Below are positions 1-33,391 of a DNA stretch of 33,391 nucleotides, one piece after another. Position numbers and translations under genes: made by a program. Position 1 is the stretch's first letter; each line of letters opens with the position of its first letter. Source of the stretch: a virus; the IMG/VR virus record IMGVR_UViG_3300046170_000013, positions 1-33,391 of that record. One strand, 5' to 3'. Below the pieces are notes generated by a model. That model made no database searches, was not told the origin of the DNA, and was given only the letters and a program-made list of their open reading frames with translations.

Positions 1-3
1 TAA

Positions 4-204
4 ATGGATGACTACAAAGAACCAGACTTGTCACAGGAACAGATGATACAGGATATCTCAGAGTACGAGCTAGGCTTCATTGGCTTTGCTGAGACACTAA
101 ACATAGCACGTACTGTGTTACGTCAGAAGTACAGGGACATGAGCTACAACCAGCTAGTCAAGGCATACAACCAAGTATTCGGAGGATATCCAGATGAGAT
201 GTAA
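4..204 (+). CDS. Hypothetical protein, 66 aa, start of early operon in window
   Basis: The reading frame opens with ATG right after a TAA (bases 1-3), which may be the stop of an upstream gene outside the window. The product is acidic at its N-terminus and then looks helical, with a Tyr/Asn-rich C-terminal part (RQKYRDMSYNQLVKAYNQVF). It overlaps the next gene by 11 bases, the usual packing in this arm, which supports it being real. I recognise no domain. It is likely a small early phage protein of unknown role. Confidence 0.7.
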   Translation: MDDYKEPDLSQEQMIQDISEYELGFIGFAETLNIARTVLRQKYRDMSYNQLVKAYNQVFGGYPDEM

Positions 205-427
205 AGCGTGTGATGTTATCCTAGATGACATAGAGACACTAAAGAAGGACGCTAACGGAGTACACTACGACATGTGTACAGAATGTTTGACAGCATCTAT
301 TGCCGCACACTGGGAACTAGAGAACATGGAGTCAATAGATAATGACGGTAATATTTCACAGGATGATATCTTGACATTACAGGAAAACTATGATAATATA
401 TACTTAAGTATCACTAAAGATTACTAA
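194..427 (+). CDS. Small zinc-ribbon-like protein, 77 aa
   Basis: ATG at 194 follows a GGAGG Shine-Dalgarno at 181-185 with 8-base spacing. Two CxxC knuckles are visible, C3-x2-C6 and C28-x2-C31, separated by 21 residues, which is the layout of a four-cysteine zinc ribbon. The C-terminal half is acidic and rich in Asp, Asn and Tyr. Small zinc-knuckle proteins are common in phage early regions, where they can bind DNA, RNA or host proteins; no specific role can be named. It overlaps the preceding gene by 11 bases. A candidate promoter for the next gene lies inside its 3' end. Confidence 0.72.
   Translation: MRCKACDVILDDIETLKKDANGVHYDMCTECLTASIAAHWELENMESIDNDGNISQDDILTLQENYDNIYLSITKDY
371..399 (+). 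promoter_or_regulatory. Candidate sigma70 promoter inside the 3' end of the zinc-ribbon gene
   Basis: TTGACA (371-376) is a perfect -35 box. Seventeen bases later TAATAT (394-399) is a 4/6 match to the -10 consensus and is preceded by TGA, giving an extended -10. It would drive the small gene at 468 and possibly the replication operon. The -10 is weak, so this is a moderate call. Confidence 0.45.
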
Positions 428-504
428 AGTGTATAAACTAAAGAATTAAACTAAAGGATATATACTAATGAATACTACTACAGGAGGACATAAGACTACT
501 AAAG
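413..504 (+). repeat. Five direct copies of ACTAAAG
   Basis: The heptamer ACTAAAG occurs at 413, 423, 437, 450 and 498. The first four are spaced 10, 14 and 13 bases and cover the end of one gene and the 40-base gap before the next. The density is well above chance for a 7-mer. It could be a binding-site array or simple slippage; no function is shown. Confidence 0.6.
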
Positions 505-638
505 TTAGGCGCTGGAATCCTGTAGCCAAACACGATCACAACAAAGGAGGTGCACACAAGGATAGGAAGAAAGATGCCAAAAAGTACCAATCACGTAAAA
601 AGGGTTTGACTCAAGACCCTGAACGTGAGATACTATAG
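468..638 (+). CDS. Small basic hypothetical protein, 56 aa
   Basis: ATG at 468 with AAAGGA about 9 bases upstream; TAG at 636-638. The product is strongly basic and contains the pattern RRWNPVAKHDHNKGGAHKDR followed by KKDAKK. Short basic proteins with an NPVAK...NK...DRKK pattern recur in tailed phages (the DUF7230 type, from memory), which supports it as a gene despite its small size. It sits between a putative promoter and a weak terminator. A nucleic-acid-binding role is plausible from charge only. Confidence 0.68.
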   Translation: MNTTTGGHKTTKVRRWNPVAKHDHNKGGAHKDRKKDAKKYQSRKKGLTQDPEREIL

Positions 639-640
639 GT

Positions 641-661
641 GTTCCTCTGGGAACTCTTTTT
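641..661 (+). terminator. Weak Rho-independent terminator
   Basis: GTTCC (641-645), loop TCTG, GGAAC (650-654), then TCTTTTT (655-661). The five-base-pair stem is short, so it probably only attenuates reading into the ssDNA-binding protein gene. Confidence 0.45.
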
Positions 662-682
662 CAACAACGAGGATTATCTCAT

Positions 683-1057
683 ATGTCAAGTCAAGTAATT
701 GAAGGAACGGTGAACTTCTCAAACGTCACCAAACACGACGTATACAACGGGCAGGACACTGGCACGTTCAGTCTGACCATCACCATGTCAGAGGACGATG
801 CGGCTACACTGTCTGCACAGGGTGTAAAGATCAAAGAGTACGAAGGCAACAAGCAACGAAAGTTTAAGTCCAAGTACGACATCGGTATGTACACTGCTGA
901 AGGTGATCGTTACGAGGGTGAAGTACCGTACAACTCTCGTGTGCGTCTGAAGTACAAGACAGGCCCAGCACACCCAGTACACGGTACTCCGGTGTATCTG
1001 GAAGCTGTCAAGGTACTGGAGTTAGCAGAGGTGTCAGAAGAAGCTGTTGATTTCTGA
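683..1057 (+). CDS. Single-stranded DNA-binding protein (T7 gp2.5-like role)
   Basis: The 124-residue product has a beta-rich core with aromatic and basic residues and ends in an acidic tail closing on an aromatic residue (SEEAVDF). Acidic, aromatic-ended tails are a hallmark of phage and bacterial ssDNA-binding proteins, where they dock with polymerase and primase-helicase. It lies directly before primase-helicase and polymerase, the position expected of a T7 gp2.5 counterpart, and its TGA overlaps the primase ATG (TGATG). The assignment rests on context and the tail more than on clear sequence identity; the exact family is uncertain. It should coat single strands during replication and recombination. 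Confidence 0.68.
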   Translation: MSSQVIEGTVNFSNVTKHDVYNGQDTGTFSLTITMSEDDAATLSAQGVKIKEYEGNKQRKFKSKYDIGMYTAEGDRYEGEVPYNSRVRLKYKTGPAHPVHGTPVYLEAVKVLELAEVSEEAVDF

Positions 1058-2667
1058 TGGAGTCTAAATTCCTACACCACGAGGAATGTCCCAAGTGCGG
1101 TAGTAGGAACAATGTGGCGGTCTACTCTAACGGTGGTCGCCACTGTTTTTCTACCGGCTGTGACTATCACGTAAACGGTGAAACAGGAGATGAAACGGAA
1201 GTGTCAACACCTAGTAACCTACACATGGGCGGTGTGGTAGCTGAGATTACCGACAGGCGTTTGTCTGCCAAGACCACTAGGCACTATCAGGTCACGGTGG
1301 AGTACGACGCTAACGGTAAGATAGCTAGGCACTACTACCCGTACTACGACGTAGATACTGGTGAGCTAATCGCCGCTAAGTCTCGTGTAGTCAAGACCAA
1401 AGACTTCCTGTCGTCAGGTACGATGACTAACGCAGGTCTATTTGGTCAGAAGCAGTGCCGTGGCAGAGGTAAGTACGTCACGATCACTGAAGGTGAACTG
1501 GACGCTATGGCTGTCTACGAGATGTTCGGACAGAAGTACGACGTAGTGTCCCTCAGGTCTGGTGCGTCTAGCGCATCAAAGGAGATTAAGTCACAGCTAG
1601 AGTGGCTTGAAGGGTACGACAACGTGGTCATCTGCTTTGACCAAGACAAGGCAGGAGAGTTAGCAGTAGAACAGATTAAGGATCTGTTTAGCCCTAACAA
1701 GCTGAAGATATGCAACCTACCTCTGAAGGACGCCAGTGAAATGCTCATGGCTAACAGAGTGCAGGAGTTTACACAGTCTTGGTGGGACGCAAAGGTGTAC
1801 AGGCCAGACGGTATTATCGCTGGTGCTGACACATGGGAAGCGTTAGTAAACAAGCGACAGGTACAGAGTATACCGTACCCGTGGGATGGACTAAATGAAA
1901 TCACGAGAGGCCACAGACCATACGAACTGGTCACTATCACCAGCGGTAGTGGTATGGGAAAGTCCCAGTTTATCAGAGAACTTGAGTACGATCTGCTCCA
2001 GAGAACAGACGCCAACATCGGTGTACTTGCACTGGAGGAGGATGTCGCAACAACATCTCTGGGAATTATGTCGGTGGCAGCATCTAGGCGATTGCACTTG
2101 GAGGAAGACACGCCTGTTGATGACCTTAGACCTCACTGGGAAGCAACGATGGGCTCTGGACGTTACTACCTGTTTGACCACTGGGGATCAACGTCTGCCG
2201 ACGAGCTTCTTTCAAGAGTACGGCACATGGCAAAGGCCTGTGACTGCCGCTATATCATCCTTGACCACTTGTCCATCGTGGTTTCTTCTCAAGAGAACGG
2301 GGACGAACGGAAAGCTATAGATGAGATCATGACCAAGCTACGCACACTGGTGGCAGAGACAGGAATCACTTTGTTCCTAGTGTCGCACCTACGTCGTAGC
2401 TCTGGTACAGCACACGAGGACGGTGGACGCATCAGTCTACAGGACTTGCGTGGATCTCAGTCCATCGCACAGCTATCCGATATTGTCATAGGCATGGAAC
2501 GTAACCAGCAACACGAAGACGAAGACACACGTAATACAACCACTGTGCGTATACTGAAGAACCGGTACTCCGGTGAAACTGGACCCGCATGTTGGCTACG
2601 GTACGACAAGTTTACCGGACGTATCCACGAGTGTGCTAACCCTACGCCACCGGAGACTGAGTTTTGA
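1057..2667 (+). CDS. Bifunctional primase-helicase (T7 gp4-like)
   Basis: This 536-residue protein carries all the parts of T7 gp4. An N-terminal zinc-binding module uses C11, C14, C30 and C35. The TOPRIM primase domain has E145 (TEGELDA) and D195/D197 (CFDQDKAG). The hexameric helicase domain has Walker A GSGMGKS at 297-303, Walker B YIILDH at 399-404, and near-T7 blocks DERKAIDEIMTKLR, SHLRRSSGTAHE and LRGSQSIAQLSD. It unwinds DNA 5' to 3' and makes primers for the polymerase encoded next. It overlaps the SSB stop by 1 base and the polymerase start by 4. The start follows from the zinc module lying right at the N-terminus. Confidence 0.96.
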   Translation: MESKFLHHEECPKCGSRNNVAVYSNGGRHCFSTGCDYHVNGETGDETEVSTPSNLHMGGVVAEITDRRLSAKTTRHYQVTVEYDANGKIARHYYPYYDVDTGELIAAKSRVVKTKDFLSSGTMTNAGLFGQKQCRGRGKYVTITEGELDAMAVYEMFGQKYDVVSLRSGASSASKEIKSQLEWLEGYDNVVICFDQDKAGELAVEQIKDLFSPNKLKICNLPLKDASEMLMANRVQEFTQSWWDAKVYRPDGIIAGADTWEALVNKRQVQSIPYPWDGLNEITRGHRPYELVTITSGSGMGKSQFIRELEYDLLQRTDANIGVLALEEDVATTSLGIMSVAASRRLHLEEDTPVDDLRPHWEATMGSGRYYLFDHWGSTSADELLSRVRHMAKACDCRYIILDHLSIVVSSQENGDERKAIDEIMTKLRTLVAETGITLFLVSHLRRSSGTAHEDGGRISLQDLRGSQSIAQLSDIVIGMERNQQHEDEDTRNTTTVRILKNRYSGETGPACWLRYDKFTGRIHECANPTPPETEF

Positions 2668-4310
2668 ACATCGTCTACTGTGACATAGAAACTGACGGAC
2701 TAGACCCCAGTGTAATCTGGTGTGCTGTCTGTCTACACAACGGAGAAAGTGAGGTAATATGCAATGAGCAAGATTTCAAGGATTACGTGGCTCGCAAAGC
2801 GCCGGTTAACTTTATATTCCACAACGGAATTGGCTTTGATGTTCCTGTGGTTGAGCGTCTTTGGAACTTTACTTTTGACAGGAGCATGGTCACTGACACT
2901 CTAGTCCTCTCTAGGCTTGCTGACCCTAGTAGGTCTGGTGGACACTCTCTACGTAACTGGGGAAACATCTTAGGCTACGCCAAGGGAGACTACGAGGATT
3001 GGACTAGGTTGACTCCTGCCATGATCGACTACTGCATACGTGACGTAGAGTTGACTGAGGCGGTGTACAAGAGACTACGTGTGGAACTAGACGGTTTCTC
3101 AAGGGCGTCACAAGACCTAGAGCACGAGGTGCAGTGGATCATACAGGGACAGGTGAACAACGGGTGGCTACTAGATCAACGCTTGTGCCACACGCTGTGC
3201 GCTAGGTTCAAGGAGAGTATGTATGCTATTGAGGAAGAACTCCAGAGGGTGTTCCCACCTATTGTTGAGGAAAGGTGGTCTGAGAAGACAGGCAAGCGCC
3301 TTAAGGATAAGGTTACGGTCTTCAATCCCGGTTCGCGTCAACAAGTGGCTGAACGACTTGAAGCTAAGGGTGCGATATGGTCGGAACTCACGCCGTCCGG
3401 AAGGCCGCAGGTGGACGAGAAGACACTTGAGGAGAACAAACATATACCGGAGGCTGTGCAGGTCTTAGAGTACCTGTTGTTACAGAAGCGCTACGCTCAA
3501 GTCTCCTCTTGGATAGAGCACGTTAAGGACGACGGCAGGGTACACGGCAGGGTTACAACAAACGGTGCAGTTACCGGACGAATGACGCACCAGACCCCAA
3601 ACATGGCACAGGTTCCTTCAGTTAACTCACAGTTTGGCAAGGAGTGCCGTGACTGCTGGATAGTACCAGAGGGACGCAGGCTAGTGGGTGTTGACGCTAG
3701 TGGACTAGAGCTACGTATGTTGGCTCACTACATGGGAGACGAGGAGTTTACTAATGTCCTACTTAGAGAAGACATTCACACCAGAAATCAAGTTGCTGCA
3801 GGACTTGCAACTAGACCTCAGGCAAAGACTTTCATCTATGCTTTCCTCTACGGAGCGGGAGACGCAAAGATTGGAAGCATCGTCGGAGGAACTGCAGGAG
3901 ATGGCAGTAAACTTAGGAGGCGCTTTCTACGAAACACACCTTCTCTTGAAGCTCTACGAGAACGAGTTGGAGAAGCGTCTAGGAAAGGTCACCTCGTTGG
4001 GCTCGACGGACGAAAACTCTGGGTCAGGTCAGAACATAGTGCACTGAATACCTTACTACAGGCAGCAGGTGCTATCGTTATGAAGAAGGCTCTCGTACAC
4101 TTAGATCACTACGCAACGCAACACAAGATTGACTACAAATTCATAGGGAACGTGCATGACGAGATACAATCGGAGGTGGTTACAGAACAAGCAGAGAAGT
4201 ACGGGTGGCTTGCAGTCGAGTGCATCAAGGCGGCTGGTCTTTCATTTGACCTCAGGTGTCCTCTCGACGGAGAATACAAGGTCGGACAAACGTGGTCGGA
4301 GACACACTGA
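2664..4310 (+). CDS. DNA polymerase, family A, with 3'-5' exonuclease (T7 gp5-like)
   Basis: The 548-residue protein opens with exonuclease motif I (YCDIETDG; D7, E9) and has polymerase motif A VDASGLEL (D344), the O-helix block QAKTFIYAFLYGAG (K388, Y392) and motif C VHDE (H498-D499-E500). Start is TTG at 2664, overlapping the primase TGA, with GGAG 8 bases upstream; exonuclease motif I begins a few residues in, so no later start fits. T7 gp5 is 704 residues; most of the shortfall lies in the thumb, where the thioredoxin-binding loop would be, so it probably does not use host thioredoxin as T7 does. Tyr392 matches E. coli Pol I position 762 and T7 Tyr526. Confidence 0.96.
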   Translation: MNIVYCDIETDGLDPSVIWCAVCLHNGESEVICNEQDFKDYVARKAPVNFIFHNGIGFDVPVVERLWNFTFDRSMVTDTLVLSRLADPSRSGGHSLRNWGNILGYAKGDYEDWTRLTPAMIDYCIRDVELTEAVYKRLRVELDGFSRASQDLEHEVQWIIQGQVNNGWLLDQRLCHTLCARFKESMYAIEEELQRVFPPIVEERWSEKTGKRLKDKVTVFNPGSRQQVAERLEAKGAIWSELTPSGRPQVDEKTLEENKHIPEAVQVLEYLLLQKRYAQVSSWIEHVKDDGRVHGRVTTNGAVTGRMTHQTPNMAQVPSVNSQFGKECRDCWIVPEGRRLVGVDASGLELRMLAHYMGDEEFTNVLLREDIHTRNQVAAGLATRPQAKTFIYAFLYGAGDAKIGSIVGGTAGDGSKLRRRFLRNTPSLEALRERVGEASRKGHLVGLDGRKLWVRSEHSALNTLLQAAGAIVMKKALVHLDHYATQHKIDYKFIGNVHDEIQSEVVTEQAEKYGWLAVECIKAAGLSFDLRCPLDGEYKVGQTWSETH

Positions 4311-4789
4311 TGGAGATAGCAATGAATTACAAAAGAGGTGAGGGTAAGTACTACAAAGACAATCCTGAGTCTGTTTGGAAGCGTGACCAGACTAAAATGT
4401 TTGTAAACGGGAAGTACATATCTAAGGCTCACCCGCTACACAAACCCGGACGCTACAAGACGTTTACTGACGCAGCTTTTGACAGCCTAGCGAAGTACGA
4501 ACTGAGTCGTGAGGGACAGGTGTACATCATAACCAACCCTAACTTCCCTGAGTGGGTCAAGGTAGGCATGGCTGTGGACTCAGAGGACAGACTCAACGGA
4601 TACCAAACGTCGTCACCGTTCAGAGATTACTCGCTGTTCACTAACTGGCCTGTGGCTGACCGACGATCTGCTGAGTCAGAGGCACACAGTCTGCTAGAGA
4701 AAACGTATGGTCGTAAGGGTGAGTGGTTCAATTGCACACCAGAGCAAGCCAGAGACTCTATCTCTGAACTAATGGAGCAACATAAATGA
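4310..4789 (+). CDS. GIY-YIG-type (T5orf172/MUG113-like) nuclease-fold protein
   Basis: The C-terminal part has a GIY-YIG layout: VYIIT (71-75) for the first strand, VKVGMA (83-88) for the second, R94 in DRLNGYQTSSP, E122 in an AESEAH helix, and a closing GEWFNC. This pattern matches the T5orf172 branch, whose members occur in phages and are presumed nucleases. The N-terminal 65 residues are basic. I choose ATG 4310 (TGATG overlap with the polymerase stop, CGGAG 8 bases upstream); ATG 4322 is also possible. An in-frame ATG at 4256 lies inside the polymerase and is unlikely. Position between polymerase and exonuclease suggests DNA processing. It could also be a freestanding homing-type endonuclease. 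Confidence 0.8.
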   Translation: MEIAMNYKRGEGKYYKDNPESVWKRDQTKMFVNGKYISKAHPLHKPGRYKTFTDAAFDSLAKYELSREGQVYIITNPNFPEWVKVGMAVDSEDRLNGYQTSSPFRDYSLFTNWPVADRRSAESEAHSLLEKTYGRKGEWFNCTPEQARDSISELMEQHK

Positions 4790-5649
4790 AAAGTATTTAT
4801 TCACTGGTAGACGACATCTACGCCGTGGTTGCTTCCAAGGAAGTGCCAGAGGATGTAGACCTCTACGAAGAGATAGAAAACTTTGGAGAAGGCTGCAAAC
4901 GCCTGATGACCAAGCTGTTCACAGAGCAACGTGACGGGCGCAAGCTACGAATGTCTAACATCGGGCGCGACGACAGGTATCTTTGGAACGTGGTGAATAA
5001 CTCTGATGTGCAAGAGGAGATGACACCTAACACGCATGTCAAGTTTATGTACGGGCATCTGATTGAAGAGATGCTTTTATTCTTAACCAAAATATCAGGA
5101 CACGAGGTGACTGATGAACAAAAACAGTGTGAAGTTTCGGGCATTATCGGTCATATGGACTGCAAAATTGATGGTGTTGTCACTGATGTTAAAAGCACTT
5201 CCACTTTTGGGTTTAAAAAATTCAAAGACGGAAGTTTGGCTTATGATGACCCGTTTGGGTACGTTGCTCAAATTAAAGGGTACGCACACGCCGAAGGTGA
5301 AACATCGTTTGGTTGGTTAGCGATGGACAAACAGAACGGACACCTAACGTACCTCATGTACGACTCTGCAGATACGCAGGCTCCGGTGTACGACAAGATA
5401 AGCTACGACATAGAGGAGCGCATAGAGCACATAAAAAAGCTCGTAGAGCAACCAGAGTGGCCTCAGGTTTGTCACGAGACCGTACCAGACGGCAAAAGTG
5501 GAAATCAAAAGCTCGCCGTTGGTTGTTCTTACTGTCCCTACAAGTTTACATGCTGGCCCGAAGTAAGAACATTCCTGTACTCAAGTGGTCCAAGATATTT
5601 AACAGAGGTGTTCAATGAGCCGAAGGTCACGGAAATCCAAGCACAGTAA
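4786..5649 (+). CDS. Cas4/RecB-family exonuclease with Fe-S cysteines (PD-(D/E)XK)
   Basis: All RecB-family nuclease motifs are visible in the 287 residues: H91 and E94 in GHLIEEML, D125 in IIGHMDC, D134 and K136 in VTDVKS, and Q162-x3-Y166 in AQIKGY. One cysteine near the N-terminus (C37) and a C-terminal cluster C247-x2-C250-x5-C256 match the four-cysteine iron-sulphur clasp of Cas4 and AddB. It fills the operon place of T7 gp6 exonuclease and probably degrades host DNA or recesses ends for recombination. Starts by ATGA overlap with the preceding gene. Bases about 5075-5330 use AAA, TTT and GTT codons far more than the flanks, hinting at a recombinant patch. Confidence 0.88.
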   Translation: MKSIYSLVDDIYAVVASKEVPEDVDLYEEIENFGEGCKRLMTKLFTEQRDGRKLRMSNIGRDDRYLWNVVNNSDVQEEMTPNTHVKFMYGHLIEEMLLFLTKISGHEVTDEQKQCEVSGIIGHMDCKIDGVVTDVKSTSTFGFKKFKDGSLAYDDPFGYVAQIKGYAHAEGETSFGWLAMDKQNGHLTYLMYDSADTQAPVYDKISYDIEERIEHIKKLVEQPEWPQVCHETVPDGKSGNQKLAVGCSYCPYKFTCWPEVRTFLYSSGPRYLTEVFNEPKVTEIQAQ

Positions 5650-6025
5650 CTTTAGATCGGGGTTTGAAGAAGATGTTGCAAAGCAGTTACAACCATTTGG
5701 TTTTAGTTACGAACCGTTCCAAGTCCCGTACAGGATTGAACGAAAGTACACACCAGACTTTGTGTACGAGTACAGAGGACGGACGTACCTCATTGAGTGC
5801 AAAGGATACTTTCGTGCAGGAGACACGCAGAAGTATCGTTCGATCTCTAAGTGTCTCCCAGAGGCACAAGAACTCATCTTTGTACTGATGAAACCTAATC
5901 AGAAAGTGAGTAAAAGTACCAAACTTACTATGGCTGAATGGTGTGACAAACACAATATTCTATGGTATAATATAGATACACTTAAGGAGTTGGTTGATTA
6001 TGTCTCTGACACTAGAAGAAATTAA
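5615..6025 (+). CDS. T7 endonuclease I-like Holliday junction resolvase
   Basis: The 136-residue protein matches T7 gp3 in its key blocks: FRSGFEE (E18), YTPDF (D48) and LIECKG (E61, K63), which are the four catalytic positions E20, D55, E65 and K67 of T7 endonuclease I. A basic N-terminus (SRRSRKSKHS) precedes the fold. It cuts branched DNA and helps break down host DNA and tidy replication intermediates before packaging. It overlaps the exonuclease by 35 bases, with AGAGG upstream of the ATG. A strong promoter for the next genes lies in its 3' end. Confidence 0.92.
   Translation: MSRRSRKSKHSNFRSGFEEDVAKQLQPFGFSYEPFQVPYRIERKYTPDFVYEYRGRTYLIECKGYFRAGDTQKYRSISKCLPEAQELIFVLMKPNQKVSKSTKLTMAEWCDKHNILWYNIDTLKELVDYVSDTRRN
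5943..5971 (+). promoter_or_regulatory. Strong sigma70 promoter inside endonuclease I gene
   Basis: GTGACA (5943-5948), a 17-base spacer, and a perfect TATAAT (5966-5971) preceded by TGG, giving an extended -10. The 14-mer TATGGTATAATATA (5961-5974) is identical to the core of the two leftward late promoters at 26914-26942 and 32919-32947. It would drive the small genes at 6000-6779 and the ribonucleotide reductase. Confidence 0.8.
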
Positions 6026-6173
6026 GGAGCGTCTGTTGCGGTTGTACGACCCTGACGATCTTCTGGAAGCACTACAAATCTCTTCTGAGGAACTACTGGA
6101 TAGATTTGAGGATAAACTCATACGCAAACTCGACGAATTTCAAGAGGAGCTAGAGGAAGAATATGCCGAATGA
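6000..6173 (+). CDS. Small acidic helical protein, 57 aa
   Basis: ATG at 6000 has TAAGGAG about 10 bases upstream; TGA at 6171-6173 overlaps the next gene's start by 11 bases. The product is acidic and helical (LEALQISSEELLDRFEDKL, then LDEFQEELEEE). Similar short acidic proteins next to endonuclease and DUF3310 genes occur in marine podoviruses, from memory; the function is unknown. It is the first gene after the strong internal promoter. Confidence 0.75.
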   Translation: MSLTLEEIKERLLRLYDPDDLLEALQISSEELLDRFEDKLIRKLDEFQEELEEEYAE

Positions 6174-6525
6174 ATGGAACATGACTGAAGACGACTGTGA
6201 GAAGCTACGTAAGAACTGTCAGGAAAGCAGGTCCATAGACGACATTACTACAGAGGAGTGGGACAGGATGTCTAAGACATTCACAGGAAAACTGTACCAC
6301 CCTCAGGACAAGCACGATCCTGTGGCACAACCAGATCACTACAACAAGGGAGCTATTGAGGCCATTGAAGCAATCAAGGCGTCTATGCACCCACAAGAGT
6401 ACAAGGGATATCTCAAGGGTAACTGTCTGAAGTACCTATGGCGTTACGAGTACAAGAACGGCGTAGAGGATCTACGGAAGGCTCGTGTCTACCTAGAGTG
6501 GTTAATCAAGGAGGTTGCCTTGTGA
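6163..6525 (+). CDS. DUF3310 family protein
   Basis: The C-terminal two thirds carry the DUF3310 signature: DPVAQPDHYNKGAIEAIEAI, then the block CLKYLWRYEYKNGVEDLRKA. This family is widespread in phages and is sometimes labelled nucleotide kinase, but no enzymatic activity is established and no P-loop is visible here. Its place between resolvase and ribonucleotide reductase fits a nucleotide-metabolism context. The stop overlaps the GTG of the next gene (GTGA). Confidence 0.85.
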   Translation: MPNEWNMTEDDCEKLRKNCQESRSIDDITTEEWDRMSKTFTGKLYHPQDKHDPVAQPDHYNKGAIEAIEAIKASMHPQEYKGYLKGNCLKYLWRYEYKNGVEDLRKARVYLEWLIKEVAL

Positions 6526-6779
6526 AGATCATAGAAGGTAAGTTTGGGACAAAGACAGAAGAAAAGGAGATAACAACGGCTGAGTTTCTGACTGCGTTTG
6601 CAGCTAAGGCTCAGATACAGGAGACTGAAGGTAACAAACCTAAGGTGGTAGTGGTAATGTACGAGGACGGTCAGATGTTTGAAGTAGCGTCCAACGAACA
6701 GTACCCTGATGGGGTGTACATGCTACTACAGTTAGCAGCACAAGCAATCATTAACGAAACGCTAGGAGTAACAGAATAG
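6522..6779 (+). CDS. Hypothetical protein, 85 aa, upstream of ribonucleotide reductase
   Basis: The start is GTG at 6522, overlapping the DUF3310 stop and preceded by a strong AAGGAGG with 7-base spacing; a longer in-frame ORF from 6438 would run through DUF3310 and is rejected. The product has a beta-rich middle (KVVVVMYEDGQMFEVA) and a hydrophobic C-terminal helix (YMLLQLAAQAIINE). I recognise no family. The stop is adjacent to the ATG of the reductase, so the two are probably translated together. Confidence 0.75.
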   Translation: MKIIEGKFGTKTEEKEITTAEFLTAFAAKAQIQETEGNKPKVVVVMYEDGQMFEVASNEQYPDGVYMLLQLAAQAIINETLGVTE

Positions 6780-8651
6780 ATGGACGCATATCAACAGTAC
6801 ATACACAAGTCACGGTACGCTAGGTACTTGCCAGAGGAGCAACGCCGGGAGACTTGGGAAGAAACAGTAAACAGGTACATCAACTTTTGGGTAGACCGTG
6901 GACACCTCAACGACTTTGACGTATCAGAGATATTCAAGGCAGTCCATGACCTAGACGTAATGCCCAGCATGAGGGCGCTGATGACTGCAGGAGACGCACT
7001 GGAGCGTGACAACGTAGCAGGGTTTAACTGTAGCTACCTACCCATAGACCACCCTAAGGCGTTTGACGAACTCATGTACGTGCTCCTGTGTGGCACAGGC
7101 GTGGGCTTCAGTGTCGAGCGTCAGTACATACAGAAGTTACCGGAAGTTGCGGAGGAGTTTCATGCAACCGATACAGTTATTAATGTTGCGGATTCAAAGA
7201 TCGGATGGGCGAAATCGTTTAGGGAACTGGTATCACTGCTGTATACAGGTCAAGTCCCACAATGGGACATTAGTAGAGTACGACCTGCAGGTGCCGCACT
7301 CAAGACTTTCGGAGGTCGTGCAAGTGGTCCAGAACCTCTCGTTGATCTCTTCAAGTTTACAGTTGAACTCTTTAAGACAGCATCTGGACGAAAACTTAGC
7401 TCCATTGAATGCCACGATCTTTGCTGCAAGATTGCTCAAATCGTCGTCGTCGGAGGAGTCAGGAGAAGCGCCCTGATCTCACTGTCCAACCTAACGGACG
7501 ACAGGCTCCGGAGATGCAAGCATGGACAGTGGTACATAGATGAACCCCAGCGTGGTCTGGCGAATAACTCAGCGTGTTACACAGAGAAGCCAGACTTTGA
7601 AGCCTTCCTCAACGAATGGACTAGCTTATATGAATCTAAATCTGGCGAACGAGGTGTCTTTAGCAGAGTGGCAAGTCAAAAGCAAGCTGCAAAAAATGAA
7701 CGTAGAGATGCTACCTACGATTTTGGAACTAATCCATGCAGCGAAATCATCCTCAGACCCTACCAGTTCTGCAATCTTTCAGAGGTTGTTGTTAGGCCAC
7801 AGGATACACTCGCAAGTCTCAAACGAAAAGTTAGGGTTGCAACTATCCTTGGGACTCTTCAGGCCACCCTCACTAACTTCCGATATCTCAGAAATATTTG
7901 GAAACTAAACACACAGGAAGAGGCACTGCTAGGTGTATCCTTGACAGGCATCATGGATCATCCAATGCTGTCAGGTAGAGGAGACAAGGCCAAGCTGAAG
8001 AAGTGGCTTACGGAGATGAGGGAGGAAGCAATTGAAGTTAACAAGCAGTGGGCAGAGAAACTGGGTATCAACGCTTCTACCGCTATTACTGCGGTCAAGC
8101 CTAGCGGCACTGTTAGTCAGTTGGTCGATAGCGCTAGTGGTATCCATCCTCGTTATAGTGCACAATACATACGCAGAGTACGTGCAGATGCTAGAGATCC
8201 ACTTTGTAGCGTCCTAGAGGCCGCAGGAGTGCCTGTGGAGGACGATGCGATGTCACCCAGTACTAGGGTATTCTCCTTCCCTATTGCGTCTCCTGAGGGC
8301 GCTGTGACAGCCTCAGACATGGGTGCTATGGAGCAGTTGGATCTGTGGGAGATATATCAGGACTACTGGTGTGAGCACAAGCCGTCCATGACTTGCTACT
8401 ACAGGGACAACGAGTTTCTGGAGGTGGGACAGTGGCTGTACAACAAGTTTGATAAGGTCAGTGGTATCTCTTTTCTACCTTACTCAGACCACACGTACCA
8501 GCAGGCACCTTATGAGCCTGTGGACAAGGCCACCCTCAAGGCACTACAGAAGGGCTTTCCGACCCAGATTGATTGGGACATTAATGAAGCCTCTGATATG
8601 ACTGAGGGTAGCCAGCAGTTAGCCTGTACAGGTAACAACTGTGAACTATGA
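6780..8651 (+). CDS. nrdJ: Adenosylcobalamin-dependent (class II) ribonucleoside-triphosphate reductase
   Basis: The 623-residue protein has the monomeric class II layout. N318-P-C320-S-E322 is the radical site (N, C408, E410 in Lactobacillus leichmannii RTPR); C84 and C331 match the C119/C419 redox pair, with C331 eleven residues after C320 exactly as 408/419; C616 and C621 match the C-terminal shuttle pair C731/C736, with the same spacing. It makes deoxynucleotides for phage replication and depends on the host for cobalamin. Cobalamin-dependent reductases are typical of the cobavirus group. Last gene of the rightward arm; it overlaps the converging gene by 6 bases. Confidence 0.96.
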   Translation: MDAYQQYIHKSRYARYLPEEQRRETWEETVNRYINFWVDRGHLNDFDVSEIFKAVHDLDVMPSMRALMTAGDALERDNVAGFNCSYLPIDHPKAFDELMYVLLCGTGVGFSVERQYIQKLPEVAEEFHATDTVINVADSKIGWAKSFRELVSLLYTGQVPQWDISRVRPAGAALKTFGGRASGPEPLVDLFKFTVELFKTASGRKLSSIECHDLCCKIAQIVVVGGVRRSALISLSNLTDDRLRRCKHGQWYIDEPQRGLANNSACYTEKPDFEAFLNEWTSLYESKSGERGVFSRVASQKQAAKNERRDATYDFGTNPCSEIILRPYQFCNLSEVVVRPQDTLASLKRKVRVATILGTLQATLTNFRYLRNIWKLNTQEEALLGVSLTGIMDHPMLSGRGDKAKLKKWLTEMREEAIEVNKQWAEKLGINASTAITAVKPSGTVSQLVDSASGIHPRYSAQYIRRVRADARDPLCSVLEAAGVPVEDDAMSPSTRVFSFPIASPEGAVTASDMGAMEQLDLWEIYQDYWCEHKPSMTCYYRDNEFLEVGQWLYNKFDKVSGISFLPYSDHTYQQAPYEPVDKATLKALQKGFPTQIDWDINEASDMTEGSQQLACTGNNCEL

Positions 8652-8837
8652 CATGAAGAATATGGAGTAACCGTTAGACTTACCTACGTCCTCTGGCTTA
8701 TCTTTAGGGTCATGGGGCGTAGGTATTCCTTCAGCTTGCATCTTCTTGATACGTTCCTTTGACTTCTGGCACATACTGTGGTAGTCAATGGATGTGTAGC
8801 TTACTGTGTGCTTATCTTTGTTGTCTTTGTTCTTCAC
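8646..8837 (-). CDS. Hypothetical protein, 63 aa, last gene of late operon
   Basis: GTG start at 8837 with AGGAGG five bases upstream; it overlaps the end of the previous late gene by 26 bases. The product is charged, with N-terminal KNKDNKDKH and a block KERIKKMQAEGIPTPHDPKD. No domain is recognised. Its stop lies inside the 3' end of the oppositely oriented reductase gene, and no terminator is visible between the converging arms. Confidence 0.65.
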   Translation of the reverse strand: MKNKDNKDKHTVSYTSIDYHSMCQKSKERIKKMQAEGIPTPHDPKDKPEDVGKSNGYSIFFMS

Positions 8838-10578
8838 GGCTTCCTCCTACTGTTAATAACCCAGTACCGCCTAATATTTCTGCACCGGCTCTATTCCTTT
8901 GTTGCTCTAAAAGCATACCTCTTTCGCTTGGCCTAGCGTCAATAAACGCTTGAAGATCCTCTTTACGCACAGCACCTTCTCCTGTTGTTACGTTTTTTAT
9001 CTGTGGGCCTTCTGTACCAAGCTGCTTCCTTAAATTAAATATGTTAGCCTGCATAGGTGGAGTAACAGCTACAAGCCTGTGTGGTAAAACTTCAGAAAAC
9101 TGAGAAATTAAACTAGCGCCTTCCTCCCGACCAGTGACCGATCTAACTACATCATCTAACTTTGCTGGTATGTTCTCTAAAAAATTATGCTCGTCTGACA
9201 TTACAGCAAATATATTACCGTTAGGCTGCACCTTAACTAAAAAGTTAATACCGCCTTCAGTGTACGCCCTGCCTGATTTTGAGTCTGTTAGCCATATCCC
9301 GTTTTCTTTAGCACCTTTTAATGTGCTACTATCGCCTTTTAGCACCCACCTAGTTTTTCCGTTTCTTTCGCTTTTGGGTAGCGCGTTAAACTCTGCGTTT
9401 TTATCAGATGCTTTTTTTAGATCTGTCCAAAGCTGTTCTAAAGATGGTTTACCATCGTATTTTGTAAAAGCCTTATACAAGTCCCCTACGTAGCCTCCAG
9501 CTTGAATTATGTCGTTATAGTGATCTCCTGTTTGTGTGCCTATTCCGGGCGCTTTTATCAGAAGTATAGTTCCCTCATCATCTTTAAAAGATACACTGTT
9601 TCCTTTAGCGTCCGGTGTTTTCCACACATTCCCAAAATGGTCCTCAATATATTTTAAGTCGTCAGCACCCATGCTGGATTTACGTCCACCACTTTTTGGA
9701 TATAGTTTACCTTCTTTAATCGCGGCTGCGTAAGACCCGTTCGTATAGGCAAAGTAATCTGTGACGCCTGATTTGTCCATTATTGTTTGTACTTGCTGTG
9801 CTATAGGCCCGTCTCTACCCGCCTGTCTACCTATGTGTGATGTGTACTGAACCTGTGCTGTTGCTTTGTGTATTGCGTTATCAGCTAAAGCCCTTGCTGT
9901 GTGTCTCTGTGATCCCGGCGTAATGCCCATTTCTTTGTACAGTGCTCTTGATTGAGGATCTAACAGGTACTCTACGCCATCAACAGCAGATTTAAGACCC
10001 CACTTAAACATACCTGTTATTTTTTGTCTAGCTGTTCTAGCTTTGTCAGCATCAATACCAGACACTGCGGATATTGCTTTGTCAGTTCCTGTTCCTATTG
10101 CTGACCTAATAGGCTTAGACGGATCAGGAGGCGTAGACCCATAAAAGTTATCAATATAATTAGCTATGCCTGCTATAGGACCGCCTTTTCCAGCGTCTGC
10201 CCCAAAATAATCTACTGCGGCTTGTCCTGCTTTTCTCACGCCACTTACACCTTTAGCTACTAAACCGACACCGGCGTTTGAAGGAGCAAACAAAGCATCA
10301 CCCAACGTGTTAAATAACTCTTTAGGTATGCGTTGATTTGGCATATCTTCCTGTGGGTTACTCATGTTCATGCCAAGAACACTTGCTCTAGGTATAACAA
10401 CGTCTTCTGCTACAAACTCTTCAGCACTGGCTCCTATAGCGGAACGTACGGGACGCAGCTCTGCTTCAGACATTGCATCATAAGATTCCACAAGTGCGCT
10501 AAATCCAGATTGATACGCTTCTGACTCTGCCTCAAATGACTTGGTGTAGTTATTTAAAAACCTCTCTATCCACTTCAT
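8812..10578 (-). CDS. Probable internal virion or ejection protein, 588 aa
   Basis: I recognise no domain. The gene lies at the end of the late operon behind the tail hub and two or three other large Ala/Gln/Gly-rich proteins, the place where podoviruses encode internal virion proteins ejected with DNA. The N-terminus is a charged helix (MKWIERFLNNYTKSFEAESE); the middle has Gly-rich and Lys-rich segments; a short motif P[VI]RSAIG occurs twice (near residues 43 and 155). Start overlaps the previous stop by ATGA. Codon use is richer in AAA and TTT than the replication genes. Structural role is inferred from position only. Confidence 0.65.
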   Translation of the reverse strand: MKWIERFLNNYTKSFEAESEAYQSGFSALVESYDAMSEAELRPVRSAIGASAEEFVAEDVVIPRASVLGMNMSNPQEDMPNQRIPKELFNTLGDALFAPSNAGVGLVAKGVSGVRKAGQAAVDYFGADAGKGGPIAGIANYIDNFYGSTPPDPSKPIRSAIGTGTDKAISAVSGIDADKARTARQKITGMFKWGLKSAVDGVEYLLDPQSRALYKEMGITPGSQRHTARALADNAIHKATAQVQYTSHIGRQAGRDGPIAQQVQTIMDKSGVTDYFAYTNGSYAAAIKEGKLYPKSGGRKSSMGADDLKYIEDHFGNVWKTPDAKGNSVSFKDDEGTILLIKAPGIGTQTGDHYNDIIQAGGYVGDLYKAFTKYDGKPSLEQLWTDLKKASDKNAEFNALPKSERNGKTRWVLKGDSSTLKGAKENGIWLTDSKSGRAYTEGGINFLVKVQPNGNIFAVMSDEHNFLENIPAKLDDVVRSVTGREEGASLISQFSEVLPHRLVAVTPPMQANIFNLRKQLGTEGPQIKNVTTGEGAVRKEDLQAFIDARPSERGMLLEQQRNRAGAEILGGTGLLTVGGSREEQRQQR

Positions 10579-12302
10579 TCATTTTCTTCCTGCTCTAGCT
10601 CCGACTCAACTTGCTTAAACACAGCGTTTAGATAAGTGTAAATCTCTTTGCTGTCCCGCTGTAGCATACCACGCTTCACTGGGTCTTGAGTAGCCTTTAT
10701 TGCTTTTCTGATTTCATCAAACATGTCACGCTTAATGTAAGCAACTTTAGCTCTTACCTTTGCAGGTCCGGGACTCCTAAGTTTATTCTTAATATAAGCA
10801 TACGGACCAACAACAGCAGTGCCGCCTAACACCCAAATAGCGTTGTGTACTTTAGACAGTGCACTACTTCCTGCGTACTCATTTAAACCAAGCTCTCCGA
10901 TAAATCTACCAAATCTAGTTTTTGCTTCTGTTGCTGCCTTAACATTTAGATCACCTATCGTCGGTATAATTTTAGACATTTTACTAAAGATAGTTTCTGC
11001 CTCAGGAACAACGTCAAACACGGTCTGGTTTACTGCTTTACGTACAGCCATAGCAGATAGGTTCTTGGTTGTCAGTGAGTCCCCAGATAGGTCGTAGCCC
11101 ATTTTGTCTGCTTTACTATCAAACATACTCCTAGATACTCTAAAACCCTGTAGCGTTCCTCCTTGCTCATCTATTATAGACAAAGCCATTTGATACAACC
11201 CAGCTACCTCTTTCCTAGCTGCGTTATTAGACATTAGTTTGCTGTTTGGTCCTTGCTGCATTTCATCAAACTGCTGTTTTAAATTAACACGTAAATTATT
11301 GTCAAGCTGCGCCCAATTAATTTTCTTTTCGTTTTTAGCCAGCATTTTCATCAGGCTGTCTTCTAATTTATCGTAATGGCTTTGAAAAGCGTTATGGTTT
11401 TCCTGTAGGGTTTTATTTCCAGACACGCCAGCAGATTTAGCCATGTCTATAAGCTCAAGCTGCTCTGCAGACGCAAGCTGTTCCTGCGTCCCTAGTATTC
11501 CTTTAGGGTCTTCTGTCAGTCTTACTTGTTCAGGTGTTTTCTTTTTACCCTCAAACAAAACTTGGTATACGTCTGCGTCACCACCAGCCAGAGGTTTAAC
11601 TTCGTTACGCATACCTACACGTTCCATCTTCATAAACTTAGTAGGTTGTTTTACTAGCGGTCCACTACCCTTAGTAAAACCTAAGTCCATTATAGCAACG
11701 AGATTAGCAGCTTCGTTAGGGTAAGAGTCTTGAAACTCTTCCCACGCTTCCATACCTTCACCGGCAGCGGCCCAAGCCAGTTGACCACCTTTAGTCTGCA
11801 TCAGCGCCTGAAACTGCTCTGCTGCTCCCTCTTTGAGTCCTTCAGGAAGCATCCCTACGCCTTTTTCAGCACCAAACATAACCATCTCTGATCCAGAGTC
11901 AAAGACCATCCTAAGAGGCGTAGTGATTGTCTGAAGCAGAACAGAAGGTAGATTAGTAGACTGCCTGTACTGCTCCTCAAGAACTGCAGGGTCGCTCATA
12001 GCCGCAGTAATACCTGCCATAGTTCCTGCTTGTTGACTTTGGCCTAATCTCTGCATAGTCTGTGCTTGGCGCTCAATACCTCTTTTGTAAGGCTCAGAGA
12101 AAAATCTGTTCCACAGGGACGCTTCCTTTGTCTCTACATCAGAGTTATCTACGTCCACTGAGTCAGCTTCAAACGCTCTGTCAAAGGCTGACTCATCGTC
12201 TATAAGCATCTCTTTTTTCTGCTTTTCAGACACCAGTGGTTTACCTTTTGCTGGTTCACCAAAGGCTCTGTCAAATGCTTCCATATCTTCTGCAAGAGAC
12301 AT
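10575..12302 (-). CDS. Probable internal virion protein, 575 aa
   Basis: The N-terminal 50 residues hold two copies of AFDRAF (9-14 and 39-44) in acidic context, 30 residues apart. The rest is helical, with long charged stretches and one short hydrophobic run (about 30 residues around AIWVLGGTAVVGPYAYI) near the C-terminus that could contact a membrane. Length, helicity and place after the tail hub suggest an ejection-channel protein, but no family is recognised. It overlaps the next gene by ATGA. Confidence 0.65.
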   Translation of the reverse strand: MSLAEDMEAFDRAFGEPAKGKPLVSEKQKKEMLIDDESAFDRAFEADSVDVDNSDVETKEASLWNRFFSEPYKRGIERQAQTMQRLGQSQQAGTMAGITAAMSDPAVLEEQYRQSTNLPSVLLQTITTPLRMVFDSGSEMVMFGAEKGVGMLPEGLKEGAAEQFQALMQTKGGQLAWAAAGEGMEAWEEFQDSYPNEAANLVAIMDLGFTKGSGPLVKQPTKFMKMERVGMRNEVKPLAGGDADVYQVLFEGKKKTPEQVRLTEDPKGILGTQEQLASAEQLELIDMAKSAGVSGNKTLQENHNAFQSHYDKLEDSLMKMLAKNEKKINWAQLDNNLRVNLKQQFDEMQQGPNSKLMSNNAARKEVAGLYQMALSIIDEQGGTLQGFRVSRSMFDSKADKMGYDLSGDSLTTKNLSAMAVRKAVNQTVFDVVPEAETIFSKMSKIIPTIGDLNVKAATEAKTRFGRFIGELGLNEYAGSSALSKVHNAIWVLGGTAVVGPYAYIKNKLRSPGPAKVRAKVAYIKRDMFDEIRKAIKATQDPVKRGMLQRDSKEIYTYLNAVFKQVESELEQEENE

Positions 12303-12312
12303 AAACTATTCC

Positions 12313-13602
12313 TCAGTTTACTGGTGTATTTCCTAAAGGAGTCGTCGGTACGCGACCTAGTTGTTGAAACTTGCCGTCAACCAGCTTGTACCTTTTACCA
12401 TTTCTTCCATCAGGCGCGTAGTAGACGTTACCAGTGTCAGGATCTTTGTGGTATCCCACAGCTTTGTACTCAGGCCTTTCCCACTCAATAGCGTCAGCAG
12501 GAGCAACACCGGAGGCCAGCTTCTGTACGTTTAGGAGATGCTTTTTGATGTTAGCTAGTGCCTCGTTCTGCGCTTCTCCTGACATACCTACGTAGATAGC
12601 GTCAATGGTAGACTGTAGTGACATAAATTCAATGTTAGAAATTTGTCCTAAACCAGTACCGGAGGCTCCTGATTCAGCCGCCAAACGCTTCATCTCGTTG
12701 ATCTGGTCAAAGCCAAGTCTAGCTCTGATAGACAGTAGTTCTTTTTCTCTGTCGTATGCAGGAGTGCCCGGAACTGCCGCAGTTACACCGCCAATGAATC
12801 CTGTTTCCGTAAAGCTGGGGTCCATCAGTTTATCTACTTCTTGGATGAAACCGGTGGTCTGCGCGATGAGGTTCAAGGAAGCGTCTCTGTCTCCCTCGCC
12901 CTTACCGGGAGCATCCAGCGTACTAATCACAGACCCGTCGTCAGCATCTAGTATAGTAACTGAACCGTCTTCACGAGTTACTGTCTTGATTCCTTTACTA
13001 GCAGTTTCATCAGCCCGCTTAAAAGGAACAGTCTTTTGTAAAACTAGGTTTCCGTATTCATCTCGTGTAAAAAACTGGGAACCCGGTGTTCCTTGAATGA
13101 TTTCAGGCTTTTCTCCTTTTGCCAAATCAACGCCAGCTTGATACTGGTCAATAAAATCAGAAGCTTTTCCACCAACAGGAACAGAAGTAAAAGTAGATAA
13201 TTCACCTCTAAGCATTTCAAAAGGTTTTCCTTCTAAGCCAGCTTGGTACGCAGCAGACAAAACACCCTCTTTAATAGCTTCTTGTTTGGTTTGTTTTGTT
13301 TCCTTTTCTGCTGCTTTTTCTGTTTCCTGTAATTCTCTAGCCTGCGCTAATAAAGCCAAAGCCTCTTCAGTGTTGCCTTGAGTCATCAGTTGTTGCGCTG
13401 TTTGAAACAGTTGAACAGAAGTAGTACCCGGCGTCATCGCAGTACTATATATTTCAGCCAGCTTTTGCTTTTTTTCTTTTTCTTCTCGTTGCAAACCCAT
13501 AATAGCAGGCGTCTGCCCAAGACCACGAGCAGCACTGGTTAACTCTTGCTGGTACGCTGGATTCAAAAGACCCGCCAGCATCTGTTGTGAAAATCTAGCC
13601 AT
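12313..13602 (-). CDS. Probable internal virion protein, 429 aa
   Basis: The N-terminal third is a Gln/Glu/Lys-rich helix (coiled-coil-like, residues about 35-115). The middle contains beta-like Asp/Gly turns (REDGSVTILDADDGSVI), and residues about 305-340 hold SGTGLGQISNIEFMSLQSTI, a pattern (GLGQ-SN-E followed by helix) I recall from other podovirus structural proteins without an assigned function. The C-terminus reads like a small beta domain (DPDTGNVYYAPDGRNGKRY). Virion role is inferred from position between two other large late genes. Start ATG at 13602 with an AAGGAG just upstream. Confidence 0.65.
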   Translation of the reverse strand: MARFSQQMLAGLLNPAYQQELTSAARGLGQTPAIMGLQREEKEKKQKLAEIYSTAMTPGTTSVQLFQTAQQLMTQGNTEEALALLAQARELQETEKAAEKETKQTKQEAIKEGVLSAAYQAGLEGKPFEMLRGELSTFTSVPVGGKASDFIDQYQAGVDLAKGEKPEIIQGTPGSQFFTRDEYGNLVLQKTVPFKRADETASKGIKTVTREDGSVTILDADDGSVISTLDAPGKGEGDRDASLNLIAQTTGFIQEVDKLMDPSFTETGFIGGVTAAVPGTPAYDREKELLSIRARLGFDQINEMKRLAAESGASGTGLGQISNIEFMSLQSTIDAIYVGMSGEAQNEALANIKKHLLNVQKLASGVAPADAIEWERPEYKAVGYHKDPDTGNVYYAPDGRNGKRYKLVDGKFQQLGRVPTTPLGNTPVN

Positions 13603-13617
13603 GATTAAATTTCTCCT

Positions 13618-15216
13618 TTAAGACGCGCCAGTTCCAACGCCACCACCACCACCTGAGCCACCACTATCGTCATCGCTGCCGCCAAAAAGACCACCAAGGC
13701 CTTCTAGTACGCCACCAAACAGTGAACCTACGCCGCCACCTTGTGTAGCTATGGGACTAAACAGACCACCAAGTAATCCTGATCCTATGCCACCCAAGAG
13801 GTTAGCAGCAGCTTGTTCTGCAACCAATCTAGCCTCAAGACCTGCCATAGATGTCTCACCAAACTGACCAGCGCCAAACAACTGACCACGCTGTTGCAAC
13901 TGCGGGAAAAGCTGTGCAGCCTGTTGTGCAGCCAGTAGTTGATTCTGAGGCGCGTACGATCCTGTGAGTGCACCCAAGGCAAGCTGTTGTTGTGCTTGTT
14001 GTGCAGCCATATCTTGCATAGACAACTGACTACCCAGTCCAGCAAACTGTGCACCAAGACCAGCCTGTTGAGCCTGTAGACCACCAGCAAGCTGTGCCAA
14101 CTGACCAGCCTGTTGTGCAGATGTAGCTGCTCTACCTAGACCTTCAGACTGCAACTGAGATTCAATCTGTTGTGCGCTGAGTCCAAGCTGTGACAACTGT
14201 GCTGCACGCTGTTGTGCTGCTGACTGAAGCTGACTAGAGAGTCCTGCCTGTTGACCAAACATACCACCTAAAGTCTGTGCTGTGCCTAGAGCTTGCTGAC
14301 GCTCTGCCTGTGCTTGCTGCATAGCCGCTAGTGAGGCTCTATCTTGTGCCTCTTCTTGTGCCTTAGACATCGCAAGCTGTTCTGGCGTACCACCAAACAT
14401 CGCCGTACGCACACCTAAGCGTCCCTGTTGAGCCAAACGCTCTTCCAACTGTAACCGCTGTCGCTCTTCTTCAGGACGCTGTGTAGCCCTTATACGCTCA
14501 AATACGTCAGCTTCTCGTCCTGCTTGGGGTGCTAGTACACCTTGGGCGGCTTGTCCTGCAAGACCTGCGTACTGGCTTCTGAGAGCTTCAATATCAGACG
14601 GAGCCTGTGTACCTAAGCCAGCAGCACCCATGCCTAATGCTTGTTGTCCAAACTGACCTATAGCTGGACTAGGTTGTTGTCCTAACATGCCTCCTACTTG
14701 TCCTGCAAACTGCCCACGCAAAAGATTAAGGTCTGCCGGTTGTGTGCCAGCAGCGCCCATAAACTGACCACCTAAGCCAAACGCTTGCTGTGCTGCCTGT
14801 TGTCTTTGTGCTTCACCGTATGGGCCAGTAAACAAGGCAGTTTCTGCTTGCCCTTGTAGCATGTCTTGGATAAACTGTTCTTGTATCGACAAGTCCATAG
14901 TAACGTCAGTGTCTCCGGTTGCTAAACCGGTTTCAGGGTCAATGGTGGGAGGACGTACCCCAAACTGACTACCCGTAGTAGATGTCACAGTAAACGGTTG
15001 GAACTGAGACATCTCAACAGCCTGCTGTGCTAACTGAGAAGATCCGGGTACAACAACCGCTTGTCCTGTTGCGGGATCTGTTACAGTAGTTCCTACTACG
15101 GCTTGCTCGCCTATTCTCTGTAGTCTATCGTAAGCAGACTTAGTTAGCGCACCGCCTGCGCCAGTTGCGGCTCCTATTCCTAAGAGCCCTAATAAGCTGT
15201 TTAGTGCGTCTGACAT
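13618..15216 (-). CDS. Ala/Gln/Gly-rich probable ejection protein, 532 aa
   Basis: About two thirds of the protein is helical sequence dominated by Ala, Gln, Gly and Leu (for example QQAGLGAQFAGLGSQLSMQ). The N-terminus has a hydrophobic Gly/Ala helix (LNSLLGLLGIGAATGAGGAL) and the C-terminus a second Gly/Leu set (LLGGIGSGLLGGLF, SLFGGVLEGLGGLFGG) before an acidic Gly/Ser tail. Paired membrane-active-looking helices in an Ala/Gln-rich body resemble podovirus DNA-ejection proteins such as P22 gp7, gp16 and gp20 in style, not in alignable sequence. The start overlaps the previous stop by one base. Confidence 0.68.
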   Translation of the reverse strand: MSDALNSLLGLLGIGAATGAGGALTKSAYDRLQRIGEQAVVGTTVTDPATGQAVVVPGSSQLAQQAVEMSQFQPFTVTSTTGSQFGVRPPTIDPETGLATGDTDVTMDLSIQEQFIQDMLQGQAETALFTGPYGEAQRQQAAQQAFGLGGQFMGAAGTQPADLNLLRGQFAGQVGGMLGQQPSPAIGQFGQQALGMGAAGLGTQAPSDIEALRSQYAGLAGQAAQGVLAPQAGREADVFERIRATQRPEEERQRLQLEERLAQQGRLGVRTAMFGGTPEQLAMSKAQEEAQDRASLAAMQQAQAERQQALGTAQTLGGMFGQQAGLSSQLQSAAQQRAAQLSQLGLSAQQIESQLQSEGLGRAATSAQQAGQLAQLAGGLQAQQAGLGAQFAGLGSQLSMQDMAAQQAQQQLALGALTGSYAPQNQLLAAQQAAQLFPQLQQRGQLFGAGQFGETSMAGLEARLVAEQAAANLLGGIGSGLLGGLFSPIATQGGGVGSLFGGVLEGLGGLFGGSDDDSGGSGGGGGVGTGAS

Positions 15217-15449
15217 CAGTAAGTTCCTCCGTCAATCGTGCCTGTAGACAGAGTTCCCGTAAACGTCAACGCGGGTATTGTTACAGTGCCTGTGAACGTA
15301 GGAGAAGCTAAGTTAGCCTTAGTTGCAATCGCTGTAGATATAGCGGTGAACTCAGTGTCAAACTCGCTACCACGAATAACTTTACCACTATCCCCAGAAG
15401 GTAAACTGTCCTTAGCAGTAAAGTTTGTTGTCTTTGTATAGTCGCTCAT
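15216..15449 (-). CDS. Small tail-fibre-like protein, 77 aa, ending GGTY
   Basis: The N-terminal part (FTAKDSLPSGDSGKVIRGSE) and the repeat-like SPTFTGTV...LTFTGTLSTGTIDGGTY resemble fibre or tail-attachment segments that are often part of longer proteins. The last residues TGTIDGGTY match the end of the long heptad-repeat fibre at 23358 (TGTINGGTY). It overlaps the tail hub gene by ATGA. It may be a trimer-forming tail accessory protein; function is inferred. Confidence 0.75.
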   Translation of the reverse strand: MSDYTKTTNFTAKDSLPSGDSGKVIRGSEFDTEFTAISTAIATKANLASPTFTGTVTIPALTFTGTLSTGTIDGGTY

Positions 15450-16963
15450 ACTGTTTTACCCATTAGTGCTAATACGTTAATTTCTTGGAGGGATAAAGCA
15501 GACCCGTTAATGTCAGCTTCTAGTCCTATCGTAATAATACTTCCGTTACCTGTTGCTTGAACAGCGTTTCTAGTCGTAAGCTCACCACCAGTAAACTCAC
15601 CGATAGCAAACTCATCAACACCGAAGTACGCAGGTACTTGGTTGCCTACAGTAAACTCGTAAGTTCTAAAGTCCGTAGCTAGATCATAAGCCCACTTCAT
15701 AAACACTGTTGCACCAGCAGCACCAACCAGAGTTGGCCTGAGTTTCTTTAGCAACTTTGTTTTAGCAGGATCACCAAACGTCAGACCCGGACTGTAGTAC
15801 CTAAAACGATATGCTGTTGTGTTGTCAGAGTAACTTGAGTACGTCCCTAGTCCATCAGACGTTCCTATGTACAACGTACCATCAGTTGTAACTTCAAATG
15901 ACTTGTGTGGAATAGAAGTCCACCGTGTAACTCTGTACGCTCCGTTCTCAAGTCTACCCTTCAGATCAAAGCAGTACGCTGTGAGTTGATCTGGGAACGT
16001 AATGATGTAAAAAGAATTTTCAGGACTGTAGACAGACGCCGTAGGTAACGTCCTGTTGTTAATCAAACTAATAATCTCAGTCTTTACATTCAGGCTTAGG
16101 TCAGATATAGGCAACGACTTCTCTTGTATAGTACGTCCTAAGCTCCTGAGTCCTGTGTTAGACATAAACAAAACATCTGTGCCAATGTGCTGGACAGAGT
16201 TTCTACAGATGCACCCAACACCAGCTACCGTGTCAACCAGAGCCATACTAGCTGGACTAGAAGCTCCTCCGTACACAAGTATGCTGTGCTTGCCAAAGAT
16301 AATCAGAGTGTTGTTGTGTGCTGCCAACGCCCTAACTTCATCGTACCCGTCAGGCCAAGCCTTAGATACATCTATAGAACCACTGGAACCACCAGTAAAG
16401 TCTGCTCCAATCAAGAGATCAGACCAGTAAATTGTTTGTGTGTCTGTTGCGTTATCCACAACCCACAGGCGTCCGTAAGCTGCCAAAGCCTCGTGGCACT
16501 TTAAAGTTGCTGCTGTAGCACCGCCGTTAGCCACAGTAAACGTACGTAATCCCGTAGCGTTGTCGTACACTAGAGGATCGTAACCACGTTGGAAAAAGTA
16601 AGCCTTGTCGTTAAAGTTTACAATCTTCCAGTTGTTAGCTGTGATAGTGTATGAGCCGGGAGTTACGTCAGTTAACGTAGTTGTCCCTGTCATAATCTTG
16701 TTGTTACCAGCAGTAAATACTACTTCGTTACCCGCATCATCGTAGAAGTAATGAATCTTGTGTACGTAGTCAGTACCTAGTGCAGTCTTGTTAGTAGTAA
16801 CAACATCAATACCCTTACGTGCAGCAATACGTCCACGCTTGTCAATCACAGCGTTGTCAGCAACGTCAGCGTAAGAAGGATCCTGTGCAATCGGAGAATC
16901 TTCTGTGTTGACTCCTTTAAATGCAGGAGCAACTAAGTTAATACTTTGTAGCGGCTGTGCCAT
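15446..16963 (-). CDS. Tail hub / stabilisation protein (P22 gp10-like), beta-propeller
   Basis: The 505-residue product is beta-rich with repeated blades (AAYGRLWVVDN..., IIFGKHSILVYGG, DVLFMSNTGLRSLG, YIITFPDQLTAYCFD), as in the propeller-like nozzle proteins of podovirus tails such as P22 gp10 or T7 gp12. The N-terminal block VNTEDSPIAQDPSYADVADN and then RKGIDVV is a typical opening for this group. It would sit below the adaptor encoded immediately upstream in the transcript. The assignment is by pattern and order. Confidence 0.78.
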   Translation of the reverse strand: MAQPLQSINLVAPAFKGVNTEDSPIAQDPSYADVADNAVIDKRGRIAARKGIDVVTTNKTALGTDYVHKIHYFYDDAGNEVVFTAGNNKIMTGTTTLTDVTPGSYTITANNWKIVNFNDKAYFFQRGYDPLVYDNATGLRTFTVANGGATAATLKCHEALAAYGRLWVVDNATDTQTIYWSDLLIGADFTGGSSGSIDVSKAWPDGYDEVRALAAHNNTLIIFGKHSILVYGGASSPASMALVDTVAGVGCICRNSVQHIGTDVLFMSNTGLRSLGRTIQEKSLPISDLSLNVKTEIISLINNRTLPTASVYSPENSFYIITFPDQLTAYCFDLKGRLENGAYRVTRWTSIPHKSFEVTTDGTLYIGTSDGLGTYSSYSDNTTAYRFRYYSPGLTFGDPAKTKLLKKLRPTLVGAAGATVFMKWAYDLATDFRTYEFTVGNQVPAYFGVDEFAIGEFTGGELTTRNAVQATGNGSIITIGLEADINGSALSLQEINVLALMGKTV

Positions 16964-16974
16964 ACGTCAGGCTC

Positions 16975-17622
16975 CTACGGAGTGTACCAGATGGTTTCTT
17001 CAGGATGCTTTTGTGCGTCCAGAGCAATCGCGTCAGACAAAAACTTATCAGCAATACCAAAGTACTCAGGTGCTGATGTACCGCCTGTCTCGCCACGCTC
17101 ACGAGCTAACAGAGCTACCGCCATGTGTATCACAGGTTGACTAGGTATAACTAGTTCATCTGTATCAGCATTCAACTCAGCGTTCCTAAGAGTACAGTTA
17201 AATCTCAAGCTGTACACACCATCAGGCTTAGGGTAAACGTCTACTTGAGTGTCACCACTAGCATCAACGCCGTTGTACGTGTAGTACTCAGGTGAGCCAC
17301 TGGGTGGTGATTGGTTCAAGTACTTATCGTTAAACCAGTGTTGAGTGTTGTACTGCATAAAAAGGTTTGAGGTGTCGTTAATTACGTCTAGTACCTTAAT
17401 TTTATTTTGTGACCCAGTGAGTACGTAGTTAAAAATATCAGCAGACGTAGTTACCGTAAGGGTAGTCCTAAGTGCTGACCAATCCCAAGCATCCTCTACC
17501 ATCTTCTTAGCGTCATTTACAAAGTCACCTACCATCTTACTGTAAGTATTATCATTGATACTAGATACCTCGTCTTCACGCAACCGGCGTAGCACGTTGT
17601 TTACTAAGTTTAAATATGTCAT
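16975..17622 (-). CDS. Head-tail adaptor (T7 gp11 / P22 gp4-like)
   Basis: The 215-residue protein opens with a helical block (LNLVNNVLRRLREDEVSSIN) and a characteristic W-rich segment (MVEDAWDWSALRTTLTV), then a beta domain, as in podovirus tail tubular protein A and P22-type adaptors. It would bind the portal ring and the nozzle protein encoded next. Its start overlaps the stop of the Cys-rich protein by ATGA. Confidence 0.82.
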   Translation of the reverse strand: MTYLNLVNNVLRRLREDEVSSINDNTYSKMVGDFVNDAKKMVEDAWDWSALRTTLTVTTSADIFNYVLTGSQNKIKVLDVINDTSNLFMQYNTQHWFNDKYLNQSPPSGSPEYYTYNGVDASGDTQVDVYPKPDGVYSLRFNCTLRNAELNADTDELVIPSQPVIHMAVALLARERGETGGTSAPEYFGIADKFLSDAIALDAQKHPEETIWYTP

Positions 17623-19829
17623 GCAAAGTACTCCGGTAATAGGGTTTTAACAATACTCTGCTCAACTGCTTTAGTATTGCTTCTGGGTTGCGAGCCTGTA
17701 AACATACCAGATGGCTGTTGGATTACTTCAGGTACGGGCTGTGGCGTGTAACTAATACCAGCCATAAAAGGACTAAAAGCTCCTCCAGCACCGCCGCCAC
17801 CGACAGACGCACTAGCAGATTCAGGAGTTTCTGTAGTAGGCGTTGTGGTTGTTACGGGTATCTCCTGTTTAACACAGTTGTCCATATTCTCATCAAAGAC
17901 ATATCCGGGCAAACACTCGCCACAAGACCCGTCTTCGTTTGTGCTTCTGTTTAGAGAGTTACAGTTAAAACTCCCGCCACCACCGCCACACTCAAGATCC
18001 CAAGCACGTTGCTGTTCTATCAAGTCAAAAGTAACTGTTCCTGTGGGTCTTGGTTTATCACAGTCTGGAGCAAACCCAAGCGCTCCCGGCGGTGTCCCTG
18101 TTGTCGGCTTAGTTACACACTTGTTTTCTGCGTTAAACTCTTGACCTTCAGGACACTCTAGACAGTCACTTTCTATTGTAGCACCGTTAGCACACGGTTG
18201 TGGCTGTGTTAGAGGCTTACTACAGTCACCACCTTCGTGCATATCAGGGCTAGTGTTGTCTCCACAGTCGTTACAATCAGGAGCATTTACAGCACCGTTA
18301 GCACACGTAGGCTGCTCACCGCAAATACCACTTGCGGGTTTCTCAGACCCGTCAGGACAGTGCGTAGCACCACACGCCTCTTCCCACTCAAAGTGTGCTG
18401 CGTTATCCGCAGGATTAAAACTGGGGGTGTATCCGGGCTGCGGTTGAGTACAGTCTACCGGAGGCGGTGGCGAAAAAGTAGCAACACAGTTTCCGTCTTT
18501 GTCGTACGTACCGCTGTCTCCAGATTCTGTTTTACAGGGATCGTTCGGAACAAAACCCGGATCAGGGTCTTCACACTCACCGCTCACTTCGTTTCTGATT
18601 TGCTGTCCGGGGCAAGGGTCTAATTCTTCAACACATTGTCCATTTTTTGGTTCGTAACCTTCCGCACACCCGCCACACTCTGTTTCTGTTTTTGCTCCTT
18701 CTTGTTGTATTCTACCAACAGAAGAACAATCAAAGTCATCTCCAGTAACAGGAGGAACACCAATAGTACCGTCATCATTTACATCGTCACCAAAGATGTC
18801 TTCCAGACCGCCTAGTATTTCTTTACCAAAGACACCTCCTAGTACTACGCCCCAAATCCACGGCGGCATGTTTTTAGGATCTTCACCAAAAATACCTTTT
18901 AACCAATCGTAGACTTGCTGTATACCTTCTTCAGGGTTTTGTAAAACACCTTCATCTGGTTGACCTTCGGTATCAGGACAACCAAAAGTACTGCAGTAAA
19001 CGTCTGTTACTTTGCCTTCTACTGTTTTTCCAAAGTCACCAACAGCACCAACTACAGCATCACCAACTTCGCCAGCACATTCACCAACTGAGCTACATTG
19101 GCTATCTTGTACATCTTCAATAATCCCACCAAAAGTTTTATCCCAGATTTCTCCGATAGTTGGTAGTTTAATTATAGCAGGAATAGGAATCCAAGCAGGC
19201 AACGAAATATCAAGTATTCCTCTTGCAAGAATAAAAATATTGCTTACAAAATCATCAATGCCAACTTGTCCTGAAAGTATATCTTTTATATCTTCTATAG
19301 AAATATTAACACCAGCACCAATAGTAGCGCCACTTTCGCCAAATACTTTTTTTAGTAAAGCTTCAAAATCTGAAGGCGTAGGCGTGCCTGAAGCCATACC
19401 ACCAAGAGACATAACAACAGAGTTATTTTGTATTCCTGCGCTTTCGTACCTGTTGACAACATCTAAGAAGTCTTCGTCTGTTTCTACGTTTTCTATGTCA
19501 TTCAAAAAACTATTGTACTGCCACTGATTAAACTCTGAAGACTCTGTGTTTCCATCGCTGTCATAGCCGTAAACAGTATGTGCATTACCGTCAGCATCAA
19601 CAGCGTAAAGCTCGTTTACTCCATCACCATTTAAATCAGAAGAAGCCCAATCAACAGCACCTTCTGGAAGATCACCAAAAAGCTGTCTAAGGTATGCCTC
19701 TAGTGTCCTGAACTCTGGATTAGATGATCCTTGAGGACCAAGTGGATTAAAACCGGCAGCAAGGTACTGCTGGACAAAATCCCAGAAATCAAAGTCTGGA
19801 CTACTTGGATTTATTTTTATCTTAACCAC
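17619..19829 (-). CDS. Cysteine-rich modular virion protein, 736 aa (unrecognised family)
   Basis: The first 244 residues have no cysteine; the rest has 30. Three copies of a small module CxxCx2Gx...xCV lie at 385-400, 556-572 and 636-653, alongside other Cys pairs (519/522, 503/509), a design like EGF or GCC2/GCC3 repeats of secreted proteins. Two EF-hand or dockerin-like loops are visible (DLNGDGVNE at 65-73; DVNDDGTIG at 349-357), plus hydrophobic segments at about 195-222 and 323-340. There is no signal peptide. GTG start at 19829 lies 2 bases after the out-of-frame holin stop and has a poor Shine-Dalgarno, suggesting coupled translation. Position among tail genes suggests a structural or cell-contact role. 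Confidence 0.75.
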   Translation of the reverse strand: MVKIKINPSSPDFDFWDFVQQYLAAGFNPLGPQGSSNPEFRTLEAYLRQLFGDLPEGAVDWASSDLNGDGVNELYAVDADGNAHTVYGYDSDGNTESSEFNQWQYNSFLNDIENVETDEDFLDVVNRYESAGIQNNSVVMSLGGMASGTPTPSDFEALLKKVFGESGATIGAGVNISIEDIKDILSGQVGIDDFVSNIFILARGILDISLPAWIPIPAIIKLPTIGEIWDKTFGGIIEDVQDSQCSSVGECAGEVGDAVVGAVGDFGKTVEGKVTDVYCSTFGCPDTEGQPDEGVLQNPEEGIQQVYDWLKGIFGEDPKNMPPWIWGVVLGGVFGKEILGGLEDIFGDDVNDDGTIGVPPVTGDDFDCSSVGRIQQEGAKTETECGGCAEGYEPKNGQCVEELDPCPGQQIRNEVSGECEDPDPGFVPNDPCKTESGDSGTYDKDGNCVATFSPPPPVDCTQPQPGYTPSFNPADNAAHFEWEEACGATHCPDGSEKPASGICGEQPTCANGAVNAPDCNDCGDNTSPDMHEGGDCSKPLTQPQPCANGATIESDCLECPEGQEFNAENKCVTKPTTGTPPGALGFAPDCDKPRPTGTVTFDLIEQQRAWDLECGGGGGSFNCNSLNRSTNEDGSCGECLPGYVFDENMDNCVKQEIPVTTTTPTTETPESASASVGGGGAGGAFSPFMAGISYTPQPVPEVIQQPSGMFTGSQPRSNTKAVEQSIVKTLLPEYFA

Positions 19830-19831
19830 GG

Positions 19832-19952
19832 CTACTTACCACCCTTTAGCTGCATCAGCTTGTCAGCACCACGTATGCCAAAGCTGGCTGTGACTGCAAC
19901 GTACAAAAGATATTGATACCACTCAGGTAGCTTCCCTAGTTCTGCAAAAGGC
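19832..19952 (-). pseudogene. Out-of-frame 3' part of the holin gene
   Basis: Read one base further on, the sequence after GCCTTTT continues as FAELGKLPEWYQYLLYVAVT and then ASFGIRGADKLMQLKGGK, ending at TAG 19832-19834. This includes a hydrophobic membrane-like segment. Its stop is 2 bases before the next gene's GTG, the tight spacing seen throughout the operon. It reads as the natural C-terminus of the holin-like gene at 19923-20210, split by one extra base in the T4 run (A4 on the plus strand at 19946-19949). Either a sequencing slip, a real mutation, or a programmed +1 shift. Confidence 0.72.
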
Positions 19953-20210
19953 AATGCCTACGCGACCAATGATATCAAGATCGTTCATACCTACGCCCCA
20001 CATAATAGCTATCACAGGTGCACTCAGGACTACTGTGAACCACTCGTCTTTCCACGAGGATGCACTAGCCTGTGCCATGTGCTGTTCCCAAGATGCTGTG
20101 TTCTGTATTACTTGCATCTTAGCTACGTGTTTTGCTTGTGACTGCTCGTGACGATTGCTCATCCAAGTCTTAGCAAGTCCAGCAATAGGACTAATCAGGG
20201 CTTGCCACAC
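19923..20210 (-). CDS. Holin-like protein (3TM type), frameshifted, 95 aa as read
   Basis: GTG start at 20210 directly follows the stop of the preceding small gene. The product has an amphipathic N-terminus (MWQALISPIAGLAKTW), a Gln/Ala/His-rich helix, and a membrane segment (WFTVVLSAPVIAIMWGVG). This resembles the 3TM holin family known from phages and gene transfer agents. As read it ends in an unlikely tail (AFCRTREAT); with a +1 shift at TTTT (19946-19949) it becomes a 125-residue protein ending at 19832 with a further membrane segment. It would control timing of lysis by forming membrane holes. Confidence 0.7.
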   Translation of the reverse strand: MWQALISPIAGLAKTWMSNRHEQSQAKHVAKMQVIQNTASWEQHMAQASASSWKDEWFTVVLSAPVIAIMWGVGMNDLDIIGRVGIAFCRTREAT

Positions 20211-20384
20211 TTACGACTTACCTCTGTTACGCCAGCCTTGCACCGTATCTGTTTCCCAGATGCGTATACCTGTCCACACGAGTGTCAACAACGCAGCTAA
20301 GGAAGGCAGTACGCCAGCCAAGGCACCAACACCAGTTGCTACAGAAACTGTATCCATTACCTCTTTCATACCTTGATCTGCCAT
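20211..20384 (-). CDS. Small holin-like membrane protein, 57 aa
   Basis: ATG at 20384, TAA at 20211-20213. One clear membrane helix (ALAGVLPSLAALLTLVWTGI) is followed by a charged tail (RIWETDTVQGWRNRGKS). The pattern of a single hydrophobic helix ending in W-x-R-I-x-E-x-x-x-V-Q resembles the small class II-type holins (T7 gp17.5-like) of marine podoviruses, from memory. It lies immediately before the second holin candidate, so the two may act as holin and partner. Short, but the tight junctions on both sides support it. Confidence 0.75.
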   Translation of the reverse strand: MADQGMKEVMDTVSVATGVGALAGVLPSLAALLTLVWTGIRIWETDTVQGWRNRGKS

Positions 20385-20386
20385 CC

Positions 20387-20854
20387 TTATGCACCTTTGA
20401 TAATTACTGTCGTGCCGTAAATAATACTGGCTGTTACGACAGCGGCTATAGATACAAGAAAAGTGTCTAGTAGCATACGTTGTCTCTTGCGTTGCTTGTA
20501 GATAACTTCTTCTCTTTGTGCTTTAATCTTACGCCTCAGCATTATCATTTCTTGATAAGTCTCGACACCATAAGACCACACAATAAGTTCTCGTATCTGT
20601 TTCTCTTGCTCCTCTAGCTTTTTCTTAGCTATGACGCTGTTGAGTGCTTGTTGCTCTACGGTGTTACCATCAAATAACTTTTTAAATACACCGGGATTCT
20701 CAGCTTCTTTTTCTGCTTGTTTTATGTCAGACGCAAAGCTATACCACTGCCCTAACTTCTGAGCAACGTGCTCAATCTCAGCACCTCTGTTTACAAGCGT
20801 CTGTACACCTTTGAAGGTTGTAGACGCCATAGCAATTAAAGAAAGAGGATCCAT
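20387..20854 (-). CDS. Membrane-anchored coiled-coil protein, 155 aa
   Basis: The N-terminal region is helical (MASTTFKGVQTLVNRGAEIE), the middle is a charged coiled coil (about residues 75-125, ending KQRKRQRM), and the C-terminus is one membrane helix (FLVSIAAVVTASIIYGTTVI). Similar proteins lie beside holins in marine podoviruses, from memory, without assigned function. A spanin-like lysis role is possible, but inner spanins usually carry the membrane helix at the N-terminus, so this is uncertain. Confidence 0.72.
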   Translation of the reverse strand: MDPLSLIAMASTTFKGVQTLVNRGAEIEHVAQKLGQWYSFASDIKQAEKEAENPGVFKKLFDGNTVEQQALNSVIAKKKLEEQEKQIRELIVWSYGVETYQEMIMLRRKIKAQREEVIYKQRKRQRMLLDTFLVSIAAVVTASIIYGTTVIIKGA

Positions 20855-20862
20855 TCATTAGC

Positions 20863-21174
20863 TTACCAAGAAACGCCAGTGCCATTTGCAGGTGTAGCAA
20901 GTTCAGCAATCTGTGCGTCAATAGCGGCTTCAACAGCGGCTACTTCATCGTCACCCAAAGCCGCCTTAGCCCAGCCAACAGCCGTAGCTTCAGTGATATC
21001 GTCCCATGCAACAAACGACTCACCCGGAGCCTCAAGCCCTACAGTGCCGTAGGATGAGCCAGAGTTTTCTCCGACAGTCTTTGAGCAACTCCAGTGTACG
21101 GTGTTGACTACGTTAGTGTGTCCGTCTTGTGATACGGCGTAGTCCATTGCTGATACAGTCCATATGTGTGCCAT
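20863..21174 (-). CDS. Conserved hypothetical protein near tail fibre (DUF7936-like), 103 aa
   Basis: The product opens MAHIWTVSAMDYAVSQDG, has a beta segment around NTVHWSCSKTVGENSG, and a helical C-terminal part ending TPANGTGVSW. This beginning and end match a family I recall from marine phages placed right after the tail fibre (DUF7936 type). It may be a fibre-associated or assembly protein. The function is unknown. Confidence 0.72.
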   Translation of the reverse strand: MAHIWTVSAMDYAVSQDGHTNVVNTVHWSCSKTVGENSGSSYGTVGLEAPGESFVAWDDITEATAVGWAKAALGDDEVAAVEAAIDAQIAELATPANGTGVSW

Positions 21175-21177
21175 TGT

Positions 21178-23358
21178 TTATTCTCCTTTTAGTGCCGCTA
21201 CTTCGGCTTTGAGTTGTTCAATCATTATTTGTTGCTCTTGGATGGCTCCTGTCAAAACCGCTACAAACTTCATGTAGTCAACGCCGTACTTTGGATCGTC
21301 GCCTTCTTCCATAGGCATCGCACGATTAGCAAATTCCGGAGTCTCTAACAGTTCTTGAGCAATAAATCCGTTGTCTTCTGTTCCATCAGCTTTCCATGAA
21401 TACTTGCGAGGCTTTAGCTTCATTACATCAGCAAGCGCGTTATCGTAATCTCTAATGTTTTCTTTAAAACGAACGTCTGATGATGGTGTAAAGGAAGTTG
21501 CGTTGTTCAGCGTAGTTATTGAACCTACCGTGCCATTGGGATTAACAAAAGCCATGTGAGTTTGGGTTGAAGTTTGGTTTCTTGCCGTGGTAATCATCCC
21601 GTTTGAACCAAGCTGTATGCCTTCATCGCCTGCTGAGATTGTAGAGGTTACTCCAACCAGCACGTTACCAGAGCTATCAATACGCATACGCTCTGAGCCG
21701 TTGTAGTTACTGTTTGCTGATTGCGTCCTAAATATAATTTTGTTTTTACTGGCAGTACTGGAGCCTACACAATCAAGATAAAGGCCGTCTACTGCACCAA
21801 CTGCGGCTTGTTGAGACTCTGTACCATCAAGAATAAGAGCGTTAGTGTCTGTTCCTCCTATGTTTATAAACTTAGCCCAACCAGAAGAACTTGTAGGACT
21901 CGCAGTGCCAATACCTACGTTACCAGAGCTATTAATCCGCATACGCTCTGTTCTAGTACCGGAACTGGTTGGGGCAAAAACTAAAGCCCCACTTTGAGAG
22001 CCTGCCGTATTACTTTCAATCAGCCCACCAATGTATCCATACTCAGTCATGTTACCGGACGAATTATTCATGTTCATCCCGTATCCAGACCCACTGCCTA
22101 CAACATTCGACGGCCTAGCAGTCGCCACACAAGCATACCTAGGTGACGTTGACGTGCTACTAGATTTTGCCAAAATAGGAATAACAGCCCCTTCAACATT
22201 TAGCTTGTAAGAAGAATCAATGGATGAAGTGCCAATGCCTACGTCACCTGAGCCATCAATACGCATACGCTCTGTGTTGCTGGTAAAAAACGTAACAGGG
22301 TTTGCTGTGAGGTTAGCCACTCTAAACTGGCTAGAGCTTGCGTAGAGGTAGCCGTAAGTTGACCCTCCAGCTTTAAGCTCAATCGCGCTATCTGATGTGC
22401 CATCTACATCAATAAGCCCCCTACCTGAAGAAGCCAATGCGCCAGCACTTGTAGAGTTCACCAACAAATTACCAGAGCTATCAATACGCATAGCTTCAGA
22501 ATTAAAAGAGAAGTCCGTATTAAGAATGTCCCAAGTCAATGCAGAGGCAGCGGCGCGGTTTCTGTAGTATTTAGCTGCTGCAGTTTCGCTCATTACAACA
22601 CCGGGAGCAGAGCCACTTAAATGTAGCTGAAACTGAGGACTCGTAGTGCCAATACCTACGTTGCCGCCGCCAGCATTAAGAATTAGTGGATCAGCACCCG
22701 TGTTACCAGACGACAAGTACGCATTAGTGGTATCACACCAAAGTTTTGCTGATTGTGCGGCTGTAGAATCTACAATCGCTAAACCGCCAGTGCTTGCGTT
22801 TGTTGTCTGGACTAATGCAGTCTTTCCGTAAACGCTTGGGTTAGTAGTACCAATGCCTACGTTTCCAGAGCTATCTATACGCATACGCTCTGAAACGCCT
22901 GAGCCGCTATTAGCTCCATTAGTATAAAAAGCTAAAGCTGAGCCATTTAATGAAGCAACAGCAGCATGACGTACTGTGTGGTTCCCTAAATCAATTTCAC
23001 CGCCGCCTGTTCCTGAGCCTACCGCACTAAAAAGTGCGTACTGGGTTCCTGAAGAGACATAAGAAGTTACTATCCGACCTATTCCAAGGCCGTAGGTATT
23101 AGGACTTGCAGTGCCGATGCCAACATTCTCTGAGCTATCAATCGTAATCGCAGTGCTTGTGGCGTTATCGTCGATGCCTGTGGAGGTGAATGTACCCGTA
23201 GTCAAACTAGTAGGGTTTGTCCCAACCTCAATTACAGTACCGCCTGAGTCTTCTGTGTAAAGACGTTTGTTAGTTAAGTCAAATGCGGGTTCACCTTGAA
23301 CAAGATCACCATTAGTAGGTGCTCCTGAGCCGTTCTTAAGTTTAATCGTTGTAGCCAT
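21178..23358 (-). CDS. Tail fibre with C-terminal S74 intramolecular chaperone
   Basis: The 726-residue protein starts with a fibre head (TIKLKNGSGAPTNGDLVQGE), continues with at least six repeats of the type RMRIDSSGNVGIGT, and ends with a Peptidase_S74 chaperone of about 100 residues beginning SDVRFKENI (S627, K632), with the family's YSWKADG and NGFIAQEL blocks and a terminal coiled coil. S74 domains trimerise the fibre and then cut themselves off at the serine. It is probably the receptor-binding fibre, attached via the heptad-repeat fibre whose stop it overlaps. Confidence 0.92.
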   Translation of the reverse strand: MATTIKLKNGSGAPTNGDLVQGEPAFDLTNKRLYTEDSGGTVIEVGTNPTSLTTGTFTSTGIDDNATSTAITIDSSENVGIGTASPNTYGLGIGRIVTSYVSSGTQYALFSAVGSGTGGGEIDLGNHTVRHAAVASLNGSALAFYTNGANSGSGVSERMRIDSSGNVGIGTTNPSVYGKTALVQTTNASTGGLAIVDSTAAQSAKLWCDTTNAYLSSGNTGADPLILNAGGGNVGIGTTSPQFQLHLSGSAPGVVMSETAAAKYYRNRAAASALTWDILNTDFSFNSEAMRIDSSGNLLVNSTSAGALASSGRGLIDVDGTSDSAIELKAGGSTYGYLYASSSQFRVANLTANPVTFFTSNTERMRIDGSGDVGIGTSSIDSSYKLNVEGAVIPILAKSSSTSTSPRYACVATARPSNVVGSGSGYGMNMNNSSGNMTEYGYIGGLIESNTAGSQSGALVFAPTSSGTRTERMRINSSGNVGIGTASPTSSSGWAKFINIGGTDTNALILDGTESQQAAVGAVDGLYLDCVGSSTASKNKIIFRTQSANSNYNGSERMRIDSSGNVLVGVTSTISAGDEGIQLGSNGMITTARNQTSTQTHMAFVNPNGTVGSITTLNNATSFTPSSDVRFKENIRDYDNALADVMKLKPRKYSWKADGTEDNGFIAQELLETPEFANRAMPMEEGDDPKYGVDYMKFVAVLTGAIQEQQIMIEQLKAEVAALKGE
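21665..23153 (-). repeat. Six degenerate repeats in the S74 fibre gene
   Basis: A unit of about 30 bases, complement of GAGCTATCAATACGCATACG with flanks, occurs near 21665, 21920, 22244, 22469, 22861 and, more diverged, 23126. Most copies are followed by a second block related to GTGCCAATACCTACGTT. Each encodes a RMRIDSSGNVGIGT-type step of a trimeric beta fibre shaft. Such repeats can recombine and change shaft length. Confidence 0.85.
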
Positions 23359-24458
23359 TAATAGGTTCCCCCGTTGATGGTTCCTGTTATTTCAAATCCG
23401 TTTAAGTCTAAGTTACCACCTAGTTGTGGCGTCGTGTCCCCTACTAGGTCTGGATTAATAGTCTGCCAAGCAGAACCATCGTAAATTCTAGTAGTATTAT
23501 TTCCTGTGTTAAAGTACCAATCACCTGTTGTTACTGCATCACCATTAAGATCAACAGTAGGATTACTTGCTTGTGCACCTAAGTACAGTCCGTCAATAGC
23601 GTCCTTAGCGGCTTCTGCGGCTGTTGCAGACGTAGCTGCTGCTGTAGCACTAGAGGCTGCCGCTGTTGCACTAGAGGCTGCATTAGTAGCGCTCGTTGAT
23701 GCTTCTGACGCTTTTGTTGTTGCTGTTGTCGCACTGGTTGCTGCATTAGTAGCACTGGTGCTGGCTGCACTAGCTTGTGTCGTAGCTGTAGTAGCACTAG
23801 AGGCTGCTGATGTTGCACTAGAAGCTGCTGCAGTAGCACTAGAGGCTGCGTTAGTAGCCTGTGTAGTCGCTGTTGTTGCTTGTGTAGTTGCTGTTGTTGC
23901 ACTAGTTGCTGCATTTGTTTCTGATGTTGCTGCGTTAGTTGCTGATGTCCCAGCGTTAGTTTCACTAGTTGCTGCGTTGGTTGCGCTAGTAGCTGAAGCA
24001 GTAGCACTGGTTGCAGAAGCAGTTGCGCTAGTTGACGCATTAGACTCAGACGTTGCTGCGTTAGTTGCGCTAGTAGCTGCTTCTGACGCTTTTGTTGTTG
24101 CTGTTGTAGCGCTAGAAGCTGCAGAGGTTGCGCTAGAGGCAGCGTTAGTTTCGCTAGTTCCAGCGTTACTTTCGCTGGTTGAAGCTGCAGTAGCACTAGA
24201 TGCAGCCGCTGTTGCGCTAGAAGCTGCGTTGGTTTCGCTAGTGCTTGCATTAGATGCACTGGTTGCAGCATTTGTTGCGTTAGTAGCAACACTGGACTCA
24301 CTAGCCGCAGCGTTGGTTGCACTGGTTGCTGCAGCAGTAGCCGATGCAGAAGCTTCGTTTGCTTTTGTAGTAGCAGTCTGGGCGTTCTGTGCTACCTGTG
24401 ACGCATACGCATCCGTAGAGGCATCACCTGAACCACCATCACCCCGAAAGATAGGCAT
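23358..24458 (-). CDS. Heptad-repeat tail fibre, 366 aa
   Basis: After a short N-terminus (MPIFRGDGGSGDASTDAYAS) nearly 270 residues follow a strict seven-residue pattern of Ala, Ser, Thr and Asn (SATNAAT SETNAGT and variants), the look of a long trimeric helical rod. The C-terminal part is a small globular module (WYFNTGNNTTRIYDGSAWQT) common in phage fibres, ending TGTINGGTY. Its stop abuts the start of the S74 fibre, so the two probably form one fibre, with this protein attached to the tail. It is downstream of the capsid terminator. Confidence 0.88.
   Translation of the reverse strand: MPIFRGDGGSGDASTDAYASQVAQNAQTATTKANEASASATAAATSATNAAASESSVATNATNAATSASNASTSETNAASSATAAASSATAASTSESNAGTSETNAASSATSAASSATTATTKASEAATSATNAATSESNASTSATASATSATASATSATNAATSETNAGTSATNAATSETNAATSATTATTQATTATTQATNAASSATAAASSATSAASSATTATTQASAASTSATNAATSATTATTKASEASTSATNAASSATAAASSATAAATSATAAEAAKDAIDGLYLGAQASNPTVDLNGDAVTTGDWYFNTGNNTTRIYDGSAWQTINPDLVGDTTPQLGGNLDLNGFEITGTINGGTY
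23600..24390 (-). repeat. 21-bp (seven-codon) tandem repeats in the fibre rod
   Basis: About 35 seven-codon units built from GCA, GCT, ACT and AGT codons. The repetition keeps several other frames free of stops on both strands, which produces false ORFs. Units differ by single codons, consistent with duplication and gene conversion. Confidence 0.85.
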
Positions 24459-24489
24459 AGACTGCTCCTAAGAAAACAAACAAGGAAAG

Positions 24490-24512
24490 AAAAAGGGGCC
24501 ATTGCTGACCCC
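24490..24512 (-). terminator. Strong Rho-independent terminator after major capsid gene
   Basis: On the minus strand: stem GGGGTC, loop AGCAAT, GGCCCC, then TTTTT (plus-strand 24512 down to 24490). Six base pairs, one a T-G wobble. Placement directly after the major capsid gene matches T7's terminator after gene 10, which lowers expression of tail genes relative to capsid. Confidence 0.85.
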
Positions 24513-24520
24513 CTAGAGTT

Positions 24521-25513
24521 TTACTCGTCAGCAACAGCGAGGATGAATCCTGCTTCGGGACGGTAAGTCTCAACACCGTACAGAGTGTCAGCCGTGTACA
24601 GAGTAGAGAGGTACTCTTGCTTGTACTGGGTCTGAGAACGTACAGCCATTTGCTCTGCCATTACGAGAGCGTCTTTGTGGAAGAACAAGCAACCACGGGT
24701 ATCAAGAGATGAAGCACCGTTCTCACCGCCTGTCTCAATTACGGGACAGTTGCTAGAAACGTATACGTCAACACCGTACAAGTTACCGATGAGTCCTGAC
24801 TCAACACCACGACCACCTACGAAATCAGAAGACACGTAGCGCTCAATGCCCATGATTGACTTACGTGACGCAGGAGGAATAACGAGAACTCGTCCATCCA
24901 TAGGTACGTCAGCGTCATCCATCAGCTTAATAGCTTCGCGGAATCCAAGATCCGTAAAGTTGTCGCCTGTAGCTACAGTATCCACTGCATAGGTAGAAAT
25001 ACCAGTAGCAGCGTTAAAGTAGTAGCTGTTGCTGTTTACCCAGTTAGCACCAGTAGCAGCAGGAGACTGAGTACGAGTACCGTCGCCAAAGCCAGTAGCA
25101 GCGTTGATGAGGTCAGTGTCTACCTTCAGAGCAAGCTGGTAGCCAGCGTCTTCGGTGTAGAACTGTCGCAGAGAAGACAGAGCCTGTACTTCTACGATGT
25201 CCTCAATCAAACGTGAGTACTCAAAGTGACGATCAACAGTTACTTGCAACTCAGTTTCTAGGTTAGCCTGAATCGTAACTGCTACAGCTTCTGCCTTAGC
25301 AGATGCAGCACCACGAATGGGCTTAGGGATGTGAATAACATCGCCTTTCTTGCCGGTCATTTGCAGACGCTTGACAAGAGGAGCCATCTTCAGGTTCTTT
25401 TGGTAAGCAGCGATTACTTCATCGCTCCAGATTTCTGGGATAAAAGTCCCAGCAGCAGTTTTGTCTACTACAGCATTAGCTGTAAAGTAAGTACCAGAGG
25501 TTTCACCAGCCAT
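24521..25513 (-). CDS. Major capsid protein
   Basis: The 330-residue protein has the pattern of a podovirus HK97-fold coat: N-terminal arm ending FIPEIWSDEVIAAYQKNL, a segment GDVIHIPKPIRG, a helix HFEYSRLIEDIVEVQALSSL, and a later block DADVPMDGRVLVIPPASRKS typical of coat proteins. It directly follows the scaffold gene and precedes a strong terminator. AAGGAG lies 7-8 bases before the ATG, and a promoter sits about 1.4 kb upstream, both in line with high expression. Confidence 0.92.
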   Translation of the reverse strand: MAGETSGTYFTANAVVDKTAAGTFIPEIWSDEVIAAYQKNLKMAPLVKRLQMTGKKGDVIHIPKPIRGAASAKAEAVAVTIQANLETELQVTVDRHFEYSRLIEDIVEVQALSSLRQFYTEDAGYQLALKVDTDLINAATGFGDGTRTQSPAATGANWVNSNSYYFNAATGISTYAVDTVATGDNFTDLGFREAIKLMDDADVPMDGRVLVIPPASRKSIMGIERYVSSDFVGGRGVESGLIGNLYGVDVYVSSNCPVIETGGENGASSLDTRGCLFFHKDALVMAEQMAVRSQTQYKQEYLSTLYTADTLYGVETYRPEAGFILAVADE

Positions 25514-25530
25514 TGTAATTCTCCTTTAGG

Positions 25531-26334
25531 CTATCGGACCCGACCCTCTGAATACGCTTTGAGTAGTTCGTCCGACATGGACTGATAGCGCTCTGGGTCG
25601 GTTCTCATAAGTTTAATAATGTCAGCACGACGATAAACCTTACGACGAGATCCTTCTGCTGTTCCGCGAGCGTTGCCTGTGTTAGCTGACTTTACCTGAC
25701 TCTTACGGGCTGCTTTTTCTGCTTGTGCAGTTTGTTGAACTACTTGGTTCCTGTCTTTCCAGAGACTAAAGAGTTCGTGTGCAGCGTCGTAATCGTATGC
25801 TTGGTCAGCCTGAACAAACAACTGTGTTCGGACTTTTGACCCTTTGATCCACTCAGCAAACTTGGGGTCTTGCAGTATCTGTTCCATCTCAGGATGAGAG
25901 GACTTAAGTTGTGCAAGAGTAGCCTGTTGTTTGTATTGTTGTGTGTAAGCCTGCGCTTCCTTGATCTTAGGGTGGTTGTCTATAGCTCTACTAACAGCGG
26001 TCTTAGGATCGACAAAGAAATCTACATCGTCATCGTTATCATCTTGTTGTTGCTGTTGTTGAGGTGCTTGTTGGGTTGAGAGTTGTGTCTGGATGTAATC
26101 ATCAACAACTTTACGTAACTCGCCAACTTCCGTACTCTGTTTACCTGAAAACTTCTCAAGCTCTTGGTGCATCTGTACGAGGTCTTCAACAGATTTACCG
26201 TGGTACTTTTCTGGAACTTCGGGCTGCTGAGGTTGTTCCTCTTCAGGAGTCTCTACAGTATCTTGTGTGTCGAGTTGGTCTGTTGCTTCTAATTCTTCTT
26301 CCTTACGCTCATCAATTAGTGTTGCTCGTGACAT
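25531..26334 (-). CDS. Capsid scaffolding protein
   Basis: The 267-residue product is highly charged: an acidic Glu/Gln/Pro-rich N-terminal third (ATDQLDTQDTVETPEEEQPQ), a run of glutamines then acidic QQDDNDDDVDFFVDP, a long helical middle, and a basic C-terminus (GSRRKVYRRADIIKLMRTDP) of the kind that binds coat protein. Position immediately before the major capsid gene fits. It would direct procapsid assembly and leave before DNA packaging. Confidence 0.88.
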   Translation of the reverse strand: MSRATLIDERKEEELEATDQLDTQDTVETPEEEQPQQPEVPEKYHGKSVEDLVQMHQELEKFSGKQSTEVGELRKVVDDYIQTQLSTQQAPQQQQQQDDNDDDVDFFVDPKTAVSRAIDNHPKIKEAQAYTQQYKQQATLAQLKSSHPEMEQILQDPKFAEWIKGSKVRTQLFVQADQAYDYDAAHELFSLWKDRNQVVQQTAQAEKAARKSQVKSANTGNARGTAEGSRRKVYRRADIIKLMRTDPERYQSMSDELLKAYSEGRVR

Positions 26335-26393
26335 TCTAAACTTACCCCGCCTATTATTTTTATTAGGTTATGGAGGATTAAATGGGAGTTAGC

Positions 26394-26618
26394 CTATGAG
26401 GTTTCCCGCGTGGTTTGCCCAGCCTTCTCGTGTTCACGTACCCACTTCATGTGCCTGCCAGGGAAATCCCCAGAGGAACCGTCGAGTATGTGCTGAGTTG
26501 CTGATACAATCTTTGTAGCGTTAGCACCACATCCGCACCTACTGGATGTAGTACCTGCTTCTACAAATTCTTCAAAGGTATGTCCGTTAGTACAACGAAA
26601 GTCAAATACTTTAATCAT
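26394..26618 (-). CDS. FmdB-like zinc-ribbon protein, 74 aa
   Basis: The product begins IKVFDFRCTNGHTFEEFVEA and has a second knuckle SRCGCGANATKI, so one Cys near residue 9 pairs with C28 and C30, with His12 as possible ligand. The family resembles the FmdB putative regulatory zinc ribbon found in many phages. The C-terminal part (GDFPGRHMKWVREHEKAG) is basic. It overlaps the previous gene by 8 bases. Its role in the late operon is unknown. Confidence 0.75.
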   Translation of the reverse strand: MIKVFDFRCTNGHTFEEFVEAGTTSSRCGCGANATKIVSATQHILDGSSGDFPGRHMKWVREHEKAGQTTRETS

Positions 26619-26859
26619 CTTCTTCTGGAGGCTTAGATGCCTCTTCGTAGTTAGTTTTAACGATAGTCTCCATGTTAATTAAGTGGGCTAATATGTTTAG
26701 TTGTCCCTTACGGAAGAACATATCGTCAGCATCTTTAGCTGCTTCTATACTGTTAATCTGTAAAGCATTGTTGCCAAAGTCTTGCACAAGTTGCTTCCAG
26801 CCATCAGTAATAAAAAGACTAAAGTATGCGTCGTAGTACTGCTGTGTTTCTTGATCCAT
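26611..26859 (-). CDS. Conserved hypothetical protein, 82 aa
   Basis: The product is helical (QYYDAYFSLFITDGWKQLVQ, then FFRKGQLNILAHLINMETIV) and ends acidic (KPPEEDD). The FRKGQL block with a preceding Asp-rich helix recurs in phage proteins located near scaffold and capsid genes, from memory. It is the first gene after the second late promoter. Function unknown. Confidence 0.72.
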   Translation of the reverse strand: MDQETQQYYDAYFSLFITDGWKQLVQDFGNNALQINSIEAAKDADDMFFRKGQLNILAHLINMETIVKTNYEEASKPPEEDD

Positions 26860-26893
26860 CTTGAGGCCTCTTGGGTTGTCTCTGTTGTATTAA

Positions 26894-26909
26894 GTGTACC
26901 TAAGTACAC
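26894..26909 (-). promoter_or_regulatory. Palindrome at the predicted start of the capsid transcript
   Basis: GTGTAC, four bases, GTACAC: a perfect 6-bp inverted repeat lying 5 to 20 bases downstream of the -10 box, so it covers the expected transcription start. It may be an operator, or a stem-loop that protects the 5' end of the mRNA. The other late promoter lacks it. Confidence 0.6.
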
Positions 26910-26910
26910 C

Positions 26911-26960
26911 TATATTATACCATACTTTTGACTAAAAGTCAAGCATTATTTTATGTAAAT
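26911..26960 (-). repeat. 50-bp direct repeat, copy A (promoter-bearing)
   Basis: Matches 32916-32965 at 45 of 50 positions without gaps, by my alignment. The repeat contains the whole promoter and about 18 bases upstream of its -35 box. In this copy TTGACT and AGTCAA (26928-26942) also form an inverted repeat over the -35 box. Confidence 0.9.
26914..26942 (-). promoter_or_regulatory. Late promoter A (sigma70 type) for scaffold and capsid genes
   Basis: On the minus strand TTGACT (26942-26937), 17-base spacer, TATAAT (26919-26914), with TGG before the -10. Near-consensus host promoter. It precedes the 82-aa gene, zinc ribbon, scaffold and major capsid genes, giving them a transcript separate from the upstream packaging genes. 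Confidence 0.87.
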
Positions 26961-26961
26961 T

Positions 26962-27108
26962 TTACCGTTTCTTGGCTGTTTTCTTAGCTTTCTTAAAAGC
27001 AGAGGCCTTAGGAGCGCCTTTTGATCCCGGTTTACGCATAGTTTCACCTGATCCAGCCTTGATACGCTTGCGTTTGGCGTGTATGTTGCTGTATAGTCCC
27101 CTAGGCAT
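26962..27108 (-). CDS. Small basic phage protein, 48 aa
   Basis: ATG at 27108 overlaps the stop of the preceding tiny gene (TAATG); stop TAA at 26962-26964. Product: PRGLYSNIHAKRKRIKAGSG, then a KPGSKGAPKASAFKKAKKTAKK-type basic end. I recall near-identical short proteins next to portal and scaffold genes in many marine podoviruses, so it is very likely real. Strongly basic; may bind DNA or RNA, or fill a capsid role. Its end reaches the promoter repeat. Confidence 0.8.
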   Translation of the reverse strand: MPRGLYSNIHAKRKRIKAGSGETMRKPGSKGAPKASAFKKAKKTAKKR

Positions 27109-27185
27109 TATTTCTTAACCTTCTTCTTTTTCTTTTTAGGTGGTCTTCCTATTGTACTTCCGTATGTTCCTTTTCCTTTTGGCAT
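27108..27185 (-). CDS. Tiny Lys-rich protein, 25 aa
   Basis: ATG at 27185 with AAGGAG 7 bases upstream. The product is MPKGKGTYGSTIGRPP followed by nine residues that are nearly all lysine. The opening MPKGKGTYG and GRPxKKK are seen, from memory, in short proteins of pelagiphages and other marine podoviruses, and GRP with lysines is AT-hook-like. Tight TAATG coupling to the next gene supports translation. Confidence 0.7.
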   Translation of the reverse strand: MPKGKGTYGSTIGRPPKKKKKKVKK

Positions 27186-27195
27186 AGCTATCTCC

Positions 27196-27483
27196 TTACC
27201 ATTTTACCTTGTTTGCCCAATAAGCCGCAGAACACTTCCCTTTGGCTATGTTTTTAGCGTGACGAGCCTTAAAGGACTTACGCCTCGCCTTCTCCTTATC
27301 AGTCTTAGGACTCTTCCCAGCACCTGATACTCCTTGTTGTCCAAACCGGATAGTCTTAACTTTACCGTCGTCACATTTAGCCACAACTACGTGTGACTTA
27401 GTGGGGTGGTTAGGCGTCCTCTTTGGCTTGTTGTAACCCGACACGCCCGCTCTTGCTAGTCTTGGGTCTTTTTCCTTTGGCAT
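27196..27483 (-). CDS. Conserved basic phage protein (DUF6321-like), 95 aa
   Basis: The product has the blocks VSGYNKPKRTPNHPTKSHVV, VKTIRFGQQGVSGAG and a C-terminal FKARHAKNIAKGKCSAAYWA, which I recall as a family common in phages of several types and placed after the portal gene. It is basic and probably nucleic-acid or capsid associated, but no function is established. It starts 3 bases after the portal stop. A coiled-coil frame overlaps its N-terminal codons. Confidence 0.82.
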   Translation of the reverse strand: MPKEKDPRLARAGVSGYNKPKRTPNHPTKSHVVVAKCDDGKVKTIRFGQQGVSGAGKSPKTDKEKARRKSFKARHAKNIAKGKCSAAYWANKVKW

Positions 27484-27634
27484 TATTAGAGTCCTCCTTC
27501 TGGCGCAGGACCGACATTTGGTCCTCTAGGGCCACCACCTTGGCTTCTAGCTTCTCCAATTTGTTGAACTGGTCTTGGAACGCTTCGTTGATTTGGCTGA
27601 GAAACTGGTTCATTTCTGTTTGTGTCATTATCAT
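27410..27634 (-). CDS. Possible overprinted coiled-coil protein, 74 aa
   Basis: In a different frame this ORF spans the last 149 bases of the portal gene and the first 74 of the DUF6321-like gene. It reads QINEAFQDQFNKLEKLEAKV then VALEDQMSVLRQKE with heptad-spaced hydrophobics, more protein-like than a chance frame, and ends in a basic tail. ATG at 27634 or 27628; no strong Shine-Dalgarno is seen. The portal C-terminus here is low-complexity Pro/Gln/Gly, leaving room for overprinting. It may be real or accidental. Confidence 0.42.
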   Translation of the reverse strand: MIMTQTEMNQFLSQINEAFQDQFNKLEKLEAKVVALEDQMSVLRQKEDSNNAKGKRPKTSKSGRVGLQQAKEDA

Positions 27635-29537
27635 TAGGACGTTTTCCTTCTAACTGTCTTTCTTTCAGTAGGGCGTCTGCTACCTTCAGGCGGCGTTCAA
27701 ACTCTTTGTCTTCTTGATCTCCTTCCTTGAGATTTTTTGTGATTGCTTCAATCTTTTCAATCTGTAACTCTTCTGGAAGCAACTGTGTTTCCATAGCGTA
27801 CTTAGATGCTCTAGCTTGCGACTCAGCAGCCTGTGCTTGTAGTGCTGAAGTTTGGCTCTGCTGAAACTCCATCTGAGTCTGTTGAGCCATCTGAGCCATC
27901 TGCTGTGCTTGAGGATCTGGTTGAGATGCCTGTTGCATAGACGCAATCAACTCATCACGGTTACTCAGGTTCATGTTGTCGATGATGCTCTGGATCAACA
28001 CAGGATAAATTGGACTGTCTTGCTTCATAGTTTGCAGAAGTTGCACCAACTGTGTTACCTCGTATTCCCTAGCAATAATGCCTAGAGTAGACGTGGCGTT
28101 GAACTTGTAGTCAGCTACGGGGTAGTTTTCAGGGTCAAACTGCATGTACCTGTGTGCAGCTTTGGTTACAAACGGCAACAGGAACGACTGCTGAAAGTTA
28201 ATCAAGGTGCGCTTATGACGTTTAATAATAGCACCAAGAGACATACTAATGCCAGCGGCAGTAGCTTCGCCATTAACAGCGCCAGAAACTCCGGCTGAAT
28301 CAACCGCTCCTGTAGCCTGCTGAACCATTCCCTGCAACGCTTGTGCTTGTGCGAAAGTGATTTGACCAACTTGCCCAAAGTTAAACGGCTGTAGTACTTC
28401 ACGAGGATCTCCGTTAGTTAGAATCATCTTGCCCGGACGCACTTCTGGTTTAGCGCCACGAGGAAGCCTAGTTGCGTCAATAGCGAGCATTGGGTGGATT
28501 GTGAGACTCAAGGCGTCAATACGTGCGCGTAGCTCTGTGTCTAGCGCCTTCTGACTGTTGTAGCCCTTTTCGCATACGCCACGACCCCAAAATCTTCCGG
28601 GAACTACGTCCCAAGGAAAAGCAACTACAGGCCTATCACCCATCATGTACGGATTAGCTTCAGCCTTTAGTAGTGTGCCACCGTTAGCTATAACTACGAT
28701 AGCCTCAACGTACATAGACTCATCTTCTACTTCTACGTCCTCAGCCTCAAGCAACTCACGAGGTACGAGTCCGTAGTACTTCGTCAGGCGTACCTTGTCG
28801 TCGTTGTAGATCGTGAGGTCTTGGTCAGGCTCTAGGTCTGTGTCAGGCGCAGCAGACTCAATGTAAGCGTCTTTGTATACGCCCTGCTCCTGTAGCATTT
28901 CTATGCTGTGCTTAGACACAAACTCATCAATAGCCACACCCATAGCGTCTTCTACAGTTGTTGCTACAGGGTCTATGAGAAAGTTCTGAGGTAACACGGG
29001 CTTAAGCTTAACTACCACTCTGTCAGTAATGTTAACGCCTACAGCCTGCAACTGTCCGTCCATGATAGGCTGAGTAGCAGGCGCCATCTCCTTGATCTCC
29101 TCAAGAACTACCTCTCCCATTCCTGTACCAAACACAGCGGAGTTAATCAAGCACTCTGCAACAGCCTTACGTACCTTACACTTTTCAAAGTCTTCTGTTA
29201 GCTTGTTACGTAGGTACTGTACGTCCTGTCGGTCTTTGTCGTTAGTGTCATCAGCAATGTCAAACCACTTACCTCTACCAAACGTGGCTTCCTCTAGCTC
29301 TGCTACGTTAGACTCTACGGCCTGCTGCAACGCAGGAGATATAATCCTAGAACGCTCTGATCCTCTCTGAGAATCTGCAGGATCCCACTGTCCTCTCCAG
29401 AGCCTGTAGTACTCTTCAAACTTTGCTTCGTAGTTTGACTCGTAGTGGTCACGCCAGTTTTCACACTTGGTCATCACCCACTCTTCCAGAGACTCTTCAA
29501 TCATCAGAGGGTCTGGGCTATAGATATCTTCTGCCAT
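27486..29537 (-). CDS. Portal protein
   Basis: The 683-residue product opens with an acidic helix and W-rich block (WRDHYESNYEAKFEEYYRLW) followed by SERSRIISPALQQAVESNVA, typical of podovirus portals, and has VAFPWDVVPGRFWGRGVCEK, a block seen in the portal wing and stem regions. Residues about 555-610 form a Gln-rich helical barrel-like segment (AQQMAQMAQQTQMEFQQSQT). It forms the dodecameric DNA gate and binds the large terminase encoded upstream and the adaptor. Length is larger than T7 gp8, close to the P22-like range. Confidence 0.92.
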   Translation of the reverse strand: MAEDIYSPDPLMIEESLEEWVMTKCENWRDHYESNYEAKFEEYYRLWRGQWDPADSQRGSERSRIISPALQQAVESNVAELEEATFGRGKWFDIADDTNDKDRQDVQYLRNKLTEDFEKCKVRKAVAECLINSAVFGTGMGEVVLEEIKEMAPATQPIMDGQLQAVGVNITDRVVVKLKPVLPQNFLIDPVATTVEDAMGVAIDEFVSKHSIEMLQEQGVYKDAYIESAAPDTDLEPDQDLTIYNDDKVRLTKYYGLVPRELLEAEDVEVEDESMYVEAIVVIANGGTLLKAEANPYMMGDRPVVAFPWDVVPGRFWGRGVCEKGYNSQKALDTELRARIDALSLTIHPMLAIDATRLPRGAKPEVRPGKMILTNGDPREVLQPFNFGQVGQITFAQAQALQGMVQQATGAVDSAGVSGAVNGEATAAGISMSLGAIIKRHKRTLINFQQSFLLPFVTKAAHRYMQFDPENYPVADYKFNATSTLGIIAREYEVTQLVQLLQTMKQDSPIYPVLIQSIIDNMNLSNRDELIASMQQASQPDPQAQQMAQMAQQTQMEFQQSQTSALQAQAAESQARASKYAMETQLLPEELQIEKIEAITKNLKEGDQEDKEFERRLKVADALLKERQLEGKRPNDNDTNRNEPVSQPNQRSVPRPVQQIGEARSQGGGPRGPNVGPAPEGGL

Positions 29538-29547
29538 AGTACTTTCC

Positions 29548-29646
29548 TTAAAGTATTGCTACGCTGTAACCAAGTGTAAAAAACACTACGGCAGAAATAG
29601 CGTAGATGCCATATGTGTTAAACGGTCTAAAAACTCTGTGATTCAC
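29548..29646 (-). CDS. Tiny membrane protein, 32 aa, between terminase and portal
   Basis: GTG at 29646 starts one base after the terminase TAA, with AGGA about 8 bases upstream; TAA at 29548-29550. Product: NHRVFRPFNTYGIYAISAVV then FFTLGYSVAIL, a short basic head and one membrane helix. It fills nearly the whole 110-base gap between the two genes, which is otherwise unexplained. Small membrane peptides are common near lysis and packaging genes, but the role is unknown. Confidence 0.58.
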   Translation of the reverse strand: MNHRVFRPFNTYGIYAISAVVFFTLGYSVAIL

Positions 29647-29647
29647 T

Positions 29648-30898
29648 TTAGTATCCTGCTACTACATCTAGTAGTTCGTGGTCGTCTATTTCAAAATCGT
29701 AGTGGTACGCTACTTGTGCTAACTGATCTACGTAAGCCAAAGCGTCAATCAAGTCATCGTGGGTCAGAGGGTCTGGAAACTGAAACAGTTGGTCTAAGAA
29801 CCTAGAGTTCCACTCGCCTTTACTCAGTGTTACGTAGCCGTTCTCAAAGCGTCCCTGCAGCGCCCACATCACCCTGTCAGTCTTTTTCTTGTTACCGTGG
29901 GTTAACTCCTCGACTCTAAAGAACGTCCCGTAGCGCTTCTGTAGGTCCATCAGAGGCGACATTACAGCCTGCTTTGCGATGCCTCGTTCAATACCAACGC
30001 TGATAGGACGGTAATCTCTGACGGCCTGAAATATCTTGGTGGCAGTCTCGTCAAGGCTCCACCGCCCATATATAATGTTATCAACGTACCAACCATCAGG
30101 ACTAACTTTAACAACAGCGATTGCGGTTTCATCTAGTTTAGCGTTCTTCGTCCGTTTCTTGTTTACTTCCTCAAAGCCAGCTAGGTCAACAGCTATATAG
30201 TAATCTCCAACCTCTGGCTCTTCTCCAAAATGCACCCAGTCTTCTCTGAACATCTCTGAGCCTCTGGCTTCAAATGAGGCCATGAACTCTTGTCTAAAGG
30301 CGTAACTCGACATTGATTTCTTTGCCATGTCGATTTCAGACGGGTCCAACAGAGGGTTGTCGTAGCTGGTGAAATGCCAGCCCCGGTAAGTTTCATCGTC
30401 ACCTAACTCCGCGTACTTGTACAACTCGTAGAAGTGATTACGTCCCATAGGCGTACCTATGAACATCGCAGAACCTTTTTGGTCTGCCAGTGCTGGACGG
30501 AGTATCTGTTCCCATACGTCAGGCTTCATGTCTGCGTATTCGTCCATCACGAGAAACTTCAAGGACACACCACGCATTGTCTCTGGCCTATCGGCTCCCT
30601 TGAGACTAATCATGGCCCCGTTGACCAGCTTGATCTGCAGGTTGTTTATGTGCGAACCTGAGATAACAGGGTGTCCTAGCTCTAGCAGGGTTTGCCACAT
30701 GATGTCTCTTGCTTGGCCCTGCGTAGGCGCAACGTAAAAAACTTGACCTCTATCGGTCTGTAGTGCATTAATGATTAACATCCAAGCAGCAAGACGGGAC
30801 TTCCCTGTTCTCCGTCCTGCGGCTACTACCTTGAACCTAGTAGGATCAGAGTAGACTTCCTGCTGCCACGGCAACAGTTGTACGTTTAAATCTGTCAC
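29648..30898 (-). CDS. Terminase large subunit
   Basis: The 416-residue protein has an ATPase domain with Walker A AGRRTGKS (27-34) and Walker B FLVMDE (115-120), and an RNase H-like nuclease with D238 (AVDLAG), E304 (GIERG) and D381/D382/D385 (HDDLIDALAY). It translocates DNA into the procapsid through the portal and cuts concatemers. Start is GTG at 30898, five bases after the stop of the exported-protein gene. Length is normal for compact phage terminases. Confidence 0.95.
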   Translation of the reverse strand: MTDLNVQLLPWQQEVYSDPTRFKVVAAGRRTGKSRLAAWMLIINALQTDRGQVFYVAPTQGQARDIMWQTLLELGHPVISGSHINNLQIKLVNGAMISLKGADRPETMRGVSLKFLVMDEYADMKPDVWEQILRPALADQKGSAMFIGTPMGRNHFYELYKYAELGDDETYRGWHFTSYDNPLLDPSEIDMAKKSMSSYAFRQEFMASFEARGSEMFREDWVHFGEEPEVGDYYIAVDLAGFEEVNKKRTKNAKLDETAIAVVKVSPDGWYVDNIIYGRWSLDETATKIFQAVRDYRPISVGIERGIAKQAVMSPLMDLQKRYGTFFRVEELTHGNKKKTDRVMWALQGRFENGYVTLSKGEWNSRFLDQLFQFPDPLTHDDLIDALAYVDQLAQVAYHYDFEIDDHELLDVVAGY

Positions 30899-30903
30899 TT
30901 GGT

Positions 30904-31332
30904 CTAGTTACAAACTCCAGCGTCTTCTGAGTTATCAAACTGATTGTCACCACAGCCGTACTTACCGTCGTTATCGGTGTCACAGAAACGGCTCCAAGCC
31001 TGCATATCAAATGTATAACCTTCGCTCCACGGCACGTAAGTCTTACACCACTGATGTGATCCTACAGCAAAAGGATCTTGTGGTTGTTCTACGTAGTCAC
31101 GCTTAGTCCACGGCTTTTGTACACGAAAGAACGTGTCTTTGTTTTTCATTAGCTGTCGCTTGAACAGAGAGCTACTAGGCGTACTGATGTAGATTTCTTG
31201 GTTGTCCTCTAAGGTGTACGTAGATCCGTCGTCGTAGTTGATAACAGTTTCTGCTTTGGCTCCGATAGAAACTAGAGAAAAAAAGAATACTGCTGCAAAA
31301 CCTAGTACCATTTCGTTTACTTTGTTAGTCAT
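30904..31332 (-). CDS. Exported Cys-containing protein with signal peptide, 142 aa
   Basis: The N-terminus has a short basic region and hydrophobic core (VLGFAAVFFFSLVSIGAKAE), with a good signal-peptidase I site after AKA (about residue 27); there is no lipobox. The mature part has W/Y-rich segments and four cysteines (C96, C117, C127, C141), enough for two disulfides, around an EF-hand-like loop DTDNDGKYG (118-126). I recognise no family. Its start overlaps the glutaredoxin gene by ATGA. Possible roles are envelope modification, superinfection exclusion or lysis; all are inference. Confidence 0.72.
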   Translation of the reverse strand: MTNKVNEMVLGFAAVFFFSLVSIGAKAETVINYDDGSTYTLEDNQEIYISTPSSSLFKRQLMKNKDTFFRVQKPWTKRDYVEQPQDPFAVGSHQWCKTYVPWSEGYTFDMQAWSRFCDTDNDGKYGCGDNQFDNSEDAGVCN

Positions 31333-31559
31333 TGTGAAAGTTCTCCTACGTTGTTTAGGGCTTCTCTAAAGTCTTTTGAACCACCAAAGTGGTAAAAGAT
31401 TTGTGGTATAGATCGTTTTCCTGTCAGTTGTTCTACTAAGTCCCAACCGGCTTGACCCGGAGGTATGTGTACGTACTTGTAGTCTAAGTTGTGCTCTTTT
31501 GCAATTTTGGTTGCTCTTTTGCAAGCAGGACACCAATCAGCACCAACAATGGTAATCAC
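31329..31559 (-). CDS. Glutaredoxin
   Basis: The 76-residue product has the glutaredoxin fold marks: ITIVGADWCPACKRAT with active site C10-P-A-C13, a cis-Pro block (SIPQIFYHFGG), and normal length for phage glutaredoxins. GTG start at 31559. It would reduce disulfides, for example the C-terminal cysteines of the class II reductase, although that gene is in the other arm. It is coupled by a 4-base overlap to an exported cysteine protein. Confidence 0.92.
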   Translation of the reverse strand: MITIVGADWCPACKRATKIAKEHNLDYKYVHIPPGQAGWDLVEQLTGKRSIPQIFYHFGGSKDFREALNNVGELSQ

Positions 31560-31562
31560 GAG

Positions 31563-31916
31563 TTAGTTTCCGTTAAAGTTTACAAATGTTGCTGGTTGTT
31601 CTAGTAAGTCAAAGGTGACAACTACTTCTACGTTACCTGATCCTCCTGCTGCTGCTTTAATTATATCTCCTGCTTGTAGTACAAAGATAGCGTTTCCGTC
31701 AAGTAACAAGTTGTTTTTAGCTGATATGTTGGTTCCGTTGTAGATGTATACATCAGCAGTAGGAGAAGGTTTGTCTACAAACACAGTAACGTCGTTAGTT
31801 GCGTTATGTAGGTTAGCCACAAACAACATGTTCCAGTGAGCTACAAACCCACTAGGTATCGTCACAATAGTCTGTGTAGATGTGTCTGTTAGGTTTACGT
31901 TTTTAGTGTATAACAT
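31563..31916 (-). CDS. Small beta-rich protein, possibly structural, 117 aa
   Basis: Alternating beta pattern (TQTIVTIPSGFVAHWNMLFV; DVTVFVDKP; AIFVLQAGDIIKAAAGGSGN; VEVVVTFDLLEQ) suggests a beta-sandwich, as in head-decoration or tail-attachment proteins. No family is recognised. It starts at ATG 31916 and ends 3 bases before the glutaredoxin GTG. Assignment as structural is inferred from fold style and late-operon location. Confidence 0.65.
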   Translation of the reverse strand: MLYTKNVNLTDTSTQTIVTIPSGFVAHWNMLFVANLHNATNDVTVFVDKPSPTADVYIYNGTNISAKNNLLLDGNAIFVLQAGDIIKAAAGGSGNVEVVVTFDLLEQPATFVNFNGN

Positions 31917-31937
31917 GTTTAGCGTCCCTTAAGATGC

Positions 31938-32297
31938 CTAGTAAACCCAGATCACGGGAGCAGTTCCCCGTGTGTCAACGTGAATAAAGTCACCAGCGAC
32001 CCCTATACCACTAAATCCCATAGATAAAGCTTCTCTTATTAACGTGTACCGGTGTGCAGCGTTTGTTATTTTTATGTCTGCTGCTATGCCTTGCGCGTGG
32101 GTTCCCGGTACGTCCTTTTTAGCTTCTATGGGGTGGCTAGGGCTTCTGTAGCCGCTGGTGATAACAAAAGGGAAACCGCAGTTGTCCCTGAGTTGGTCTA
32201 ACTTGAGTAAAAACTCGTCCTCCATACGGTTCTCACCGGTATGTTGACAGTTAAACTCTTCTTTAGTGAAGTTTTTCAAGAATCTTCCTCTTGACAA
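31938..32297 (-). CDS. M15 peptidase, candidate endolysin
   Basis: The 119-residue product is a Peptidase_M15_3-type domain: FTKEEFNCQHTG at the N-terminus, ITSGYRSPSHP, GTHAQGIAADI (H67, D74) and DFIHVD (H106), the Zn ligands of D-Ala-D-Ala or L-Ala-D-Glu peptidases. It cuts peptide bridges of the cell wall at lysis. The start is a TTG at 32297; an upstream in-frame stop limits other choices, and the FTKEEF motif needs a start this far up. It lies far from the holin genes, at the head of the late operon. Confidence 0.86.
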   Translation of the reverse strand: MSRGRFLKNFTKEEFNCQHTGENRMEDEFLLKLDQLRDNCGFPFVITSGYRSPSHPIEAKKDVPGTHAQGIAADIKITNAAHRYTLIREALSMGFSGIGVAGDFIHVDTRGTAPVIWVY

Positions 32298-32338
32298 CCG
32301 CAGTCACAGCCACAGATGCTACTCTTGAGAGTACTCAC
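32276..32338 (-). CDS. Possible tiny Cys-rich peptide, 20 aa
   Basis: A GTG-start frame overlapping the end of the small terminase and the start of the M15 gene encodes a peptide ending ICGCDCGCQEEDS, with four alternating cysteines. It spans the 21-base gap between the two genes. No good Shine-Dalgarno is seen, so this is tentative. Confidence 0.25.
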   Translation of the reverse strand: MSTLKSSICGCDCGCQEEDS

Positions 32339-32774
32339 CTTCAATTGTGCTTCCGTCTTCAGTGCCTCCAAGAATTTCCGTGCTTCCGACACCAGTGATG
32401 TTAATCTGTATTGCACTTCTTCCATTGTCTTTTACCACCTCTTTTTCAAATGCACCTACTGGGAGTATTCTGTCCATCACTAGCTTCCATGCTGCTGCCT
32501 GATTCTTGTGATCGTGGTCTAAAGCAGCCTCAAAGATAGTCTCTAGTACCTTAACGGACTTAGGACTAGCTAACATCCTAGCCTTGTACTCATTAATTAT
32601 AGTAGCATCACCCTTAGGCCTGCCTACTTTACCTCTAGACCCTGCAGTTTTAGCCTTAATTTCCTTTTGCTTAGGCCTACCTCTGGGTCTTTTTTTAATA
32701 TTAATCTCTTTTCTAGCTGCTGCTTGGGCTTCTAGGGTGTTTTCTTTGGTTTCTAGGGTGTCACCTGACGACAT
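32319..32774 (-). CDS. Putative terminase small subunit with AT-hook motifs
   Basis: The N-terminal third is basic with two AT-hook-like motifs, KKRPRGRPKQK and GKVGRPKGD; the rest is helical (IINEYKARMLASPKSVKVLE, then HKNQAAAWKLVMDRILPVGA). The second block recurs in marine podovirus proteins annotated as small terminase, from memory. It is the first gene of the late operon, about 1.4 kb upstream of the large terminase. It would bind the packaging site. ATG at 32774 has AGGAG very close, so the exact start could vary. Confidence 0.72.
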   Translation of the reverse strand: MSSGDTLETKENTLEAQAAARKEINIKKRPRGRPKQKEIKAKTAGSRGKVGRPKGDATIINEYKARMLASPKSVKVLETIFEAALDHDHKNQAAAWKLVMDRILPVGAFEKEVVKDNGRSAIQINITGVGSTEILGGTEDGSTIEGEYSQE

Positions 32775-32800
32775 TCTCCTGTATCCTTGTGTTTAACGCT

Positions 32801-32855
32801 AGTTCGCATGAGTCCCCTGCTTAGGTTGCAACAGATGAGGGGATCTATACGAACT
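32801..32855 (-). other. Long hairpin in the 5' leader of the late transcript
   Basis: AGTTCG (32801-32806) pairs with CGAACT (32850-32855), and GA-TCCCC (32810-32817, one bulged G) pairs with GGGGATC (32839-32845). The inner loop holds the palindrome GTTGCAAC. The structure lies in the roughly 130-base leader between late promoter B and the small terminase. It could regulate translation, stabilise mRNA, or mark DNA for packaging. Confidence 0.6.
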
Positions 32856-32915
32856 ATACAACACTCAATCTTTAGTCCCGCACCTGCTTCACTAAATACA
32901 TCCTAATATCTACCT

Positions 32916-32965
32916 TATATTATACCATACTTTTACTCAAAAGTCAAGCTTTATTTTATGTAAAT
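32916..32965 (-). repeat. 50-bp direct repeat, copy B (promoter-bearing)
   Basis: Same orientation as copy A at 26911-26960, differing at five positions by my alignment. Four of the differences are clustered just upstream of the extended -10 and leave both promoter boxes intact. Confidence 0.9.
32919..32947 (-). promoter_or_regulatory. Late promoter B (sigma70 type) for the whole late operon
   Basis: On the minus strand TTGACT (32947-32942), 17-base spacer, TATAAT (32924-32919), extended by TGG. It is the only strong candidate ahead of the small terminase gene and should start the main late transcript. Confidence 0.87.
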
Positions 32966-33006
32966 AGTACACAAGCTATACTATAGGCGCACCTATTTAG
33001 TGCATT

Positions 33007-33018
33007 TGTGTCAACACA
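33007..33018. repeat. 12-bp palindrome, copy 1
   Basis: TGTGTCAACACA is a 5+5 inverted repeat around CA. A second copy, CGTGTCAACACG, is at 33151-33162. Likely sites for a dimeric protein. Confidence 0.6.
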
Positions 33019-33150
33019 GGGTAAACACGAGGTAAAACAAGGCGCTAGGTAGGGCATAAGTAACATGAATAGTCCCTATTTTTCTAAATTCACCTTCTGG
33101 TGTACAGAGGTGGCTACAACTATAATTAACACAAGTCAATCCCCTCCCCC

Positions 33151-33162
33151 CGTGTCAACACG
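33151..33162. repeat. 12-bp palindrome, copy 2
   Basis: CGTGTCAACACG shares the core GTGTCAACAC with 33007-33018. It is followed by GAGGCCC, and a related CAACACGGGAGGCCC occurs at 33281-33295, so the motif family extends into the 40-bp units. Confidence 0.6.
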
Positions 33163-33176
33163 AGGCCCACCCCAAG

Positions 33177-33236
33177 TTATCCACAGGTTACACACAGGCG
33201 CAGAGTTATCCACAGGGCCAACATAAGTTATCCACA
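33177..33236 (+). promoter_or_regulatory. Three perfect DnaA boxes
   Basis: TTATCCACA occurs at 33177-33185, 33206-33214 and 33228-33236, all on the plus strand, each within AGTTATCCACAGG. This is exactly the E. coli high-affinity R1-type DnaA box. A degenerate relative, TTACACACA, lies at 33188-33196. Three perfect 9-mers in 60 bases is very unlikely by chance. Confidence 0.85.
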
Positions 33237-33244
33237 GGCTCCAG

Positions 33245-33338
33245 AGTTGGCACGGATCTTGCTATAGCACAACACATGCCAACACGGGAGGCCCCCAAAG
33301 TTGGCACACTTATTGCATAGGCAAAACTCATGCCAACA
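33245..33338. repeat. Two 40-bp palindromic units
   Basis: Units at 33245-33284 and 33299-33338, starting 54 bp apart. Each begins AGTTGGCAC and ends CATGCCAACA, so the outer GTTGGCA and TGCCAAC form a 7-bp inverted repeat; TTGC and GCAA-like blocks form an inner one. The ends are identical while the middle has diverged, which suggests selection on the arms. Confidence 0.85.
33247..33263 (+). promoter_or_regulatory. Sigma54-like promoter element, perfect consensus match
   Basis: TTGGCACGGATCTTGCT fits the RpoN consensus YTGGCACGRNNNTTGCW at every defined position, with GG and GC 10 bases apart. A second, weaker match on the same strand (TTGGCACACTTATTGCA) is at 33301-33317. Both point toward the presumed early operon beyond the window. 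They fall inside palindromic units, so they may instead be protein-binding arms. Confidence 0.45.
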
Positions 33339-33391
33339 TCAGGGGATGTAACATGTGAATATTTACGTAGACACGAGTGTGTGAACCAGTG

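Follow-up and report, generated by a model that had tools for sequence, protein, structure and literature searches.

Replication origins opened by DnaA, such as bacterial oriC and the plasmid and phage origins of P1 (oriR) and pSC101, contain clustered copies of the box TTATCCACA in the same orientation, at 11-bp spacing (a 2-bp gap), in non-coding DNA, and a GC-skew minimum lies at or near them. Such boxes recur in the phage DNA analysed here, the linear virus record IMGVR_UViG_3300046170_000013, whose entire stretch of 33,391 bp we refer to as the window, and in its lineage a skew minimum lies at or near them, in a place where gene orientation flips as well. The locus differs from the DnaA-dependent origins in that the phage itself encodes a primase-helicase and a polymerase, with no initiator gene recognised. 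Moreover, the phage boxes are optional and are exchanged for promoters, and an unwinding element that only box carriers possess was not found, an AT-rich flank being present for every cassette type.

The second system that resembles the locus is the sigma-54 (RpoN) promoter, to which exact TGGCAC-N5-TTGC(A/T) sites correspond, also at positions that were not selected for. Sigma-54 polymerase requires an activator. Unlike the known promoters, those of the locus are present in a phage of the lytic type, where they are arranged in tandem or as palindromes facing each other; no activator gene was recognised, nor any activator-binding site. The third system is the primary origin of T7, composed of promoters and an AT-rich region. 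Promoters upstream of replication genes and a T7-like primase-helicase and polymerase are common to both, but the promoters described here belong to host classes (sigma-54 or sigma-70) and there is no phage RNA polymerase.

Origins with DnaA boxes are known, and so are sigma-54 promoters. A search of open-access full texts found neither of them described for this phage group, nor any account of a lytic phage with sigma-54 arrays at its start region or of an exchange between DnaA and sigma-54 modules. One putative sigma-54-like protein has been described for a T7-type Pectobacterium phage (PMC7693777), and in a Pseudomonas phage software has predicted an origin containing DnaA boxes (PMC11512268); both are unlike the cassette described below.

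A preliminary description of the window had proposed a T7-like podovirus without a T7-type RNA polymerase in the window. The lack of the polymerase was confirmed: no RNA polymerase gene is present in the window, and none in ten relatives over the 3.3-5.1 kb that separate the first leftward gene from the primase gene; the longest ORF between the cassette region and the primase gene in those relatives is 238 aa. The affiliation had to be revised. The phage is not of the Autographiviridae (T7) type, as the single-subunit phage RNA polymerase gene was not found, and the layout is that of the Zobellviridae/Cobavirinae (ICBM2, P12053L, SIO1, VpV262, MEP401), which have replication genes in one direction, structural genes in the other and no annotated RNA polymerase. 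On their replication side these phages encode a primase, polymerase, exonuclease, endonuclease and, in most, a class II ribonucleotide reductase. In the window, the rightward genes encode a single-strand-binding protein, a T7-like primase-helicase, a polymerase, a Cas4-type exonuclease, an endonuclease and a class II ribonucleotide reductase, and the leftward genes encode terminase, portal, capsid and tail proteins, so that gene order and divergent layout equal those of ICBM2 and P12053L. In contrast, similarity of the capsid and portal proteins to this group is weak (22-23% for the portal against MEP401/402), and none of the five records contains a DnaA-box or sigma-54 array in the stretch scanned. 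No closely related isolate was found, the best matches being 48% for the primase, 62% for the reductase and 28% for the capsid. A search for the host with the terminase in GTDB genomes gave only six marine or saltwater MAG contigs from unrelated phyla, which are probably mis-binned. Between the polymerase and exonuclease genes (4256-4789) lies a gene with a T5orf172/MUG113 domain, possibly a homing-type nuclease or a regulator.

The divergent intergenic region of the window

The box cluster is located near the right end of the window. The features of interest are the following:

1057-2667, + strand: primase-helicase, a main rightward replication gene (PHROG 239, E 8.5e-179)
32319-32774, - strand: first leftward gene, 151 aa, without family match, in the terminase-gene cluster
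32919-32947, - strand: sigma-70 promoter TTGACT-N17-TATAAT with TG before the -10 (11 of 12 consensus matches)
33141-33151, no strand assigned: C-rich element CCCCTCCCCCC, left border of the variable cassette (C-rich pattern conserved in relatives)
33175-33187, + strand: DnaA box 1, AGTTATCCACAGG with core 33177-33185 (exact match, repeat unit)
33188-33196, + strand: weak DnaA-like box TTACACACA, two mismatches, 11 bp after box 1 (read directly)
33204-33216, + strand: DnaA box 2, AGTTATCCACAGG with core 33206-33214 (exact match, repeat unit)
33226-33238, + strand: DnaA box 3, AGTTATCCACAGG with core 33228-33236 (exact match, repeat unit)
33248-33263, + strand: sigma-54-type -24/-12 promoter 1, TGGCACGGATCTTGCT (exact consensus match, repeat unit, motif family-wide)
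33302-33317, + strand: sigma-54-type -24/-12 promoter 2, TGGCACACTTATTGCA (exact consensus match, repeat unit)
33368-33391, + strand: start of the right border, -35-like TAGACA and GTGTGTG (conserved in relatives; cut by the window end)

As the preliminary description had stated, three perfect boxes of the same orientation are present, each within a copy of a 13-base repeat. Their stretch is non-coding and lies to the right of the last leftward gene, whose start is at 32774. Exact TTATCCACA occurs four times in the whole window against 0.28 expected, a number reached in none of 100 shuffles. The fourth copy (16452-16460) is isolated and lies within the antisense of a structural gene. An AT-rich stretch had also been placed beside the boxes. 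Such an element does exist (32896-32935), but about 240 bp to their left, and the bases adjoining the boxes are not unusually AT-rich. It holds the strong sigma-70 promoter, which is directed leftward, to the terminase and structural genes. The stretch 32911-32959, which includes this promoter, shares 92% identity with intergenic DNA of Pseudoalteromonas phage Slicky01 that bears no annotation. Rfam and tRNA searches gave no hits.

Ten bases past the 13-mer of box 3 starts the first of two sigma-54-type promoters, the sole exact ones in the window and overlooked in the preliminary description. The second follows at a distance of 54 bp. Both are contained in 38-bp imperfect palindromes (33246-33283 and 33300-33337), each of which places a second sigma-54-like site opposite the promoter on the other strand. 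For promoter 2, this facing site is at 33321-33335 (- strand) and has one mismatch (TGGCAT). The DnaA boxes are upstream of a sigma-54-type promoter, at about -46 to -97; DnaA is not known to activate sigma-54 polymerase. In relatives, the TAGACA and GTGTGTG of the right border are followed by TGTNGGACCCTC.

Exchangeable modules in related phages

Relatives were fetched by protein similarity only, with the first leftward gene, inferred from its position to encode the small terminase, as the anchor. The 700 bp upstream of this gene were collected and dereplicated to 71 regions, and 444 segments of the same contigs served as controls. A wider set of 91 also includes some loci fetched by pattern. 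The relatives are phylogenetically non-independent, so that all counts given here overstate significance.

Among the 71 regions, 33 have at least two DnaA boxes, 30 a sigma-54 promoter, 22 a sigma-70-type promoter with a dyad, and three none of these, and neither two boxes nor a sigma-54 site occur in any control segment. The regions hold 123 perfect DnaA boxes, and 74 of the 83 one-base variants differ at positions 3 and 5, which are the degenerate positions of the DnaA consensus TTWTNCACA (PMC5835720). The cluster of the window matches this consensus above chance. In the set of 91, with its pattern-fetched loci, the spacing between boxes is 11 bp in 63 cases, 22 bp in 19 and 12 bp in 15. Because the variants are nearly all at positions 3 and 5 and the spacing is mostly 11, 12 or 22 bp, these comparisons identify the boxes as true DnaA-type boxes.

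The sigma-54 sites were assessed in the same regions. TGGCAC/T is followed by TTGC after exactly five bases in 120 of 174 sites, all other gaps up to 20 together accounting for 10, and 120 sites are present in the region against five in the rest of the 810 kb. At positions that were not selected, the set of 91 (again including pattern-fetched loci) has R at position 7 and A/T after TTGC. These preferences are those of the known sigma-54 consensus.

The modules lie between conserved borders. The C-rich pattern on the left is found in 49 of the 71 relatives and in no control, and TTGACA/TAGACA with GTGTG on the right in 55 of the 71 and in three of the 444 controls. Three types of cassette content can be distinguished: D, an array of DnaA boxes; S, one or more sigma-54 promoters, often palindromic and facing each other; and T, a sigma-70-type promoter (TTGACA-N17-TA(A/G)TCA or similar) with a TGTGGTA/TACCACA dyad. 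The 71 relatives divide into D (18), T (17), S (16), D+S (12), D+T (3), S+T (2) and none (3). About 15 would be expected in the last class under independent assortment, and T tends not to co-occur with D or S (Fisher P 2e-9); both the expectation and the P value are inflated by the relatedness of the phages, and the T pattern was defined from members without D and S, which favours the latter result.

One close relative of the window (L088) is 97-99% identical over the parts compared, up to base 33172, and then continues with a T-type cassette; identity to L087 and L014 ends at the same base, and the module of box 1 starts 3 bp to its right. Another (L085) matches the window to 33178 and again from 33241, and thus lacks the boxes (33179-33240) and retains the sigma-54 units. 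Conversely, two further relatives (L100 and L098) share the cassette at 94-97% identity and the flanks at 83%; for L100, the values are 97% for the cassette and 83% for the left flank. Finally, the two ends of contig 3300044723_000506 represent two alleles with flanks about 95% identical by eye, a box pair being present among the sigma-54 units at one end only; this may reflect a mixed assembly. On the level of DNA sequence, these comparisons show a cassette of one or two of the three module types between conserved borders, swapped as units among close relatives.

The search of related genomes proposed in the preliminary description gave a divided answer: clustered boxes are present at the divergent intergenic region of 33 of the 71 relatives, but the others, even one that is 97-99% identical, carry other modules. 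Its proposal that host DnaA opens the origin fares similarly. The boxes look selected, and do so in many relatives, but they make up just one of three or more exchangeable types and a nearly identical relative has none, so that DnaA cannot be a fixed, essential initiator of this lineage. The same modules recur in independent contigs from many samples and in none of the 444 controls. Although the window is a linear fragment that ends inside the region, chance or an assembly artefact is refuted by these comparative data and can be dismissed.

Possible roles of the cassette

Sigma-70 promoters, sigma-54 promoters and DnaA boxes interchange at this site in polymerase-less phages, for which the firing of the site would be the simplest common role. 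Our favoured explanation, in which we place about even confidence, is that the boxes belong, as one module among several, to an exchangeable cassette by which a polymerase-less marine podovirus fires its start region, likely its origin plus early promoter. Host DnaA would oligomerise head to tail on the boxes, and the neighbouring -24/-12 sites would be bound by host sigma-54 polymerase. Either of them, like the sigma-70 type elsewhere, may open or transcribe the region, with melting by DnaA or host polymerase as the first step and RNA priming or early transcription as the next. This would allow the phage helicase-primase and polymerase to load on the opened region, and/or would switch on the rightward early and replication genes. 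In such a scheme, DnaA would act as a helper that transcription can replace.

The cumulative GC skew, a check that the preliminary description had put forward, has its minimum between -18 and +1012 bp of the start of the anchor gene in 17 of 17 contigs in which the region is internal. The position agrees with an origin, but gene orientation flips there too, which makes the indication a weak one.

A serious rival, to which we assign a smaller though substantial probability, is that the cassette purely controls transcription of the rightward early genes and that replication starts elsewhere. DnaA, bound upstream of the promoter conserved in the right border, would then serve as a transcription factor, and infection would be coupled to host physiology through alternative promoters of the sigma-54 and sigma-70 types. 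Two of the three module types are indeed rightward promoters, a TTGACA-like element is conserved after the cassette (55/71), and the borders look like promoter flanks. However, some arrays comprise as many as about 10 boxes spaced by 11 bp, which is closer to oriC than to a regulatory site, and it would be odd for boxes to substitute for promoters.

The preliminary description had alternatively considered a decoy that holds DnaA away from the host origin. In its wider form, the boxes might also change the nucleotide state of DnaA, as datA or DARS do, and the sigma-54 sites would likewise sequester sigma-54 polymerase. Both kinds of sites bind scarce host proteins, and in ColE1 a stretch of 70 bp containing three boxes is known to reactivate DnaA (PMC5835720). 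Titration would not need a fixed position, whereas the sites are few per genome, lie at one fixed spot and give way to a sigma-70 promoter in close relatives. We consider this explanation unlikely, and our data add nothing in its favour.

It is also improbable that the swapping is itself the function, the modules being equivalent and the origin or control region being changed to evade satellites, host defence or competing phages. The differing histories of cassette and flanks and the pair of alleles on opposite ends of a single contig fit this idea, but no satellite or defence system was identified, and it would account for the variation and not for what the cassette does; it is moreover compatible with the firing of a start region.

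More tentatively, the favoured explanation could be extended to a lytic lineage with a plug-in initiation slot, in which DnaA, sigma-54 polymerase and sigma-70 polymerase would be interchangeable openers that close relatives swap by recombination, and which might comprise the first sigma-54-started lytic phages. If the firing of the start region is correct, a widespread group of uncultured marine phages uses a choice of host start-up proteins, often changed, in place of a polymerase or initiator of its own. Such phages would serve as a natural experiment to learn which host factors are capable of opening a phage origin. Their infection would be tied to the replication state of the host through DnaA, or to its stress and nitrogen physiology through sigma-54, and how replication starts in polymerase-less relatives of T7 would become a directly testable question.

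Further elements in the lineage and elsewhere

Several other sequences were observed in or near the cassette. No function was recognised for the proteins encoded immediately to its right in one relative (L083). The palindrome-like GGTAATATTNAC, possibly a phage operator or origin element, recurs to the right of the cassette (for example at offsets of ~615 in L098, ~665 in L028 and ~615 in L107); 20 of the 71 regions and one of the 444 controls contain it. Tandem GGTAACACAG repeats after the DnaA boxes form further cassette content in L122 (offset 370-435) and L067 (offset 370-430). In the group L131-L161, box arrays reach ~10 copies on both strands and are followed, in box-rich members, by the AT-rich element AAAGTTTTTTCGAGTTTTTGCA.

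Both motifs were also found in viral contigs more generally. Of 114 contigs fetched with the triple-box pattern, 36 belong to this lineage or its kin. Tandem pairs of sigma-54 promoters are present in many viral contigs without protein similarity to the window (among them L167, L177, L183, L223 and L248), and a scan of IMG/VR for such pairs gave at least 120 matches, against a rough chance estimate of about one.
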